In this document: in pieces, positions 1 through 64,000 of the stretch | How positions within the stretch are numbered: position 1 is the stretch's first letter | How the letters are laid out: every line of letters begins with the position of its first letter | Source: Deltaproteobacteria bacterium ADurb.Bin207 | GTDB lineage: Bacteria > Myxococcota_A > Polyangia > Polyangiales > Polyangiaceae | Length of the DNA stretch: 64,000 bases | Reading direction: 5' to 3' | Assembly: GCA_002070115.1 (NCBI GenBank) | Contig: MWCO01000003.1 | Span: 62,001-126,000 of the forward strand | The notes under the pieces: generated by a model | What the model saw: the letters and a program-made list of their open reading frames with translations, nothing else | Told to the model about the DNA's origin: nothing | Databases searched by the model: none | Made by a program: the position numbers and the translations under genes

Positions 1-598
1 TGGAGATCGCGGGGTCATTTTCTCGCAAAGCTTTTTCGAAGGCCTCGATGGAAGCGTGTGCGGGGCTAGGGTCGACGAGCACCTCGGTGCTTCCGCACCA
101 AATGGCAACGAGACGGTCGCATCCGTTATTTTTTTTGAATGAACGAATGTCCTCGCGGAGTTGTTCCACCATATCCGCTTTGGTTTTCCCTTGTTTGATG
201 TGGGTTCCATGCAGGCGTTTGACGTATTCGGGATAGAAAACGCCGGGCATGGCTTTGACTTGTTCAAGTTCTTCTTTGACGGGGTCGATATGTCGACGTT
301 CGAGGACTTGCGCGTTGAGGGCGGATTCATAAGCGTTGTCGGGAAAGATGTCCCAACCACCGAAAACGAGTTGGTCCAAGGTTGCGATGGGCAAGAAATC
401 TTTGAGAAGGGGCACTCGATTGTCGGTTCGTTTTCCGAGGCGGATGGTTCCCAGTTGCGTCAACGAACCTATGGGTTTTGCGAGGCCTTTTCGTGCGAGC
501 AAGCATCCGGCCACGAACGTTGTGGCGACGGCTCCAAGGCCTGGAAGGAGAACGCCAAGTTTGCCATTGGGGGGTGTAATGACTGAAGGTTTCTTCAC
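1..598 (-). CDS. ino1: Inositol-3-phosphate synthase (N-terminal part, runs off left edge)
   Basis: Makes 1L-myo-inositol 3-phosphate from glucose 6-phosphate with NAD, the entry step to inositol lipids and osmolytes. The reading frame starts at GTG 598 and continues open to the window edge, giving about 199 residues. The start reads MKKPSVITPPNGKLGVLLPG, followed by LGAVATTFVAG, the NAD-binding glycine-rich beginning typical of the bacterial branch of this family. Later come ERRHIDPVKEELEQVKAMPG and LVAIWCGSTE, both familiar from this enzyme. It is divergent from the CDP-alcohol phosphotransferase at 851, about 250 bases away, which supports a shared role. The C-terminal catalytic half is outside the window. 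Family assignment is from recognised sequence; the biochemical role is inferred. Confidence 0.88.
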   Translation of the reverse strand, partial: MKKPSVITPPNGKLGVLLPGLGAVATTFVAGCLLARKGLAKPIGSLTQLGTIRLGKRTDNRVPLLKDFLPIATLDQLVFGGWDIFPDNAYESALNAQVLERRHIDPVKEELEQVKAMPGVFYPEYVKRLHGTHIKQGKTKADMVEQLREDIRSFKKNNGCDRLVAIWCGSTEVLVDPSPAHASIEAFEKALRENDPAIS

Positions 599-850
599 GG
601 TAACCTCAACGCGATTCGATCGATTTGGTACAAGGATGAGTCTTTCATCCGTGTCGGTGGCGGCTCGTGGCAAATATGGTGCCGTTGGTATTCGTGGGTG
701 CGACGCCGACGAGCGGAGGCTGGAGCCTACGCCTGGTTGTTCCGTTTGTGGAGGGCTGTCTTACTTTGGGTGTGGATTCGTTCCTGCGGCATGGAGATTG
801 TCATTCCTCCCTTGGCGTGCTGGCGCGAAACGTGTAAGCCGCGCGCCAGC

Positions 851-1804
851 ATGAGCATACTCGATGGCTACAAAGCGTCGCTCAAGCCTTTGGAAGTCGA
901 AGAGCCGATCGATGTGTACGTGCATCGACCGCTTGGGTACTTGGTTGCCTTATTGACGTTTCGAACACCGATTTCACCGGACTTGATCACTCTGGCGTCG
1001 ATCGTGGCCGGGATCGGCGCAGGGGTGTGTATTGTATGGCGTTTTCCGTATCACCTGCCGGTGGCGGGGGCGTTGGTGTTTTTGTCCGCGGTGCTCGATT
1101 GTGCGGATGGGCAACTGGCCCGCATGCGAAAAACATCGTCGGCATTCGGAAGGATGATCGATGGAGTGGCGGATTCGATCGTGATGCTGTCGGTGGTTCC
1201 CGCGGCGTTGGTTCAGGTGTGGCGGTTGTACGACAACGACCCGTGGCTGGCTGGCACAGTGGTCGGAATTAGCATCTTTGCGGTGGTGACGAGTTCGTTT
1301 CATACGGGCATGTATGATCACTATAAAAACGTATACTTACATCTGGCCCATCCGTCTTACAGGGATGGTGAGGATTACGAGACGGCGCGGGAGCGGTGGG
1401 AAAAGGGAGCCTCGGGGCAGCCGTTCTGGAAGCGGCTATCGTGGCAAGTGTATTTTTTTTACATCAAGAGCCAGGCGGGTTACGTGGCCGGGTTCGATCC
1501 CTACACGAGTGCAAGGTTCGCACTATTTCCCGCGTATGATCCGCAACGAGCAGCCGTATATCGAGAACAAAACCTTCGCGTGCTGCGGGTTTGGCGAAGC
1601 CTATTTGGATTTGGCTCGTTGGTGTTCGGAACCGCGATGTTCGTGGCGTTGGGAAGGCCAGACGTGTATTTGTTGTACCGTCTGTTGATTCTCAATGGCA
1701 TTTTCTATCTCTATTTGCGCCCCGCGCAACGTCGAGCGTCACGCCAGGCGTTCGAGCAAATGGGATTGCGGATGCCGGATCAGAAATGGAGTGACGGGAC
1801 GTGA
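851..1804 (+). CDS. CDP-alcohol phosphotransferase (inositol-phosphate or phospholipid head-group type)
   Basis: Integral membrane enzyme that joins a CDP-activated alcohol to a second alcohol. The family motif is complete: D83-x2-D86-G-x2-A90-R91-x8-G100-x3-D104-x3-D108. Hydrophobic segments lie at about 30-80, 105-125, 135-155 and near the C-terminus. I chose ATG 851 (MSILDGYKASLKPLEVEEP), giving 317 aa, because the upstream in-frame extension to 698 is arginine/tryptophan-rich and unlike the family. The gene overlaps the next by four bases (GTGA), so the two are translationally coupled. With inositol-3-phosphate synthase divergent and two nucleotidyltransferases downstream, a CDP-inositol route (as in di-myo-inositol-phosphate synthesis, or the CDP-inositol lipid route known from Rhodothermus) is attractive. 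CDP-ethanolamine or CDP-choline type chemistry is the alternative. Confidence 0.85.
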   Translation: MSILDGYKASLKPLEVEEPIDVYVHRPLGYLVALLTFRTPISPDLITLASIVAGIGAGVCIVWRFPYHLPVAGALVFLSAVLDCADGQLARMRKTSSAFGRMIDGVADSIVMLSVVPAALVQVWRLYDNDPWLAGTVVGISIFAVVTSSFHTGMYDHYKNVYLHLAHPSYRDGEDYETARERWEKGASGQPFWKRLSWQVYFFYIKSQAGYVAGFDPYTSARFALFPAYDPQRAAVYREQNLRVLRVWRSLFGFGSLVFGTAMFVALGRPDVYLLYRLLILNGIFYLYLRPAQRRASRQAFEQMGLRMPDQKWSDGT

Positions 1805-2553
1805 CGCAGAAACGCGGTTGTGCGCCGGTAGCGGTGGTGTTGGTGGCGGGCATTGGTGAGCGTTTGCATCCGTTGACGTTGCATCGGCCGAAAGCGCTGG
1901 TGCAGGTGGGCGGCGAGTCGATGCTGGCGCGAAGCGTTCGGCTCTTGCTGGCGCATGGCGTGGAGCAAATCGTGTTGGCGACCGGTTTCAAGGAGGATGC
2001 GGTGCGTGAGGCAATGCAGGGCGTGCCGGTTCCCGTGTCTTATCAATTGAACCCGCGCTATCGAGAGACGCAAAACGCGGTGTCATTGCTGGCCTGTGAG
2101 CAAGCGGTAGCTGGACGAGCGTTTTACAAGTTGGATGGGGATTTGTTGTTTCGTGCAGAGGTGTTGGAACGATTGGATGAGGTGGACAGTGGGTTGGTCG
2201 TGGCGATGGACCGTTCGGTGGAACTTGGGCAAGAGGAGATGAAGATTCGGCTAAAGCAGGGGGGGACATCGATCGCGGCGTTTGGCAAGGGGCTGGAGCC
2301 ATCGTCGTGTCACGGAGAGAGCATCGGGATTGAGCGTGTCAATGAAGTCGCGGTGTCGTTGATCTTTCACGGTCTGCGTCAGGCGGTGGAGGCTGGGGAA
2401 ACCCATTTGTATTACGAGGACGTCTACGGTCGGTTGGTGGATCATGGTTTGGAGGCGAGGGGGGTGGACGTCGGTGATCTGAGTTGGATCGAGGTAGATA
2501 CGGCGGGGGATTTGTCTCGGGCGGAAGCGATGGTGCGCGCTGGGCTGTTGTAG
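1801..2553 (+). CDS. Nucleotidyltransferase, LicC/PntC-like (CTP-dependent head-group activation)
   Basis: A 250-residue Rossmann-like nucleotidyltransferase. The N-terminus carries the nucleotide-binding signature A16-G-I-G-E-R21-L followed by the lysine of RPKAL (K31). NPRYRETQNAVSLL and FYKLDGDLLF resemble the substrate region of choline-phosphate and aminoethylphosphonate cytidylyltransferases (LicC/PntC type). DLSWIEVDTAGDLSRAE near the end is a usual metal-site segment. The start is GTG 1801, overlapping the stop of the preceding phosphotransferase, so this is an operon. The likely role is to make the CDP-alcohol used by that enzyme. The substrate (phosphocholine, phosphoethanolamine, a phosphonate or inositol phosphate) cannot be read from the sequence. 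No PepM gene is present in the window. Confidence 0.8.
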   Translation: MTQKRGCAPVAVVLVAGIGERLHPLTLHRPKALVQVGGESMLARSVRLLLAHGVEQIVLATGFKEDAVREAMQGVPVPVSYQLNPRYRETQNAVSLLACEQAVAGRAFYKLDGDLLFRAEVLERLDEVDSGLVVAMDRSVELGQEEMKIRLKQGGTSIAAFGKGLEPSSCHGESIGIERVNEVAVSLIFHGLRQAVEAGETHLYYEDVYGRLVDHGLEARGVDVGDLSWIEVDTAGDLSRAEAMVRAGLL

Positions 2554-2865
2554 GTTTGCACCGGGGGGCGTGTAACGACGGTAGCAGTGGATGCTGGCAC
2601 TTTCGTTGCTTCAAAGCGATGCACGTTTGGCGGTTACACCACACTGTGAACATGCATTCACAATTTCGTCGATAAGAAAGCTTGGTTGAGAACAGAGGCG
2701 GAGTCCAGGGTGTGATTTCCGTGCAACAGGGTGTGGTGTACCGACAACACAAAGGGATGGTAACCGGCTGAGACACAAGCGGAATTGGTTGCAAAAGATT
2801 ACCCACTTGGGCGAGCGGCGTGCTAAAGGCCGCGAGATTCTTGTGAGCTTGGTTAGGAAAGGTTA
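2554..2865. other. 312-base gap in the head-group locus; no gene seen
   Basis: This stretch separates the nucleotidyltransferase from the fused gene at 2866. I find no convincing reading frame on either strand. It contains a clean 18-base dyad at 2645-2662, and the end (2851-2865) has AGGAAAGG serving as ribosome binding site for the ATG at 2866. A CTGAGA-containing stretch around 2769 does not fit the rest of a TPP riboswitch. It is probably a promoter and leader for the second transcription unit. Confidence 0.4.
2645..2662. promoter_or_regulatory. Candidate operator, perfect dyad TGTGAA-N6-TTCACA
   Basis: The dyad is TGTGAA, six bases, then TTCACA, about 200 bases upstream of the gene at 2866. 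The half-sites resemble Crp/Fnr-family half-sites, although the spacing is two bases longer than the classical TGTGA-N6-TCACA. Only the symmetry is seen; the regulator is guesswork. Confidence 0.3.
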
Positions 2866-4788
2866 ATGAACATGGGTCAGCGAGGACCGTCGAGGGCCAT
2901 CATTCTTGCCGCGGGTATGGGATCGCGTCTTGTAGCGGAAGAGGCGTTTCCCAAGCCGCTCATGCCGGTCGCCGGGGTGCCTTTGCTCGTTCGCGTTCTT
3001 CGCAATTTGCAGATGGAGGGCATCCGCGAAGCGGTCATCATCACGGGGTATCGGGGCGAGCAGATAGAGCAGCGACTGCTGGCGGAGCCGAGCCTGGTGT
3101 TGCGTCTGCGCTTCGTTCGCAACCACGACTATCAGCTCAAAAACGGTGTGTCCTTGCTAAAAGCCGCTCGATACGTGGATCGGGAATGCATCCTATCGAT
3201 GGCGGATCACCTGTATTCGCCGGAGTTGGTGCGTCGTATTCGACAATTTTCCTTGCCTGAGGGGCATTGCGTGCTGGGTGTCGATTACGATGTGGACCGG
3301 TGTTTCGATATTGACGACGCCACGAAGGTGAGGGTGTCGGGGGGGCGGATTGTCGATATTGACAAGAGCTTGGAGCAGATTGACTGCATTGACACGGGGG
3401 TGTTTCGCATTGGTCCGGACTTCATTCGCGAACTGGAGCGGGTGCGAGAAGCCACCGGTGATTGTTCGTTATCGGACGGAGTTCGGGCGATGGCGCAGCG
3501 CGGCAAATTCCTGGTTTGCGATATTGGCGATGCGCGCTGGATCGATGTGGATACGCCGCAGGCTTTGCAGCGTGCGGAAGCGATGATTCGGGTCTTTGGT
3601 GATGGCTTGGGTGATGAGCCCCGGTCGAGCGCGTCGCCGGTAGCACCCGAGGCCATGGAATATTTCGCTCCGTCGTGGGTGCGGGCGGTACAACCTTATA
3701 ATGAGGAGCACTTCGATGTGGCGGCGTCGCGCGACGGGGTAGCGCGGATGATGTCCAACGAGAGCCCTTATGAGCCGAGTGAGCGTGTCATCCGTGCGGT
3801 GGTGGAAGCAGCTCGCCATGGTAACGTTTATCCAACCGGCGCTCGCGGACTGCGGGAGCGCTTGGCGGGGAGGGAAGGATTCGCGGAGGATTTCGTCACC
3901 TTGGGGTCGGGGTCGACGGAGTTGATTGACTTGATCATTCGTACTTTCGTCGCGCCGGGAGAAGAGGTTCTGTTGAGTGTCCCGACTTTCTCCATGTATG
4001 AAGCGCGAACCCGCGCGGTCGGAGGGGTACCGGTGATGGTGCCGATTACCGATGATAACGCTTTCGATGTGCATGGGATCATTGCGAGTATCACGGAGCG
4101 AACCAAAGTTATTTTTCTATGTGCGCCGAACAATCCAACGGGAGCGCGGCTCGATGAAGCATCGGTGCGTCGAATTCTTGGGCTCGGGTTACCCACGGTG
4201 ATTGACGAGGCTTATTATGAGTTTGCGGATAATCCGCGGACTTTGTCTCATGTACTGACGGAATATCCGAATGCCATTGTGCTTCGAACGCTTTCGAAGG
4301 CGTTCGGGTTGGCGGGATTCCGTTTGGGGTATGCGTTTTCCCATCCGGTCGTGACGCGGCTCATTGGTCGATTGAAACTGCCGTGGAACATCAATGGGGT
4401 CACGATTGCTGCGGCGTCGGCGGTGTTGGATGACATGGCGGAATTCGATGATCGCATGCGACGACTTCGCAGTGGGCGGGACTATCTCGCTCGCGAATTG
4501 GCCATGGTGCCAGGGCTAAGGGTTTTGACGACCGATGGTAACTTCGTGTTGGTGGATACCCATCACACGGGTATCGAACCGGAGTCGCTTGTACAAGCGA
4601 TGTTTGCAGAGGGTGTATTGATCCGCTCGCTGGCTGTTCATCATGCGGAGCACAGTTACGTTCGCATCACGGTGGGAGACGAAGAGCAGAATCGTCGCTG
4701 CGTAGAAGCCATGAGGTTGGTGGTCATGCGCTTGTCGTTGTTGGATGGAGCGTCGTCGGCGATGCGTGTGAATGTACATCCAATGTGA
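2866..4788 (+). CDS. Fused nucleotidyltransferase and HisC-like PLP aminotransferase
   Basis: A 640-residue two-domain protein. Residues 8-245 form a sugar/inositol-phosphate-type nucleotidyltransferase: LAAGMGSR (14-21), FPKPL (28-32), LKNGVSLLKA (91-100) and SMADHLYSP (111-119), resembling inositol-1-phosphate cytidylyltransferases. After a linker (about 246-285) comes a fold-type I aminotransferase of the histidinol-phosphate aminotransferase family: SNESPYEPS (297-305), PNNPTG (421-426), DEAYYE (447-452) and LRTLSKAFGLAG with the PLP lysine K478. VRITVG near the end retains the carboxylate-binding arginine. The start is ATG 2866 with AGGAAAGG upstream; ATG 2872 is an alternative. Plausible jobs: CDP-inositol synthesis coupled to an amino-alcohol head group, or serine/threonine-phosphate decarboxylation (HisC-like CobD relatives) feeding CDP-ethanolamine-type chemistry. 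A real histidine role is not excluded. Confidence 0.85.
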   Translation: MNMGQRGPSRAIILAAGMGSRLVAEEAFPKPLMPVAGVPLLVRVLRNLQMEGIREAVIITGYRGEQIEQRLLAEPSLVLRLRFVRNHDYQLKNGVSLLKAARYVDRECILSMADHLYSPELVRRIRQFSLPEGHCVLGVDYDVDRCFDIDDATKVRVSGGRIVDIDKSLEQIDCIDTGVFRIGPDFIRELERVREATGDCSLSDGVRAMAQRGKFLVCDIGDARWIDVDTPQALQRAEAMIRVFGDGLGDEPRSSASPVAPEAMEYFAPSWVRAVQPYNEEHFDVAASRDGVARMMSNESPYEPSERVIRAVVEAARHGNVYPTGARGLRERLAGREGFAEDFVTLGSGSTELIDLIIRTFVAPGEEVLLSVPTFSMYEARTRAVGGVPVMVPITDDNAFDVHGIIASITERTKVIFLCAPNNPTGARLDEASVRRILGLGLPTVIDEAYYEFADNPRTLSHVLTEYPNAIVLRTLSKAFGLAGFRLGYAFSHPVVTRLIGRLKLPWNINGVTIAAASAVLDDMAEFDDRMRRLRSGRDYLARELAMVPGLRVLTTDGNFVLVDTHHTGIEPESLVQAMFAEGVLIRSLAVHHAEHSYVRITVGDEEQNRRCVEAMRLVVMRLSLLDGASSAMRVNVHPM

Positions 4789-4873
4789 CGGTGCGTTCGT
4801 TATCTTCCAGGGTGCAGCACGAGCTTGTTGGGGGCTTGCGTGCGAGGGGTGAAGGTATGGTAGGCTTCACCGT

Positions 4874-7339
4874 GTGAAACGAGCGTTCTTGGGCGTCTTG
4901 ATGGGCGCGTTATCGCTGTACTCCTCTACTGGCCTAGCCTTCATTTGGCCGAATGTTCCACAAGAAATCGCGCAAGGGTTACAGTCGGAAGACGAAGGGG
5001 AGCGTCGTGCGGCGGCGGAAAGACTGCACGAGTTGCCTCAGAGCATTGCAGTATCGCATGTGTTGACGGCGCTTGATGATTCCGATGCGGAGGTGCGGCT
5101 TGCTGCTTCGCGTGTTGCGGTCGAGATGCGGGTGCAAGGATCTGGTGAACGCGTGATCGATTGGTTGGGGGAAAGGGATGTACGACTTCGTCTCATGGCC
5201 TGCGAAGTGCTGCGGGTATCGCCTTCATCGCGTGCCTTGGCAGCTTTGTCTCGGGTGTTGGGAGACTCGAATGCGGAGGTTCGAGTGGCGGCGGCATTGA
5301 CGCTTGGGACGATTGGGGATCGCGAAGCCGTGGCTGCCTTGCTCGGGCACTTGGATGACGCGAGCGTCGAAGTCCGGACCGCGATGATCGAAGCGTTGGG
5401 AAGAATTGGAGACCATCGTGCCGTGGTGCCTTTGCTTGGGAAGGTGCAGGACAACGCGGTCGAAGTACGTCGAATGACGGTTCGTGTTCTTGGGGATCTT
5501 GGTGATCAGCGAGCTTCCAGTGCGCTCATTGTTGCCCTGCGGGACAAAGCCAACGAGGTGCGGCGCGAGGCTATCGAATCATTGGGCAGGCTTCGTGCCA
5601 ATGATGCGGTAAGCGCTTTGGCGCCGCTTATTCAGGAGCGTGGTTCGTTGATGCTTCGGGAAACGGCGATCGAGGCGTTGGGGAGGATAGGCGGAGACGT
5701 TGCGATCGAAGCATTGTTGAAAGCTCTCGAGCAGGATGAGCCGACATCGGAGGAGTCTGTGGTTCGACGAGCGTTGGGGCGTGGTGGTCCTTCCATGATT
5801 CCTCGGCTCGTGTCCACGATGCAGCAATCATCGCATCCGAACGTGGTATCGGGTTGCGCTTTGGTGTTGGGCGAGTTGGGATCGGAGGAGCAGATACCGT
5901 TGATCGTAGGGGAGATGCAACGAGGCAAGGTATCGGAGCGCGTGGGGCTAGCGGCATTGGCGAAAATGAGGAGTGTCAAAGCGCTTCCTTTCGTGTTGGA
6001 AATGCTCGATGGCGCAACCCCGGACACGCGAAGAGCCGCCATGCTGGTAGCGGAACAACTATTGAATCCATCGGATCGGGATGGACGATTCGTAGATCCG
6101 CTGTTGAGTAGGTTGATGGATTCGAAGCTCGATCTTCGTGAGCGAGAGCTGTTGATTCGGTTGTTGGGAAAGACGGGTTCACCCCGTGCGGTCACGGCGT
6201 TGTCCGAGTTTGCGGTGTCGACGCAACCGCGTTTGAAACGAGCGGCGATTGATGCGTTGGGGGAGATTGGTCCCGCGGGACAGGATGCGGAATTGCTTAC
6301 GGCACTCGACGACACGGAGCCGTCGATTCGGTTTGCGGCGGCGTATGCTTTGTCGCGAGTGTCTGCTCCGGCAACCGCAGGTGTCTTGTATCGAAGGCTG
6401 ATGCATGCATCGGAACAGGATCGATTGGCGTTAGGGATTGCGTTGTCGGGAGCGATGCAACGAGCGACTGATGACCGTTTGGTGACGGAGGTAGTGGAGG
6501 GATTGGATCGGGTACGGCCGCCGCTGCGTGACGTTCTCGTGGAGGGATTGGGACGGATGCGAACCCGGTCAGCGGGTGAAGCCTTGATGGGTCTGGCACG
6601 CAGTCCTTGGGTGGACGATCGTCGAAAGGTGGCGGAGGCTTTGGGGGGGCATGCGGAGAGAGTGGACGTGGTTCGGCAGTTGTTGAGCGATGCGGATCCA
6701 TCCGTGCAAGCCAATGCTGCATGGTCGTTGGGCAAGATTGGTGCTCGTGAGGATGCAGCGCGATTGCAGGCATTGGTTACGCATCGAGATGCCGCGGTGG
6801 CAAGCAATGCGGTGGGGGCCTTGGGGTTGTTTTGGGGGCGGGGGCTGGTTCGCTCGTCGGAACCTTTCTGTGCGGCGCTTGGTGATTCGCGAGCGTATGT
6901 CCGTGTGAATGCGTTGGCGGCGTTGCGGTTAGCGAATGCAAGATGCGGGGATGGATCGGTGGAAAGGCAAATCCTCAATTCGGATGCGTCGGTGATGGTT
7001 CGAATTGCGGCGGCGCGGCTGTTATCGGCCGTGCCATCGACGATTCCCGAGGCCGACGAACGAGGATTGCGTCGTTGTTTGTTGGATGATCGAAGCGGAC
7101 AGGTGGCGCATGTTTGTCATCGAGCCGGGATCGAGCGCAGGGGAGACACTACGGATGAGATAATTGTGTATGTTGTGCCGGACGGTCGGCAGGAGCCGAT
7201 GGGTCGAGCGTCCTATGCGCTTGTATTCGAGACAGGCAGTATGCGTTTGGGGTTAGCGGACCGTCGAGGAGCGGTATATGAAAGCATGGCGCCAAGGGGG
7301 AAGGTGGAGCTGGCAGTGCCTGCGATACGACTTCGATAA
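4874..7339 (+). CDS. Exported HEAT-repeat protein
   Basis: An 821-residue protein starting at GTG 4874. It begins with a cleavable signal peptide (MKRAFLGVLMGALSLYSSTG, cleavage probably after LAF or close by). Almost the whole mature part is tandem HEAT/PBS-type helical repeats of about 30 residues. Units such as DSNAEVRVAAALTLGTIGDR, DASVEVRTAMIEALGRIGDH and DNAVEVRRMTVRVLGDLGDQ run from about residue 30 to 760. The last 50 residues (from about 760) are not repeats and may form a small beta domain. Such repeats scaffold protein contacts; in a periplasmic setting the partner is unknown. It lies 85 bases after the fused aminotransferase and may be in its operon. No catalytic motif is seen. 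Confidence 0.8.
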   Translation: MKRAFLGVLMGALSLYSSTGLAFIWPNVPQEIAQGLQSEDEGERRAAAERLHELPQSIAVSHVLTALDDSDAEVRLAASRVAVEMRVQGSGERVIDWLGERDVRLRLMACEVLRVSPSSRALAALSRVLGDSNAEVRVAAALTLGTIGDREAVAALLGHLDDASVEVRTAMIEALGRIGDHRAVVPLLGKVQDNAVEVRRMTVRVLGDLGDQRASSALIVALRDKANEVRREAIESLGRLRANDAVSALAPLIQERGSLMLRETAIEALGRIGGDVAIEALLKALEQDEPTSEESVVRRALGRGGPSMIPRLVSTMQQSSHPNVVSGCALVLGELGSEEQIPLIVGEMQRGKVSERVGLAALAKMRSVKALPFVLEMLDGATPDTRRAAMLVAEQLLNPSDRDGRFVDPLLSRLMDSKLDLRERELLIRLLGKTGSPRAVTALSEFAVSTQPRLKRAAIDALGEIGPAGQDAELLTALDDTEPSIRFAAAYALSRVSAPATAGVLYRRLMHASEQDRLALGIALSGAMQRATDDRLVTEVVEGLDRVRPPLRDVLVEGLGRMRTRSAGEALMGLARSPWVDDRRKVAEALGGHAERVDVVRQLLSDADPSVQANAAWSLGKIGAREDAARLQALVTHRDAAVASNAVGALGLFWGRGLVRSSEPFCAALGDSRAYVRVNALAALRLANARCGDGSVERQILNSDASVMVRIAAARLLSAVPSTIPEADERGLRRCLLDDRSGQVAHVCHRAGIERRGDTTDEIIVYVVPDGRQEPMGRASYALVFETGSMRLGLADRRGAVYESMAPRGKVELAVPAIRLR

Positions 7340-7343
7340 TTAT

Positions 7344-7360
7344 GTAATATATTGTATTTA
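7344..7360 (+). repeat. 3' intergenic AT-rich element, copy 1
   Basis: GTAATATATTGTATTTA, four bases after the stop of the HEAT-repeat gene. It matches the consensus GTAACTATTTGTATTTA at 14 of 17 positions. It reads in the same direction as the gene that has just ended. Confidence 0.55.
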
Positions 7361-7362
7361 TT

Positions 7363-7379
7363 GACTTATTTTATAAGTC
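7363..7379 (+). terminator. AT-rich hairpin GACTTAT-TTT-ATAAGTC
   Basis: A perfect seven-base inverted repeat with a three-base loop, just downstream of the HEAT-repeat gene and of the AT-rich element. It has no T-tract and a weak stem, so it may be a protein site or 3' end processing signal rather than a strong intrinsic terminator. Confidence 0.35.
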
Positions 7380-7482
7380 GTGCAAAGCGAAACCCGCCAT
7401 GACTTGACACTTCCTGAAGGTTCCAGTTGCACAAGGCAAGGCCTGAGGCTATCGTCCGGCCGCAATTACCGGGTGGACCGTC

Positions 7483-7514
7483 GCGGGCTCCCCTACGAGA
7501 GTCCGCTTTTTTTT
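7483..7514 (+). terminator. Candidate intrinsic terminator or attenuator upstream of rimP
   Basis: GCGGGCTC, a short loop, then GAGAGTCCGC followed by eight T residues. The stem is imperfect but the T-run is clear. It lies about 80 bases before the rimP start, so it either ends a short upstream transcript or attenuates the translation operon. Confidence 0.35.
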
Positions 7515-7595
7515 GTTTCGCTCCCGCGGTTCTTTCTTTGCCCACTTCGGTATGAGGTAGCCAGCGGGCAATTGGTGCAATCCGATAGGAGAAAC

Positions 7596-8168
7596 TTGGT
7601 CGAATCGAAGGACAGGACAAAGAACAAAGAGGCCGCCTTGCTTGGCGAGGTCGAAGCCGTGGTTTGTCCGGTGCTTCAGGCGCACGGTTTGGATTTATTC
7701 GACCTGAGTTTTCGTGTGGAAAAGGGGGGGTGGGTCCTTCGCGTCACGATCGAGCCCCCTGTTGAATCGGTGGAGCGAGGGGTGACGTTGGAGCAATGCG
7801 CAGAGGTATCGCGGGACATCTCGACAGCGTTGGATGTAGCCGATCCGCTTGCTCATGCGTATACGCTGGAGGTTTCTTCTCCTGGGGTGGAGCGGCCGCT
7901 TCGAACGCTTGCTCATTTTTCGCGATTCGTGGGCAAGCCAGCGAAGGTAACCATGCGAATGCCGGTGGAGGGTATGGGCATGGTGCTGCGAGGTGTGATT
8001 GCAGGTGTGGACGGTGAATCGGTATTGCTAGACGTTGGACTGCCGAATCCTGTTGTTTTGGCGTTGTCTGACATCAAGCGCGCGAACCTTGTTTATGAGC
8101 TGCCTTCTCATCCAAAGAAGGGCAATTCGAAGAAGAAGCGTCGTTCTGGTGAAGAACGACGAGATTGA
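7596..8168 (+). CDS. rimP: Ribosome maturation factor RimP
   Basis: RimP binds the 30S subunit and helps its late assembly. I start it at TTG 7596, preceded by ATAGGAGAAAC, giving 190 aa, the usual family length. A longer open frame back to 7380 has no family similarity. The conserved N-terminal domain is seen in LDLFDLSFRVEKGGWVLRVT and VSRDISTALD; the hallmark YTLEVSSPGVERPLRT follows, then the SH3-like C-terminal part (GMGMVLRGVIAGVDGESVLL) and a basic tail. It is the first gene of the standard rimP-nusA-infB-rbfA operon and ends 13 bases before nusA. Confidence 0.93.
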   Translation: MVESKDRTKNKEAALLGEVEAVVCPVLQAHGLDLFDLSFRVEKGGWVLRVTIEPPVESVERGVTLEQCAEVSRDISTALDVADPLAHAYTLEVSSPGVERPLRTLAHFSRFVGKPAKVTMRMPVEGMGMVLRGVIAGVDGESVLLDVGLPNPVVLALSDIKRANLVYELPSHPKKGNSKKKRRSGEERRD

Positions 8169-8181
8169 CGGAGCACGAATC

Positions 8182-9849
8182 ATGGCAGCCCCTTCCTATG
8201 CTTCTGGTTCAGAGCCCAATCTCGGGTTGGTGATAGAGCAAGTTGCCAAAGAAAAAGGCATTGAAAAGCATGTGTTGATTGAGTCGATCGAGGCCGCGAT
8301 TCACAAAGCGGCGCAGAGCGCATTCGGTGCGGCGCGAGAACTCGAAGCGAAGTTCAACGAGGAAACGGGACAAGTCGATTTGTACCAATACATGACCGTC
8401 GTAGAAGTGGTGACGGAGCCCGAGCGAGAGTTGTCGTTGGAGGATGCCAAGCGATACAATCTGGTCGCGGAAGTGGGCGAAGAGCTTGGATTTCAAGTAT
8501 TTTGGCGCTCGGAGGATGAGGAACGGGCCCGAAGGCAAGATGAACAATTCGGTGACTTATTGAAGTTGAAGCAAGCGAGCGCCACCTTCGGTCGCATTGC
8601 GGCTCAAGCTGCCAAACAGGTACTCCTGCAGCGTGTTCGCGATGCTGAGCGAGACATTATTTATGACGAGTACAAAGACCGAAAAGGGGAACTCATCCGC
8701 GGAATCGTTCGTCGCTTCGAAAAAGGAAACAATATCATTGTCGATCTCGGTCGAACCGAGGGGGTGCTTCCGTATCGAGAGCAGACGCCTCGTGAGACCT
8801 ATCGCCACGGCGACCGTATTGTCGCTTATGTCAAAGAGATCGATCCGCAAGCCAAGGGTTCTCAGATCGTATTGTCGCGATCTGACCCAAAGCTGGTGGA
8901 GAAGCTTTTTGAATCCGAGGTTCCTGAAATCTACGAGGGGATCGTTCGAATTGTGGGAGTGGCACGGGAACCGGGGTCTCGCTCGAAAATTGCGGTGACG
9001 TCCCGAGATGCGGATGTCGATCCGGTAGGTGCATGCGTTGGCATGAAGGGCTCACGGGTGCAGGCGGTCGTGCAGGAATTGCGAGGGGAAAAGATCGACA
9101 TCGTGCCTTATGACCGGGATGCTGCGCGATTCGTGATCGCGGCCATTCAACCGGCCGAGGTGACGAAAGTCATCGTGGATGAAGCCGATGGGCGAATGGA
9201 ACTCGTGGTACCCGACGAAAAACTATCGTTAGCCATCGGAAAGAAAGGTCAGAACGTTCGTCTGGCGGCCGGACTGACGAAGTGGAAATTGGACATCATT
9301 AGCGAAGCCAAGTTCAAGCAGATCGAAGAAGAAGCCATGACGGCTCTCCAACAAATCGATCAGGTCTCGGAAAGCGTTGCTAAATCGATGTATCGATTGG
9401 GCTTCCGATCTCTGGAGGAGGTGGCGGAAGCTGGGACCGATGAACTCGGCGCTATTCCCGGCTTGGGCGGACAAGACGTGGCGCTGCTGATCAAGCAAAG
9501 TGCGGAAGAGACGATGGAACGGCTCCGACAGGAGCGTATCCGCGCGGCCGCACAACGAACCGAACCCTTGACGGATCGGGAAAGACTGTTGTTCATCCGT
9601 GGGGTTGGGCAACGGACGGTGACTCTTCTTGAAGAGGCTGGGTATCGGACAGTGGAAGACGTGCTTCGAGAAGATATTGACCGGCTTGCCATTCGAACGG
9701 GTCTCGGGATCAAAAAAGCGCGGCTCATCAAGCAAGGTGCGCAGTACTTCGTGGAGAGCGAACAAAAAGTGCTTGATGATGCGCGGCAAGAAGCCAAGCG
9801 TGTTGCCGAAGATGCGGCGTCGCAACCCCCGAAGCAGCAGGAGCACTAA
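8182..9849 (+). CDS. nusA: Transcription termination/antitermination protein NusA
   Basis: RNA polymerase-associated factor controlling pausing, termination and antitermination. The start at ATG 8182 (MAAPSYASGSEPNLGLVIEQ) gives 555 aa. In order: the N-terminal polymerase-binding domain to about 125; an S1 RNA-binding domain (GELIRGIVRRFEKGNNIIVD, about 170-240); two KH domains containing RDADVDPVGACVGMKGSRVQ and LSLAIGKKGQNVRLA (about 240-380); then two helix-hairpin-helix-type C-terminal repeats (IPGLGGQDVALL and GVGQRTVTLLEEAG). The tail is lysine/glutamate-rich. The two C-terminal repeats make it longer than Gram-positive NusA. It follows rimP by 13 bases. Confidence 0.95.
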   Translation: MAAPSYASGSEPNLGLVIEQVAKEKGIEKHVLIESIEAAIHKAAQSAFGAARELEAKFNEETGQVDLYQYMTVVEVVTEPERELSLEDAKRYNLVAEVGEELGFQVFWRSEDEERARRQDEQFGDLLKLKQASATFGRIAAQAAKQVLLQRVRDAERDIIYDEYKDRKGELIRGIVRRFEKGNNIIVDLGRTEGVLPYREQTPRETYRHGDRIVAYVKEIDPQAKGSQIVLSRSDPKLVEKLFESEVPEIYEGIVRIVGVAREPGSRSKIAVTSRDADVDPVGACVGMKGSRVQAVVQELRGEKIDIVPYDRDAARFVIAAIQPAEVTKVIVDEADGRMELVVPDEKLSLAIGKKGQNVRLAAGLTKWKLDIISEAKFKQIEEEAMTALQQIDQVSESVAKSMYRLGFRSLEEVAEAGTDELGAIPGLGGQDVALLIKQSAEETMERLRQERIRAAAQRTEPLTDRERLLFIRGVGQRTVTLLEEAGYRTVEDVLREDIDRLAIRTGLGIKKARLIKQGAQYFVESEQKVLDDARQEAKRVAEDAASQPPKQQEH

Positions 9850-9854
9850 TCACC

Positions 9855-10475
9855 ATGGCCGTTCCGCAAACCCAGGATCGTCACTGCCGGGCGCCTCGTC
9901 GTGCGCCGGAGCGAACGTGTGTGGGTTGCGGTAAACGTGATGCTGCCCCGAATCTCCTTCGGATTGTGTTGGGACCGGAAGGACACGTGGCTTTTGATCT
10001 GGCAAATCATGCCATGGGGCGTGGGGCGCACGTGCATCCCGCGCCGCAGTGTATGGATAGTGCCGCACGAAAAGGTTTGTCGAAAGCGTTTCACACCCGC
10101 GTGGTGTGTGAGCCTATTGCGCTTCGCGACATGCTCGCGGGTGCGGTGGAAAGACGATTGAAAGGTCTTCTGGGCTCGGCGATCCAATCTGGTAACGCCG
10201 TGCTCGGTAGGCAGGCCGTGGATGATGAACTCGGGAAAAACACGATTGAGACAGTCATCCTCGCCTGTGATGCAAGCGACGCCCCTGGCCCAGCCTTGAA
10301 GCGAGCAATCGCAGATGGCCGCGCCGTGGCCTGGGGTTCGAAAGGCCAATTGGGCGCCGCGTTGGGACGAAGTGAAGTCGGTGTCGTCGGGATTCGTTCT
10401 CCTTCTTTGGGGAGAGCAATTGCTGATATGTGTCGTATCGCGGACGGTGTGCGGTCTTGTTCGGAGGTTCGATGA
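9855..10475 (+). CDS. ylxR: YlxR (DUF448) RNA-binding domain fused to an L7Ae-like domain
   Basis: A 206-residue protein between nusA and infB. Residues about 15-85 are the YlxR/DUF448 domain: RAPERTCVGCGKRDAAPNLL, then GRGAHVHPAPQCMDSAARKG. The CVGCG motif is the family hallmark. Residues about 95-195 resemble the L7Ae/L30e-like RNA-binding fold: a run of small alpha/beta elements, including ETVILACDASDAPGPALKRA and GRSEVGVVGIRSPSLGRAI. YlxR proteins have been linked to RNase P regulation in Firmicutes; the role here is unproven. It begins at ATG 9855, five bases after nusA, and its stop overlaps the infB start (ATGA), so it is translationally coupled to infB. Confidence 0.85.
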   Translation: MAVPQTQDRHCRAPRRAPERTCVGCGKRDAAPNLLRIVLGPEGHVAFDLANHAMGRGAHVHPAPQCMDSAARKGLSKAFHTRVVCEPIALRDMLAGAVERRLKGLLGSAIQSGNAVLGRQAVDDELGKNTIETVILACDASDAPGPALKRAIADGRAVAWGSKGQLGAALGRSEVGVVGIRSPSLGRAIADMCRIADGVRSCSEVR

Positions 10476-13400
10476 GCAAGGTTCGGGTGTACGAGGTTGC
10501 GCGAGACCTGAACGTGGACCAGGACCACTTGGTCGGTGTTCTACAGTCTCTGGGTTTCAGCGATGTGCGCAACCGTATGAGCAAAGTCGATGCGGATGCG
10601 GTCGAGCGCGTTCGGCGCCACATCGAAAGCCAGCAGCGAACGCCCGAGGTGGTGCAAGAGCGTCTGAGTGACACGGTCATCAGGCGACGGCGAGTGGGTG
10701 CGCCAACACGGCCTTCTTCGTCGGCTGCTCCAGTGGGTACCGCTCCCGTGGTGGAAATGGAAAAGCGGCCTGATCCGCCGGTGCGGAAGCGAAAAGTCGC
10801 CGAAAAAGCTGTCGCTCCCCCCACCGATGCCGCTTCCGAAAAGGCACCGGATCTCGTTGAAAAACCGGCAGTGCCTGTTGAACCCGTCAGCGATTCGGTT
10901 GCCGAGACCGCGAGCGGTTCAGGTGTCGACCCGACGGTGGACGGGTCGGCTGAACCGGTAATCGAAGAAGTCGTGGAATCGTCTGCCGTTAAAACAGCGG
11001 AAACGCCGGTTGATGAATCCGTGGAACCTTCGTTCGACAAGCCGCTCGAGACAGCCACAGCGCCATCGGTTATCACGGAGTTGCCTGCGACAGTGACCAA
11101 GCAAGCCGTGGAGAAGGAGCAAGGGGAGCATGTTTCGGAGGCCGCGTCGCAAGAGCCCGAAGCCGTTGCTCCTGTCGTCGCTCCTGACAAAGAACCGGTA
11201 GCCCAACCGGGGCCTTCGGTAGTCGAGCATATTGTGGAGCCGACGCCCTTGACTCTTGATACACCGAGGGACATCGCGGTGGCCGCGTGGTTGGCGGGGG
11301 AGCCTTTGGTAGGCGAGCCTGTCAAGGCGTCCAAAGAAGCCGCGCCTGCGGTGGTGGAGCCCAGTAAAACCGTTGAGGCCGCGCCTGAATCCGCGGTTTC
11401 CGAAAAGACGACCGTAGAGCCCCGTGAAGAAATATCGGCGGCTGTTCAAGATACTGTTTCGGCACTCACTTCGGAGGTGCCAGACGTGGGATTGGTCCAG
11501 GAACGTTCCGATATCGTACCGAGCGTTTCTAAGGAGTCGGAGGAACCCTTTGTCGAGCGATCGGAAGAACGCGAGAGTCATCGTGAGTTGGCGGGAGAAG
11601 ATGAGAGTGCGGGAGAGGAGCCTGTAGTGACAACGAAGCTTTCGCAGGACGCCCCCACGCGTGTCCCCGTCAGGCCCGCATCGCCGACACGCGTGGCACC
11701 TCCAGTCCCGCAGCCCCCGGTGCGAACGCAGCAACACCGAACTGGCATCGACGTTTGGGAAGGGCGTCCGGGAGTGCCCATGCGTCAACCACCCCAACCT
11801 CGGCCTTCTACGACACCTGCGAGCCCTGTTCGAAGACGTGAATACGACCCAAGGGCGGCCAGTCCAGCTACCAAAACCGAAACCCGAACGACAGCGAATC
11901 GTCGCACTTGGGCAGCAGGACGTGGGAAGCGCGGGGTGGCTGCGCCCGTTCCGTCCAAGAAACCCGTAGCTACGAAAGAAATGTCTGAGCATAAGAAAAT
12001 CATCAAGATTGAGGCTCAGGTATCGCTTCAAGCCTTGGCAGCTCGCATGAGCCTGAAAGCAACCGAAGTGCTCATGAAATTGATGTCGATGGGGTTGCCG
12101 GGGGTGAACATCAATTCGACCCTTGATGCAGATACGGCCAAACTCGTGGCGAGTGAGTTTGGCTGGGAGGTCGAAGATGTGGCGGTAAGCGAGGAAGAAG
12201 CGCTGAATTTGGCGCGCGATGAGGCTGATGAGGATACCGCCAATCTCGAGTTGCGCCCGCCCATCGTGACCGTCATGGGACACGTTGACCACGGGAAAAC
12301 CTCACTCCTCGATCAGATCCGAAAAACGAATCTGGTAGCGGCCGAGGCAGGAGGCATTACGCAGCATATCGGTGCGTACCGCGTCAATACCTCTCGCGGG
12401 TTCATCACATTCCTCGACACGCCTGGGCACGCCGCATTCACACAAATGCGTCTGCGGGGAGCCCAAGTCACGGACATCGTCATCTTGGTTGTCGCGGCGG
12501 ATGATGGGGTCATGCCTCAAACCAAAGAGGCGTTGAGCCACGCCATGTCAGCTCAAGTTCCCATCATCGTGGCCGTGAACAAAATCGATAAAGAATCGGC
12601 AAATCCTGAGCGAATTCGTAGGGAAATGTCGGACTTGGGGCTTGTGCCGGAAGAATGGGGTGGAGAAACCATCTTCTGCGATGTGTCGGCCAAAACAAGA
12701 GAAGGATTGGATGCGCTTTTGGAAATGACCGCGCTGCAAGCAGAATTGCTAGAGCTTCGCGCCAATCCCAAAAAACCGGCCGTTGGCACCGTCATCGAGG
12801 CGTTGTTGGACCGAGGCAAAGGACCTGTCGCCCGTGTGGTCATCATGGATGGAACACTCAACACCGGAGATGTCATCCTTGCCGGTACCTCGTGGGGAAA
12901 AGTCAGGGCAATGACCGACGATCGGGGCCGCGCTGTCCGATCCGCCGGCCCTTCGATGCCCGTAGAGATCCTTGGATTGTCCGAAGTACCAAGCGCTGGC
13001 GATCCCATCCATGTCGTTAAAGGCGTGAAAATTGCTCAGGATCTGGCTCAACAACGAAAAACGAAAGCATCCACTAGCTTGATTCCTGCCGGCGCCAAAG
13101 TCTCCCTCGAAGACCTCACCAAACGTATCGCCGAAGCCGATCAACTCGAACTTCGCATCATCGTCAAAGCCGACGTACAAGGATCTGTCGAAGCGGTTGC
13201 CGATGCCTTATCCGGCCTATCGACCGAAAAAGTCCGAGTCGCCATCATTTATGCCGGTGTAGGCGGCATTACCGAAGGCGATGTCAACCTCGCCGTGGCA
13301 TCCAAAGCCATCATCGTCGGATTCAACGTGCGCCCGGCAGGCAAATCCGGGCAACTGGCAGAACTAGAAGGTATTGAAATCCGCCTGTATAGCGTCATCT

Positions 13401-13756
13401 ATAACGCTATCGACGATGTCAAAAACGCCATGCTTGGCCTGGTGGGACCGTCGTACGAGGAACGGCAGCTCGGAAAAGCCGAGGTTCGAGAGATCTTTCA
13501 TATTGCGAAAATCGGAACCGTGGCTGGCTGTTTCGTGCAAGAGGGCCTCCTTCGACGTAACGCCAAGCTTCGTGTCATTCGCGACAGTGTCCAGATTTTC
13601 GAAGGACGCTTCGCCAGCTTGAAGCGATTCAAAGATGATGCGCGAGAAGTCGACAAAGGCTTCGAATGCGGCCTTTCCATTGAAAGCTACAATGACATCA
13701 AGGTGGGTGACATCATCGAGTGCTTTGAAGTCGCCGAGGTCCAGGCTACGCTCTGA
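10472..13756 (+). CDS. infB: Translation initiation factor IF-2
   Basis: GTPase that brings initiator tRNA to the 30S subunit. The start at ATG 10472 overlaps the ylxR stop by four bases and gives 1094 aa. The first residues ([20 protein letters not shown]) are the usual IF2 N-terminal helical domain. A low-complexity linker rich in Glu, Pro, Val and Ala spans about residues 70-500. A second IF2_N domain follows ([19 protein letters not shown]). The G domain has GHVDHGKT (Walker A), DTPGHA and NKID, and then beta-barrel domains reach the C-terminus. Factors with linkers this long occur in myxobacteria. Base composition on the coding strand shifts from G-rich at the 5' end to C-rich at the 3' end. 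Confidence 0.97.
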
Positions 13757-13813
13757 CAATCCCAAACGGCCCGCTGCTGCCCCGCCGTTCCCTAATCCCT
13801 TGGAATCATTGCC

Positions 13814-14200
13814 ATGTTCGTAGGTGTACAACGCCTCGTGCTTCAGATCCCTGGCGCTCGATCTCTCAAAGACCGTCGTCAAGTCGTGCGTAGCTTCAAA
13901 GATCGTGTTCAAGCCCGATTGCGAATATCCGTTGCGGAAATAGGCCATCTCGACCGTCCCTCCCATGCCGTCGTGGCCATGGCAGTCGTATCCAACGAAG
14001 CGGCCGTATGCGACGAAATCCTCGCAAAAGCAGCGATGATGGCATCGACCCTGGGAAACGCCGTATTGGCGGACCGTGCCACCGAGATCGTTCCCTTTGG
14101 TTTTGCAGGATCCGGAATTCGCGGTGGAATTGAACAACTTCGGTTAGCAGAAGAAGAAATGTGGCGGGATATCGACGAGGAGCAGGATGATGCCAGGTGA
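13814..14200 (+). CDS. ylxP: DUF503 / YlxP family protein
   Basis: A 128-residue member of the DUF503 family, found almost always between infB and rbfA. MFVGVQRLVLQIPGARSLKD and RVQARLRISVAEIGHLDRP are the conserved opening and core. It folds as a small ferredoxin-like domain in homologues; the function is unknown but a ribosome-linked role is presumed from context. It starts at ATG 13814, 57 bases after infB, and overlaps rbfA by 14 bases, indicating coupling. Confidence 0.88.
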   Translation: MFVGVQRLVLQIPGARSLKDRRQVVRSFKDRVQARLRISVAEIGHLDRPSHAVVAMAVVSNEAAVCDEILAKAAMMASTLGNAVLADRATEIVPFGFAGSGIRGGIEQLRLAEEEMWRDIDEEQDDAR

Positions 14201-14558
14201 AGGATGGCGAAGCGCCCGCGTGGCTGACCGCGTTCGAGAGGAACTCGCACGGGTGTTGACACGAGAAGTATCCGACCCCCGACTCGAAGGGCTTCGTGTC
14301 CTTCGGGTAGAGATCTCCGGAGATCTACAAATCGCTTGGGTCTACCTTGGGCTTGGCCATCTCGATAGCCCCGAGCAGCGAAGCCGCGCTTTGCGTGGCG
14401 TGGCATCGGCTCAAAACAGAATTCGAAAACGAATCTCCTCACGACTCGGTCTTCGCCGTGCTCCAGAATTGCGTTTCGCTTTTGACGAAGCCATCGACGA
14501 GCAATCCCGGATTTTGGCTTTGCTCGACGAGGTTGAGCGAGAAGGCGTCGACCGATGA
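14187..14558 (+). CDS. rbfA: Ribosome-binding factor A
   Basis: A small KH-type protein needed for 30S maturation and processing of the 5' end of 16S rRNA. It has 123 aa, the normal size. Recognisable segments are RVADRVREELARVLTREVSD near the start, GLRVLRVEISGDLQIAWVYL in the middle and the closing KRISSRLGLRRAPELRFAFD. Two in-frame ATGs (14187 and 14190) follow a GAGGAGCAGG ribosome site; the choice between them is arbitrary. It is the last gene of the translation operon and converges on the ribonucleotide reductase gene. Confidence 0.93.
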   Translation: MMPGEGWRSARVADRVREELARVLTREVSDPRLEGLRVLRVEISGDLQIAWVYLGLGHLDSPEQRSRALRGVASAQNRIRKRISSRLGLRRAPELRFAFDEAIDEQSRILALLDEVEREGVDR

Positions 14559-14722
14559 ATCCGCGGCATGGCCGAAGGGGTGGAGCGCGGAGGGTGGGGC
14601 GGGCGAACGGCTTGGCGTGATGAACGGAAGCGGAACTGATGACGACGACCGTGGCACCGCTAACCCATGCTTATCGATACTCTCGGGATGGCAAGTCTGC
14701 GTTCGCGGCGAGGAATAAGTAA

Positions 14723-14740
14723 TAAATACAAATAGTTACA
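14723..14740 (-). repeat. 3' intergenic AT-rich element, copy 2 (identical 18-mer to copy 4)
   Basis: On the plus strand TAAATACAAATAGTTACA; read on the minus strand it is TGTAACTATTTGTATTTA. It sits 25 bases beyond the stop of the minus-strand ribonucleotide reductase gene, in the short convergent gap with rbfA. The identical 18-mer recurs at 46476-46493. Confidence 0.65.
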
Positions 14741-14764
14741 GGCTTGCCGCCCGGCGAAAGGGTG

Positions 14765-17700
14765 TCAGGAGCAGCCGAGGGAGTGTCCGCAGTTCAAGCA
14801 TCGGTAGCACGAACCGTTTCGTACGGTGGTATGACCGCAGACATAACAAATCGGCGCATCCCCCATCATCGAACTGAGGTGTTGAGCTTGGGGGTGTTCG
14901 ACTCCTGCGGATAGAAAGGGCAGGGGAGCAGCCAGAGGAAGGACCCCCTGTTCCGGTGGTGGCAAGGTAAGGGGATCTTGGTTTTTCGTTTCCGTGGGAT
15001 CTTGAATGGCAGCGGCGTCGGCCGGGGGAACATGCGCAAGATCGTACCGATGCAAGTATTCGATCCCCAGCACCCGAAATAGATAATCCACGATCGAAGT
15101 GGCAAACTTCACGTTCGTGTGTCCAATGACGGGACCATGGGGCTCGAAACGGGTGAACGTGAATTGGTCGACGTAGGTTTCGAGAGGAACCCCATATTGC
15201 AAGCCTATCGACACGGACATGGATAAGCAGTTCATGATGGACCGAAACGCGGCCCCTTCTTTATGCATATCGATGAAAATCTCACCAAGGGTGCCGTCGG
15301 CGTATTCTCCGGTTCGTAAAAAGACCTTATGTCCACCGACTTGCGCTTCTTGCGTGAAACCAGTTCGTTTTTTGGGCAACCGAATGCGAACACCGGGAGT
15401 GCGGACGGCAGGCGTGTGGATATCGTCGGAAGCGACGGGCTCTGGGCCGGTTGATTGATGTTCTTTGGTTGTGGTTGGTGAGCCCGAGGACAGGGGTTGG
15501 GAGGCTTTGCAGCCATCGCGATAAATGGCGACAGCCTTCAGGCCAATGCGCCAACCTTCTTCATACAACTCTTTGATATCGTCTACGGTTGCCTCGTTGG
15601 GGACGTTGACGGTTTTGGAGATGGCTCCGGAAAGGAAGGGTTGAACGGCGGCCATCATGTGCAGGTGGGCAGAGGCGGATAAAAACCGTTGGCCATGGCG
15701 CCCGCAGCGATTGGCGCAATCGAAAACCGGAAGGTGAGAATGATCGATGTGCGGCGCGCCTTCGATGGTCATTCGTCCAATGATGACGTCATTGGCTTGT
15801 GCGATTTGTTCTTGGGAAAAACCGAGGTGTTCGAGCAGGGAAAAGCCTGGTTTCGACGCGGCAGCGGTTGCCTTGAGCCGCGCCATGGTTGTTTCGCCGA
15901 GCACCCAGGGGGCAAACGCCTGCGAAATATCGAAAACGCCAGAAAGCTTCCCTTCGATGTTGCGAAGGTCTTGTTCGTCGAGCCCCCGCTGCAGCAGGCT
16001 CGCTCGGTTGATATGGGGTGAGCCGGTAAGAGTCCCCGTTCCAGATATATAAGTGATGATGTCCTGGACTTGGGCCTCGGAATAGCCGAGCTTGCGTAAC
16101 GCGCCTGGGACCGCCTGGTTGACGATTTTGAAGTAGCCTCTGCCTGCCAGCTTCTTGAACTTGACTAGGGCAAAGTCCGGCTCGATGCCCGTCGTATCGC
16201 AATCCATGAGCAATCCAATGGTGCCCGTAGGCGCAAGAACCGTCGCTTGCGCATTGCGATACCCAACCTGCTCGCCCATCGCCACCGCCTCATCCCAAAC
16301 GTCGCAGGCTGCCTTCCACAGAGCTTCCGGGCAGTGCTCCCGCTGGATGCCATACGCCGCATCCCGATGCATCCCCATCACATGAAGCATCGGCTCCCGG
16401 TTGATGGCAAACGCTTCGAAGGTGCCTTTGGTTCGCGCAATCTCTGCCGATGTCGCATACGCTTCGCCCGTCATGATGCCGGTCAGGGCAGCCGCGAACG
16501 CTCGTGCCTGGTCCGAGTCGTAGGGAAGCCCCTCGATCATGAGCAGGGTGCCCAAATTGGCATAGCCCAACCCAATGGGACGATATCGATGGGAGTTTCG
16601 CGCGATTCGTTCCGTGGGATACGAAGAAAAATCGACGAGGATGTCTTGTGCGAGAAAAAACACGCGGATGGCGTGCCGATAAGCGGCAACGTCAAAGGAA
16701 CCGTCTTGCCGCCGAAACTTCACGAGGTTGATAGACGCAAGATTACAAGCGGAATCGTCGAGGAACATGTATTCGGAACACGGATTCGACGCGTTGATTC
16801 GACCGCTATTGGGGCAGGTATGCCACCGATTGATGGTCGTATCGTATTGTACGCCTGGATCCGCGCAGGCCCACGCTGCCTCGGCAACCTTATTCCAGAG
16901 TACTTTGGCGTTCAGACGTTCGACCACGGCGCCGGTGGTTCGGGCGATGGTTTTCCATTCTCCGCCCACGGTGCAAGCTCGCATGAAGTCGTCGGTGATG
17001 CGCAGGGAATTGTTGGAGTTTTGTCCGCTGACGGTATGGTATGCCTCCCCGTTGAAATCCGCTTCGTATCCTTGAGCGATGAGGGCTTTGGCCTTGCGCT
17101 CTTCTCGAAGCTTCCAGTCGATAAAGTCAACGATTTCAGGGTGATCCATGTCAAGGGTGACCATTTTGGCCGCGCGACGCGTGGTCCCACCCGACTTGGT
17201 GGCGCCTGCCGCCCGGTCGAAAACCTCGAGGAAACTCATCAATCCGGAACTGGTCCCGCCACCGGATAGCTTCTCTTGACGAGCTCGAATCGGGCTGAAA
17301 TTCGTCCCAGTCCCGGAACCATACTTGAACAAACGCGCCTCGGTTTTCACCAGCTCGTAGATGCTCATCAGGTCATCGTCGACACTCTGGATGAAGCAGG
17401 CCGAGCATTGGGGACGCTCATAGGCGTTGTTCGTTTCCACGATGCTATCCGTGCCAGGATCCCATGCGTAATTGCCCCCGCTTCCGACGATCTGATAACG
17501 GTGCCATAACCCACAATTGAACCAAACCGGTGAGTTGAACGCGCCGTATTGGTTGACGAGCAGATAGGTCAATTCATCCTGAAATATGGCGGCATCCGAT
17601 GCCGTGGAAAAATAACCGAATCGTTCCCCCGCTTCTCGAATGGTATGCGCCAAACGTTCGACCACCTGAGCAACACTCGTTTCTCCTCGATCCTTTTGAC

Positions 17701-17995
17701 CATAAAGCCCAGATTTTCTGAAATATTTGGATACGACGATGTCTGTTGCAAGCTGGGACCAAGAGGAAGGAACGGTCACGTTATCCAACTGGAAAACGAC
17801 GGTTCCATCCGGATCGGTGATGCTCGAAGAGCGCTCTTCCCAAGAAATGGACTGCAAAGGTGGAGTGTCGGAGCAAGAAAAGCGGCGTTCGAAGGATAAT
17901 CCGCGCTCAGAACCGAATTCCCGCACTCGTCGAGCACGCTTTCCGGTCTGCGTAGACGTAACTCCAACGTGTTCGACCATGGCCGAATGTGACAT
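14765..17995 (-). CDS. nrdJ: Adenosylcobalamin-dependent (class II) ribonucleotide reductase
   Basis: Reduces ribonucleotides to deoxyribonucleotides using vitamin B12 coenzyme. I chose ATG 17995 (MSHSAMVEHVG) because GGGAGGCGAAAGC lies just upstream; a longer frame to 18139 lacks a site. The protein is 1076 aa. Landmarks are FNSPVWFNCG, QCSACFIQSVDDDL, KYGSGTGTNFSPIRARQEK, NPCSEYMFLDDSACNLASIN with the active-site cysteine, and PTGTIGLLMDCDTTGIEPDF. The extreme C-terminus, CYVCGHTTVRNGSCYRCLNC, is a cysteine-rich metal-binding tail typical of NrdJ enzymes. No cobalamin riboswitch or clear NrdR box was found upstream. Confidence 0.95.
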   Translation of the reverse strand: MSHSAMVEHVGVTSTQTGKRARRVREFGSERGLSFERRFSCSDTPPLQSISWEERSSSITDPDGTVVFQLDNVTVPSSWSQLATDIVVSKYFRKSGLYGQKDRGETSVAQVVERLAHTIREAGERFGYFSTASDAAIFQDELTYLLVNQYGAFNSPVWFNCGLWHRYQIVGSGGNYAWDPGTDSIVETNNAYERPQCSACFIQSVDDDLMSIYELVKTEARLFKYGSGTGTNFSPIRARQEKLSGGGTSSGLMSFLEVFDRAAGATKSGGTTRRAAKMVTLDMDHPEIVDFIDWKLREERKAKALIAQGYEADFNGEAYHTVSGQNSNNSLRITDDFMRACTVGGEWKTIARTTGAVVERLNAKVLWNKVAEAAWACADPGVQYDTTINRWHTCPNSGRINASNPCSEYMFLDDSACNLASINLVKFRRQDGSFDVAAYRHAIRVFFLAQDILVDFSSYPTERIARNSHRYRPIGLGYANLGTLLMIEGLPYDSDQARAFAAALTGIMTGEAYATSAEIARTKGTFEAFAINREPMLHVMGMHRDAAYGIQREHCPEALWKAACDVWDEAVAMGEQVGYRNAQATVLAPTGTIGLLMDCDTTGIEPDFALVKFKKLAGRGYFKIVNQAVPGALRKLGYSEAQVQDIITYISGTGTLTGSPHINRASLLQRGLDEQDLRNIEGKLSGVFDISQAFAPWVLGETTMARLKATAAASKPGFSLLEHLGFSQEQIAQANDVIIGRMTIEGAPHIDHSHLPVFDCANRCGRHGQRFLSASAHLHMMAAVQPFLSGAISKTVNVPNEATVDDIKELYEEGWRIGLKAVAIYRDGCKASQPLSSGSPTTTKEHQSTGPEPVASDDIHTPAVRTPGVRIRLPKKRTGFTQEAQVGGHKVFLRTGEYADGTLGEIFIDMHKEGAAFRSIMNCLSMSVSIGLQYGVPLETYVDQFTFTRFEPHGPVIGHTNVKFATSIVDYLFRVLGIEYLHRYDLAHVPPADAAAIQDPTETKNQDPLTLPPPEQGVLPLAAPLPFLSAGVEHPQAQHLSSMMGDAPICYVCGHTTVRNGSCYRCLNCGHSLGCS

Positions 17996-18638
17996 GCTTT
18001 CGCCTCCCAGCGTGGCAACACAAACCACCACCCAAGACAGAAAAAAGAACGACGACTCTTTCCCCGCCTTATCGGTTTCGACTTCTATAAGAATGCTAGC
18101 CTGTTCAGAACATCCCTTTGGCCCCTCACCCACGCGCACTCATTTCACTAAACTCGCGTACAGGCTCCGATGACCGAAGAACCCCGTGATACCCTACCGC
18201 TTGTGCCCCTTCAAGCACAAACCACGAGATGTGGTAACTTGCCGTTAGAACAACCACTTACGCCAAATCCTCGCCCCGCTGAACACCCGATGGGCTGAAC
18301 GCCAGACCAGAACGCCACCTGTCAAGAATTTAATCGATTTGCCGGTGAAGCATCTTCGGCGATTGTTTTTCCATAATAATATCCATGCCTTAGAGGCTGA
18401 GGGCGATTGCGCTTGCTTCCTTCACTATCCACATTCCCCCCTTTGGATACCGCCCATCGACCATCCGTTTTCGGACTCCTGTCGCGCGCGTCGTCGTGTC
18501 ATGCCCTGGGACGAGCTTTTCGAAAAGCGCGTTTCGTACCTTGTTCGCAGACGATGTAGGGGGGGTATGTCGGGTTTTGCGTTGGACCTGGAAGCGCTTC
18601 GGTGGGCCTTTTGATTCGCATGTCGTCGAGGCGTCCAG
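17996..18638. other. 643-base gap between nrdJ and ung; only a short palindrome seen
   Basis: No convincing gene. A plus-strand frame at 18339-18614 (91 codons) has no ribosome site or recognisable domain and I leave it out. The gap should hold the nrdJ promoter on the minus strand; a TTGACA-like hexamer reads on the minus strand near 18317-18322, without a clear -10 partner. ACCAC-GAGAT-GTGGT at 18221-18235 is a perfect five-base dyad. The expected adenosylcobalamin riboswitch core motifs are not visible. Confidence 0.4.
18221..18235. promoter_or_regulatory. Short dyad ACCAC-N5-GTGGT upstream of nrdJ
   Basis: A perfect inverted repeat of five bases around GAGAT, about 230 bases before the nrdJ start. 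It could be a repressor site but is short enough to be chance. Confidence 0.2.
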
Positions 18639-19304
18639 CTAGGGAATGCGCCAGTCCACGGCAGTCAGTCCCTTGGAAACAAGGGCCGCATTGATGGTCG
18701 AAAATGGCCGAGACCCCAAAAATTTCTTTTGGGATAGGGGAGAGGGATGAGCCGCTTGCACGACCGGGTGGCGGGCCGTATCGATAAGGCAGACTTTTTT
18801 TCTTGCGTGCGCACCCCAAAAACAAAATACGAGCGGGACATTTCGCCGGTTCAACGCTTCGATGACCGCATCCGTAAAACGCTCCCACCCCTTGCCCGCA
18901 TGGGAAGCCGCCTTATGCGCTTCCACCGTCAGAACCGTGTTGAGAAGCAAGACGCCCTGGTGTGCCCAGGCGGTCAGATCGCCATGCTTGGGAGCAGGTA
19001 TGCCGAGATCGCTTTCCAGCTCTCGAAAAATATTGCGCAGCGAAGGTGGCGGCCTTGTGGGAGGGCGCACCGAAAAACACAACCCATTGGCTTGTCCTTC
19101 GTTGTGGTACGGGTCCTGGCCGAGCAACAACACACGAACGTCGTGGTAGGGCACCAGGTCCAACGCGCGGAACACCTCATCATCGCTGGGAAATACGGTT
19201 TTGCAGGAGCGCTCCTGACGAAGGAACGCCACGAGCTTATTGAAGTATGGCTTGTCGAACTCATCGCCAACGACGGCTTGCCAGGAGGGAGACAGACTGC
19301 GCAT
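18639..19304 (-). CDS. ung: Uracil-DNA glycosylase, family 1
   Basis: Removes uracil from DNA to start base excision repair. The start at ATG 19304 (MRSLSPSWQAVVGDEF) gives 221 aa, the normal length; the frame is open further upstream but without similarity. Motifs: VLLLGQDPYHNEGQANGLCF with the catalytic aspartate of GQDPYH, GVLLLNTVLTVE, and the DNA-clamping loop HPSPLSQKKFLGSRPFS. It is the Ung type rather than the thermophilic family 4. It ends beside the nrdJ upstream gap and is preceded by a secreted hydrolase gene on the same strand. Confidence 0.95.
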   Translation of the reverse strand: MRSLSPSWQAVVGDEFDKPYFNKLVAFLRQERSCKTVFPSDDEVFRALDLVPYHDVRVLLLGQDPYHNEGQANGLCFSVRPPTRPPPSLRNIFRELESDLGIPAPKHGDLTAWAHQGVLLLNTVLTVEAHKAASHAGKGWERFTDAVIEALNRRNVPLVFCFWGAHARKKVCLIDTARHPVVQAAHPSPLSQKKFLGSRPFSTINAALVSKGLTAVDWRIP

Positions 19305-19345
19305 GGCATGGATCCCATAGCTGATATTCGGCGTTGGGGCGCGTA

Positions 19346-20218
19346 TTACCGTTCTTTCGAATCGGCAGCGACAGGGGAATGCACTTCGGTGGGCGGCAAC
19401 CACCGCGGCAACCACGTGAAAAGTGACTCCAGCAGAATGTCCGTATGCGGTTGAGCTGAGAGGATGGGCAGTTCTTGCACCAGGCGCAAGCCTTGTGCTC
19501 CTTGGCTTTGTTCCTGAAATAGAGCCGAGAATTCGGAAAAATCTCGACGCCATTTTCGTTGGTAGGTGATCACCACGTCCATGTCGGACCGCGCGCGAGC
19601 GAGCGGTTGTGCATCCAATCGGTCCATGCAAACGTCGACAACCAATCCTCCGACCAGCGGAAGCGTGGATTGCATGGCGGTGACGAGTCCGCCTCGCGGA
19701 TTGCAGCCCGCGCCAGAATGGCCGACGACCACCACGCGCGAAAGGTCGATTCGGACTTGGTCACGGGTGGCTCGAAGGGTGTAAGCCAAGAAGTGATCGA
19801 GGTCGAAATCGCCCCAAAGCGCTTGCGGCAGCTTGCAGGCGGACGTCGACGAAGGTGCTGCGATCACGCAAGGAAAGAAACGATGGTCGGCAAGGGCCCT
19901 GTCCCAACAAAAGCGAAGATCGGGCATACCCGGCGCTCCCATAAAGGGGTGTGGCACTTGTCGTTTGTTGATGCCGTGAAGAAAAACGACCAAAGGAAAT
20001 GGTTGATCGGGCTGGTGGAGCATCGAGGCGTGGATATAGGCACGCCCTGTCCATGCATGGTTTTCGTCGGCTCCCTGGGCAGGGCCGTAAGCGAAGTCCA
20101 CCGTATGTCCCGATAAGGTCGGTTGAGCGTGGACCCGCTTGCTCGACGTTACCGCCATCCACGGGACAAAAGCGGCGAACAGCAGACGAAAGACCGATGG
20201 GGGGAGGCGCTGTTTCAC
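19346..20218 (-). CDS. Secreted alpha/beta-hydrolase-like protein
   Basis: A 290-residue protein starting at GTG 20218. The first 31 residues look like a signal peptide (VFRLLFAAFVPWMAVTSS, cleavage near VHAQ). The mature part has FPLVVFLHGINKRQVPHPF, with HG as an oxyanion-hole-type element, and SRVVVVGHSGAGCNPRG, where GHSGAG is the nucleophile elbow G-x-S-x-G. A late histidine (SAQPHTDIL) may complete the triad. The overall pattern suits a periplasmic esterase or peptidase; the substrate is unknown. It lies 41 bases upstream of ung and is divergent from the short-chain dehydrogenase at 20311. Confidence 0.65.
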   Translation of the reverse strand: MKQRLPPSVFRLLFAAFVPWMAVTSSKRVHAQPTLSGHTVDFAYGPAQGADENHAWTGRAYIHASMLHQPDQPFPLVVFLHGINKRQVPHPFMGAPGMPDLRFCWDRALADHRFFPCVIAAPSSTSACKLPQALWGDFDLDHFLAYTLRATRDQVRIDLSRVVVVGHSGAGCNPRGGLVTAMQSTLPLVGGLVVDVCMDRLDAQPLARARSDMDVVITYQRKWRRDFSEFSALFQEQSQGAQGLRLVQELPILSAQPHTDILLESLFTWLPRWLPPTEVHSPVAADSKER

Positions 20219-20310
20219 GTCTGGATTGTGGTATCGTGCCAGCCCATTTCGGGCAAGCTAACCGCATTGGTTCGTTGCAGAAAAGGGGCATCGGACTAGG
20301 ATCGAGCCTC

Positions 20311-21051
20311 ATGCCAAAGGCAGAACTCGAGGATCGTTGGGCGTTGGTGACGGGAGGCGGTACGCGGTTGGGAGCCGTGATTTCGAAGGAACTCGCTCGC
20401 GCTGGTTGTCACGTGCTCGTGCATTATCGAACTCATGACAAAGGGGCGCGGGAGGTAGCCGACGAAATTCGTCTAACTGGCCGAAATGCAAAGAGTTTCA
20501 AAGCGGACCTGACGTGCTCGGAGCAGCTCCACGCGCTCGCGCAATGGACGAAAGAGACGACGGAAGGGCGGTTGGGGGTGCTGGTTCATAACGCCGCCAA
20601 CTTCGAGCGTGTCGAACCGAAAGACCTCACGCAGGAGCATTGGGACCGCGCGCTGGCACTGAATGCGGGTGCTCCTTATCGATTGACGCTTGCGTTGTCG
20701 GATGCTCTTGCTGCGGCAAGGGGATCGGTGATTGCCATGGCTTGTGTAAGTGCCCTCAAACCTTGGAAAAATTATGTTCCCTACGCCACCTCGAAGGCGG
20801 CTCTCTTTCATACGGTCAAAGGCCTGGCGCTTGCCATGGCCCCCGACGTTCGGGTCAATGCGGTGGCTCCGGGAGCCGTGCTGTTGCCAGAACACTACGA
20901 CACATCCAAACAGGCCCGGTTGCTCAACCGCATTGCGTTGCAACGGTTCGGGGAGCCTGGCGATATCGCCCGTGCCGTTCGATTCCTTGCCGAGAATGAT
21001 TATATCACCGGCCAAATGATCGTCGTGGATGGGGGGCTCGCGTTGGCGTAG
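20311..21051 (+). CDS. Short-chain dehydrogenase/reductase, pteridine-reductase-like
   Basis: A 246-residue SDR. The start at ATG 20311 (MPKAELEDRWALVTGGGTRL) is chosen over a longer upstream frame that antisenses the hydrolase. The cofactor motif is TGGGTRLG, the TGxxxRxG form seen in pteridine reductases and FolM-like enzymes. LGVLVHNAANF is the NNAG-like motif, and YATSKAAL supplies the catalytic Tyr and Lys. The ending RFLAENDYITGQMIVVDGGL is the classical C-terminus. It most likely uses NADPH. It could instead act as a FabG-like oxidoreductase; the arginine after TGGGT favours the pteridine group. Confidence 0.75.
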   Translation: MPKAELEDRWALVTGGGTRLGAVISKELARAGCHVLVHYRTHDKGAREVADEIRLTGRNAKSFKADLTCSEQLHALAQWTKETTEGRLGVLVHNAANFERVEPKDLTQEHWDRALALNAGAPYRLTLALSDALAAARGSVIAMACVSALKPWKNYVPYATSKAALFHTVKGLALAMAPDVRVNAVAPGAVLLPEHYDTSKQARLLNRIALQRFGEPGDIARAVRFLAENDYITGQMIVVDGGLALA

Positions 21052-21127
21052 CGAGCTTGACGGCGCCAAAGAGCAAGCTTAGGTCAGAAGACCTGCGCCC
21101 CAACCCGTCGTTGCCCAAGGAGCCCTG

Positions 21128-22540
21128 ATGAAGCGCATCTGGTCCAGGATTGTGGTTTTGGTATCGATTGCCTGTGGCACGTTGTCGTCCACCATGGGAT
21201 TCGCCCAGCCCGGCCTTGCCACGGCAAGCGATTCGCCGGAAGCCCATCAGCAGGCCGTGGTGTTGGTGGCGATGACCGGCAACGACACGGTGGATTCTCA
21301 GCTCCGTGCCACCGCCGAAGCCTTGAAACAGCGGATTCATGAGCGTGGATACCGAGATGTGGATCCTGCACGCCTCAACCAGGCTCTTGCCGAGCCCGGC
21401 GGAATCGATTCGCTGCGCGACCGCGTGCAAGCGGCGTGTGTCCTGCGCGTGGACGTTCAGGCTCACGATGCTTTCGGCGTTTCCTTGTTGCTCGTCGTTC
21501 AAACTGCTGCCGGGGAGCAAACCGCCCAGATTCAATCATCACTTGCCGAAGTCTCAGCCAAAACCGTCGCCGCCGCGGACCCGTTGATTCCACCGGCTCA
21601 GACCAAATCCCCGGCCGAGGTTCCCAGCCCACCGATGGAGGCCGTCGCTTCGCCTCAGAGCATGGATCGCGTGATTCTGTTGGACGGAACGGTGCTGCAA
21701 GGGCAGCTTGTCGGTTTTGCCGGAGGGCAGACCGTGACCTTTCGAACCGAAGACGGCAACACGCTTTCGATTCCATGGCATCAGATCCAACAAATCCTTC
21801 CGAACGCGAAGGCGGATGCGGGGGCGTGGAACTGGGGCCAAAAGCCAGCCGCCGAAAAGGTGGATTGGTCCCAACGAGGCGGTTCGCTTCTCACCTTGGA
21901 CTTGCAACTGCAAATCCTCGGAATGATGGCGCGTTCGGACCACCCCTACGTGGTGCAATACCCCGACGGACAGACGATGAGGTTTACAGGAGACTCACCG
22001 GCAGGGGGTGGGGGAGGTGCTTTGGGATTTCATGTCGGCTTCATGCAAATGGCGATTCCGGACCCTTCCGAAGGCGACATGATTTGGGCTTTTCGCGTCG
22101 GCACGGGCATCGATATCGGCGCCATCGCTTTCGCCCACCGATTGAAAAACACGACTAATATCGGATACTTACAAGATGGGGAGATGCAGACTCCCCTCAA
22201 GCAGGAAGGTGGGGAAATCGCTTGGGACTTTGCCAAAGTCATCATGATTCCGTTTTTCTTGGGAGGACAGGTGGGGTCTGGCCGCTTCGTATCCGACGAC
22301 GAATGGCGAGGCGTCATGTTCGGTTTGAACTGGCATCCCACCTACACGGCGGCCAAGCCCGACAGCCTCGATTCGATTCGGAGTTTCAATTACTTGGGGG
22401 TGCAGGCCCACGTCGATATGGGTTCGATTCGCGCCAACCAGCCGCTCGAACCCAATTTTCAGGTGACGGTAACCTTCCTGCCTCAAATCGACCGCGATGC
22501 GATGTTCGCATCGATTGGATTCGGTTCCGTTTGGTATTGA
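21128..22540 (+). CDS. Exported protein with LSm-like segment and beta-barrel-like C-terminus
   Basis: A 470-residue hypothetical protein. Residues 1-26 are a signal peptide (VLVSIACGTLSSTMGFAQ). Residues about 35-150 resemble a small alpha/beta domain (VVLVAMTGNDTVDSQLRATA), of the kind used by envelope lipoproteins that sum paralogous signals. DRVILLDGTVLQGQLVGFAG (about 178-200) is LSm/SH3-like, a small sheet recognised in many myxobacterial exported proteins. The last 200 residues alternate in polarity and end in an aromatic (SIGFGSVWY), as outer-membrane barrels do. No enzyme motif. It follows the SDR by 76 bases on the same strand. Confidence 0.6.
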   Translation: MKRIWSRIVVLVSIACGTLSSTMGFAQPGLATASDSPEAHQQAVVLVAMTGNDTVDSQLRATAEALKQRIHERGYRDVDPARLNQALAEPGGIDSLRDRVQAACVLRVDVQAHDAFGVSLLLVVQTAAGEQTAQIQSSLAEVSAKTVAAADPLIPPAQTKSPAEVPSPPMEAVASPQSMDRVILLDGTVLQGQLVGFAGGQTVTFRTEDGNTLSIPWHQIQQILPNAKADAGAWNWGQKPAAEKVDWSQRGGSLLTLDLQLQILGMMARSDHPYVVQYPDGQTMRFTGDSPAGGGGGALGFHVGFMQMAIPDPSEGDMIWAFRVGTGIDIGAIAFAHRLKNTTNIGYLQDGEMQTPLKQEGGEIAWDFAKVIMIPFFLGGQVGSGRFVSDDEWRGVMFGLNWHPTYTAAKPDSLDSIRSFNYLGVQAHVDMGSIRANQPLEPNFQVTVTFLPQIDRDAMFASIGFGSVWY

Positions 22541-22559
22541 TCCTTACGCGTTTGACGCT

Positions 22560-22901
22560 TCAACACCCCTGACAGCTATCTGGGATCTTCGGTCGGGACA
22601 CGCCGGCGTCCGAGGCATGACAACTTGTGATTTCCAAGTCCTTCGTACATCGATCCCACTGCTCCTGGGTGCATAGACTCCGCTCGTCAGTGCCGTGGAT
22701 GCGAAACGTGCGCATCACGCAATCGTCTTGCCCTCCAGGGTATGATTGCTCGAATTGTTCTACCCCCAAACACACTTCGAGTTTTTTGCAATAGGCCTGG
22801 CCATATTGTTTGGCGACGTCCGTGAGCAGCGGGTTGTCGTTGCTGCTACAGCCCGCGAGCCATGCTATCGGAACCGTGAATAAAAGGACGCGGACGATCA
22901 T
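22560..22901 (-). CDS. Small cysteine-rich lipoprotein
   Basis: A 113-residue protein starting at ATG 22901. The N-terminus MIVRVLLFTVPIAWLAGCSS is a lipoprotein signal with lipobox LAGC. The mature part holds several spaced cysteines (YCKKLEVCLG, DDCVMRTF, SLCTQEQWDRC, ITSCH, DSCQGC), suggesting disulfides in the periplasm. This resembles the small Cys-rich lipoproteins common in myxobacteria. No function recognised. It converges on the barrel-like gene, with 19 bases between the stops. Confidence 0.6.
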   Translation of the reverse strand: MIVRVLLFTVPIAWLAGCSSNDNPLLTDVAKQYGQAYCKKLEVCLGVEQFEQSYPGGQDDCVMRTFRIHGTDERSLCTQEQWDRCTKDLEITSCHASDAGVSRPKIPDSCQGC

Positions 22902-23060
22902 GGGGACTGACTGTAGCGAGGCTACGGGCGGATGGCAATCGAGCCCGCGCACGAAACGTATCCGTCGTTCGTGCTTCGATGGGCTCGACAAGGTGGCCAC
23001 GGGGGACGATATCCGGTAGACCACCCCAGCCAACCAGGCCAACCAGAAATCGAGGTATTC

Positions 23061-23657
23061 ATGGCACGTTGGGCAGCCATTGTGGGAGCCCGCGGGACTG
23101 GCAAGTCCACCCACGCAAATCAAGTCGTTCACCTACTCAAACGCCACGGTATTTGCGTGGGAGGATTCTTCCAACAAGCCACGGAAGATGAGTTGGGTCG
23201 CCGCTCCTACGACCTTCATCGACTGTCCACGGGTGAGGTGCTTGCCCTGGCCCGTCCTACGACCGGACAAGAACTTCCAGGACATACCACGTACTGTTCC
23301 TTTTCTTTCGTCGATGCGGCGTTCGTTCAGGCTCGCCAATGGGTCGAGCAAGAACTCGGATCCCATCCCGTGATCGTGATCGATGAAGTCAGTAAGGTGG
23401 AAGTATCCGGACAGGGACATCACGACGCCATCCGTTGCGCTCTTGGAGCAAGCGACGATACGGTGGTCGTATTGTGCATTCGCGCGGATCAGCTTTTCTA
23501 TGTCGTGGAAAAATTCGAACTGGAAGACGAGGCCATCGGTTTGCTCCAACTACCGGCTTCCGATGAGGATATCGTCGCGTTCGTCACCGCCATTGCACCA
23601 CCGAATGCGATCGACCAGCAGCATTGCTCAATCGAGCCCTACTCATCCGCCCTGTGA
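23061..23657 (+). CDS. P-loop nucleoside-triphosphatase, THEP1-like
   Basis: A 198-residue NTPase. The start at ATG 23061 (MARWAAIVGARGTGKSTHAN) is chosen; the frame is open upstream to 22932 without similarity. GARGTGKST is Walker A. HPVIVIDEVSKVEVSGQG contains the Walker B-like DE, and GICVGGFFQQATEDELGRRS plus LHRLSTGEVLALA follow the THEP1/NTPase_1 pattern of GFxxxxxR and sTGExxxLA. Such proteins hydrolyse nucleotides slowly in vitro, and their biology is unclear; a relative, DUF2478, occurs in molybdenum gene sets. There is no molybdenum context here. It is monocistronic by spacing. Confidence 0.65.
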   Translation: MARWAAIVGARGTGKSTHANQVVHLLKRHGICVGGFFQQATEDELGRRSYDLHRLSTGEVLALARPTTGQELPGHTTYCSFSFVDAAFVQARQWVEQELGSHPVIVIDEVSKVEVSGQGHHDAIRCALGASDDTVVVLCIRADQLFYVVEKFELEDEAIGLLQLPASDEDIVAFVTAIAPPNAIDQQHCSIEPYSSAL

Positions 23658-23671
23658 TTGAAAATAATATA

Positions 23672-23689
23672 TAAATACAGCTAGTTATG
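23672..23689 (-). repeat. 3' intergenic AT-rich element, copy 3
   Basis: TAAATACAGCTAGTTATG on the plus strand matches copies 2 and 4 at 15 of 18 positions. It lies in the convergent gap between the NTPase gene and the lipoprotein gene at 23876, 186 bases past the latter's stop. Confidence 0.5.
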
Positions 23690-23875
23690 TCGATGTGGTC
23701 GCCACGGGGCGAGCTGTGCTGTTCGGGCTACTCGAGGCGTGGGACCTGCTTTCCGATCTTGCGCCAACGCCAATGACCTTGATGTCAAAGCATGTCGTAC
23801 GCGCTTGGCTCGTGACCAACGGGAAGAACCAACCCGCGAATGGAAAGGATTCGATGATCCTTGTTGGGATCAAGA

Positions 23876-24403
23876 TCAGAGAGTGGGGAGAGAATCCAAA
23901 GCCGGTTCCGGTGTGCCCGTCGATGGTTCCGTCGGCGTTTCCGTCGGCGTTTCCGTCGGCACGGCTGAGGTCATGGTTGGCGTTGTGGATACAGCTTCGG
24001 TCGCTGGTTCGAGGGTGGCGGTATACTTCACCGCGTAGCCACTGACGGAAAACCCGGTAGCCTGCCCGAAGCCGTCGAACGTGGGACTCATCTCGAATCC
24101 AACGATCGCGTCCGCGCCTCGAGCCAAGGCTTCTCTGCGCAATTCCTGAATCTCGGTGGAGTCATGGCTCATGATGTACATGGTGTCATCGATGCGTTCG
24201 AGCCCGGATTTGTGGCCTTCGGTGGTTCTGAACACGAAGCCGAGCACTCGATAGGGGCGACCAATGTCGCGGGATGCGTGGATGGGAATGTATTGCGAAG
24301 GAGACGCGGCGCTTGCTGGTTCGGCCAAGGCAATGAAACCGGATTGTCCGCAACCGATCAGGGAAAACGCGAGGAGAAGAGAACCGAAGATAGTAGGTTT
24401 CAT
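23876..24403 (-). CDS. YbjQ-like domain lipoprotein with Thr/Pro tail
   Basis: A 175-residue lipoprotein: MKPTIFGSLLLAFSLIGCGQ has lipobox LIGC. The middle (about 55-130) looks like a YbjQ/UPF0145 heavy-metal-binding-type domain: GRPYRVLGFVF, then ELRREALARGADAIVGFEMS and GFSVSGYAVKY. The tail is a low-complexity Thr/Pro/Glu segment from a 12-base tandem repeat (PTETPTETPTE). Its start overlaps the stop of the next upstream lipoprotein gene by four bases (ATGA). The partner has the same central motif, so these are a duplicated pair. Metal binding is known only as a name for the family. Confidence 0.6.
   Translation of the reverse strand: MKPTIFGSLLLAFSLIGCGQSGFIALAEPASAASPSQYIPIHASRDIGRPYRVLGFVFRTTEGHKSGLERIDDTMYIMSHDSTEIQELRREALARGADAIVGFEMSPTFDGFGQATGFSVSGYAVKYTATLEPATEAVSTTPTMTSAVPTETPTETPTEPSTGTPEPALDSLPTL
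23924..23960. repeat. 12-base tandem repeat in a lipoprotein gene tail
   Basis: Three copies of GTTTCCGTCGGC (the first one base short) encode the Thr/Glu/Pro tail of the YbjQ-like lipoprotein. Such in-frame repeats expand and contract easily. Confidence 0.75.
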
Positions 24404-24870
24404 GGTGTTGCCTCCTCGCTGGGCGAAGTCGGGGCTACGGTGGGAATTGCTGGCGTGCTGATAGTTGGTGTTGTGCTCGAACCGGGCGCAAGCCTTTGGG
24501 CCATGGACGTACTACGAACCGCTCTTCCGCTAGCCACAACGTTGGTTGATTCATGGATCTCGATGCGCAGACCCACGATGGCATCCGCCCCCAATTTGGC
24601 GGCTGCATCTCGCAAGCGAGACAATGCCAAATCCTTTTCGTCCGCATCACATAGGGAAATGACATAGCCAATTTCCTGTCCTTGGGGGCCAGGGTCATCG
24701 CCACCGAAGAATTGGACGACTGCGGGGTCGACCGGGGGCAACCTCTCGGCCGGATTGACACCCGTTCGGATTCCTGCCTGATGCACGCCACAAGCGGAAG
24801 TGCCAAGAGCCGCGGCCAATAACAAGCCTCGAACCGCTCGAATTCGAAGTGGAAATGTCGATACACGCAT
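24400..24870 (-). CDS. Second YbjQ-like domain lipoprotein
   Basis: Start chosen at ATG 24870, which has AGGAATT upstream; ATG 24891 is seven codons further out. It gives 156 residues. The signal peptide ends in a lipobox at LGTSAC (VRGLLLAAALGTSACGVHQA). The core (YVISLCDADEKDLALSRLRD, KLGADAIVGLRIEI, ASGRAV) parallels its downstream neighbour, including GADAIVG. The tail is Ser/Thr/Pro-rich. The overlap at 24400-24403 makes the two genes a coupled pair. A role in binding metals or in envelope surveillance is speculative. Confidence 0.6.
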   Translation of the reverse strand: MRVSTFPLRIRAVRGLLLAAALGTSACGVHQAGIRTGVNPAERLPPVDPAVVQFFGGDDPGPQGQEIGYVISLCDADEKDLALSRLRDAAAKLGADAIVGLRIEIHESTNVVASGRAVRSTSMAQRLAPGSSTTPTISTPAIPTVAPTSPSEEATP

Positions 24871-24928
24871 GCATGAATTCCTATCACGCATGCGCGAAGG
24901 ACGATAAATTACCTGTTACACTATCGAG

Positions 24929-25264
24929 CTACCGCGGGAAAAACCGATTCCCATCTTCGGTATAACGACGGACGATGCGTCCTTGAACGACCATTTGCTG
25001 AAGGGTGGAAAGCAGTGTCGTTCGGGGAATGTCGACGGCTTGATGGAGTTGTTCGATATCCCATCCTCCCCGTTTTTGCTGGAGGACAGACTCAATCCGT
25101 TTTTCGATGGCGGCGTTTCGAGGGGTGTGAGGATCGACAAGATCGTGGGATACCGCCACAACGCTCTGTTCGAATGCTCGTGCGATCGCTGTGGCAAACT
25201 CGAGAGTCGCTTGTTCGATCTGGGAGCGAAACGGTTCAGGGATGTTCTCGCGCGAAGTGGCCAT
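24929..25264 (-). CDS. Small winged-helix-like hypothetical protein
   Basis: A 111-residue protein starting at ATG 25264. The first half is helical (FRSQIEQATLEFATAIARAF). The second half reads as a winged helix-turn-helix: RIESVLQQKRGGWDIEQLHQ, then VDIPRTTLLSTLQQMVVQG and RIVRRYTEDGNRFF, the last as a wing. It resembles small DNA-binding regulators, but without family assignment. It sits between the YbjQ-like lipoproteins and the 3D-domain lipoprotein, all on the minus strand. Confidence 0.5.
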   Translation of the reverse strand: MATSRENIPEPFRSQIEQATLEFATAIARAFEQSVVAVSHDLVDPHTPRNAAIEKRIESVLQQKRGGWDIEQLHQAVDIPRTTLLSTLQQMVVQGRIVRRYTEDGNRFFPR

Positions 25265-25358
25265 GGCGAGGCTTTTAGGTCGGAAAAGGGATGGGAATCA
25301 ACTACCATCCATCCCAAGCCGCGCGTGAAAGGCGTTCGGGATTCCGTTGCCCACCCGC

Positions 25359-26210
25359 CTATCCGTCGGGCCAACGGGCTTTGCAGCGTGGGTGATCCAC
25401 ATACACTTCCACGCCTTGTCCCGTGGGAACGAGTTGATTCCAAGCTTTGGTATCGGCTTCTCCTCCCGTGAAGACGTCGACACTGTGGCCCACGACTTTG
25501 AGCCCACGGTCTTCGGCCCGAAAACACCCGTCGTGAACGGATCCGTCGGGCATGGGTTGGGATACATAGGCCGGAATGAACACGGCGGTTCCAAGAGCAA
25601 TGACTTTGTCGTCGACGGCGATGGTGCGAAAAGGCGTGATAGCCTTGCCCAGAGCACCCCGTCCATAAGGGTATTTCGCTGGATCGAGCGCCTCATAGCA
25701 GATTTTTTGGCCGGACCGAGGACATACAGCCGCGCAATCGCAGTTTCGTTTAGCAAAACTCACCGTTCGCGCACTGGCGAGCCTTCCGCTTCCCTGCACA
25801 CAAAGCATGTCGTGAAACGTGGTCGGCACTTCGGCGATGAGCTTGCAACTGGCATCGAATATCTTCGTCTTGGAGCCACTGTATTCGGCTTCGTTCGGAA
25901 ATGAATAATAGGTATTGCGAAATACCCCAAGCAGGCGCGCCGCAACATCTACCGTCGGCGGCGGATTGCCTTCCCCTTCGGCTTGTCTCGTTCCCATGGC
26001 TCCAAGGGTATGCGTGCGCGTATCCTTTCTCGTTCCGCTTCCTCGATAGCGAGGCTCCACCATCACCGAAGATGGTTCGTCATCGGGAGTAAGAGGCTGC
26101 CGCATCCATGCCGAGCCGCTGGTTTCCACACAGGAATACAGCGAAAAAACCATGGGAACGGCAAAGGCAGACCAAGCTTGCTTGGCGAACCGCGTGGGTA
26201 TCATCGACAC
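25359..26210 (-). CDS. Lipoprotein with 3D (MltA-C-like) domain
   Basis: A 283-residue protein. The N-terminus (AFAVPMVFSLYSCVETSGSA) looks like a signal with a lipobox-like LYSC. The C-terminal 110 residues are the 3D fold: VIALGTAVFIPAYVS, then DGSVHDGCFRAEDRG and VVGHSVDVFTGG, which supply the three conserved aspartates. The middle (FPNEAEYSGSKTKIFDASC, CDCAAVCPRSGQKICYEA) is cysteine-rich. The 3D domain belongs to lytic transglycosylases and Rpf2/YabE-like proteins, so a peptidoglycan-cleaving role is likely, although no MltA barrel is present. Confidence 0.65.
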   Translation of the reverse strand: MSMIPTRFAKQAWSAFAVPMVFSLYSCVETSGSAWMRQPLTPDDEPSSVMVEPRYRGSGTRKDTRTHTLGAMGTRQAEGEGNPPPTVDVAARLLGVFRNTYYSFPNEAEYSGSKTKIFDASCKLIAEVPTTFHDMLCVQGSGRLASARTVSFAKRNCDCAAVCPRSGQKICYEALDPAKYPYGRGALGKAITPFRTIAVDDKVIALGTAVFIPAYVSQPMPDGSVHDGCFRAEDRGLKVVGHSVDVFTGGEADTKAWNQLVPTGQGVEVYVDHPRCKARWPDG

Positions 26211-26241
26211 GCGCCGATCGTATCATGAGATGGAAAAACAA

Positions 26242-26282
26242 ACGACGTGCGCGGAGAAAATCGTTCTCTCCGGGCACGTCGT
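26242..26282 (-). terminator. Rho-independent terminator of the ferredoxin gene
   Basis: A long hairpin with arms ACGACGTGC-G-CGGAGA and TCTCCG-G-GCACGTCGT, with one mismatch (G opposite G) and a nine-base loop. On the minus strand it is followed by TTGTTTTTCC. It lies 20 bases downstream of the ferredoxin stop and before the 3D-lipoprotein gene, separating the two units. Confidence 0.8.
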
Positions 26283-26301
26283 GAAAGAAGTGTGAACCCA
26301 A

Positions 26302-26829
<528 letters not shown>

Positions 26830-28872
26830 TTAGACGAAGGAAGCCACCAGCCGAAAGCGTTCATCGGTGGGAATGATCGACAGCGGTTGGTAACGAGGCA
26901 AACGCTCGATGATCGGCTGCAAGGGGCGCGAAAGCTCCTCGAGTCTGCTTTGTGCGAAGAATACTTTGCATTCCTCGAATACTTGGGTTTGCCACGCGCG
27001 ACGTTGCTCCTGCCCCAGCAGTTCGACCGCCTTGCGCGCTCGTTGTATCACCCGAACATCCAGTGCGGGATCGTTCGGATCGAAACGTACCCACCACGTA
27101 CCGTGCTCGCCAGAAGGAATCCCAAGCTCCCAAAGGCGCATCCGCAAAGAAAGATCAAAGGCCGCACGTACCGCTTCATCAGCAGACATGGGGGCAACGA
27201 TCGGTCTGCCATCACGCTCGACACACGCAACTCCCCCGGCGCGCAATATCTCATCGAATAGAACGATATCGGAATGGCTGTGGGCTTCCGCCGCTCCTTG
27301 CAAGCACCGATGCACCGGCGTCCAACAAGCCGTCAAACCAATGAGGTCGACAAGGGATTGCGGCGCCCATCGATGCGCGAGAAATATCACGCTGGCTTCC
27401 GCATGAGTCTCCTCCACACTGGCCCCATACTCTCCAAGAAACTCGGCGAAGTCCCCGAACGTATGCCCAACCTCATGCAATAGCACGAGCAGGTTTGCCG
27501 CGTGCGCAAGACGAGGTATGTCGTCTTCGGAAAAGTGGGTCGACGCCACCATGAGTTCCGCCTGGCTTTCCACCATCGAGGAGCGTACGGCATTGGTGAA
27601 GGTCATCACCTTGTAGCAATCGCGTCCTTCTGAATCCGGAAGCTTTTCGCCGGCCATGGTCATGTTGCTTGCACCGCCGCCGACTAGCAAATGCTTGAGC
27701 CAAACCACGTTGAGATTCGCGCCTTGGTTGGAATCGTTCAGCATGGAAACAATAGGACGAAGCGGCTCCGGAACGGTTTCAAAGGCAGAGACGACGAGTT
27801 GAATTCCGCCTTTCGCGCCAAGCCGCGATACCTTCTCTTCCACCGTCAAGTTCACATCGATCAAGTTCGTTGGATCCGACGCGGCAATCCAACTCGGCAA
27901 GCACTCTGCCCAAGACTCATCGGTCGTTCGCGCCCGACACCAATCGGATAAATCCGCAAGCACCTCCCGCAATTCGATGGCGTGGGGAGGAACCTGCATC
28001 CGAACACGCTCCAGAAGCTCGGCCATTTCATCGAATTGTTCTGCAAATTCAAAGCTATACGGGCGAACCAAAAAGCGAAGTTCCCCCCCTTCATAACAGC
28101 GAATCCTCACCCGCGTCGCGATCGCTCGCACCTCGCCCTCGGCTGCCGACAGCGCGGGTTCGAGAAACGTTTGCTGCATCGAAAGAGCTTGCTGGCTCAA
28201 CTCATCGAAACGCTTCCATTGCCGCGCGGGTATGGCACCGTCGTTCCCCAGTGCATCATTGAAAATCCTATGGAGCTTCTTTCGAATCAGGGCGTATTCA
28301 GAGCCCAACGCTTCTTCGAATCGCAGCCGATCTTCCGGACGGTCGAAAAGGTAAAAGCCCTGAGTCACGAGAGGTGTGGCGTCATAAATATGATCGAGAA
28401 AATCGCGCCACCGGTATTGCCCCCGTTGCCGCGCCGATAGACCCTGAATCTGTTTTTCAAATTGCTCACGAGACGCGGGAGGCACGAGCACGCATCCCCG
28501 TTCCCCATGCACGTTGGAACCATGCTTGAACAGCGCAAACGCCCACGGTGCCAAGCGTTCCTTGAAGGAAGCGGATACCTCAGGAACTGTCAATATCGTT
28601 TGCACGCATCGGTTCGTCAGACCATCGAGAGGATCTAGCAGCCGCTCGTTGAGCAACGTGATCCGCTGTGCCAACTCGTGTAAACCGCGTAGAGCCTGAT
28701 CGAAACGAAGGGCCTCACCATGCACAGACTCGCCGTTTCGCGATGGAACATGCAAACGCGTGTCATCACCCGTCAGAAAATTCAACCGATACGTCGTACC
28801 GTTGAGGACGATCTCGGAACCGTGGTGAAGACGCGACTCGGAGACAAGGAGCGGAACCAAAGGTAACCTCAT
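26830..28872 (-). CDS. M49 (dipeptidyl-peptidase III)-like zinc metallopeptidase
   Basis: A 680-residue protein starting at ATG 28872, without a signal peptide. The metal site reads LLHEVGHTFGDFAEFLGEYG, then ASVEETHAEASVIFLAHRW. The bacterial M49 pattern is HEVIGH plus YASTLEEARADLVALYF, so HEVGH and EETHAE fit the same places, but one residue is missing between the histidines (HExxH instead of HExxxH). The long N-terminal helical part (VPEVSASFKERLAPWAFALF) agrees with DPP III architecture. A cytosolic peptidase is likely. It is divergent from the macrodomain gene at 28980. Confidence 0.6.
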   Translation of the reverse strand: MRLPLVPLLVSESRLHHGSEIVLNGTTYRLNFLTGDDTRLHVPSRNGESVHGEALRFDQALRGLHELAQRITLLNERLLDPLDGLTNRCVQTILTVPEVSASFKERLAPWAFALFKHGSNVHGERGCVLVPPASREQFEKQIQGLSARQRGQYRWRDFLDHIYDATPLVTQGFYLFDRPEDRLRFEEALGSEYALIRKKLHRIFNDALGNDGAIPARQWKRFDELSQQALSMQQTFLEPALSAAEGEVRAIATRVRIRCYEGGELRFLVRPYSFEFAEQFDEMAELLERVRMQVPPHAIELREVLADLSDWCRARTTDESWAECLPSWIAASDPTNLIDVNLTVEEKVSRLGAKGGIQLVVSAFETVPEPLRPIVSMLNDSNQGANLNVVWLKHLLVGGGASNMTMAGEKLPDSEGRDCYKVMTFTNAVRSSMVESQAELMVASTHFSEDDIPRLAHAANLLVLLHEVGHTFGDFAEFLGEYGASVEETHAEASVIFLAHRWAPQSLVDLIGLTACWTPVHRCLQGAAEAHSHSDIVLFDEILRAGGVACVERDGRPIVAPMSADEAVRAAFDLSLRMRLWELGIPSGEHGTWWVRFDPNDPALDVRVIQRARKAVELLGQEQRRAWQTQVFEECKVFFAQSRLEELSRPLQPIIERLPRYQPLSIIPTDERFRLVASFV

Positions 28873-28979
28873 CGAGTTGGGCAGACGATGATCTGGGATG
28901 CCCTTTGCGCTGGCGTCAAGCTCGGAGGCGAAGGGAACGCGTGTTCATGCTCGCGTCGCCTGTGATAATGTATCCCATC

Positions 28980-29567
28980 ATGTCGGAACGACGAATGGAG
29001 CAACAAATCACTGGTGGTCGAACGCTGTCTGTCTGTCGGGGAGATCTGACGGAAGAGTTCGTCGATGCGATCGTCAATGCGGCCAACGAGCGTCTTGCCC
29101 ATGGTGGAGGGTTGGCGGGGGCCATCGTAAAAAAAGGGGGAATGGAGATACAAACCGAAAGCTGGGCGCTTGCTCCTGTGCCCACGGGACGGGCGGCGGC
29201 CACGGGCGGGGGGCGCTTGCCCTGCCGACGTGTCATCCATGCGGTCGGTCCGATATGGAAAGAATATGAACCTCAACAAGCTGACCGGCTTCTTGCCTCG
29301 GCAGTCCAACAATCTCTTTCCGTGGCTTCAAAAGAAGGCCTCGTGTCGATTGCCATTCCGGCGATAAGTTCGGGCATTTTTGGGTTTCCGAAGGATCGGT
29401 GTGCAAAAGTGATGATCGACGCCGTTTTCGATTTTTTCGATCAACACGGCGATAGTACGTTGCGCGATATTCGCTTGTGCAACTTCGATGAGCCCACCGT
29501 GGCGTGTTTCGAACGAGCGTTACGCGAACGCCTAGCTCCTGTGACGGCCGAAAGCTCATCATCATGA
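28980..29567 (+). CDS. Macrodomain (ADP-ribose-binding) protein
   Basis: About 195 residues, one macrodomain. GDLTEEFVDAIVNAANERL and AHGGGLAGAIVKKGG give the adenine and ribose-phosphate loops; IAIPAISSGIFGFPKDRCA is the second phosphate loop. Bacterial relatives remove ADP-ribose or O-acetyl groups from ADP-ribose. The start is uncertain: ATG 28980 is used, ATG 28995 is possible, and the frame is open to 28905. No ribosome site stands out. It is divergent from the metallopeptidase gene. No ADP-ribosyltransferase partner is in the window. Confidence 0.85.
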   Translation: MSERRMEQQITGGRTLSVCRGDLTEEFVDAIVNAANERLAHGGGLAGAIVKKGGMEIQTESWALAPVPTGRAAATGGGRLPCRRVIHAVGPIWKEYEPQQADRLLASAVQQSLSVASKEGLVSIAIPAISSGIFGFPKDRCAKVMIDAVFDFFDQHGDSTLRDIRLCNFDEPTVACFERALRERLAPVTAESSSS

Positions 29568-29671
29568 TACCGCTTCGGTGATGGCTTCCGTCCACACCGG
29601 TACCAGATTTTTCCAGGCAGGCTCGTATTGCGAGACGCTGATGCCGTTGGCTCGAGCGATTTGCGATCGAT

Positions 29672-31174
29672 TCAATCCAAGCAAGCGCAGCATTGGCTGG
29701 GGTTGGTGCTTCCCGGAAAACCACACCATCCACCGGGTTTCCCCGCGCCAACGCAGGCTTCATGACAGTCTTTGGCACTGCCTCGACAACCCTCGCATCC
29801 GTCGTTCGAGCAAGCGCAGCATGCCGATGGATTGGTGGAACCCGGCTGTGCGCAGACCCCGACAGCACCGGCTCCCGCCTGGGCGCAAGCATGCGTACAC
29901 GTTGCCCCCCAAAGCGTGCAGGCGGAACACCCTCCGCCGCTTGGTGGTTTGACTTCGCTAGACCACGCGACAGCAACGCGATTCCGATTCCACGATGATA
30001 CGGACGCGCCTCCAAACCATACCGCTCGTGGTTTTCCTGCTTTCAATTCCAAAAATGGAGTGACTTGACCGAACGCATCGTAACTGTCTCCGCTCAATCC
30101 AAAGAGCTTACCGCGATCGACCCAGCAGGTTCCATTCACACTCGTGGCCCAATAGGTCCCATCGCCCGCCTCACGGAGCATCACATAGACGCCCCCCACA
30201 TTTTTCACATCGATGGCACCGGCGTGCATAAAAATGGGATTGCCCGCAAATCGCGCGAAATTCACGCCGTCCGTCGATGTTGCAAGTCCTATATGACGCC
30301 CGCTCGAACCCGAGCCATCGTACCACATACGATACTCGCCGTTTTCCAATAGCACCGATGGACGTCCGACCTTGTTTGCTTCCCAACTTCCCGCCGGTCC
30401 CGGAGACAATACTTCCGAGTGCTTGCTAAACTTCGTCGGCGAAGAGCCTTCCGCCAGCCAGATCCGATCGTTTTCCGCCGTGGGAGCGTCCGTATAATAC
30501 ATGCGCCACGTTGAACCAGCGTGAACCACGCTCGGATCGTTGACATGGTTGGACGATCCACGATCGAGCACCGGCGAAGGTGATGCATCCGAAGGATATT
30601 TTCGCCACTCGGCCCCGTCTTTGGACCAGGCTAGATAAATACGATCGTGACCATCGCCCCCTTGCGCCCCATAAAACATCACGGAAACGCCTCCAACATC
30701 GTGGATGTCGGGCGCGTAGACGTTGTCGGAGCCATGATTGGCGGTCGAAGACGTGGGAACCAACACGGGATTATGGCTCCATGGAGAGAACGAAGCAGGC
30801 CAACCGGGTGGTAGTGCGGGATCACAAACACAAGTGTCGTTTTCACATATTTTTCCCTGATCGCAGGTACCGCAAGGCTGTCCACAACCATCGTCGGCGC
30901 ATACCTTCCCATCACAGGAACCAACACAAGGTGTGTCGGGCGAGGAATCCGGCGCCGAACCTTCAGGTTCCGAAGTATCCGGATCCGGACTGTCCCCCGG
31001 CCAGGCATCAGACGTGGATGCGTCCGAAGGATTGGCCCCATCCCCCATCCCACCTTCGGTGTCGATCGAAGCATCCTTCGGGGATGGCGACGGTGCGGAT
31101 GCAACGTCGTTGCCGCTCGCACAACCCGGGCTGGTGAACATGACAAGCAACAACAATCCCATGCGGCAGGACAT
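29672..31174 (-). CDS. Secreted lipoprotein with five-bladed beta-propeller glycosidase-like domain
   Basis: A 500-residue lipoprotein, start ATG 31174 because CCGGAGGTCGCGCG precedes it. The lipobox is TSPGC in LLLVMFTSPGCASGN. Next is an Asp/Ser/Pro-rich linker and a myxobacterial Cys-rich module (CVGSCDGKVCADDGCGQPC). Residues about 130-420 look like a GH43/GH32-type propeller: NVYAPDIHDVGGVSVMFYGA, HVNDPSVVHAGSTWRMYYTD and GRPSVLLENGEYRMWYDGSG. The acidic residues in DPS and EYR stand where those families place catalytic groups. The tail has two copies of a Cys module ending GSTNPSxCCAC. Likely a surface glycan-binding or cleaving protein. Confidence 0.65.
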   Translation of the reverse strand: MSCRMGLLLLVMFTSPGCASGNDVASAPSPSPKDASIDTEGGMGDGANPSDASTSDAWPGDSPDPDTSEPEGSAPDSSPDTPCVGSCDGKVCADDGCGQPCGTCDQGKICENDTCVCDPALPPGWPASFSPWSHNPVLVPTSSTANHGSDNVYAPDIHDVGGVSVMFYGAQGGDGHDRIYLAWSKDGAEWRKYPSDASPSPVLDRGSSNHVNDPSVVHAGSTWRMYYTDAPTAENDRIWLAEGSSPTKFSKHSEVLSPGPAGSWEANKVGRPSVLLENGEYRMWYDGSGSSGRHIGLATSTDGVNFARFAGNPIFMHAGAIDVKNVGGVYVMLREAGDGTYWATSVNGTCWVDRGKLFGLSGDSYDAFGQVTPFLELKAGKPRAVWFGGASVSSWNRNRVAVAWSSEVKPPSGGGCSACTLWGATCTHACAQAGAGAVGVCAQPGSTNPSACCACSNDGCEGCRGSAKDCHEACVGAGKPGGWCGFPGSTNPSQCCACLD

Positions 31175-31274
31175 CGCGCGACCTCCGGAAAACATAGATT
31201 ATCACGATCGCTCGACGAGGATAATGGACCGTTTGTGCTCCCCGCAGGGTTTTGTTCGGCACCGTGGCTGCCGT

Positions 31275-33080
31275 TCACTTTCGAAGCTTGTCGAATAGCT
31301 CACGACGCGCTTCCGTCCAGGCCGCTCCCTCCCTCGGCCACAGCGGTATCCCACCGCTCACTTGCTGCAACGCTCCAGGTATCATCTTTGTCATGATTCG
31401 GTCTGAAGTTTCACGATCGATTTTTTGCACCAACTGCAAATAACCAGCATCGCTGATGCCGCGGCGCCATTGCTTCAGTCGAATCGAAGACAAAACACCG
31501 TCGAACCCCAGCGTTCGATAACCTTCCACCACCTGCTTGCCCGGATACACGAGCACGCCATCGCCATTGCAATGATCGCCTTGCGCGTTGTGGAATGTCT
31601 CCGACCACAACAGCGGATCATAAGGACCATGCCCACCTCGATTGCCATCCGTCCAAAACGTGGACTCCCAATAAAACCATCGCTCGATATCGTATTTCTG
31701 TTGAATCCAGGCGTTGGCGCGCAAGGAGGCATACCAGCCGTCGGTGAGGAACGTTCCCGTGTGCGGAAGTTCACCGTTGTAAATCCATACATGCTTGCCC
31801 ATCGAACGCGCCTGCTGCACGAGCGATGGGTCGTAAGCAGAGGCAATCATCATCACCAAATCCACTTGCTGTCCCGTCGGCGATTCCGAGCAAGTATGTC
31901 CCACCCGAAGCGAGCGAAGAAGTGGATTATTGTTATGTTTCAATAACTTACGCCATCCTGGCCCCGTCGGACTCTCGCATTGTTCGTCGGCGGCATAAAG
32001 AAATATGTCGCGTCGCAAAGGCTCATCGCGAAGTCCAAGGCCCTCGAGAGCCTCCAACGTTTTCTTTATGTTTTCGAGTTTGGTAGGGGATGGATCGCCA
32101 TACCCACCATAGGCCCCGAGCACGATGACGCTCGCGCTCTTTCCCATTCCCGGACCATGATAGCCGTATTTTTCTGTGTACAACTCGCCGGTGAGCGCTA
32201 GCCGATAGGTTTGAACGTCCTCCGGTTCGGTGATCGGAAATACCGTCGATAGATGGTGGCGATGCATGAGTTGAAACAAATGATCGACCGCCTTGCGACT
32301 GCCCATTCGGCTCGCGATGCCGCGATCGGGTTCCACATACACCATGGTTGCGACCGCCGCGTAAGGAAGCGCAACCGATCCAACCTCCAAGTCCACAGGA
32401 ATGCTTGCCAGCGCCGCGCTCGAGCTGCGTACTTCCACGCTTCCCCGATACGAACCTGCCGGTAATCCCGTGGTGGGCAACGTGATGTCGATCCACACCA
32501 CACGATGCTCCCCAGGATTGACGATCATGGGATAATTCGCCCAGGACGGGGCTACCTCGATGGGAATGAGGGGATCGGGGATGAATCGATCTCGAGACGG
32601 ATCTTCGGGCATCGACGAGGCTTTCCACCCGAGCGATTCGCCTTTTACTTTTCCGCCCGATCGTCGCTTCACCTCGAGTTCATGCACGACGAAGCGTTCG
32701 ATGGGACGGAATGAAGTGGCAGGTAATGCGCTATCGTTTTTTATCGTGACAGGACCCGAGAGTTCGTCCAGGTCGACAGTCACCGATTCGATGCGTTCGG
32801 AGGCCGCCGTCACAACGACTTGAAAAGCGATGGTCTCGCCGGGCAGACCAAACAGGCGGATGGGCTGGCCGGGCTTCCAGACAGCATTATTTTCACCTGC
32901 CATCCAAGGCAGGGCTCCGGCATGGCGCGCCACGCGTTCACCATCATCCACGACCCACACGAGTTGCTTTTCTATGGGCTTGGCCGGGGGCGGTAAAGGG
33001 ACGTCTTCGACCCCTTTCTTTTTGCAGCAAGATAACGTCAAGAAAAGCAAACCGACCAGGGCTGACCAACGATATGTCAC
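31275..33080 (-). CDS. Lipoprotein with DUF4091 (GH123-like) glycosidase domain
   Basis: About 601 residues from GTG 33080, preceded by GGAGAGAGAACC; the frame is open to 33188. The lipobox is LTLSC in LVGLLFLTLSCCKKK. An N-terminal beta-sandwich (about 60-230) is followed by a barrel-like region with RDIFLYAADEQCESPTGPGW and HVWIYNGELPHTGTFLTDGW. IERWFYWESTFWTDGNRGGH and GVLVYPGKQVVEGYRTLGFD follow, matching the DUF4091 pattern of an exposed acid and aromatic residues. Relatives act on N-acetylhexosamine glycans, but the substrate here is unknown. It is 100 bases upstream of the propeller gene on the same strand. Confidence 0.65.
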   Translation of the reverse strand: MTYRWSALVGLLFLTLSCCKKKGVEDVPLPPPAKPIEKQLVWVVDDGERVARHAGALPWMAGENNAVWKPGQPIRLFGLPGETIAFQVVVTAASERIESVTVDLDELSGPVTIKNDSALPATSFRPIERFVVHELEVKRRSGGKVKGESLGWKASSMPEDPSRDRFIPDPLIPIEVAPSWANYPMIVNPGEHRVVWIDITLPTTGLPAGSYRGSVEVRSSSAALASIPVDLEVGSVALPYAAVATMVYVEPDRGIASRMGSRKAVDHLFQLMHRHHLSTVFPITEPEDVQTYRLALTGELYTEKYGYHGPGMGKSASVIVLGAYGGYGDPSPTKLENIKKTLEALEGLGLRDEPLRRDIFLYAADEQCESPTGPGWRKLLKHNNNPLLRSLRVGHTCSESPTGQQVDLVMMIASAYDPSLVQQARSMGKHVWIYNGELPHTGTFLTDGWYASLRANAWIQQKYDIERWFYWESTFWTDGNRGGHGPYDPLLWSETFHNAQGDHCNGDGVLVYPGKQVVEGYRTLGFDGVLSSIRLKQWRRGISDAGYLQLVQKIDRETSDRIMTKMIPGALQQVSGGIPLWPREGAAWTEARRELFDKLRK

Positions 33081-33225
33081 CGGTTCTCTCTCCGTTTCGG
33101 ATCTCGGACGATCCGTCGCAAGCGATAGCCATACGCTGTACAGGGACGCGTAGCAACGGGACGAAGGATTGCCCTTGACCCTTGGCAAGCGTCAGCGAAC
33201 GTTCGGGTTTGTCAAAAGGAACGGG

Positions 33226-34197
33226 ATGATGAAAAACAATGCTTGTGTGTCTTGGATTCTCTGGGCAAACGTTGTTTTGCTGGGCTGTGGGGGCAGTGCG
33301 GGATTCGCAAAGGGAGGGGATCCATCGTTTGGGACAGAGTTAGAAACGGGAGCATTCGCCGAGACACGACAAGTCGCCGAGGAGCATGGCGAGCATGGGA
33401 AGCCATCACAAGGTGGCGCAGAACACATCACCGTGGCATCAGGCCCCATCGTGGTTGATCATACTTCTGTCAATGCGTTTGCTTCGATCCCACCGCCCGT
33501 GATTGAAAAAGCTAAACAGCAGCTCGCTTTTTTTTATGGGCATCTCTCGCACGGAGAGCAACTCCTCAACGGGATGGATATTCTTGCGAGTGAAAAGCCG
33601 CTGTACGCTTACCAGAAATCATTCTTGCAGCCGTTCGTCTCCTCCCTCGACCCGCGTCCTCAATTTCCGCAATGGGAGCCAGCTACGCGCGAACAGCTTA
33701 CCGCGGCGATCAACGACCGCAATGTGGTCATGTGGGCTTGGAGCAGTTGGCTTGGTTCCCCCGATGAGGTGGATGAGGCGTATGTCTCCGAATATCTTAC
33801 GAAAATGGAGCGTCTGGAGACGGACTTTCCAGCCGTCCGGTTTGTGTACTTCACAGGTCCCGCGCAAACCTGGGTGGATCCGCAACGCTCTATGGCAAAA
33901 AGAAACGCGCAAATCCGCGAGTACTGCAAGGCGTCGGACAAAATCCTTTTCGACATCGAAGATATTGAATTGCATGCCCCCGATGGCACCTACTACGCCA
34001 AAGGAACCCACGCCTGTGAGTGGTGTACGACATGGTGCGCCTCGCACGATTGCAGTCCGATCGTGCCGCCCTCCTGCGGAGCGTGTGACGATCGCTGTGG
34101 GGCCTGTCGTGGAAACCACACGCATTGCTTCAATTGTTATCGCAAAGGACAAGCTTTTTGGTGGCTTGCGGCTCGGCTCGTTGGCTGGAATGGGTAA
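33226..34197 (+). CDS. Lipoprotein, SGNH-hydrolase-like with Cys-rich insertion
   Basis: A 323-residue protein; start ATG 33226 or 33229 (AAAGGAACGGG upstream). The lipobox is VLLGC. The body has [20 protein letters not shown], then [16 protein letters not shown] and [31 protein letters not shown] is reminiscent of block III-V segments of SGNH-type esterases in metagenomic families. The catalytic serine would be in FYGHLSHG. Near the end, [15 protein letters not shown] and [20 protein letters not shown] interrupt the fold before [12 protein letters not shown]. It faces away from the DUF4091 gene, 145 bases apart, and precedes marC by 15 bases. Confidence 0.5.
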
Positions 34198-34212
34198 TGC
34201 GGGAGCGAACTT

Positions 34213-34872
34213 ATGGATTCACGCCAAATCATCACCTACTGGATATTGTGCTTCGTCTCGATCTTTGCCGTGATCAACCCGTTTCGTGCCACGACCTGGA
34301 CGGCCATGGCTACCGAAGGATGGAGCGAGGAGCAGCGAAAACGGGCTGTCCATCGAGCGCTTCTTGTCGCAAGTGCGGTGCTGTTTTGTGCGGCTTGGAT
34401 CGGCAATCACGTCATTATTCGCTCGAATATCCATCTCGGAGGATTTCGTGTGGCAAGCGGTATCCTTTTGCTTACGACCGTGATTCGACGAATGGTTCTC
34501 AACCGGCCCTTCGATCTTCAACAGGTAAAAGGAATTTCGGAGGATCGAGCGCTTGAACTGGGGTTTGCTCCCCTTGCGTTCCCCTTGCTGAGCGGTATTG
34601 CCGCGATAGCGACGGTTATCCTGTACACCGGTGAGCCGACAGAGTTGTGGCGTCGTGGGACAACCCTTGTGGCCCTTGGGCTTACGCTTGTTCTTGCGTG
34701 GGGGATGATGCGGGCGGCACCGCGGATACATGCTTTTTGGGGTGAACAAGGCAGTCGTATCATCACCCATGGGTTGGATCTGACGATTGCGGCATGGGCG
34801 GTGGACTTCACTGCGGTTGGCGTTCGGGATTTGCTTCCGCTCATCCTTGGAACACCACCTGCAGGGGGATAA
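34213..34872 (+). CDS. MarC-family membrane protein
   Basis: A 219-residue polytopic membrane protein. About six membrane segments: 7-27, 48-68, 75-95, 113-137, 148-167 and 193-213. The family signature at the start, FVSIFAVINPF, and the later segment ELGFAPLAFPLLSGIAAIAT match MarC/UPF0056. Function is unsettled; a link to multiple antibiotic resistance was proposed and later withdrawn in E. coli. It begins at ATG 34213, close behind the SGNH-like lipoprotein gene, suggesting co-transcription. Confidence 0.85.
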   Translation: MDSRQIITYWILCFVSIFAVINPFRATTWTAMATEGWSEEQRKRAVHRALLVASAVLFCAAWIGNHVIIRSNIHLGGFRVASGILLLTTVIRRMVLNRPFDLQQVKGISEDRALELGFAPLAFPLLSGIAAIATVILYTGEPTELWRRGTTLVALGLTLVLAWGMMRAAPRIHAFWGEQGSRIITHGLDLTIAAWAVDFTAVGVRDLLPLILGTPPAGG

Positions 34873-34971
34873 ATGGCGTTCGGAAGGCCGGGCGAGCATA
34901 TTTTGCCGTGAACAACTTGTGGGAGTTCATTGTGAGGGCTCCAGTTCCAAGCGCTGGCGGCCGCCGATTGG

Positions 34972-35062
34972 CCCTGGCGGTTCGCCACCAGCGGTTTTTC
35001 TCGACGATTACCTCGTATTTCGACGAAAACCCGTCGAAAAAGGGTGGCGGTCCGCCACCTGG
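34972..35062. repeat. Cluster of nested inverted repeats before the Rpn gene
   Basis: Two compact hairpins, TGGCG-GTT-CGCCA (34975-34987) and GGTGGCG-GTC-CGCCACC (35043-35059), flank TCGACG-N6-CGTCGA (35020-35037). The left flank TGGCGGTTCGCCACC and right flank GGTGGCGGTCCGCCACC also pair with each other across the cluster. Nothing else in the window looks like this. It could be a transposition or regulatory structure belonging to the Rpn-family gene that starts 67 bases later. Confidence 0.6.
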
Positions 35063-35128
35063 ATAGACGAAAATCCCTTGTGATTTCGCGCTTGAAGCTT
35101 TGGCCCGCGGGTTGCTCTTTCGGCAACC

Positions 35129-36127
35129 ATGCACACCCTCGATCCGACCCTCGATATCGTTTTCAAACTCTTGTTTGGCGGGCCGAAAAGCAGCGACATC
35201 CTCATTGCGTTGCTCGGGGCCGTGCTGCAGCCGCAAAGCCCGATCACCGAGGTGAGCATCCTGAATCCCGCTGTTCCCAAGCAAACGACCGAAGAAAAAG
35301 ACATCGTGCTGGACCTGCTGGTCCGGTTGCAGGACGGCACCCTGGTCAACATCGAGATGCAGGCTGAAAATCGTCCCGGGTTTCGTAGCCGCGCGCTGTA
35401 TTACTGGGCTCGCGTGTACGCGGATCAGCTCCATCGGGGCGAAGACTACGAGAAGCTCAAGCCAGTGGTGATGATCGTGTTTACGGGATATCGGGAGAAC
35501 ATCACGCGGAGATTGCATGCGGTGTTTCATGTCTTGGAAATCCATGAACACGTTCGCTTCCAGCAAGGCTTCGAGCTACACTTGATAGAACTTCCCAGAA
35601 TCAAAGAGCCACAGGCCATGGCAACGGCGCGCGCCGCGATGCGTCGCTGGGCAAGATTTCTTGGTGCAAATACGGATGAGGAGCGAGAGTCGGTGGCGAA
35701 GGAGGATCCCATGGTACAGCAGGCTCAGAAGATCCTGATGGAGATATCGAGCGACGAGGATGTGCAGAAGCTTTTACGCGAACGCGATGTAGCGAGGAAG
35801 TTTTTGGAGATGGACCTGGTGCTTGCCACGGAGCGAGCGGAAGCCAAGGGCTGGAAGCGGGGCAGGAAAAAGGGCAGGGAAGAGGGCAGGAAAGAGGGCA
35901 GGAAAGAGGGCAGGAAAGAGGGACGGCAGCAGGGCCGCGAGGAAGGACGCAGGGAAGCGATCATGCAGCTTCTTTCCCTTCGTGGAATCGAACTGACGCC
36001 GGCGGACCATAGCGCCCTTATGGCCTGCAACCACATGGAAACATTAGATAAATTGCTTCAGCGGGCCTTGACTCTTCCACCGGACGAGTCTCTGTTCGAC
36101 GGTATCGATGTGCAGTCAAAACCTTAG
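35129..36127 (+). CDS. Rpn-family recombination-promoting nuclease / PD-(D/E)XK transposase
   Basis: A 332-residue protein. The family opening is DPTLDIVFKLLFGGPKSSDI. The nuclease core is EKDIVLDLLVRLQDGTLVNI followed by EMQ, with the D...E-x-Q arrangement of PD-(D/E)XK enzymes, then RALYYWARVYADQLHRGEDY. A highly charged segment of GRKE repeats (about 245-270) precedes a helical tail; this is usual for the family. RpnA-E of E. coli are DNA endonucleases that promote RecA-independent recombination. Such genes are often horizontally spread, and the hairpin cluster just upstream fits a mobile origin. Confidence 0.85.
   Translation: MHTLDPTLDIVFKLLFGGPKSSDILIALLGAVLQPQSPITEVSILNPAVPKQTTEEKDIVLDLLVRLQDGTLVNIEMQAENRPGFRSRALYYWARVYADQLHRGEDYEKLKPVVMIVFTGYRENITRRLHAVFHVLEIHEHVRFQQGFELHLIELPRIKEPQAMATARAAMRRWARFLGANTDEERESVAKEDPMVQQAQKILMEISSDEDVQKLLRERDVARKFLEMDLVLATERAEAKGWKRGRKKGREEGRKEGRKEGRKEGRQQGREEGRREAIMQLLSLRGIELTPADHSALMACNHMETLDKLLQRALTLPPDESLFDGIDVQSKP
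35861..35922 (+). repeat. 12-base tandem repeat in the Rpn gene
   Basis: About five imperfect copies of GGCAGGAAAGAG encode the Gly-Arg-Lys-Glu repeats. It is in frame and likely slippage-prone. Confidence 0.8.
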
Positions 36128-36429
36128 TTTCCGCTGACAATCGACGTGCTCGGGCCACTTCCCCTGCGGCATGATTCGTCACGATCCGGAGAATATCGCC
36201 GCATAAGATTCCATGCGCCCGTTGCCTTGCTCAAAAACCGCACTACGACCGCAATTTCGGCCCCTGAATCACGATATCGTTGGGATTTCTTGCATCCAGT
36301 TCCGTTACAGGAAGATTCTCCCATGTTTGACCACGGATGCCATTGGCCAATTACTTGCCCGAATCAGCCCAACCAGCCAAATCCGTCTCTCCTCCGCCGT
36401 CAACGCGGAGGCCAAGCACGGTGCCTTCC
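36128..36429. other. 302-base gap before the L,D-transpeptidase; nothing recognised
   Basis: No gene on either strand that I can defend. The transpeptidase frame is open back to 36337, but that part is proline/serine-rich and unlike a signal peptide. No hairpin or AT-rich element stands out. A promoter for the transpeptidase is expected here. Confidence 0.35.
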
Positions 36430-38040
36430 ATGCGATTGCCTCACGTCTTCACCCTTCTAACCCTGTTAGGAAGCCTCGCCGCTTGTGATCGAGGCTCCAA
36501 GACCGGCCAAACGCTCGCCAGCAATTCCGCAACGACATCCCAGCCCGAGTCGGTCGATTCGCTTGGTAACCCAGTGTTTTTACAGAGAGACACCCCACCT
36601 GAGGTGTCTCTGAGCGGCGCCTCCTCCGCCCAACACCTCTCCCTGCCCGGTTCGTCCAACCGACTTGCCGCCCTTGCTTGGGAAACCCCCATCTACAAGC
36701 TGCCGGACAAAGATTCCGTCCTTCTTGGCTATTTGCGGGTCGGAGCCATCGTTGCCGCCAGTGCTAAGCCTGTCGGTTATAAGGACTGCCCCGCCGGCTG
36801 GTATCAAATCGCTCCCTTCGGCCATGTTTGCATTGCGCCATCGAATGCAACCCTCGACCTTCAACACGAACTTGTCCGCGCGACAGCCCAACGCCCCGAC
36901 GTTACCAATCCGCTTCCCTACATATATGGCATCGTTCGAAAACCAGGTCCCATCTATTCCAAGCTCCCCTCGCTTCAAGAAGCCTCATCCGCGGAATCGG
37001 ATTTAGGTTCCCGCATGGCGGAATGGCTCGAGCTATCCGGTCCAAACGGTGCCTCCTTTCGCACCGACTTATGGCTTCGCTGGAAAGACCCAACCCAGGT
37101 TCCGACGCCCCAATCCCTCTGGGAATCGAAAGCTAACCTTCATATCCCTTGGTTTCTCGACGGTCGCTCTCCTCCCGGTAACCTTGCCAACCTTGGAAAA
37201 AACAAAAACGACCTCGTTGTCGGGCAAATGAGAAAACACCAAGGGTTTGCATTCATCGATACGGCGGTTCGCGACGGGCGACGCTATGGGATCACCACAC
37301 GACTGTTATCGATCCCCGTCGATCGCGTTCGCCCCATTGCGGGCTCTTCATTTCACGGTTTTGAAATTCCGTCCGACATCGATTTCCCCTTTGCTCTCGT
37401 TCGTGCTCGCAATGCCTTCGCTTACCGCATCGACAACGGAAAACGCACCAAAGCCAACCCGCTCGCCCATCGTTCGGCCATTGCCCTGGTCGACAAAAAA
37501 ACCTTTCATGGCGGGGTATTACACTATCAGACCGCAGATGGTTTCTGGGTTTCCGACCGTGAAGTATCCCGCCTCGACCCCGCGCGTCGTATGCCAGCTT
37601 GGGGAAAAAATGGCGAACGATGGATCGATATCAACATCACCAAACAAACTCTCGTCGCCTACGATGGTACCAAGCCTGTTTTTGCGACCCTCGTTTCGAC
37701 CGGAGAAGCCGGGCTCGGAGATCCGGAAAAGTCTAAATCGACCAAACGTGGAATTTTTCGGATCGATCGAAAACACTTGACTGCCACCATGTCCTCCTCC
37801 GAAGTCGGCGAAGAGTTCGAACTCAATGATATCCCCTTCGTGCAGTACTTCGAAGGCGGCTACGCACTCCACGCCGCCTATTGGCATGATGACTTCGGGG
37901 TGCCCAAAAGCCACGGTTGCATCAACCTCTCGCCAGATGACGCCAGACGGCTATTTTTCTGGACTGAGCCTCGAATCCCCCCGGATTGGCACTCGGTACA
38001 ACGCTCGCTCACCGGATCCGTCGTTTTCGTTCACCCTTGA
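36430..38040 (+). CDS. L,D-transpeptidase lipoprotein (YkuD domain)
   Basis: A 536-residue lipoprotein, start ATG 36430 (MRLPHVFTLLTLLGSLAACD), lipobox LAAC. Residues about 80-130 hold an SH3-like segment (GYLRVGAIVAA). The YkuD catalytic domain is about 395-535. WIDINITKQTLVAYDGTKPV and RGIFRIDRKHL are the usual beta strands, and FGVPKSHGCINLSPDDARRL contains the H-x..-SHGCxN signature with the nucleophile cysteine. Such enzymes make 3-3 peptidoglycan cross-links or attach lipoproteins. Immediately after the signal, at 36586-36611, AGAGACACC and GGTGTCTCT form an inverted repeat inside the coding region. Confidence 0.88.
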   Translation: MRLPHVFTLLTLLGSLAACDRGSKTGQTLASNSATTSQPESVDSLGNPVFLQRDTPPEVSLSGASSAQHLSLPGSSNRLAALAWETPIYKLPDKDSVLLGYLRVGAIVAASAKPVGYKDCPAGWYQIAPFGHVCIAPSNATLDLQHELVRATAQRPDVTNPLPYIYGIVRKPGPIYSKLPSLQEASSAESDLGSRMAEWLELSGPNGASFRTDLWLRWKDPTQVPTPQSLWESKANLHIPWFLDGRSPPGNLANLGKNKNDLVVGQMRKHQGFAFIDTAVRDGRRYGITTRLLSIPVDRVRPIAGSSFHGFEIPSDIDFPFALVRARNAFAYRIDNGKRTKANPLAHRSAIALVDKKTFHGGVLHYQTADGFWVSDREVSRLDPARRMPAWGKNGERWIDINITKQTLVAYDGTKPVFATLVSTGEAGLGDPEKSKSTKRGIFRIDRKHLTATMSSSEVGEEFELNDIPFVQYFEGGYALHAAYWHDDFGVPKSHGCINLSPDDARRLFFWTEPRIPPDWHSVQRSLTGSVVFVHP

Positions 38041-38056
38041 CCCGGCCCAATCCACA

Positions 38057-38569
38057 TCAGGGACACGCCTGCCCCGCTTCCACCGCTTCTATCGATACCT
38101 CAGCCTCCAAAGGCTCTTTCATTCGATCCAAGACGACAACGTCGTCGTCGTTGCGTAGTTCCACCCGAAGATGATGCTTTCCCGTTGGCGACGACAGCTT
38201 CTCGAACGGAACGTCGGTAACGAGGGAAGCGCTGCGAATCATTTCGTTTCCGTCGACAAAAAATACCGCATGCCCGCACTGTGAATACGTTTCGCCGCAA
38301 TAGCCGATGGGGCGCAATAGCCAGTTCTGCGCTTCGATGCGAACCCGGACCGCCGGAACTTCGTCATCGTGAAACATGACACATGCCCCGTCCGAAGGAA
38401 AAACAACCGATAGGGAAGGGGGACCGAGTGGGATTACCGCCTTGGTTTCATCGTCATCCCCGCACCCCGCCATGGTCAACACTGTCAGCCCCGCGACGAG
38501 CCACGTAACCAAGCAAGCAGCGTGTCTTCGACAGGTGCCAAGCCAACGCAAACGACGAATTCCAATCAT
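38057..38569 (-). CDS. Hypothetical lipoprotein
   Basis: A 170-residue protein with a basic N-terminus and lipobox in LVAGLTVLTMAGCGDDD. The mature part is beta-rich (PSLSVVFPSDGACVMFHDDE, VRVRIEAQNWLL, HAVFFVDGNEMI, HHLRVELRNDDDVVVLD), an Ig-like pattern. Start ATG 38569 lies 32 bases downstream of the SMC stop; an in-frame ATG at 38620 overlaps SMC. It converges on the L,D-transpeptidase gene. Function unknown. Confidence 0.55.
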   Translation of the reverse strand: MIGIRRLRWLGTCRRHAACLVTWLVAGLTVLTMAGCGDDDETKAVIPLGPPSLSVVFPSDGACVMFHDDEVPAVRVRIEAQNWLLRPIGYCGETYSQCGHAVFFVDGNEMIRSASLVTDVPFEKLSSPTGKHHLRVELRNDDDVVVLDRMKEPLEAEVSIEAVEAGQACP

Positions 38570-38600
38570 CACGGCCAACAGACTAATCTCCCATCGAACG

Positions 38601-41600
38601 CTACGCCACTGCCTCCGCACCCGCCACCCATCGCGGCTGTGCTGCCGGGTTCACCTTCACACTCACCAAACGAGATACACCGGGCTCTTGCATCGTGACC
38701 CCATACAATACATCCACCGACTGCATCGTCCTTTTGATATGCGTGATCAATATGAATTGAGAACGGTCCGTCATCGAACGCACCAGATCGTTGAACCGAG
38801 TCACATTGGCCTCGTCCAGCGGCGCGTCCACCTCGTCGAGCACGCAAAAAGGTGATGGTTTATGCTGGAAAATAGCGAAAATAAGGGATACCGCCGTCAG
38901 CGCCTTCTCGCCACCACTGAGCAATTCTATCGAGCCCACTTTCTTCCCCGGCGGTTGCGCTCGTATCTCTACCCCTGTTTCGAGCAAATCCTCCGGATTC
39001 GTCAGCACCAAGGTGGCTTTGCCGCCTTGGAACATACGCGGAAAAATCTCTTGAAATCGCTCGTTGACACTATCGAAGGTGTTGCGAAACAACCGACGAC
39101 TCTCCCGGTTCATTTGCTGGATTGCCTGCTCCAAGTCCGATAGCGCCTTTTCGAGATCCTGTTTTTGCGTCGTGTAAAACGTGTATCGCTCACTTGCCTT
39201 GTCATAGTCTTCTACCGCATCGAGATTCACCGGACCCATTCGATCAATCAGGTTTCCCAGCTCCTCGATGCGTGCCCGATGTTCGTCGTCCGGGCGCGGA
39301 CGCTTGTGATAATCCCCCACTACCGTTGCCAAACGAAGACCTCGAAACTTCTCCGCAATCGCCTCAAATAGGTGCTGTTTTTCGAGTTCCAACTTCTGAA
39401 GCGCCATCTCATGACGGCGCTGCTTTTCCACGTCTTGATCCAACCGATCACGCAATTCCTTGATTTCGGTTTCATGAACCGCCAGCGCGCTGCGTGCCGC
39501 ATCCAACGATTGTTTGCGTCGTTCGAATTCTGCATGCGAGGCTTTTGCCGCGATCGATGCTTCGACCATTCGTTCTTTCAACGAATACAATTCCGCGGCG
39601 ACATGCCCTTGCTCTACGGACGAGGAGGTGATCTCTTGCTCGAGCCCATGGTCTCGATCGAGCAGTTCATGGATGGAACGATCCAGTCTTTCCTGGGTTG
39701 CACGCATCGAACTCGCTTGCTCTCGAATGCGCACAAACTCGATTTTCCGCTCCGTACAGGTCTCTTTCTGTAGCGATACTTGTTCAGTAAAGTTGCGAGA
39801 TTCCTGCTCCGCCACCTCGAGTTGTTCCGCGACAGCTTTCGCCTCAGCCTGCGATCGGAGCAAGGTTCGTTCCACCTCATCACGCTCGAGCGCGGTATCG
39901 TCGAGACGCATGTCGAGCGCCTCCACTTCCTTTTCAATCTCACCAAGTCTCGAGTTCACCGTGGTCATCTGATCGTCGAAACGCCGAAGATCATGGTCGA
40001 GTGTTACCTTTTCGAGCTGCAAATCGCGCTCTGCGCTTCGCTGCCGTTCGAGCTGGTCCCCCAACTCGAGTATCTCTTTTCGAAGTGATTCATGCGATGC
40101 CAAGGCAGTATCCGCGCGCTTTTCCTGTTCGACAACCTGCTGGCGCATCTCACGAAGCCGCAGCTTCTGCTGGACGAGGGCCGCCGCGACCTCATCCCCA
40201 GCCCCGCCACTTATCCGGCCATCGCGGTGATATACCGTTCCCTCCACGGTGACGAGCGTTGCTTGCACACCTTGTGATCGAAGGCTTCGCGCCGTGTCGG
40301 TATTTTCAACCAATAAGGCGTCGCCCACCAAGGCGTGCATAAGAGCCTCATATTCGCGGGGATAGCGCAACCGATGCAGCAGCGGTCCAAGGACCCCCGC
40401 GGCTTTCACATCCCACGCCGTCGCGACGAATGGTGGACTACAAAAGATGACGCTCGCTCGACCCGCTTTGCGTGCCGCAAGTTCCCGAAGCAGCACGGTG
40501 GCTCGGTCCATATCACGTACGACAACGGTCTGGAGTCTGTCTCCCATCAACGCCGCGAACGGAACAAGACAATCTTCGTGCGGTTCGATGAGATCCGCCA
40601 CCATTCCCACGATGCATGGATCACGGGTATCCATGAGCGATCTTGTTCCCGATCCCACGCCTTCGAGACGCGCATGCACCTCCTCCAAAGCGCGAAGTTG
40701 CCCTCGACTCTGACTCAATTCACTTTTTACCGACTCCACATGCCGGTCACTGGCTACCATACGCTCTCGCAAGCCTTGCAGTTGCGTGGAATAGTCACTC
40801 ACCTTTTGTGTCGCCGATTGCAGGTCTTGATCCAGTGTGACGACGGATTGAGCGAGCGATGCACGCCGGTCCTGCACTTCCTTCAAGTCTTCGCGAAAAC
40901 GTTCGGAATCGATGATCAGTCTTTCTCGACGCAAGCGCATATCTTCGAAACGCTGGTCGAAGGCGGAAAGACGCTCTTGGCAAGCGGCGGCCGAGGCGCT
41001 GCTTTTCGCCATTGTCGTTCGGAGCCAGCTCGTTCGCGTTTCCACTTCGCGCAATTCGTGTTCGCGCAAGCGAAGCTTGTCTTCCTCGATGCGCAATCGC
41101 TCAGCATGCTCCGCCTCCGTCTGTTCGAATTTCGACAGGTTTTCGCGGACAGCCGCTTGCTCTTTTTGAAGTCGTTCTGCCTCGATTCGTAGTCGCTGCC
41201 GTTCCTGGGCAGCGGCTTGTTGGCGTTCTCGAAGCACCCCCAGCCGGTCCATCGAGCGCTGCGCTTTGGCATCGCAGGTTCGTACTTCGTTATCAGCGAG
41301 AAATGCAGCGTTTTGATCCTTGTCGACCTGGTTTTCCAAGAGGACGCATTCCGCTCGGCCCGCTTCCAGCACCGATTGGCGCGTGCCGAGTTCCGTTCGC
41401 TCTTGCTCGACCCGCTCACGGGTCTGTTCGACTGCACCCCGCTCCACTTTTTCCACCGCCAAAATGGCAAGCAATCGGTGTGAAGCCTCATGCAACACAA
41501 GATCGTCGTGCTCTCGGCGGTAGTCGAGATACCGCTTGGCTTTGGCCGCCTGACGCTTCAACGACGCCATGTTGTGCTCGATCTCGGTGACGATATCTCC

Positions 41601-42194
41601 TACCCGCAGCAGGTTCTGGCGCGTGAGATCCATCTTGATCTCCGCTTGCTTTTTTCGATGCTTGTACTTGGTGATGCCAGCCGCTTCCTCGATGAGCAAA
41701 CGTCTATCCTCAGGTTTTGCCGAGACAATCAACCCGATTTTCCCCTGCTCGATGATCGAATACGCCTTGCTCCCCACGCCGGTTCCCAAAAATAGATCAT
41801 TCAGATCCTTGAGTCGCACTTGCGTCTTGTTTACCAAGTACTCGCTCGTGCCGTCGCGATAGAGCCTGCGGGTGACCGCGATCTCGGGATAGTCCCGGTA
41901 TTCGATGGGCAGCGTTCGGGCGATTTCCGGATCCGAATTGGAAAACGTGATGGTGACTTCGGCGAAACCGAATGGTTTTCGGCTTTCCGAACCCGAAAAA
42001 ATGACGTCGCCCATCGATTTGCCTCGCAATTGACGAGGCGATTGCTCTCCCATACACCAACGGATGGCATCCACGATGTTTGACTTCCCGCATCCGTTGG
42101 GTCCGACGATCCCCGTCACATCGTGGTCGAAGTGGACCACCGTGCGGTCGACGAATGACTTGAAGCCAGAGATTTCGAGCTTCTTGATATACAT
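38601..42194 (-). CDS. smc: Chromosome segregation protein SMC
   Basis: A 1197-residue ATPase of chromosome condensation. Start ATG 42194 (MYIKKLEISGFKSFVDRTVV), chosen because the family begins exactly so; the frame is open to 42341. Walker A is GIVGPNGCGKSN (about 28-40). Two long coiled coils flank the hinge near residues 515-640 (SLMDTRDPCIVGMVADLIEP, DRLQTVVVRDMDRATVLLRE). The C-terminal head has ELLSGGEKALTAVSLIFAIF and Walker B in PFCVLDEVDAPLDEANVTRF. ScpA/ScpB are not in the window. It is divergent from the zinc ribbon gene. Confidence 0.97.
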   Translation of the reverse strand: MYIKKLEISGFKSFVDRTVVHFDHDVTGIVGPNGCGKSNIVDAIRWCMGEQSPRQLRGKSMGDVIFSGSESRKPFGFAEVTITFSNSDPEIARTLPIEYRDYPEIAVTRRLYRDGTSEYLVNKTQVRLKDLNDLFLGTGVGSKAYSIIEQGKIGLIVSAKPEDRRLLIEEAAGITKYKHRKKQAEIKMDLTRQNLLRVGDIVTEIEHNMASLKRQAAKAKRYLDYRREHDDLVLHEASHRLLAILAVEKVERGAVEQTRERVEQERTELGTRQSVLEAGRAECVLLENQVDKDQNAAFLADNEVRTCDAKAQRSMDRLGVLRERQQAAAQERQRLRIEAERLQKEQAAVRENLSKFEQTEAEHAERLRIEEDKLRLREHELREVETRTSWLRTTMAKSSASAAACQERLSAFDQRFEDMRLRRERLIIDSERFREDLKEVQDRRASLAQSVVTLDQDLQSATQKVSDYSTQLQGLRERMVASDRHVESVKSELSQSRGQLRALEEVHARLEGVGSGTRSLMDTRDPCIVGMVADLIEPHEDCLVPFAALMGDRLQTVVVRDMDRATVLLRELAARKAGRASVIFCSPPFVATAWDVKAAGVLGPLLHRLRYPREYEALMHALVGDALLVENTDTARSLRSQGVQATLVTVEGTVYHRDGRISGGAGDEVAAALVQQKLRLREMRQQVVEQEKRADTALASHESLRKEILELGDQLERQRSAERDLQLEKVTLDHDLRRFDDQMTTVNSRLGEIEKEVEALDMRLDDTALERDEVERTLLRSQAEAKAVAEQLEVAEQESRNFTEQVSLQKETCTERKIEFVRIREQASSMRATQERLDRSIHELLDRDHGLEQEITSSSVEQGHVAAELYSLKERMVEASIAAKASHAEFERRKQSLDAARSALAVHETEIKELRDRLDQDVEKQRRHEMALQKLELEKQHLFEAIAEKFRGLRLATVVGDYHKRPRPDDEHRARIEELGNLIDRMGPVNLDAVEDYDKASERYTFYTTQKQDLEKALSDLEQAIQQMNRESRRLFRNTFDSVNERFQEIFPRMFQGGKATLVLTNPEDLLETGVEIRAQPPGKKVGSIELLSGGEKALTAVSLIFAIFQHKPSPFCVLDEVDAPLDEANVTRFNDLVRSMTDRSQFILITHIKRTMQSVDVLYGVTMQEPGVSRLVSVKVNPAAQPRWVAGAEAVA

Positions 42195-42405
42195 GATGTG
42201 GACTGACGTGAACGGACCGTGGGTGTCATTTGATGACGTGACATATATGGTCCTGCCCCTCCTGCTACCTGTACTGCGTTCGGAGCGCAAGGCTTTCGAA
42301 CGTTCAGACAGTGGATGGACTCTTGACAGAATGATTCGCAAGACGCATCGGGAAGCGTGCGTCGCGGCGGATTGATGCTACGCCGTGCAGGAAAGGTGTC
42401 TGACT

Positions 42406-42729
42406 ATGCCTACTTACGAGTATAAGTGCGCCGCCTGCGGCCACGAATGGGAGGAAGAACAACGGATCGTCGATGCCCCGCTCGATACTTGCCCCGCCTG
42501 TAAGGAAAAAACAGCCCATCGACAAATTTCGGCTGGCAATTTCATCCTCAAAGGCGGTGGCTGGTACGCGGACTTGTATTCGAGCCCTTCGAAAAAGGGA
42601 GGAAATGGGGGTGCCTCCAAGTCTTCCCAGCCTTCCCATTCTTCCCAACCTTCCAAGGAGCCTGCAACCCCTTCATCCTCCGCTAGTTCTCCAGCGGCCA
42701 ACACCGCCGATTCCTCAAAAACATCCTAG
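42406..42729 (+). CDS. FmdB-family zinc ribbon protein
   Basis: A 107-residue protein. MPTYEYKCAACGHEWEEEQR and LDTCPACKEK give the CxxC...CxxC zinc ribbon of the FmdB regulatory-type family; FILKGGGWYADLY is the conserved follow-on. The tail is Ser/Pro-rich low complexity. Start ATG 42406 with AGGAAAGGTG upstream. In other bacteria such proteins are often called regulators without direct evidence. It lies in the 211-base divergent space from smc and before a hypothetical gene. Confidence 0.85.
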   Translation: MPTYEYKCAACGHEWEEEQRIVDAPLDTCPACKEKTAHRQISAGNFILKGGGWYADLYSSPSKKGGNGGASKSSQPSHSSQPSKEPATPSSSASSPAANTADSSKTS

Positions 42730-42817
42730 GGTTAAGCAAGCGGAGGCTCCGTTTCGATGCGCCTTTCGGAACGTGTACCCCAGGCGAAGAATAGTGCTAG
42801 TATCGCCTCCAATACTC

Positions 42818-43423
42818 ATGATCCCAAAAAATCCAGGGGGTCGCTCCCGAAAACTTGGGAAAGGTCGGTCCGGGCGTTCATCCAAACCCCCGCCACCAGA
42901 AATATCTCTCGAGCAACGACCTGTCGGTCGTGCCACCTTGAACGCGATTCTTCGCGAAATGCAGGAAGATATTCCGCTGGTCCGAAAGCCTTTCGTCACC
43001 ATCGGATATGACGAAAAACCACTCGGCGACGATGTGTCTCCTGCGGAATCCTATGCCCCCACGTGTATCGACGATGCAAACGCGGCTCCCGAAATCATCG
43101 TCTCCGAAACTCGTCCAGGGTTGGAAACCATGGCGGTGATCGACGAAGAACTGCTGCGTGATGCACGGCAAGCCCTGCAACGGCAATCTTCCGAAACGCT
43201 CAGAAGTGCTGAAGTCTTGGAGTTGCTGACCTTCGTCATTCTCGACAAATCCTTGCCCCTGTCTGCTTCGATGGAAGAACGACGTACGTTCGTCGCGGAA
43301 CGTCTTTGGCATCGACTGCCTGCCGGTGGAATCAATGCCGTTCGAAGAATCGACATTCGTCCTGCGGATGAAACGGCGTTGATGATGCGCGTGTGGTGTG
43401 CTGTGCCAAAACTGACACCTTAA
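42818..43423 (+). CDS. Hypothetical protein upstream of leuS
   Basis: A 201-residue soluble protein. The start ATG 42818 (MIPKNPGGRSRKLGKGRSGR) is a guess; the frame is open further upstream, but that part antisenses other code. The N-terminus is basic and Gly/Arg/Pro-rich, the middle acidic, and the C-terminal 70 residues helical with RSAEVLELLTFVILDKSLPL and RRTFVAERLWHRLPAGGINA, ending in an alternating strand. No family recognised. It lies between a zinc ribbon gene and leuS, 46 bases before leuS. Confidence 0.5.
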   Translation: MIPKNPGGRSRKLGKGRSGRSSKPPPPEISLEQRPVGRATLNAILREMQEDIPLVRKPFVTIGYDEKPLGDDVSPAESYAPTCIDDANAAPEIIVSETRPGLETMAVIDEELLRDARQALQRQSSETLRSAEVLELLTFVILDKSLPLSASMEERRTFVAERLWHRLPAGGINAVRRIDIRPADETALMMRVWCAVPKLTP

Positions 43424-43469
43424 CTTTCCGCGCCCTGTCCTCGGTCCGTGTGCTACACGGTGGGCGCTC

Positions 43470-45950
43470 ATGTCAACTACGCCGAAGAATCAAGAAGACC
43501 GCTACAGCCCCGCTTTCATCGAACCCAAGTGGCAAACGTATTGGGATGAACACCATACGTTTCGCTCGGTGCGTCGACCCGGGCATCCCAAACTCTACGT
43601 GCTCGACATGTTTCCCTACCCCTCGGGTGCGGGTCTGCACGTGGGTCACCCGGAAGGGTATACCGCAACCGATATCGTGGCCAGACACGCCCGAATGAAA
43701 GGCGTCGATGTTCTGCATCCCATGGGTTGGGACGCTTTCGGCCTGCCCGCGGAACAATACGCCATCCAAACCGGAACCCATCCGTCCCAAAAAACGAAAG
43801 AAAACATCGAGAACTTCCGACGACAACTCAAAATGCTCGGATTTTCTTACGATTGGGAACGGGAAATCGACACCACCCAATCGGATTATGTTCGTTGGAC
43901 GCAATGGATTTTTCTACAAATCTTCCATCAAGGCCTTGCCGTCCAATCCGAGATCCCAGTCAATTGGTGCTCCGAACTCGGCACTGTCCTTGCCAATGAA
44001 GAAGTCATCGATGGAAAAAGCGAACGTGGCGGCCATCCTGTGCAGCGAATTCCCCTTCGACAATGGTCGCTCAAGATCACGGAGTATGCAGACCGATTGG
44101 TCCATGATCTCGAATGCGTGGATTGGCCCGACACCAAACTCAAGCAAATCAACTGGATCGGTCGCAGTGAAGGATGCGAGATCGAGTTCGCCGTCGACCA
44201 ATATCCAAGCTCCCTTCGCGTCTTCACCACGCGCCCCGATACCCTATTCGGCGCAACCTATGTGGTCATTGCCCCCGAACACCCCCTCGTGGAAACCATC
44301 TCTGCCGCCTCGTGCAAAGATGCCGTTCGAGCCTATGTCCAGGCCGCTTCCGCGCGAAGCGATCTGGATCGAGTGGCCACTTCCAAAGACAAAACAGGTG
44401 TAGCCACCGGCGCATTTGCACGTCATCCGTTAACCGGAGAGAAAATTCCGATCTGGGTTGCGGACTATGTACTCGGTTCCTATGGAACCGGCGCCGTCAT
44501 GGCCGTGCCCGGGCACGATGAGCGCGACTTTGTCTTCGCGCAAAAACACGATCTTCCGATCATCGAAGTCGTCAGTCCCGATGGAAGCCTGAGCGAATCG
44601 CTATTAAGCCCGTTTATCGAAGATGGGATCTCCGTGCGTTCCGGAGCGTTCGATGGTTTGCCGACCCCCGAAATGAAACGCCGCATCATCGATCACCTGG
44701 AACGACACCATCTCGGAAAAGCGTCCGTCAGCTATAAACTTCGTGATTGGGTGTTTTCCCGGCAACGCTATTGGGGCGAACCCTTTCCCATCTATTTTCC
44801 CGTCGAGGTCGCAAATGACGGTGATCCCCGCAAAGGTGACCCCCATACCATCCGTTACGACCAACCCATCGCCGTCGATGAATCCGAACTACCCGTGAAT
44901 TTGCCAGACCTTCACGACTTCCGTCCAAGCAACGATCCAAGGGGGCCTCTGGCTCGCGCCCTCGATTGGGTGTTCTTTCAACGCGATGGAAAGTGGTTTG
45001 CTCGCGAGACCAATACCATGCCCCAATGGGCTGGTTCGTGCTGGTACTACCTTCGTTTCCTGGACCCGCGTAACGACAAGCGGCCGTTTTCAGAGCAATC
45101 CTACGACGATTGGATGCCCGTCGATCTGTATGTAGGCGGTAGCGAGCATGCCGTGCTGCATCTTTTATATGCGCGGTTCTGGCATAAGGTGCTGTTCGAT
45201 ATCGGCTTGGTCAAGCATCGAGAGCCGTTTCACAAGCTCGTCCATCAAGGGATGATCCTTGGGGAAAACAATGAAAAAATGTCGAAATCTCGAGGAAATG
45301 TCATCAACCCGGACGATGTGGTTCGCGAATTCGGCGCTGATGCCCTTCGCGCCTACGAGATGTTCATGGGGCCCCTCGAACAGGTCAAACCCTGGAAGAC
45401 AAGTGGAATTCAAGGGGTGCGACGTTTTCTCGAGCGCGTTTATAAGCTGTGCTTGTCTTCCGAAGCGGAGGCGAAGGCCGATGAGGCAACTCTGCGGCTC
45501 GTGCATAAAACCATCAAGAAAGTGGGCGATGACATTGAAGCGATGCACTTCAATACTGCTGTCAGCGCCTTGATGATTCTGTCGAATCACCTTTCTACGC
45601 TGCAACCGGTGCCCATGGATGCGGCGCGAACACTGGTCCTTCTGTTGTCGCCCATCACACCTCATCTTGCGGAAGAACTGTGGCAACGTCTTGGCGGCAC
45701 GCCATCGGTATCCTTACAACCGTGGCCTACCTACGATGAAGCCCTCGTTCGCGAAGATGTCGTGGAAATCGGGGTGCAAGTGAACGGGAAAGTGAGAGGA
45801 AGAATCGCTTTGGCGCGTGATGCTTCCGAAGATGAAGCCCTCGCTCTCGCCCTGGAACAAGAAAACGTTCGTGCTCATGTCCCCGATGGCTCCGTGCGCA
45901 AAATCATCTATCGACCCGCGCAAATTCTCAATATCATCGTGGCAAAGTAG
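43470..45950 (+). CDS. leuS: Leucyl-tRNA synthetase
   Basis: Charges tRNA-Leu. An 826-residue class I synthetase. The HIGH motif is HVGH in PYPSGAGLHVGHPEGYTATD; the KMSKS loop is intact in GENNEKMSKSRGNVINPDD. The editing domain contains HPLTGEKIPIWVADYVLGSY and GTGAVMAVPGHDERDFVFAQ, with the aspartate that shields leucine. The C-terminal domain ends VRKIIYRPAQILNIIVAK. Start ATG 43470. It is followed after six bases by an LptE-like gene, an order common in Gram-negatives. The coding strand is C-rich early and G-rich late. Confidence 0.97.
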   Translation: MSTTPKNQEDRYSPAFIEPKWQTYWDEHHTFRSVRRPGHPKLYVLDMFPYPSGAGLHVGHPEGYTATDIVARHARMKGVDVLHPMGWDAFGLPAEQYAIQTGTHPSQKTKENIENFRRQLKMLGFSYDWEREIDTTQSDYVRWTQWIFLQIFHQGLAVQSEIPVNWCSELGTVLANEEVIDGKSERGGHPVQRIPLRQWSLKITEYADRLVHDLECVDWPDTKLKQINWIGRSEGCEIEFAVDQYPSSLRVFTTRPDTLFGATYVVIAPEHPLVETISAASCKDAVRAYVQAASARSDLDRVATSKDKTGVATGAFARHPLTGEKIPIWVADYVLGSYGTGAVMAVPGHDERDFVFAQKHDLPIIEVVSPDGSLSESLLSPFIEDGISVRSGAFDGLPTPEMKRRIIDHLERHHLGKASVSYKLRDWVFSRQRYWGEPFPIYFPVEVANDGDPRKGDPHTIRYDQPIAVDESELPVNLPDLHDFRPSNDPRGPLARALDWVFFQRDGKWFARETNTMPQWAGSCWYYLRFLDPRNDKRPFSEQSYDDWMPVDLYVGGSEHAVLHLLYARFWHKVLFDIGLVKHREPFHKLVHQGMILGENNEKMSKSRGNVINPDDVVREFGADALRAYEMFMGPLEQVKPWKTSGIQGVRRFLERVYKLCLSSEAEAKADEATLRLVHKTIKKVGDDIEAMHFNTAVSALMILSNHLSTLQPVPMDAARTLVLLLSPITPHLAEELWQRLGGTPSVSLQPWPTYDEALVREDVVEIGVQVNGKVRGRIALARDASEDEALALALEQENVRAHVPDGSVRKIIYRPAQILNIIVAK

Positions 45951-45956
45951 CGAGCC

Positions 45957-46469
45957 GTGATCCTTCGCCAGCTCATCCAGGTGTCGATCATCGCGGTGGG
46001 GGCGCTCGGTTGTGGCTATCGATCGACTCTCCCGTCCGCAGCGCCAAGTCACTGGTGTGTACAGACACATTTGGCTCCGGCTTTGTACCCCCAAGCATCT
46101 GCCGCACTCGTTTTCGGTGTGCGAGAGGCGCTGGCGCAACGAGGATGGTTGGCAAATTGTAGCAACGCTCGGGTGCTTCGAGTCCAAGTCCTTGATGTTC
46201 GATTCGAAACGGAAGGGCTGATTGCACAATCTTCGGCGGCATCCGCCCGCGCCATGCGTGTTGTCGTCTCCGCCGCTGCGGATATCGATCGTTCACCGGC
46301 GGATAGGGAACTGATGGTGACCGAATCATACGAGGTGGCGTCGATGGATTCGCCGCTTGCGCAGGAACAAGCCAACGATATTGGGGTGGTCACAGCGGCG
46401 AGACAGGCCGGCCATAGGCTCGTTCAAAAGCTTGCCCACGAGCCTTCCGTCGGCACTTCGTCTCCTTGA
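45957..46469 (+). CDS. lptE: LptE-like lipoprotein
   Basis: LptE partners LptD to place lipopolysaccharide in the outer membrane. A 170-residue protein from GTG 45957, six bases after leuS. The signal ends in VGALGCGYR (lipobox ALGC, then GY as in LptE). The middle strand-helix pattern (LYPQASAALVFGVREALAQR) and later VRFETEGLIAQSSAASARAM fit the LptE fold. Sequence conservation in this family is low, so the assignment leans on leuS-lptE order plus the lipobox. No LptD in the window. Confidence 0.7.
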   Translation: MILRQLIQVSIIAVGALGCGYRSTLPSAAPSHWCVQTHLAPALYPQASAALVFGVREALAQRGWLANCSNARVLRVQVLDVRFETEGLIAQSSAASARAMRVVVSAAADIDRSPADRELMVTESYEVASMDSPLAQEQANDIGVVTAARQAGHRLVQKLAHEPSVGTSSP

Positions 46470-46475
46470 TGCATT

Positions 46476-46493
46476 TGTAACTATTTGTATTTA
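46476..46493 (+). repeat. 3' intergenic AT-rich element, copy 4 (identical 18-mer to copy 2)
   Basis: TGTAACTATTTGTATTTA begins six bases after the lptE stop, in the gene's direction. It is the exact reverse complement of the 18-mer at 14723-14740, 31.7 kb away. Confidence 0.65.
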
Positions 46494-46550
46494 CGAATAA
46501 ATTATGCTCTCGTTGGCCTGAGTGCCGTTGGGTGATACCGTGCTAACACC

Positions 46551-47201
46551 ATGATTACCGTCGGGTGTGCAGGGTTTCCCGTTCCAGCCACGAGGTACTT
46601 CCGCGAGTTTCTCTTTGTCGAGGTGCAAGAGACGCATCTTGGAGCACCGGGGCCAGGTACGGTGCGCAGGTGGCGACGGGAAGCGCCGGAGGGATTTCGT
46701 TTTGCGCTGCTTGGCCCCCGCGAAATTGGGCAAGAGGGGTTTCGCGAAGGAAAAGTCGTGGAGACGGCCATGAAGAGTTTGGTGGCGGTTGCTGCCGAAT
46801 TGAGCGCTGAAGTTGCCGTATTCGTGGCGCCTCCGGACTTCCCTTGCAACCGCGCAAACAAGACCGTAGTCAAGGATTTCTTGGCGTCCACACGTAAAAT
46901 GTTCAAGCTGGTGGTTTTCGATCCTGGTCCGTTGTGGGAAGCCGATGAGACCGAAAGCTTGTTGACGGCCGATCAGGTGCTGGTGGTGCGAGACCCTCTG
47001 AATCAAGGGACTTCAAAGAAAAAGAGAGCGTATTATCGTCTTCCCGGACCGGCGGGGCATAAGTCAAGGTACGAAGACCCGGCGATTGAACGTCTTGCGG
47101 AAATCGCCAAAGCAGCCAAGCATACCGAGGCCACGTACGTTTTTACCAATGTGGATATGTTCGCGGATGCCAAGCGTTTTCGAAAGGCCATGAAGCTGTG
47201 A
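46551..47201 (+). CDS. DUF72-family protein
   Basis: A 216-residue TIM-barrel-like protein of the YecE/DUF72 family. MITVGCAGFPVPATRYFREF matches the family start (I..G..GF....Y). RWRREAPEGFRFALLGPREI and LSAEVAVFVAPPDFP also agree; YEDPAIERLAEIAK and TYVFTNVDMFADAKRF close the fold. It is slightly shorter than the usual 240-280 residues. Function unknown. It converges on the Gly/Thr-repeat gene with a bidirectional terminator between. Confidence 0.78.
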   Translation: MITVGCAGFPVPATRYFREFLFVEVQETHLGAPGPGTVRRWRREAPEGFRFALLGPREIGQEGFREGKVVETAMKSLVAVAAELSAEVAVFVAPPDFPCNRANKTVVKDFLASTRKMFKLVVFDPGPLWEADETESLLTADQVLVVRDPLNQGTSKKKRAYYRLPGPAGHKSRYEDPAIERLAEIAKAAKHTEATYVFTNVDMFADAKRFRKAMKL

Positions 47202-47246
47202 ATCTGGTTCACTGAATCGGCGATCATTGAAAGAGGGGAAGCCAAG

Positions 47247-47282
47247 AAAACGCCGCCTATTCTTGGGAAAAGGCGGCGTTTT
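47247..47282. terminator. Bidirectional Rho-independent terminator
   Basis: AAAACGCCGCCT, a 12-base loop, AGGCGGCGTTTT: a perfect 12-base stem with A and T runs at both sides. It sits between the DUF72 stop (47201) and the repeat lipoprotein stop (47306), serving both convergent genes. Confidence 0.92.
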
Positions 47283-47305
47283 CAGGGTTTTGGTAAAATG
47301 AAATC

Positions 47306-47908
47306 TTATTCTTCTGCGGTGCCGCAGCCTTCGAAGCACTTTTGTTCGAGGCAGGTCGTGATCTCATTATAGGCTACATTGAAGTTGCCGTCATCGCACT
47401 GTACCTTGCATTCCTCGAATGTGTTGGGATCGGTGCATTTCTCAGCAAGGCAATCCCATGATTTTCTGCATTCTTGGGACTCTTCGTTGAAACAGGCCTC
47501 GACTTCCTTGCAGCAATTGGTTCTCATGCAGGTGGAACAAGAATCGGCTTCTGGATACAATTCCTCGCAAGTTTTCGTAGAGGATCCGCCGCCCGTTCCG
47601 CCAGTCTCGCCACCGCCTGTTCCACCGGTTACGCCACCGCCCGTTCCACCGGTTACGCCACCGCCCGTTCCACCGGTTACGGCACCGCCCGTTCCGCCGG
47701 TTGCGCCACCGCCCGTTCCGCCGGTTGCGCCACCGCCCGTTCCGCCGGTATCGCCGCCACCCGTTCCGCCAGTTTCCGTGCCGCCCGAGCCAGCATCTCC
47801 GCCGGACCCGCCGTTGTTTTCATCGTCTTCCGTAGTGACGGTGCAGGCAGCAAACGCCAGCGCGAGCGCGGAAGCAACCAAAGTCCAGTGCAAAGCTAGT
47901 TTCTTCAT
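47306..47908 (-). CDS. Gly/Thr-repeat cysteine-rich lipoprotein
   Basis: A 200-residue protein, start ATG 47908 with AAGGAGAATCAA upstream. [20 protein letters not shown] then ACTVTTEDD is a lipoprotein-type signal (lipobox FAAC). Residues about 36-100 are an eight-residue repeat (TGGTGGG plus one variable residue). The C-terminal 95 residues have twelve or more cysteines, many paired closely ([31 protein letters not shown]). This architecture, a Gly-rich stalk carrying a disulfide-rich head, is typical of myxobacterial surface lipoproteins. Function unknown. Confidence 0.75.
47587..47780. repeat. 24-base tandem repeat, about eight copies, inside a coding region
   Basis: Imperfect copies of GCCACCGCCCGTTCCGCCGG plus four variable bases on the plus strand. 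They encode the Gly/Thr stalk of the lipoprotein. Variation is mostly in the last codon. Confidence 0.9.
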
Positions 47909-48080
47909 TTGATTCTCCTTTGAAAAGCCTTCAGCCTCCAAGGTCACCGTCGTTAGGTTCCATCCCAATCATACGGTGACAACCGAAATTCATTCCCATC
48001 ACGGATCGCTTGTTGACGTAGTCTCTTCTGGGTTAGCAAGTCAAGATTCTGACTCGCAGATGGACGATGCGCCAGTCGTC

Positions 48081-49664
48081 CTATTCACTATTCACCCTTT
48101 TCTTATCCCAAAATGAATGCAATCCGCGGCCGCCTCGCCGCAGCATACACCCCCCCAAGGTCCCTATCGCCACGCAATACCATGGAAATTCCCCCCAAAA
48201 ACCATAGAGTGTCCAACCGTGGAGCCATCGCAAATCTCCAATATATGTATTTTCTATAAAAGGTTCTAAAACAGCTTGCTGGCGCCCCACCGGATCGATA
48301 ACCGCGCTCATCGCCGTGTTGGTCGCCCGCAGCAGATAACGTCGATGCTCCACCGCTCGCAGTTTCGCCAACGCCAAATGGATGACTGCCGCGCGAGATT
48401 GTCCAAACCACCCGTCGTTGGTCAGGTTCACCAGCAGATGAGGGCGGTGTGTCTGGACGACATCCCTCACATAGGAAGGGAGGATGTCTTCGTAACACAA
48501 CAATACCGAGATTCTTCGGCTTTCAAAGGCAAGGGGGCCGGATGCGATCCCTTTCGATATCGATCCCGATTGGGGGGACCATCGGGATAGAATTGGAAAC
48601 GTCTCCCCAAAAGGAAGGTACTCGCCAAAGGCAAGACGATGTTGTTTGTCGTATCGGCCGCGCAACTGACCATCAGGTCCCAACAACAGCGCGGAATTGA
48701 ACAGTTTCCCATCGTGAGATTCAAGGATGGCACCGGTCAACAACGGCGCTTCCAGCGTTGCCGCTTCCGTTCTTGCCACGAGGGAAGCGGGATCCGACGA
48801 GGCAAGTACGTGAAGGAATGCGGACTCCGGCCAAACCACCAACTGCGCTCCTTCGGCAATGAGCCGACGGCTCAATTCGACTTGGGTGCGAAACTTTTGT
48901 GCCAGTTGTTCCGAAGAGGCTGGCGGCATCGGTACGTTGCCCTGAACCAATCCCACACGAAATAGGGGCGCCGATTGCGTTCTGTGATCGGTCCAAACGA
49001 TCAGGAACGCGCCATAGATCACGGTGCCCGCAAGCATCAGAGCCGCGGTGCCCCACGCTGACTTGGAAGGGAATTGTGGCTTCGATGCGCGGAAAACATC
49101 GGCGCAGGCAGCGTTGACGAGCACCAGCGGGAGACCCACGAGTACGGGGCCGCCGAGGTCCGCGGTTTGCAACAGGAAGGGGATATCATGGACCACGGCT
49201 CCAAAATACCATGGAAAAATAAGGGGATAGATGGTTTCGGAGGTGACGAAGGCCCCAGCGACGCACGCGGTCCAGGGCCAGGCGCGACGATGAAGGCCAC
49301 TGACCAGGGCGGCAAACAACGCAAACCGACCCGCTTGCAGGACGCTTAGGATGAGCAGCAGCACGGCTGCGGTGAGCGTACCGAAGCCCCCGTGGTGGCG
49401 AAAGGTGTCGATAAGCCAGGAAAAGCCTAGGGAAGTTGCGGTAGTTCCGCACGCCAGGCCCAGCAGAGCAGCCACGACGATGCTCTGGTTTCGTAGGCTG
49501 ATGAGCAGGGGAACGAGCGCGACGAACCCGAGGGGCCAGAGTCCGATACCTGGAAACGAAGCAAAATAGAAAATGCCTGCGAGAATGCAAAGGGGCAGCG
49601 TCAAGCGTAATGGCAATGGTCGTTCGAGGGATGAATCGACACGGGTGGGTGTCACGAGGCCCAC
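48081..49664 (-). CDS. lnt: Apolipoprotein N-acyltransferase
   Basis: Adds the third acyl chain to outer-membrane lipoproteins. About 527 residues from GTG 49664 (GAGGG five bases before); GTG 49655 is possible. The first 230 residues hold about seven membrane segments (LTLPLCILAGIFYFASFPGI and onward). The nitrilase-like domain has the catalytic Glu in WPESA, Lys in GRYDKQHRLAFGEYLP and Cys in VLLCYEDILPSYVRD, then LLVNLTNDGWFGQS. A final membrane segment precedes a basic tail. Many of its likely substrates are encoded in this window. It starts two bases after the response regulator stop. Confidence 0.95.
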   Translation of the reverse strand: MGLVTPTRVDSSLERPLPLRLTLPLCILAGIFYFASFPGIGLWPLGFVALVPLLISLRNQSIVVAALLGLACGTTATSLGFSWLIDTFRHHGGFGTLTAAVLLLILSVLQAGRFALFAALVSGLHRRAWPWTACVAGAFVTSETIYPLIFPWYFGAVVHDIPFLLQTADLGGPVLVGLPLVLVNAACADVFRASKPQFPSKSAWGTAALMLAGTVIYGAFLIVWTDHRTQSAPLFRVGLVQGNVPMPPASSEQLAQKFRTQVELSRRLIAEGAQLVVWPESAFLHVLASSDPASLVARTEAATLEAPLLTGAILESHDGKLFNSALLLGPDGQLRGRYDKQHRLAFGEYLPFGETFPILSRWSPQSGSISKGIASGPLAFESRRISVLLCYEDILPSYVRDVVQTHRPHLLVNLTNDGWFGQSRAAVIHLALAKLRAVEHRRYLLRATNTAMSAVIDPVGRQQAVLEPFIENTYIGDLRWLHGWTLYGFWGEFPWYCVAIGTLGGCMLRRGGRGLHSFWDKKRVNSE

Positions 49665-49666
49665 GA

Positions 49667-50050
49667 TTACCCTCGGGTAATGCGGGCGAGTTTGTCGAGC
49701 ACTTCTTGAATCTTGAACGGCTTGGTCAGGTAGTGTCTGGCTCCGGCTTGGATTCCAAGGATCACGTCTTTCGGCGTGGTACGAGCCGTAAGAAACACAA
49801 TCGGAACGTTGGACCAATGAGAAGACGCTTTGGCCCTTCGCGCTACTTCGAATCCATCCACGCCCGGGAGCATGATGTCACAGAGGATGACGTCGGCCGC
49901 AGGAGGTTGGGAGATGCGTCGAACTGCTGCCACGCCGTCGGCCACGGATTCGATCTCGTAGTCGAGGGCGAGCGCTTTTTCGAGGAGCGTTCGTACGCTA
50001 GGGTCATCCTCCACAATGAGTATTCGTTTCTTGGCCATACCTTGGATCAT
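49667..50050 (-). CDS. Stand-alone response regulator (REC domain)
   Basis: One receiver domain, 127 aa from ATG 50050 (overlapping the PPIase stop, ATGA) or 123 aa from ATG 50038. VEDDP gives the acidic pair, DVILCDIMLPGVDGFE the phosphorylated aspartate, VFLTAR the Thr and YLTKPF the Lys. No output domain. It sits between a PPIase lipoprotein and lnt in an apparent operon. The partner kinase is unknown; the decaying hybrid kinase at 50651 is divergent and next door. Confidence 0.9.
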   Translation of the reverse strand: MIQGMAKKRILIVEDDPSVRTLLEKALALDYEIESVADGVAAVRRISQPPAADVILCDIMLPGVDGFEVARRAKASSHWSNVPIVFLTARTTPKDVILGIQAGARHYLTKPFKIQEVLDKLARITRG

Positions 50051-50559
50051 CGCAGGCGTTGAATGATTTGCAGTCCCTCCCGTGTTTCGATCACATTCGA
50101 GATGTCTCCCACCTTGGCTTGCTGAATGGCCGTGCGCAGCGCCGGATCGATATCCGAATCAGCACGAATGGGAGCCAGCAGGCCACCGCGTTGCGCATCG
50201 GGTGCGTCCGAATGCATTTGTGCAAGTTTGGAAAAGTCGGCGTCGGGAGCCTTCACTTGCTGCGCGATATCCGAAGCAAGTTTGCGAGCTTCGGCAAGCG
50301 TGCGAGGAGCTTTGGGTTTAATGCCTTCTGTTCCGTCGTGGGCAATGACGATACGTCGCACCGTCATGCGGGTGGGCTGAGCCTCGAGGGTTGGACGCAA
50401 AGCGGAAGGTAAGGCTGCTACGGGGGGAGTTCGTGTCGGGGCGGAAGAATCGGAGACCGGGCTCAATCGGTCGGGGTTTTCGCCCGCTGGGGAGGTGAGA
50501 TTCGAGCAGGCGGCAAAGAGCAAATAAGCGCCCAAAAATGGCATTCGACTGGGAACCAT
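50047..50559 (-). CDS. PpiC-type peptidyl-prolyl isomerase lipoprotein
   Basis: A 170-residue protein from ATG 50559 (or 50544). MPFLGAYLLFAACSNLT is a lipoprotein signal with lipobox FAAC. After a Pro/Ser/Thr linker, residues 70-170 are a parvulin fold: RRIVIAHDGTEG, ARKLASDIAQQVKAPDADFS and KLAQMHSDAPDAQRGG are family segments, then VGDISNVIETREGLQIIQRL. It assists folding of envelope proteins. The stop overlaps the response regulator start. It is divergent from the hybrid kinase remnant. Confidence 0.85.
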   Translation of the reverse strand: MVPSRMPFLGAYLLFAACSNLTSPAGENPDRLSPVSDSSAPTRTPPVAALPSALRPTLEAQPTRMTVRRIVIAHDGTEGIKPKAPRTLAEARKLASDIAQQVKAPDADFSKLAQMHSDAPDAQRGGLLAPIRADSDIDPALRTAIQQAKVGDISNVIETREGLQIIQRLR

Positions 50560-50650
50560 GGGCGCTTCATACCTTCAGGGCTCATGGGTGGCAAGGGACA
50601 GGGGCTCTCTAGGCTTGCAGCCAGCGCCCTATTTGCGCCAAGGTGCGAAT

Positions 50651-51801
50651 GTGGCTGTTCCTCGTGTGTTACATATCGAAGATGACCCCGCAAACCGGCT
50701 CCTCGTGCGGAAAATCCTGGTAGGCGCCGGGTTTGAGGTTGTGGATGCGGCCGACGGATTGGAAGGGGTTCGAATCGCACGAGAAATCCAACCTGACCTG
50801 GTGCTCGTCGACCTCAATATTCCGGGGTTGGATGGGTATGAGGTGACGCTACGACTTCGTGGGGATCCAGGGCTGCGGGAAGTGCCGATCGTTGCGATTA
50901 CCGCGGAAGGTGATCGGTCGACGAGTCTTGCGGTGGGATGCGATGGCTTCGTGCAGAAGCCGATCAACGTGCGGACTTTCGCACAGACGCTGGAAAAGTT
51001 TTTGCGGGGAGGAAAAGAAGTGGTGTCGGCTGCGAAAGCCGATATGCATTTGCGTGCGCAAAGCCAGCGGATCGTGGCGAGGTTGGAAGCGAAAGTGGCG
51101 GAGTTGTCGGAGGCCAATGACAAGCTACGCGAAGCCGAACGGGCGCGAACCACGTTTTATCGCAATGTATCTCACGAACTGGCCACCCCCATGACGCCGA
51201 TTGTGGGTTACGTCAGGCTGTTGGTCGATGAGGAACTCGGTGCGTTGAACCCAGCGCAACGCAAAGCCTTACAAGCGATGGACGGTTGTGTGCAACGTCT
51301 TCGGGCGCTCATTGACAATCTGCTTGATGTGACGGGCTTGGAGGCGGGGACGATGCGCTTTGTGCATCGAGATTACGATGTGCGCTCGGTGGTGGAACGA
51401 GAGCTTGGCAGGTTTCAAGGATTGGCGGCACAAGGCTCCGTACGTCTTGTGTTCGAGTGTGCCGAATTGAAAATGCCAGCGTGGGGCGACGCGGAGCGCT
51501 TGGGGCGGGGAATCGCGCAACTAATTGATAATGCATTGAAATCTACATTTCGGATAATGGCCCGGGGATACCCGTGAGCCATATCGACAAGGTCATGGAA
51601 CCGTTTGTCCAAGCGGATGGATCACCCACCCGAAAGCATCAAGGAGTTGGCGTGGGATTGGCTATAGCAAGAAAGATAGCTAGAGGATTGGGAGGGGAAT
51701 TGCTTGTGGAGTCTCCCACCCACGAACGAATCGGGGGCATGGTTTTCCGTGGAACGTCATGCAAACTATCGGTGGCACAACGGGCGCCTCAACCATCGTG
51801 A
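50651..51801 (+). pseudogene. Decaying hybrid response regulator / histidine kinase
   Basis: From GTG 50651: a receiver domain (HIEDDPANRLLVRKILVG, VLVDLNIPGLDGYE, AITAEG, VQKPI), a short coiled linker (SQRIVARLEAKVAELSEAND) and a HisKA box (YRNVSHELATPMTPIVGYVR) with phospho-His in SHE. The ATPase domain begins with AQLIDNALK (N box) but is followed almost at once by DNGPGIP (G1) in another frame. About 20-25 usual residues are missing and the frame shifts. The second frame continues VMEPFVQADGSPTRKHQGVG then VGLAIARKIARGLGGE. Near 51725 a further slip is likely, since a third frame reads GAWFSVE. At least two lesions support loss of kinase function. Confidence 0.7.
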
Positions 51802-52916
51802 ATTCCATCTATTTGGATTGGAATGCCACGACTCCACCGCTGCCCGAGGTGGTGGAAGCCGTTGCGCAAGCGTCTCGTCAATGGTGGGGAAACCCTTCCT
51901 CGTCGCATGGGCGCGGAGCGATGGCACGGCAGCAAGTCGAATTGGCGCGCGAGCGGGTGGGACAGCTTGTGGGACGTCCCGCTTTCGATGTCATTTTTAC
52001 GGGGGGAGGGACGGAATCCAACAATTTGGCGATTCGTGGTTTGCTCGACCGTGTGGGGCCGGTGATTTGCTCGCGGATGGAGCACCCATCCGTTTTGCAT
52101 GTGGTGGAAGCATTGCAAAACGAACGCACCGTGCATTGGCTCGACGTGGATCAGCGAGGGGTGGTGGATCCGGAGCAAGTTCGCGAAACGATCGTATCGA
52201 GTTCGAAACCATGCTTGGTGGTGATCCAATGGGTCAATCACGAGACCGGGGTGATCCAACCGGTGGAAGAGATTGTGCAGCAGGCGCATGAACATGGTTC
52301 GATTGTGCATGTGGATGCCGTGCAGGGGATTGGAAAGCTTCAGGGGCGTCCGTGGTCCGAGGCGGATACGATATCGTTGTCATCGCATAAGATACGTGGT
52401 CCGCAAGGGATTGGGGCGTTGGTGGGGGCGAGCTGCCAGCGGTTACGGCCCATGATGTTGGGCGGGCCTCAGGAGCGCAAACTCCGACCTGGAACGGTGC
52501 CGGTGGCACTCGCGGTGGGGTTTGGAGTTGCAGCAAGCTGGGCCAGTTCGAGTCCGTCGCGTTACGATGCGATTCGACCCTTACGGGATCATCTCGAACG
52601 AGAAATGATCCAGATGGGGGCCAAGAGAAATGGACAGGGAAAACGGGTACCGCATGTGACGAATGTATCGTTCGAAGGTGTGTTGGGAGATGAGTTGGTA
52701 GCGGCTTGCGATGTGGAAGGCGTTTGTCTTTCGGCAGGCAGTGCCTGCGCTTCGGCAAGCTCGGGGGCAACGTCGGCGGTGGCTGCGTTGTTGGGGCCAA
52801 AGCGTGGGCTGGAAGCGGTGCGGGCAAGTTTGGGTGAATTGACGACAGCACAAGAGATCGAAAAGGCGGTCGAGGTGATCCGAAGGGTGGTTGGACGAGC
52901 TAGCGGTGATGGATGA
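51759..52916 (+). CDS. Cysteine desulfurase (NifS/IscS family)
   Basis: PLP enzyme that mobilises sulfur from cysteine for Fe-S clusters or tRNA. 385 aa from ATG 51759; GTG 51798 (VNSIYLDWNATTPPLPEV) matches the family start better and would give 372. Motifs: TGGGTESNNLAIRG, HVDAVQGIGKL and LSSHKIRGPQGIGALV with the PLP lysine. LSAGSACASASSGATSAVAA carries the catalytic cysteine loop. No IscU/SufU gene is adjacent. The start overlaps the end of the kinase remnant. The ending is followed by palindromic AAGTACTT repeats. Confidence 0.9.
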   Translation: MQTIGGTTGASTIVNSIYLDWNATTPPLPEVVEAVAQASRQWWGNPSSSHGRGAMARQQVELARERVGQLVGRPAFDVIFTGGGTESNNLAIRGLLDRVGPVICSRMEHPSVLHVVEALQNERTVHWLDVDQRGVVDPEQVRETIVSSSKPCLVVIQWVNHETGVIQPVEEIVQQAHEHGSIVHVDAVQGIGKLQGRPWSEADTISLSSHKIRGPQGIGALVGASCQRLRPMMLGGPQERKLRPGTVPVALAVGFGVAASWASSSPSRYDAIRPLRDHLEREMIQMGAKRNGQGKRVPHVTNVSFEGVLGDELVAACDVEGVCLSAGSACASASSGATSAVAALLGPKRGLEAVRASLGELTTAQEIEKAVEVIRRVVGRASGDG

Positions 52917-53119
52917 AGTACTTCTTGAAGTACTTCTTAAACCTTGATCCTTTCATGGAAAGACCAGCCGTAACTCTACGAGATGGAAGGGGTATTTACG
53001 TTCAGCTTCGCGCGATGGAACGTTCTATTGAATGGATCCGACAAACCCATGGACTTGTCAAGTGTTCAGTTCGTGTTCTGGAAATCGCAACCCGGTTCCT
53101 GTCTTCAATGATCACTTGA
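52913..53119 (+). CDS. Small uncertain ORF after the desulfurase
   Basis: 68 codons (MKYFLKYFLNLDPFMERPAV to the end), overlapping the desulfurase stop by four bases (ATGA). The start lies in the palindromic repeats. The peptide has no recognised domain, and its stop overlaps the end of the GT39-like gene on the other strand by eight bases. It may be real through translational coupling, or noise. Confidence 0.2.
   Translation: MKYFLKYFLNLDPFMERPAVTLRDGRGIYVQLRAMERSIEWIRQTHGLVKCSVRVLEIATRFLSSMIT
52915..52936. promoter_or_regulatory. Two adjacent perfect palindromes GAAGTACTTC
   Basis: GAAGTACTTC-TT-GAAGTACTTC: the same ten-base palindrome twice, 12 bases centre to centre, directly at the end of the desulfurase gene. 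It could be a cooperative operator or a 3' structure. Confidence 0.35.
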
Positions 53120-54266
53120 AAAATTGTTCGTAATTATTGAATATATAAGCTATTTTTTCACATTGTTTTTGGTAGATACAGGCTTCCGCGGCGGGACCAT
53201 ACACCCCAATTCCTGGGGCCTGGGCGACGGGGTTGTCATCTCGCCAGCCGTGCAATCGGGCGGAAGGATCGACGGGGGTCGGAATGGGAAGCCAGGGCCA
53301 TAGAACGTGAGATGCAAACAGCAGGGCGGCCGCGGGTCCAAGCAGCAGTGTCGTGGCTTGCACCCATCTTGCGCCACGGGCAAGGGGACCGGCAGCGAAC
53401 GGAATGCAAAATAGCGCGGCGACGGCAAACCAATTGGGTTCGGGGGGGACTTGGCGAAGCAGTGCCGAAGCCAGGAGCAGCACGGACATCGATAGCATCA
53501 ATCCGCGTTCGAAAGGTCGAGGCCACGCTTCGCGAAAACCGAACCAAAGTACCGCGGGAGTCCAGAGCAGGAGTTGAGCGCCCAGGGCAGCGGCTGAAGC
53601 CGTCAAGGTTCCCACGGCGGAGCTTTGGTCCACGAAAGCATGGTGCCATTGAAAACCAAGAGAGGGCAGGGCGATGGGAAGGGCAATCGCCATGCCCATT
53701 GCCACGGCGAGGCGTTCGCTGCGGTGTGGGGACAAGAACAGAAGAAGCAAGCCAGGAACGAGCATCGAGACTTTTGCCGCCAGGCCCCATGCGCAGGCGA
53801 AAATCAAACCAACGTTTTTTTTCCAAGAAGGTGTCTGATGGTGGATCACCAGCAGCACTGCGACGGCTAGCAGCAGGGGAGTATCAGGCGTGATCAAAAA
53901 ACCGCCAGCCAGCGGCAGAGGCAAAAAGGCACCGAGCAGGGCCGTCCAGCGTTGGTGGCTTGGCTGATCGTGAAGGGTTTTGGAAATCCAGAGCAGAAGC
54001 AGCGGGATGAACGTTCCCACCACGAGGGCAGGAAGACGGATGCGCAGTTCAAGAGATAGAAAATCGAGGTTGTCGGCGAGTCCGACGAGCCAAGTCGTCA
54101 GGGGCGGATGGTCGGTGATGGTGAATCCGAGCCTGTGGGCGGCGAGGTAATAGGCTTCATCGGGGGATAGACAGGTGCGAACAGCCAGGGCAAAGCGGAG
54201 AGGAAGCGCTGCGAAAACTAGCGTAAGTGCCCAAAAATCAAAGGTAAATTTGCGATGCGGGATCAT
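53112..54266 (-). CDS. GT39/ArnT-like membrane glycosyltransferase
   Basis: A 384-residue polytopic membrane protein from ATG 54266 (54293 also possible). After the first membrane helix comes RTCLSPDEAYYLAAHRLGFT and TDHPPLTTWLVGL, the DE-containing periplasmic loop and downstream HPP of PMT_2/ArnT-family enzymes, which move a sugar from a polyprenyl-phosphate donor. About ten membrane segments follow. The C-terminal soluble part (GVYGPAAEACIYQKQCEKIA) is short. It overlaps rlmB by 29 bases and is last in the minus-strand run. The AT-rich extreme end overlaps the convergent small ORF. Confidence 0.75.
   Translation of the reverse strand: MIPHRKFTFDFWALTLVFAALPLRFALAVRTCLSPDEAYYLAAHRLGFTITDHPPLTTWLVGLADNLDFLSLELRIRLPALVVGTFIPLLLLWISKTLHDQPSHQRWTALLGAFLPLPLAGGFLITPDTPLLLAVAVLLVIHHQTPSWKKNVGLIFACAWGLAAKVSMLVPGLLLLFLSPHRSERLAVAMGMAIALPIALPSLGFQWHHAFVDQSSAVGTLTASAAALGAQLLLWTPAVLWFGFREAWPRPFERGLMLSMSVLLLASALLRQVPPEPNWFAVAALFCIPFAAGPLARGARWVQATTLLLGPAAALLFASHVLWPWLPIPTPVDPSARLHGWRDDNPVAQAPGIGVYGPAAEACIYQKQCEKIAYIFNNYEQFFK
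53130..53138 (+). repeat. Possible partial 3' intergenic element, copy 6
   Basis: GTAATTATT matches the first half of the consensus GTAACTATTTGTATTTA at eight of nine bases; the second half does not. It follows the small ORF stop by ten bases and lies within the last codons of the opposite-strand GT39-like gene. Confidence 0.2.
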
Positions 54267-54993
54267 GGGCCAACCGTTGGCGTCGTACCTCATAAAGAGC
54301 GATGGCCGCGGACACGGAGGCGTTGAGAGTGTCGTAGACGTGGGATGTGGGCAGTCGAGCTATGTGATCACAAGCGTCTCGCACTCCTTTTCGGAGACCC
54401 GAGCCTTCTGCTCCCACCACGAGTACCGTGGGTTGGTGTAGAGGCAGTGAATCGAGGGAAACGGGGGATTCGCCGGCCAGTCCCACGACGACCATGCTTT
54501 CGTTGTGGAGGGCGTGTAATGCGGCGGGTAGGGAAGAGACGCGGCAGAGTCGAGCGTGTTCAATGGCGCCGGCGGAGGCGCGGAATGTGGCGGGAGTCAG
54601 GGGAGCGGAGTCGTGCTCGGGCCACAGGATCCCGTGGGAATCAAAGGCGACGGCACTTCGAATGATGGCGCCAAAGTTTTGTGGATCAGTGATCCGGTCC
54701 AGGGCCGTGATCAATGTTGGGCTGGGGGCCATGAGTTCCGCTAGGTCGAGCAGTTGGAGTTCTGGCGCGTAGGCCAATACTCCTTGGTGACTGGCACCAT
54801 GGGTAATTCGATCGAGGGTTTGGCGGTCGACTCTTTCGACACCGATGTCCCTGGATTGGCAAAAACGAAAGATGCCGTCCAGGGGGCGAGAGTCTTTGTG
54901 GGATGCGCTGGCGAGCAGAACACGTTCGATGGCGTTGCCATGCACGCGGATGGCTTCTCGGACGGGTTGCACGCCGATGACGATGCGGCTCAC
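54238..54993 (-). CDS. rlmB: TrmH/SpoU-family RNA 2'-O-methyltransferase (RlmB-like)
   Basis: A 251-residue enzyme that methylates a ribose in 23S rRNA in its best-known relatives. It starts at GTG 54993, overlapping the pyrF stop (GTGA). The N-terminal substrate-binding domain is GVQPVREAIRVHGNAIERVL. SPOUT motifs: ALDRITDPQNFGAIIRSA (motif 1), VLVVGAEGSGLRKGVRDACD (motif 2) and DTLNASVSAAIALYEVRRQ (motif 3), where the usual SLNVS is TLNAS. tRNA targets are possible for close relatives. Confidence 0.85.
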   Translation of the reverse strand: MSRIVIGVQPVREAIRVHGNAIERVLLASASHKDSRPLDGIFRFCQSRDIGVERVDRQTLDRITHGASHQGVLAYAPELQLLDLAELMAPSPTLITALDRITDPQNFGAIIRSAVAFDSHGILWPEHDSAPLTPATFRASAGAIEHARLCRVSSLPAALHALHNESMVVVGLAGESPVSLDSLPLHQPTVLVVGAEGSGLRKGVRDACDHIARLPTSHVYDTLNASVSAAIALYEVRRQRLAHDPASQIYL

Positions 54994-55703
54994 GGGATGG
55001 TCTTCGAGGCTAGGGATTGATTGATTTGCGCGAGAATATTCAGGGTTGCGGCTTCAGGATCCTGCGCATCGCGGATCGGTCGTCCCACCACGAGGATATC
55101 GGCGCCATCGGCGATGGCGGAAGCGGGGGTGGCGACACGTTTTTGGTCTTGGGTGGCAGCGGCTGCAGGGCGAATTCCGGGGGTGATGAGCAAGGCATCG
55201 CTACCGAGGGTGGATCGCAAGTGAGCGACTTCTTTGGGGGAGCAGACGAAGGCGCGAACGCCGGCTTGCCAGGCCATTTTGGCCAAGCGCTCTGTTTGAT
55301 CCGCGACGGCCCGATCGATACCGAGGCAAGACAGGTCGGTGGTATCGAGGGAAGTGAGGACAGTGACCCCGACGATCTGAGTGGTTCCGGATTTTTGGGC
55401 GGCCTGGACCGCTCGGGAGAGCATGGTGGGGCCGCCGAAGGTATGGACGGTGAGCAGGTGGATGCCGAGGGTAGCCAAGTTATCGACCGCGCGTTCCACG
55501 GTGGCGGGGATATCGTGGAGTTTGAGGTCGAGGAACACGTGGAATCCGGCGTCGGCGACTTGCTGAACGACGGTGGGGCCTTCACGGCAAAACAATTCGA
55601 GGCCGATTTTGGCGAAGCGAATGTGTTTGCTGAGTGTGAAATAGGGTCGAGCATCCGCGAGGGATGGGAAGTCGAGGGCGAAGGCGAGGTGGTGGTTGGG
55701 CAC
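54990..55703 (-). CDS. pyrF: Orotidine 5'-phosphate decarboxylase
   Basis: Last step of UMP synthesis. 237 aa from GTG 55703 (VPNHHLAFALDFPSLADA). The catalytic motif FLDLKLHDIPATVERAVDNL is intact with the Asp-Lys-Asp array; TPGIRPAAAATQDQKRV is the phosphate-binding loop region and GADILVVGRPIRDAQDPE the final phosphate site. The frame is open further upstream into the coiled-coil gene, without similarity. It begins 13 bases after that gene's stop and overlaps rlmB by four bases. Confidence 0.93.
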   Translation of the reverse strand: MPNHHLAFALDFPSLADARPYFTLSKHIRFAKIGLELFCREGPTVVQQVADAGFHVFLDLKLHDIPATVERAVDNLATLGIHLLTVHTFGGPTMLSRAVQAAQKSGTTQIVGVTVLTSLDTTDLSCLGIDRAVADQTERLAKMAWQAGVRAFVCSPKEVAHLRSTLGSDALLITPGIRPAAAATQDQKRVATPASAIADGADILVVGRPIRDAQDPEAATLNILAQINQSLASKTIP

Positions 55704-55716
55704 GTTGATGTAGAGG

Positions 55717-56475
55717 CTACAGGCAGCTACACATCGGGTCGCCTTCGACGCATGTGCAAGCGGGACGAGGCGTGGAGGGTTTGGTGTCGGACGGCGAGCC
55801 GCGTTGCAAAGCGCCTCGTGTAGCATTCTGCTCTTTTTGTGCGGCAGCCAACTCAGCCTTTAGTTTGGCTTTGGTGGCCTCGTCTTCCGCGTTCGATAGT
55901 TTATCCATCAAATCGCTGACCTTGCGGCTTTGTTCGTCGAGTTTCTTTTGCAGTTGGGCCATTTCCTCGGCTTTTTGATTGGCGAGCAGTTGAGCCTGAC
56001 GGGCCTCTTCCTTGGCTTTTTGGTCGGCGCGATACCAGAGGACTCCACCGGTGGTACCACCGATGAGCAGGAAGGCTACTGCTGCAATGACCGCGTACAT
56101 CAAGGTCTTTTTGCTTTTGTCTTGACTAATTTTGGCAAGCTCTTGCGCGTGAGCTTGCTGTTGCCGCATGGCTTCGAGGCGAGCATGCTCTTCAGCCGTG
56201 ACGCGAGCCTTTTCGATTTCGGCTTGTCGTAGGGCTTCGAGGCGTGCTGCTTCTTCACGCTTGCGCTGTTCCTCGGTTCGTTTGCGTTCCTCTTCGTCGC
56301 GAAGGCGCCGCTGCTCTTCCTCGATGGCGCGCCTGCGAGCGTCTTCTTCGGCCCGTTTCGCCTCTTCGACGGCTCTGACCTTGGCTTCCTCTTCCTGCTT
56401 GATTCGCTCTTGCTCGAGGCTGAACAGCTCGTTGAGGGAGAAAAGAACCGAGCTCTCCTTTTGCTCTTCGCTCAT
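55717..56475 (-). CDS. Coiled-coil membrane protein of unknown function
   Basis: A 252-residue protein. After MSEEQKESSVLFSLNELFSL, residues 20-120 are a long, charged Glu/Arg/Lys/Ala coiled coil (EEEQRRLRDEEERKRTEEQR). One membrane helix (LMYAVIAAVAFLLIGGTTGG, about 127-147) follows, then a second coiled coil and a Pro/Cys tail (CTCVEGDPMCSCL). The long charged N-terminal part suggests a cytoplasmic side with a periplasmic tail. It lies between the MCE gene (255-base gap) and pyrF. No family known to me; it could be a scaffold for the upstream transporter. Confidence 0.6.
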   Translation of the reverse strand: MSEEQKESSVLFSLNELFSLEQERIKQEEEAKVRAVEEAKRAEEDARRRAIEEEQRRLRDEEERKRTEEQRKREEAARLEALRQAEIEKARVTAEEHARLEAMRQQQAHAQELAKISQDKSKKTLMYAVIAAVAFLLIGGTTGGVLWYRADQKAKEEARQAQLLANQKAEEMAQLQKKLDEQSRKVSDLMDKLSNAEDEATKAKLKAELAAAQKEQNATRGALQRGSPSDTKPSTPRPACTCVEGDPMCSCL

Positions 56476-56730
56476 GGTGTGGTGCTACCTCACAGCGCTC
56501 GCTTGCGGATAGGGGTGACGTGTCATCGAGACACGGTACCGTCACTAACAATCTGGAAAGGAGACGTCAATCGGAGACCGACGGTTCCTTTGACAGTGGC
56601 TCGAAGGAGCCTGCTACGGGTCTGTGGTCGATCCACGAAAAGAATAAGTGGATCGTAGCCCGTAGTGGGGCCAAGGGCAAGAGAAGGGTCGTTGCCCGTG
56701 CGAATGAAGTGCGGAACCATTGGGCTTGGG

Positions 56731-57756
56731 TTATTCACGCCAGAAGAATTTCCATGGATTATGCTTGAGGTCCCGGGCCATCTCTTGCAAATCGTCGAAT
56801 AGCTGCTCGTCCATGACCAGGGCGCCCATGGTACCTTTGCCGGTGCGAATATGGGCGACGACAGCTTGGGCGTCGGCTACGGCGGCTTTGGCGCGACTGG
56901 CAATTTCCGATACGTCTTGGATGGTTTGCTTGATTTTCCGCTGTTCTTCAGGGGAGCCGACCGTGGAAGACAGGCGGTTGACGTTCGCCATGGTGGTTCG
57001 CGCATCGCGCAGCAGTGGTTCGCTATCCCGTGCGATGGCGGAGGAGGCGTGGTCGATGTTGTTGATGATGCGGTTGACTTGAGGGTCATCGACGTATCGG
57101 GTGCGTGCAGCGCGAACGAGTTCATTGGTTTCGATGGTGATGGTTTCGACGTTTTCGGCGATACGATTGAGTCGGTCGCGATTTTTGTCGAAGAACTCAC
57201 CGGTACTGGTCAATGTACTGTGCAGGCCTTTGAAGGTTTCTTCGATTTGCGCACGATTGTCTCGCAATGCGGAGATGGTGGTGTGAAGCAATTCATAACC
57301 TTCCGCGAGCAATAGATCGAGACGAGGGGGATCAAGTCCTCGCACGATGGCATTTTCCGCGAGGGCGGGTCGGTCTCTGGTTCCTGGATCGATCGCGAGG
57401 AATTGTTCACCCAGCACGCCTTGCGAAGTGACATAAAAGACGGCGTTTTCTCGAACCGCTTCTTGATGGCGTGTTTCGATGGCCAACGTCATGCGCACGA
57501 GGGCTGGACGCTGTTCGTTCGCCTGGGGTTCGACGCCTCCACGGAATTGGATTTCTTTGATTTTTCCGACGGTAATCCCGGCGATGCGCACGGGAGAACC
57601 GGATTGGATGCCCCCTGGATTGTCGAAGTCGACGAAGATCCGGTAGGTAGGTTGGAAGCTCATTCCTCCCATGAGCACGATGAAGCCAGTCAGTATTCCA
57701 ATTGCGATGAGGATCAGGAGACCAACTTTGACTTCGATGGAACGCGGGTTCGCCAT
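56731..57756 (-). CDS. mlaD: MCE-domain protein (MlaD-like) of a lipid ABC transporter
   Basis: A 341-residue inner-membrane-anchored protein. The start ATG 57756 (MANPRSIEVKVGLLILIAIG) leads into one membrane helix. The MCE domain is about residues 40-120: YRIFVDFDNPGGIQSGSPVR then IAGITVGKIKEIQF, then SQGVLGEQFLAIDPG. A long helical region (NELVRAARTRYVDDPQVNRI, LLRDARTTMANVNRLSS) makes the C-terminal needle-like part. MCE rings carry phospholipids across the periplasm. It is ten bases after the second ATPase gene and is the only MCE protein here. No MlaA, MlaB or MlaC gene is in the window. Confidence 0.9.
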   Translation of the reverse strand: MANPRSIEVKVGLLILIAIGILTGFIVLMGGMSFQPTYRIFVDFDNPGGIQSGSPVRIAGITVGKIKEIQFRGGVEPQANEQRPALVRMTLAIETRHQEAVRENAVFYVTSQGVLGEQFLAIDPGTRDRPALAENAIVRGLDPPRLDLLLAEGYELLHTTISALRDNRAQIEETFKGLHSTLTSTGEFFDKNRDRLNRIAENVETITIETNELVRAARTRYVDDPQVNRIINNIDHASSAIARDSEPLLRDARTTMANVNRLSSTVGSPEEQRKIKQTIQDVSEIASRAKAAVADAQAVVAHIRTGKGTMGALVMDEQLFDDLQEMARDLKHNPWKFFWRE

Positions 57757-57766
57757 GCTCCCCTCA

Positions 57767-58510
57767 TTATAAGTCCATGGGGCCTTCAGCGTAGCCGTTC
57801 GTGAACTGTTCGACGACGCCGTCGGTGGTGTTTCGGAATTCCTCCCGGGTGCCAAGGAGCCGAACTTGCCCCTTGTACAGCATCACGATCCTGTCGGCGA
57901 TACCAAAGATCGAGACGAGGTCGTGAGAGACGACGATACTGGTGACTCCGAGGGTATCACTCAGTTCGCGAATGAGCTTGTCCACGCGGCGTGCGTTGAC
58001 GGGATCGAGGCTGGTCGTTGGTTCATCGAATAAAATATACTGGGGGTCCAGAGTCAGGGCGCGTGCGATGGCCACGCGTTTTCGCATGCCATCGCCCAAC
58101 TCCGCCGGGAAGCGGTCCGCGAACGCTTCCATATGTACCTTTTCGAGCAGTTTGATCGCTTCGTGTTCCGCACTACGGCCTTTCAGATTTTTGTGTTTTC
58201 GTAACGGAAGCGCCACGTTTTGTGCGCAAGTCATTGAATCGAAAAGCGTCGAATGCTGAAAGACCATCGCGCATTTTCGACGTACGGCCATCATCTGAAG
58301 TTCGTCGAAACGCGAGATTTCCTGCCCATCGAGCCAGATCTCCCCCTGGTCGGGATAGAGCAAGCCGACGAGGTGTTTGATGAGCACGCTTTTTCCAACG
58401 CCGGAGGCACCGATGATGAAGAAGACCTCGCCATCATGGACGTCGAAAGAAACACCCTGGAGCACATTTTTAGGTCCGAAGCTCTTATGGATGTTTCGAA
58501 AGGAAATCAT
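57767..58510 (-). CDS. mlaF: ABC transporter ATPase, MlaF-like (second copy, degenerate signature)
   Basis: A 247-residue ATPase. Walker A IIGASGVGKSVLIKHL, Q-loop VFQHSTLFDSMT, Walker B YILFDEPTTSLDP with catalytic Glu, and H-loop VVSHDL are all present. The signature that should read LSGGM is LGDGM (ELGDGMRKRVAIARALTLDP). Its stop region leads to mlaD after ten bases, and its start overlaps the stop of the second permease gene by four bases (ATGA). The lesion complements that of the first ATPase (60134-60865). Confidence 0.9.
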   Translation of the reverse strand: MISFRNIHKSFGPKNVLQGVSFDVHDGEVFFIIGASGVGKSVLIKHLVGLLYPDQGEIWLDGQEISRFDELQMMAVRRKCAMVFQHSTLFDSMTCAQNVALPLRKHKNLKGRSAEHEAIKLLEKVHMEAFADRFPAELGDGMRKRVAIARALTLDPQYILFDEPTTSLDPVNARRVDKLIRELSDTLGVTSIVVSHDLVSIFGIADRIVMLYKGQVRLLGTREEFRNTTDGVVEQFTNGYAEGPMDL

Positions 58511-59334
58511 CGTGCAAAAAAGATGAAAAAGCCTGCGACGCTAATGATCAAGTCGAGAAAAACGACCGCAAGGGAAGAGTTGACGACCGCGCGGGTGGTT
58601 GCCCATCCGACGCCTTCGGACCCTCCGAACGTGGACAGACCACAATATCCCGAAACGACGGGAATGGCAGCGCCATAAGCGACGCACTTGGTCAGACAAA
58701 TGACGACATCGCCGGTTTGCACCATGCTGACGTCGAAGAAAGTACGGAAGGGAACGTCGAAGAATGATTTTGCGGTGACAGCGCCGGCACAGAACATGAC
58801 CGTGGTGATCCAGATGATGAGGCAGGTGGTCATGACGATGCTGGCGATGAATCTTGGTTTGATGAGAAAGTCGATGGGGTCGGCGGCGCACATGCGCAGC
58901 GCGTCGACTTGTTCGGTGACGACCATGGAACCGATTTCGGCGGCGATGCCGGCCCCCACGCGAGTCGCAATGATCATGGCGCCGACGGAGGGAGCGATTT
59001 CTCGAATGAGAAGTTGCAAATACGTGGCTCCCATGCGGGAGAAGTCGGGAAGGAGGCGTTGTGCTTGGACGCCGGTTTGATAAATGCCGATGAGGCCGAT
59101 GAAGCCCATGACGACAGTGACGAAGAAGACGGATTTATTTCCGATCTCGAACATCTGCTGGACGATGGCGCCCGGTTCCCGTTTTCCGCGAACGACATAG
59201 TACAAGGTGCGAACGAAAACCGAGTACATATCGCGGGCGGACCGAAGCAGATCGATAGAGGAATCGCCTAGCTCAGCGAGTGATGTCTCGATACGTGACG
59301 CGGGGGAGTTGGGCGATACCTTGGTGACTTGCAT
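58507..59334 (-). CDS. mlaE: MlaE-like permease (second copy)
   Basis: A 275-residue membrane permease. Start ATG 59334 (MQVTKVSPNSPASRIETSLA); the frame is open upstream into the first permease gene. The conserved family region EIGSMVVTEQVDALRMCAAD precedes the coupling helix, and YVVRGKREPGAIVQQMFEIG, GVQAQRLLPDFSRMGATYLQ and RVGAGIAAEIGSM fit MlaE. About five membrane segments. It starts two bases after the first permease stop and overlaps the second ATPase gene by four bases. Confidence 0.9.
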   Translation of the reverse strand: MQVTKVSPNSPASRIETSLAELGDSSIDLLRSARDMYSVFVRTLYYVVRGKREPGAIVQQMFEIGNKSVFFVTVVMGFIGLIGIYQTGVQAQRLLPDFSRMGATYLQLLIREIAPSVGAMIIATRVGAGIAAEIGSMVVTEQVDALRMCAADPIDFLIKPRFIASIVMTTCLIIWITTVMFCAGAVTAKSFFDVPFRTFFDVSMVQTGDVVICLTKCVAYGAAIPVVSGYCGLSTFGGSEGVGWATTRAVVNSSLAVVFLDLIISVAGFFIFFAR

Positions 59335-59336
59335 GT

Positions 59337-60137
59337 TCAACCGATGATGAAGGAAACGAAGTAATCGAGGATGAAGATACCGGTGGCGGAAGCAACGACG
59401 CCGGCATTGACGGCTCGACCGACTCCTGGGGCTCCTCCTTTTACCGCGAGGCCAAAATAACACGAGGCGATTGCCATCATCAGTCCAAAGAACGCGCTTT
59501 TAATCAAGCCATGGGCGACATCGCCGAAGTTGAGCAGACCGCTGGTAAGGCCGTTGAGAAATACGCCATATTCGACGCCGAGCATGGCTTTGCTAGCGAT
59601 GGCAGCGCCAAATAAAGCGAGGGCATCGGCGTAAATATTGGCAATGACAAGGGTAAGTACGATGGCGAGGAGCCGAGGCGCGATGAGGAATCCAAGGGGA
59701 TCGATGGCAAGGATGCGCAGCGCGTCGATCTGTTCGGTGACGACCATGGTTCCCAATTCGGCGGTGTTATTTGCGCCGACTCGTCCGGAGATCATGAGCG
59801 CGGTGAGCAAGGGGCCCAACTCGCGCAAGACGGAGAACCCCGCTCCCCATCCGAGCAGACCGTAGGCCCCATATTGTTGCACCATGGGAGCCGCTTGAAT
59901 GACCGCGATGGCTCCCACGAAAAGCGCCGTGACGACCACGATGGGAGTCGATTTGACACCCATTTTATACATATTCGTTTTGAATTCGTTCCAATCGAAG
60001 TTTGCACGGGCGATGCGCCAAAGCACGCGGACGAGAAGCACGGCCATGCCACCCGCAACCTCGGACATATCGAATAGGTTTTTGCCAATTCGAAAGGTAA
60101 GGGACTCTTGGGCAGCGTGAGGAGATGCAAGACTCAA
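59337..60137 (-). CDS. mlaE: MlaE-like permease (first copy)
   Basis: A 266-residue membrane permease. The start TTG 60137 (a rare start) overlaps the stop of the first ATPase gene as TTGA, with CGGAGGG upstream. Conserved segments: GAIAVIQAAPMVQQYGAYGL, SGRVGANNTAELGTMVVTEQ, then IDALRILAIDPLGFLIAPRL. It shares with the second permease the ELG/EIG-x-M-VVTEQ-ALR core but differs elsewhere, so the duplication is old. The two permeases may pair as a heterodimer. Confidence 0.9.
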   Translation of the reverse strand: MSLASPHAAQESLTFRIGKNLFDMSEVAGGMAVLLVRVLWRIARANFDWNEFKTNMYKMGVKSTPIVVVTALFVGAIAVIQAAPMVQQYGAYGLLGWGAGFSVLRELGPLLTALMISGRVGANNTAELGTMVVTEQIDALRILAIDPLGFLIAPRLLAIVLTLVIANIYADALALFGAAIASKAMLGVEYGVFLNGLTSGLLNFGDVAHGLIKSAFFGLMMAIASCYFGLAVKGGAPGVGRAVNAGVVASATGIFILDYFVSFIIG

Positions 60138-60865
60138 AGGGGGCCCTCCGTCAATCCGTGGACGAATTGTCGAACGTACTCATTGTTGCTGTTTTGCGCT
60201 TGCTCCGTGGTTCCGTCGAAGATGATCTTGCCGTCAAGCATCATCCCAACCCGATCGGTGACCGTCAGCAATCGGTCGAGGTCCGACGAAACCATGATGA
60301 CGGTAGCGTCTCCTTTTTCTTTTTTGAGCAGGTCGAATATTTTTTGGGAGCTGACAGGGTCGAGTCCCGCGGCTGGCTCGTCGTAAATGAGGATGGGTGG
60401 TCGAGCGACCGTGGCACGAGCCACTCCGACGCGTCGTTTTTGTCCGCCGGAGAGGCTGGGAGGGCTGCGGTCCTGCATGCCAGGCAAGGCGACAGCTCGC
60501 AGTCGTTCGTCGACACGGTCTTGAATCTCTTGTTCCGTCATATCCTTGTGAAGGCGTCGCAAGGGGAAGGCAATATTTTCGCCGACAGACAGGTGGTCGA
60601 ACAGGGCATTGTTTTGGAAAGCGATACCGAAGCGTTTTCGGAAGCCTTGCAGCTCTAGTTCGGACATTTGGAGAAGGTCGTGACCATCGACAAAGATTTT
60701 TCCTTTGTCGGGTCGCATCAATCCCACGACGTGTTTGAGCAAAACGCTTTTTCCGGCAGCGCCAGGGCCAATGAGACCATACAGGCAGCCTTTGGGGACG
60801 GTCAGGTCGATACCGCGAAGGACAGGCTCACGAAACGCCTTTTGCAAGCCTTGGATTGCGATCAC
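60134..60865 (-). CDS. mlaF: ABC transporter ATPase, MlaF-like (first copy, H-loop lost)
   Basis: A 243-residue ATPase from ATG 60865, overlapping the SctJ gene stop (ATGA). Walker A LIGPGAAGKSVLLKHVVGL, Q-loop AFQNNALFDHLS, signature PSLSGGQKRRVGVARA and Walker B ILIYDEPAAGLDPVSS are canonical. The H-loop reads VIMVSSDLDRL, with serine where the histidine (VSHD) should be; the codons there are TCG TCG. Such a loss normally lowers hydrolysis at the site formed by this subunit's Walker motifs. Confidence 0.9.
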   Translation of the reverse strand: MIAIQGLQKAFREPVLRGIDLTVPKGCLYGLIGPGAAGKSVLLKHVVGLMRPDKGKIFVDGHDLLQMSELELQGFRKRFGIAFQNNALFDHLSVGENIAFPLRRLHKDMTEQEIQDRVDERLRAVALPGMQDRSPPSLSGGQKRRVGVARATVARPPILIYDEPAAGLDPVSSQKIFDLLKKEKGDATVIMVSSDLDRLLTVTDRVGMMLDGKIIFDGTTEQAQNSNNEYVRQFVHGLTEGPL

Positions 60866-61653
60866 ACCTGCTCCCCGCTTGTGATTTGTTCTGCCATGGC
60901 AAGCCGCATGCGGCGCCAGAGATATAGGATTGTTGACGCCAGCGTGAGCATGAGCAGAAGAGCTATGCCGAGGGTAACTCGAAGTCTGGTGGCACTGCCT
61001 CGAGTCACCGAAAATGGACCGATTTTTGTGATTTCGCGGGAAGAAAGATCGGGGGAATCGGGCCGACGAATGGTGACGACGGACACATCCTGGGCAGCCA
61101 ATCCAGCGACAGCTCCTGCGACGAGATGTTGGACTTGGCTTTCGGTAATGGGTGGGGAATCGCCCCGATGACGCAGCAGTACAGAGGCCGAAGGGGGCTG
61201 GGAAGGTTGGCCTGGAACGACATCGGTGGAGGGGACGGAAAGGTGTACCCGCGCACCCAAAACGCCATCGATACTTGCGAGGGAGCGTTCTAAATCCCCA
61301 CAGATTCCAGCTACATACTGAGCATGCTCGGCCAGAGGGCTCGGGACGAGGGAGCTTTTGCCCACGGCATCGATGACGCCTGGCGCATGTCGCGGTGGCA
61401 GGTCGTTGTCACGCAATGTGGCAATGGCTGACGCTGCCTCGCCGCGGGAAACCGAGACTTGATAGCGTCCCTCCACCGCAGGATCGGTTTCCTTGGTAGC
61501 GTCGATGCCGGAACGATTGAGAGCATCCGCCACCAGATTGGCGTCGCGCTCGTCCAATCCGCCAGCCACGGGAACGGAACACCCAACCACAGCGCATGCG
61601 ATGGCCATACAAGCCATCACTTTTACAGTTGTGGTTACGGCGTTCTTGCGCAT
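60862..61653 (-). CDS. sctJ: SctJ/YscJ/FliF-family ring-forming lipoprotein (orphan)
   Basis: A 263-residue lipoprotein with lipobox VVGCS in VMACMAIACAVVGCSVPVAG. Residues about 33-95 (LDERDANLVADALNRSGIDA, YQVSVSRGEAASAIATLRDN) and 110-200 (SPLAEHAQYVAGICGDLERS, LASIDGVLGARVHLSVPSTD, SASVLLRHRG, TESQVQHLVAGAVAGLAAQD) are the two ring-building domains of SctJ. A C-terminal membrane helix (LGIALLLMLTLASTILYLWR) and basic end complete the type III secretion layout. No other secretion gene is nearby. It begins three bases after the upstream pseudokinase stop and overlaps the first ATPase gene, so it is firmly part of this transporter run. Confidence 0.85.
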   Translation of the reverse strand: MRKNAVTTTVKVMACMAIACAVVGCSVPVAGGLDERDANLVADALNRSGIDATKETDPAVEGRYQVSVSRGEAASAIATLRDNDLPPRHAPGVIDAVGKSSLVPSPLAEHAQYVAGICGDLERSLASIDGVLGARVHLSVPSTDVVPGQPSQPPSASVLLRHRGDSPPITESQVQHLVAGAVAGLAAQDVSVVTIRRPDSPDLSSREITKIGPFSVTRGSATRLRVTLGIALLLMLTLASTILYLWRRMRLAMAEQITSGEQV

Positions 61654-61656
61654 CCG

Positions 61657-63240
61657 TCACTCGCCTTTGAATACCGTTCTGGTGACGTCGAGCGCTGAAT
61701 GAGACGGAAAACTCATGCCGCGAACGCGACCGGTAATACATGAGGCGATTCCAGAATTGGGAGGGTCCGTCGTCACCGTGACTCCAACGGCTCGTCCGTT
61801 TTGGATCGCGGCACAAATGTTGACCGTCATGCTCATTGGGGCGCCGCATCCGACGACATAGCTACCATTATTGAGTTGGGCCCCAAGCTGGCCGTTGGTC
61901 AAGTCCGGCTTATTGCCGGCCATCTTGAGTTCCGTCACATACGTGTTCATGGCAGCTTCGCAGCTCATTCCACCACCGAGAACAGGACGAGAGACACCGT
62001 CGGATCCGGTGGAACGGTACACGCGCCCTGGAGTGGTGGAAGAGCTTTTGATGCCACCATCGAATTCGATATTGAGCGCGGAGTGAGCATCGACGAGCAC
62101 TTCTCCGCTGCGAGTTTTCGGTTTGGCAATGAACCAAGCGCTGATTCCGATGACCGCGACGATCGCCAGCGAGCCGCTGATAAAAAGAGCTTTGTTGCGA
62201 GTGGTTTTGGATTCTGCCACCACGGAGCGCTCGAGTTCGATTTTTTCCGCGACGATTTGTTTGTTGAGCTTGGCGTGCTCGGCGAATGGGGCGAACTCAT
62301 CCCAATCGGAGATGGGGCGTTCGTCTTGAGAAAAAGAATCGACGAGAATGTGTTGTGCTTCGAAGGTGTGGGAGGCGATTTGTTGAAGCAATTCGACCGC
62401 GGAAAACGGTCCGTGGTCCATTCCGTCTTTGATGACGACGTAGCGGGGACGGGGATCGGCTTCGAGTCTATCGCGAAGCTGAGCCAATGCGGAGGTGGGA
62501 TCGATCGGGTCGGGGGCTCGAGGCGCGCGGGCTACCGCAACCAGGCCGCCATCGTCGGTTCCCATGAGATCATGGGGAATGGGTGCGGGGGGAGGCAGGG
62601 GTGCCACCGCTGCCTTCGGTGGGGGAGGAACCATGGAAAGCGAGATGTCGACTTCGAAATCCTCGTCATCGAGCGCTGCTTCGTCGATGGGGGGAGGAGC
62701 TTGGCTCGCCGTGGGAGCGAGATTGTGAAGGGCTTGCGCAAGGGCTCCCAGATCGGGGGGACGGTGGGAAGGATCGCCAATCAACGCTTTGCTGAGGATG
62801 GTGTCGACGATAGCAGGCAGAGAAGGAACGATCTCGGAAGGACGTCGCATACCGGGGCCCACGGCATCGCCGGTGAGCATTTCGTAGGCGATGGCGCCGA
62901 TACTGAAAACGGTGGAGCGTGCGTCGCCGCCTTTGCCAGTGCGAGATTCGGGGGGCAAGCAGGCTCGGTCTCTAGGCAGTCCGGACGATGGTTGTCCTGG
63001 AATCAAAGCGGTTGGGCTACCTACTTGAAAGCGAATGAAAGAGGGGGTGAGCAAGAGTTGTTCACCCCTTTCGTGGCGTGCGATGAGGTCCGTGCAGAGC
63101 GGGACGAGTATCGCGACCACCTCGCGGGTAGAGTAACGTTCGCCTCGGGATCGTCGGTTTTCCATATCCGCGCGGAGCGTTCCGGGCGGGATGACGACGT
63201 TGGCGGGGAGGGGTGTTAAACCAGGGCCAGCTTGAGTCAT
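61657..63240 (-). CDS. Degenerate Ser/Thr-kinase-like, GYF and AgmX-type envelope protein
   Basis: A 527-residue protein; start ATG 63240. Residues about 40-190 resemble only the C-lobe of a bacterial Ser/Thr kinase: ARHERGEQLLLTPSFIRF stands where HRD and DFG should be, then DARSTVFSIGAIAYEMLTGD and DPSHRPPDLGALAQALHNLA. No glycine-rich loop, VAIK lysine or DFG is visible, so it is a pseudokinase at best. A GYF-like module follows (YVVIKDGMDHGPFSAVELLQ), then a membrane helix (about 362-382). A periplasmic AgmX/TonB-like C-terminal domain ends it (GRAVGVTVTTDPPNSGIASC, MSFPSHSALDVTRTVF). It is the first gene of the run with sctJ. Confidence 0.6.
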   Translation of the reverse strand: MTQAGPGLTPLPANVVIPPGTLRADMENRRSRGERYSTREVVAILVPLCTDLIARHERGEQLLLTPSFIRFQVGSPTALIPGQPSSGLPRDRACLPPESRTGKGGDARSTVFSIGAIAYEMLTGDAVGPGMRRPSEIVPSLPAIVDTILSKALIGDPSHRPPDLGALAQALHNLAPTASQAPPPIDEAALDDEDFEVDISLSMVPPPPKAAVAPLPPPAPIPHDLMGTDDGGLVAVARAPRAPDPIDPTSALAQLRDRLEADPRPRYVVIKDGMDHGPFSAVELLQQIASHTFEAQHILVDSFSQDERPISDWDEFAPFAEHAKLNKQIVAEKIELERSVVAESKTTRNKALFISGSLAIVAVIGISAWFIAKPKTRSGEVLVDAHSALNIEFDGGIKSSSTTPGRVYRSTGSDGVSRPVLGGGMSCEAAMNTYVTELKMAGNKPDLTNGQLGAQLNNGSYVVGCGAPMSMTVNICAAIQNGRAVGVTVTTDPPNSGIASCITGRVRGMSFPSHSALDVTRTVFKGE

Positions 63241-63403
63241 TGAAAGTCGAAGATACGACAGGGGCGGTGGGCTCTCAATACAGACGAGTCTGAAGTGAGC
63301 GAAGGAGGTGTAAGTCGTGAAGAAATAACGCATTGCGTTGTCAATGATGGGGTCGTGAGAGGTCGGCCTTTGGGTTCCAGCGACCTTGGGCTAGGATTCG
63401 AGC

Positions 63404-64000
63404 GTGAGCGTTCCGACGTCGCGCGTTACGGTAGTCATGGTGGTCGAAGACGACCCTGTTAATCGGATGCTGCTTGGGGAGGTGTGTCGCGGTGAGGGGT
63501 ATGAGGTGTTGCTGGCGGACGATGGGGAGATGGCGCTCAGTCAGTTTATGGAACGGGATATTGATGTGATTTTGGTGGATGGTGCGATGCCGCGCATGGA
63601 CGGATTTGCGTTTTCTCGCTGGGTTCGGTCGTTGAGCGACGTGCCGATCATCATGGTTTCGGCGAGTATCGAGCCGGGGGTGCAGCGCAAGGCGCGGGAT
63701 GCTGGGGTGACGACGTTCATATCGAAGCCGTTTCGGGTTTACGAGCTGACGAGACAGATTCGGGCGGTGATGAGGGGGGTATCGCCGAGTGAACCGCCGG
63801 GGGGGCAACGTCGGCGTTTGGCGGCCGTATTGGATAGGCTGAGGACGTCGAAGCCGTTGCGTGCGGACTTGGGGCGAGCGATTCAGCAGGGGGGAGTCTG
63901 TTTGGTTCTTCGGTTGGAAAACGAGCAAGATGTGGTTCGGAGGATAGGGCGTACGGGACGGGATGCTTTGCTTGGGTATGCGGGGCAGGGGTTGGAGGGG
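63404..64000 (+). CDS. Response regulator (N-terminal part, runs off right edge)
   Basis: About 199 residues from GTG 63404 to the window end, with no stop. The receiver domain has VVEDDPVNRMLL, DVILVDGAMPRMDGFAF (phospho-Asp), IIMVSAS and FISKPF. After the receiver (from about 130) a new domain starts (QRRRLAAVLDRLRTSKPLRA) whose nature is cut off. An in-frame ATG at 63437 is too far inside the first strand to be likely. It is divergent from the pseudokinase gene, with 163 bases between. Confidence 0.85.
   Translation, partial: MSVPTSRVTVVMVVEDDPVNRMLLGEVCRGEGYEVLLADDGEMALSQFMERDIDVILVDGAMPRMDGFAFSRWVRSLSDVPIIMVSASIEPGVQRKARDAGVTTFISKPFRVYELTRQIRAVMRGVSPSEPPGGQRRRLAAVLDRLRTSKPLRADLGRAIQQGGVCLVLRLENEQDVVRRIGRTGRDALLGYAGQGLEG

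Follow-up and report, generated by a model that had tools for sequence, protein, structure and literature searches.

A putative heteromeric MCE-family ABC transporter with one degenerate ATP site in Myxococcota and Bdellovibrionota

The window, that is the whole stretch of 64,000 nucleotides analyzed here, carries on its minus strand six tightly packed genes in the order J–F1–E1–E2–F2–D (Table 1). The gene pairs J/F1, F1/E1 and E2/F2 overlap by 4 bases each. Both permeases match PF02405 (219.8 bits for E1 and 174.5 bits for E2), the MCE domain PF02470 was found in D with 60 bits, and PF00005 matches both ATPases, F1 and F2. For E2 the ATG at 59334 is the likely start, the longest reading frame extending to 59463. 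By its permease, MCE-domain and ATPase content the operon can be assigned to the MCE-family (MlaFED-like) ABC transporters, with the movement of lipids as putative function. Compared with the NCBIfam equivalog model for MlaF, F1 and F2 reach scores of 160 and 196 bits, below the cut-off of 441 bits, and are in that sense not MlaF proper. A gene for MlaB (STAS) was not recognized within the operon. Concerning the first gene of the operon, 30 of 158 loci have a YscJ/SctJ-like gene no more than 300 bases ahead of F1 on its upstream side; J is the sole YscJ/FliF homologue of its own genome, and a gene of the SctV/FlhA type is located on a different contig.

Table 1. Genes of the operon and nucleotide-binding motifs of the two ATPases (positions within the window).
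Feature	Position	Strand	Description	Source
J	60862..61653	-	SctJ/YscJ-like lipoprotein, first gene of the operon	
F1	60134..60865	-	MlaF-like ABC ATPase, Walker side degraded (GPGAAGKS, VSSD), signature LSGGQ intact	
E1	59337..60137	-	MlaE-family permease, partner of F1 by gene order	
E2	58507..59334	-	Second MlaE-family permease, partner of F2 by gene order	
F2	57767..58510	-	MlaF-like ABC ATPase, Walker side intact (GASGVGKS, DEP, VSHD), signature LGDGM degraded	
D	56731..57756	-	MCE (MlaD) domain protein, likely ATG start at 57756	
F1 Walker A	60746..60769	-	GPGAAGKS, Gly at fourth motif position replaced by Ala36	codons
F1 signature	60440..60454	-	LSGGQ, intact	codons
F1 Walker B	60374..60385	-	YDEP, catalytic Glu present	codons
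F1 H-loop	60281..60292	-	VSSD, His replaced by Ser194	codons
F2 Walker A	58388..58411	-	GASGVGKS, intact	codons
F2 signature	58085..58099	-	LGDGM, Ser replaced by Gly139 and Gly by Asp140	codons
F2 Walker B	58019..58030	-	FDEP, intact	codons
F2 H-loop	57920..57931	-	VSHD, intact	codons

The motif states were taken directly from the codons. They bear out two changes described in an earlier sequence-only reading, according to which F1 keeps LSGGQ and has VSSD in place of VSHD, and F2 keeps VSHD and has LGDGM as its signature. A third lesion, the exchange of glycine for alanine at residue 36 in the P-loop of F1, had been missed. F1 retains the lysine and serine of the P-loop, the aspartate of Walker B, the catalytic glutamate and the glutamine of the Q-loop. 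An alignment with the solved MlaF from Pseudomonas (7ch8) is free of gaps at the H-loop, with VSHDL in 7ch8 and VSSDL in F1; the histidine is not displaced to another place in F1. Structure prediction gave models with a pLDDT of 94.6 for F1 and 93.9 for F2. For both proteins the structural ranking was headed by MlaF structures, and the overlays cover approximately the whole chain: residues 1-247 of the F2 model correspond to residues 8-254 of 6xbd_I (rmsd 1.5 Å), and the F1 model overlays 7ch8_J across 241 residues (rmsd 1.5 Å). Residues 193-195 of F1 and 195-197 of F2 are equivalent in position, at a strand–helix junction of the predicted secondary structure. Within the ungapped range between F2 and 6xbd, Asp140 falls on Gly147 of E. 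coli MlaF, which is named as a signature residue (PMC7367683).

It is established that both subunits of an ABC dimer contribute to each ATP site, one with Walker A, Walker B and the H-loop and its partner with the signature (PMC7756269). All lesions of F1 and the lesion of F2 therefore share one composite site and leave the second one intact, as had been concluded from the two lesions first noticed. That the first site is altered holds true, but its earlier designation as "dead" is too strong: F1 probably still binds ATP, and because it keeps the P-loop lysine and serine and the Walker B aspartate we prefer the term degenerate. F1/F1 or F2/F2 dimers would have two damaged sites and the combination F1/F2 has exactly one complete site, from which we infer an obligate heterodimer. 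Very probably F1 and F2 pair in this way on a permease of E1 and E2, one of their two sites being degenerate and the other catalytic.

The resulting model is a heteromeric MCE-family transporter, MlaFED-like and of the type VIII fold, for which lipids would be the cargo. F1 and F2 would associate head to tail below a permease heterodimer of E1 and E2, which in turn would be positioned under the MCE ring. At the degenerate site, composed of Walker A, Walker B and H-loop of F1 opposite the signature of F2, ATP would probably be bound and hydrolyzed slowly or not at all, so that the site could serve as a structural clamp. The canonical site, with the Walker motifs and H-loop of F2 opposite the signature of F1, would drive the cycle. 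The sequences, their lesions, conservation, co-retention and shared ancestry are observed here, and the dimer pairing, ATP occupancy, hydrolysis at a single site, lipid cargo and direction of transport are predictions built on them.

For the analysis of conservation the comparison set comprised the class, the phylum and a second phylum; the genus offered no further genomes. Within the class 289 genomes were searched and 80 regions were read, and the usual gene order was F1-E1-E2-F2-D. All 71 F1 sequences of the class show V/I-S-S-D in the H-loop, and 70 of them carry the alanine in the P-loop. An intact LSGG was never seen in F2 of the class, while its Walker A, Walker B and H-loop were intact wherever readable. 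In the other Myxococcota F1 usually keeps the P-loop glycine and the histidine and has an aspartate instead of the catalytic glutamate (DDP), and the signatures of F2 read GDG, VGPSE, LGPG and similar. The Bdellovibrionota combine DDP and TND (histidine to asparagine) in F1 with ISYG in F2, and their gene order is F1-F2-E1-E2-D. The loss of the H-loop histidine, on which the sequence-only reading had relied, applies to part of the Myxococcota, and elsewhere the same site is altered by the exchange of glutamate for aspartate. An E2 gene with 51% identity to that of the window was also present in a metagenome assembly labelled Klebsiella pneumoniae (L178), which is most likely mislabelled or chimeric.

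Counting distinct sequences, the signature glycine at the third position is kept in F1 in 147 of 147 cases, and at least one lesion of the Walker side occurs in 146 of the 147. These lesions affect Walker A and H-loop (82), Walker B (33), Walker B and H-loop (23), Walker A, Walker B and H-loop (3), the H-loop alone (3) or Walker A and Walker B (2), with one sequence showing none. The same glycine is lost in all 141 distinct F2 sequences, and the number of Walker-side lesions among the readable ones is 0. Two entries for one gene (L340 and L356), considered as F2 with LSGG, were rejected as canonical single-type MlaF and dropped from the F2 tally; four generic ABC ATPases from the vicinity of the loci (L161, L200, L209 and L250) were also left out. 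Both ATPases could be read in 126 genomes, with the F2 signature glycine lost in all 126 and the P-loop glycine, glutamate or histidine of F1 lost in 125, so that both halves of the same site are damaged in 125 of 126. Neither the Walker side of F2 nor the signature glycine of F1 was ever damaged, in agreement with the canonical state claimed for the remaining site. The expected co-occurrence across related genomes also holds, the only orthologue with one side intact being the F1 of genome G488, where F2 is damaged and F1 has DEPTAGRDP and none of the three lesions. In this genome (L322, 1501 onward; L244, 2455 onward), for which the contamination is 7%, DEPTAGRDP represents an unusual D-loop with an exchange of leucine for arginine.

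Since for F1 as well as for F2 the lesions are shared by about 140 distinct sequences, the pattern is not due to chance. The letters of the lesions differ by clade, as would be expected if a duplicated ATPase pair were drifting under relaxed selection and the lesions were without functional meaning. Such drift is extremely improbable, because across two phyla and nearly 290 distinct sequences the other site was never hit, the altered residues are invariant over deep divergence (S193-S194-D195 of F1 without exception in a class alignment of 18 sequences), and scattered orthologues with an intact site were not found among close relatives. It could also be that F2 is the sole working ATPase, as a homodimer which tolerates LGDG, with F1 acting in regulation or assembly and not in catalysis. 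Other ABC proteins can cope with degenerate signatures, and conservation is higher in F2 (mean column identity 73-74%) than in F1 (58-62%). Nevertheless, we regard a working F2 homodimer as improbable, since the signature glycine of F1 is retained throughout despite the erosion of the Walker side, which is expected only if F1 completes the site of its partner.

A variant of the heterodimer, not exclusive with it, assumes that the altered site is slow or regulatory and that both sites hydrolyze ATP. The F1 of Polyangia contains the catalytic glutamate, which is present (DE) in 86 of the 147 F1 sequences, and sites with aspartate in place of glutamate can hydrolyze slowly (PMC7756269). However, the F1 sequences of Polyangia with this glutamate are also devoid of the H-loop histidine and usually of the P-loop glycine, and the loss of the F2 signature is universal; hydrolysis at both sites is possible but on the unlikely side.

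As controls 24 single-type MlaF proteins were inspected. The Walker side was intact in all 24 and the signature in 23, the sole control with an altered signature being one of the two domains of a tandem-fused ATPase. Canonical MlaF proteins from the own genome and the own phylum retained all motifs, and controls in which a single ATPase goes with a single permease were likewise canonical.

In phylogenetic trees F1 and F2 form separate clades. For each of the four proteins the counterparts from Myxococcota and Bdellovibrionota group together, with SH-aLRT supports of 88 (F1), 92 (F2), 92 (E1) and 96 (E2); the cross-phylum clade of F2 includes one canonical sequence at its base. The simplest reading of these quick trees with their moderate supports would be that the heteromeric system predates the split of the lineages or was moved as a whole between them. 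Due to common descent the sequence counts given above overstate the evidence, and we determined parsimony counts on a tree that was built without the motif columns. The minimum number of changes between the intact and the lost state is 2 for the P-loop glycine, 3 for the Walker B glutamate, 4 for the H-loop histidine and 2 for the signature glycine, all in the same site. This amounts to a minimum of about 11 state changes on one quick tree, some of which may be reversals. What is telling in these sequences is that one type of lesion gives way to another without repair of the site. As different clades break the site by different substitutions, the degeneracy itself appears to be selected, and we consider it likely that Myxococcota and Bdellovibrionota harbor an ancient, previously undescribed and fully heteromeric class of MCE transporters in which the degeneracy is actively maintained.

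We also analyzed whether the genes are retained together, calling presence by E-values below 1e-45 for E2 and below 1e-58 for F1. Across the order F1 and E2 were both present in 107 genomes and both absent in 37. The 11 discordant genomes are all at most 93% complete; among the 92 genomes with a completeness of at least 94%, 75 contained both genes, 17 neither and 0 only one. Linkage is not universal, as F1 lies far from the remaining genes in genomes such as G270 and G197. Several large complete genomes have F1 at a distance of hundreds of kilobases and F2 inverted, with every lesion retained. One Myxococcota family has the genes spread over three contigs, which carry F1+E1, E2 and F2+D, respectively, and all expected lesions are present. 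Lone E2 loci (L228, L229, L233 and L235) had been considered as cases of partner loss, which was rejected because the partners are located elsewhere in the same genomes. In none of the genomes was the pair found to be replaced by a lone ATPase with one permease, an outcome that would have spoken against the sequence-only reading, and the genomes with scattered genes retain F1, F2 and E2.

The gene neighborhood itself, with F1 adjoining E1 and E2 adjoining F2, could point to F1-E1 and F2-E2 as homodimeric transporters in their own right that share one operon and one MCE protein, and the family with F1+E1 and F2 plus the MCE gene on different contigs would fit such an arrangement. On the other side each homodimer would contain two damaged sites, the co-retention in near-complete genomes is complete, and most split genomes keep E1 beside E2 and have moved F1 alone. 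Two independent transporters are accordingly hardly probable.

The MlaFEDB system of E. coli, Pseudomonas and Acinetobacter (type VIII ABC) has the MlaF-like fold, the MlaE permeases and the MCE protein in common with the operon described here. It uses one species of MlaF with canonical motifs, in contrast to two ATPases, two permeases and one degenerate site. In solved structures MlaF forms a homodimer and has a handshake extension at its C-terminus (PMC7367683); this extension is absent here, F1 and F2 ending at the equivalents of residues 252 and 254 of the 269 residues of MlaF. In mycobacterial Mce1 a heterodimeric permease of the MlaE family (YrbE1A/YrbE1B) is likewise combined with MCE proteins, but its ATPase is, again in solved structures, a homodimer of MceG (PMC9882608), whereas in the present system duplication and asymmetry extend to the ATPase. 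Among ABC exporters, heterodimers with a degenerate site are known from ABCB2/B3 (TAP), TM287/288, BmrCD and the ABCC family; their lesions are split between the partners as here, with the signature changed in one and Walker B (glutamate to aspartate) and/or H-loop and/or Walker A changed in the other (PMC7756269). The exporters have fused membrane and ATPase domains, in contrast to the separate subunits of the MCE/MlaE type with a different transmembrane family. By sequence, F1 and F2 show the features of the degenerate-site class of ABC proteins: the ATPases are non-identical, one signature is altered, the opposite Walker side is altered and the other site is canonical. A literature search limited to openly licensed papers revealed no report of a heterodimeric or degenerate MCE ATPase, in line with the earlier remark that an asymmetric heterodimer was not known for MCE transporters. 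As far as we found, split-lesion degenerate sites are known from exporters and a case from the MCE family is not.

A possible directional or processive advantage of degenerate ATP sites has been studied almost only in exporters. If the proposed heterodimer is correct, an MCE transporter that divides the labor in this way would indicate that this design arose outside the exporter folds. The two sites could be inactivated separately, which would provide a handle on the direction of lipid flow in MCE systems and on the ATP spent per lipid. The turnover of lesion types between clades represents a natural experiment on interchangeable changes. For annotation, such pairs of ATPases should be taken as belonging together even across contigs. 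The host groups, Myxococcota and Bdellovibrionota, are predatory and social soil bacteria.

Other MlaF-like ATPases were also encountered. The own genome contains two canonical MlaF-like ATPases and two other MlaE permeases on separate contigs (L341-L344); one of these ATPases adjoins an MCE gene, and linkage does not show which pairs work together. Tandem-fused two-domain MlaF-like ATPases are present in G474 and G488 (L345, 3793-5397, minus strand; L346, 3181-4878, plus strand). Their first half has a canonical LSGGM and their second half the signature ISNG with an intact Walker side, and they possibly represent a second, partly asymmetric MCE ATPase.
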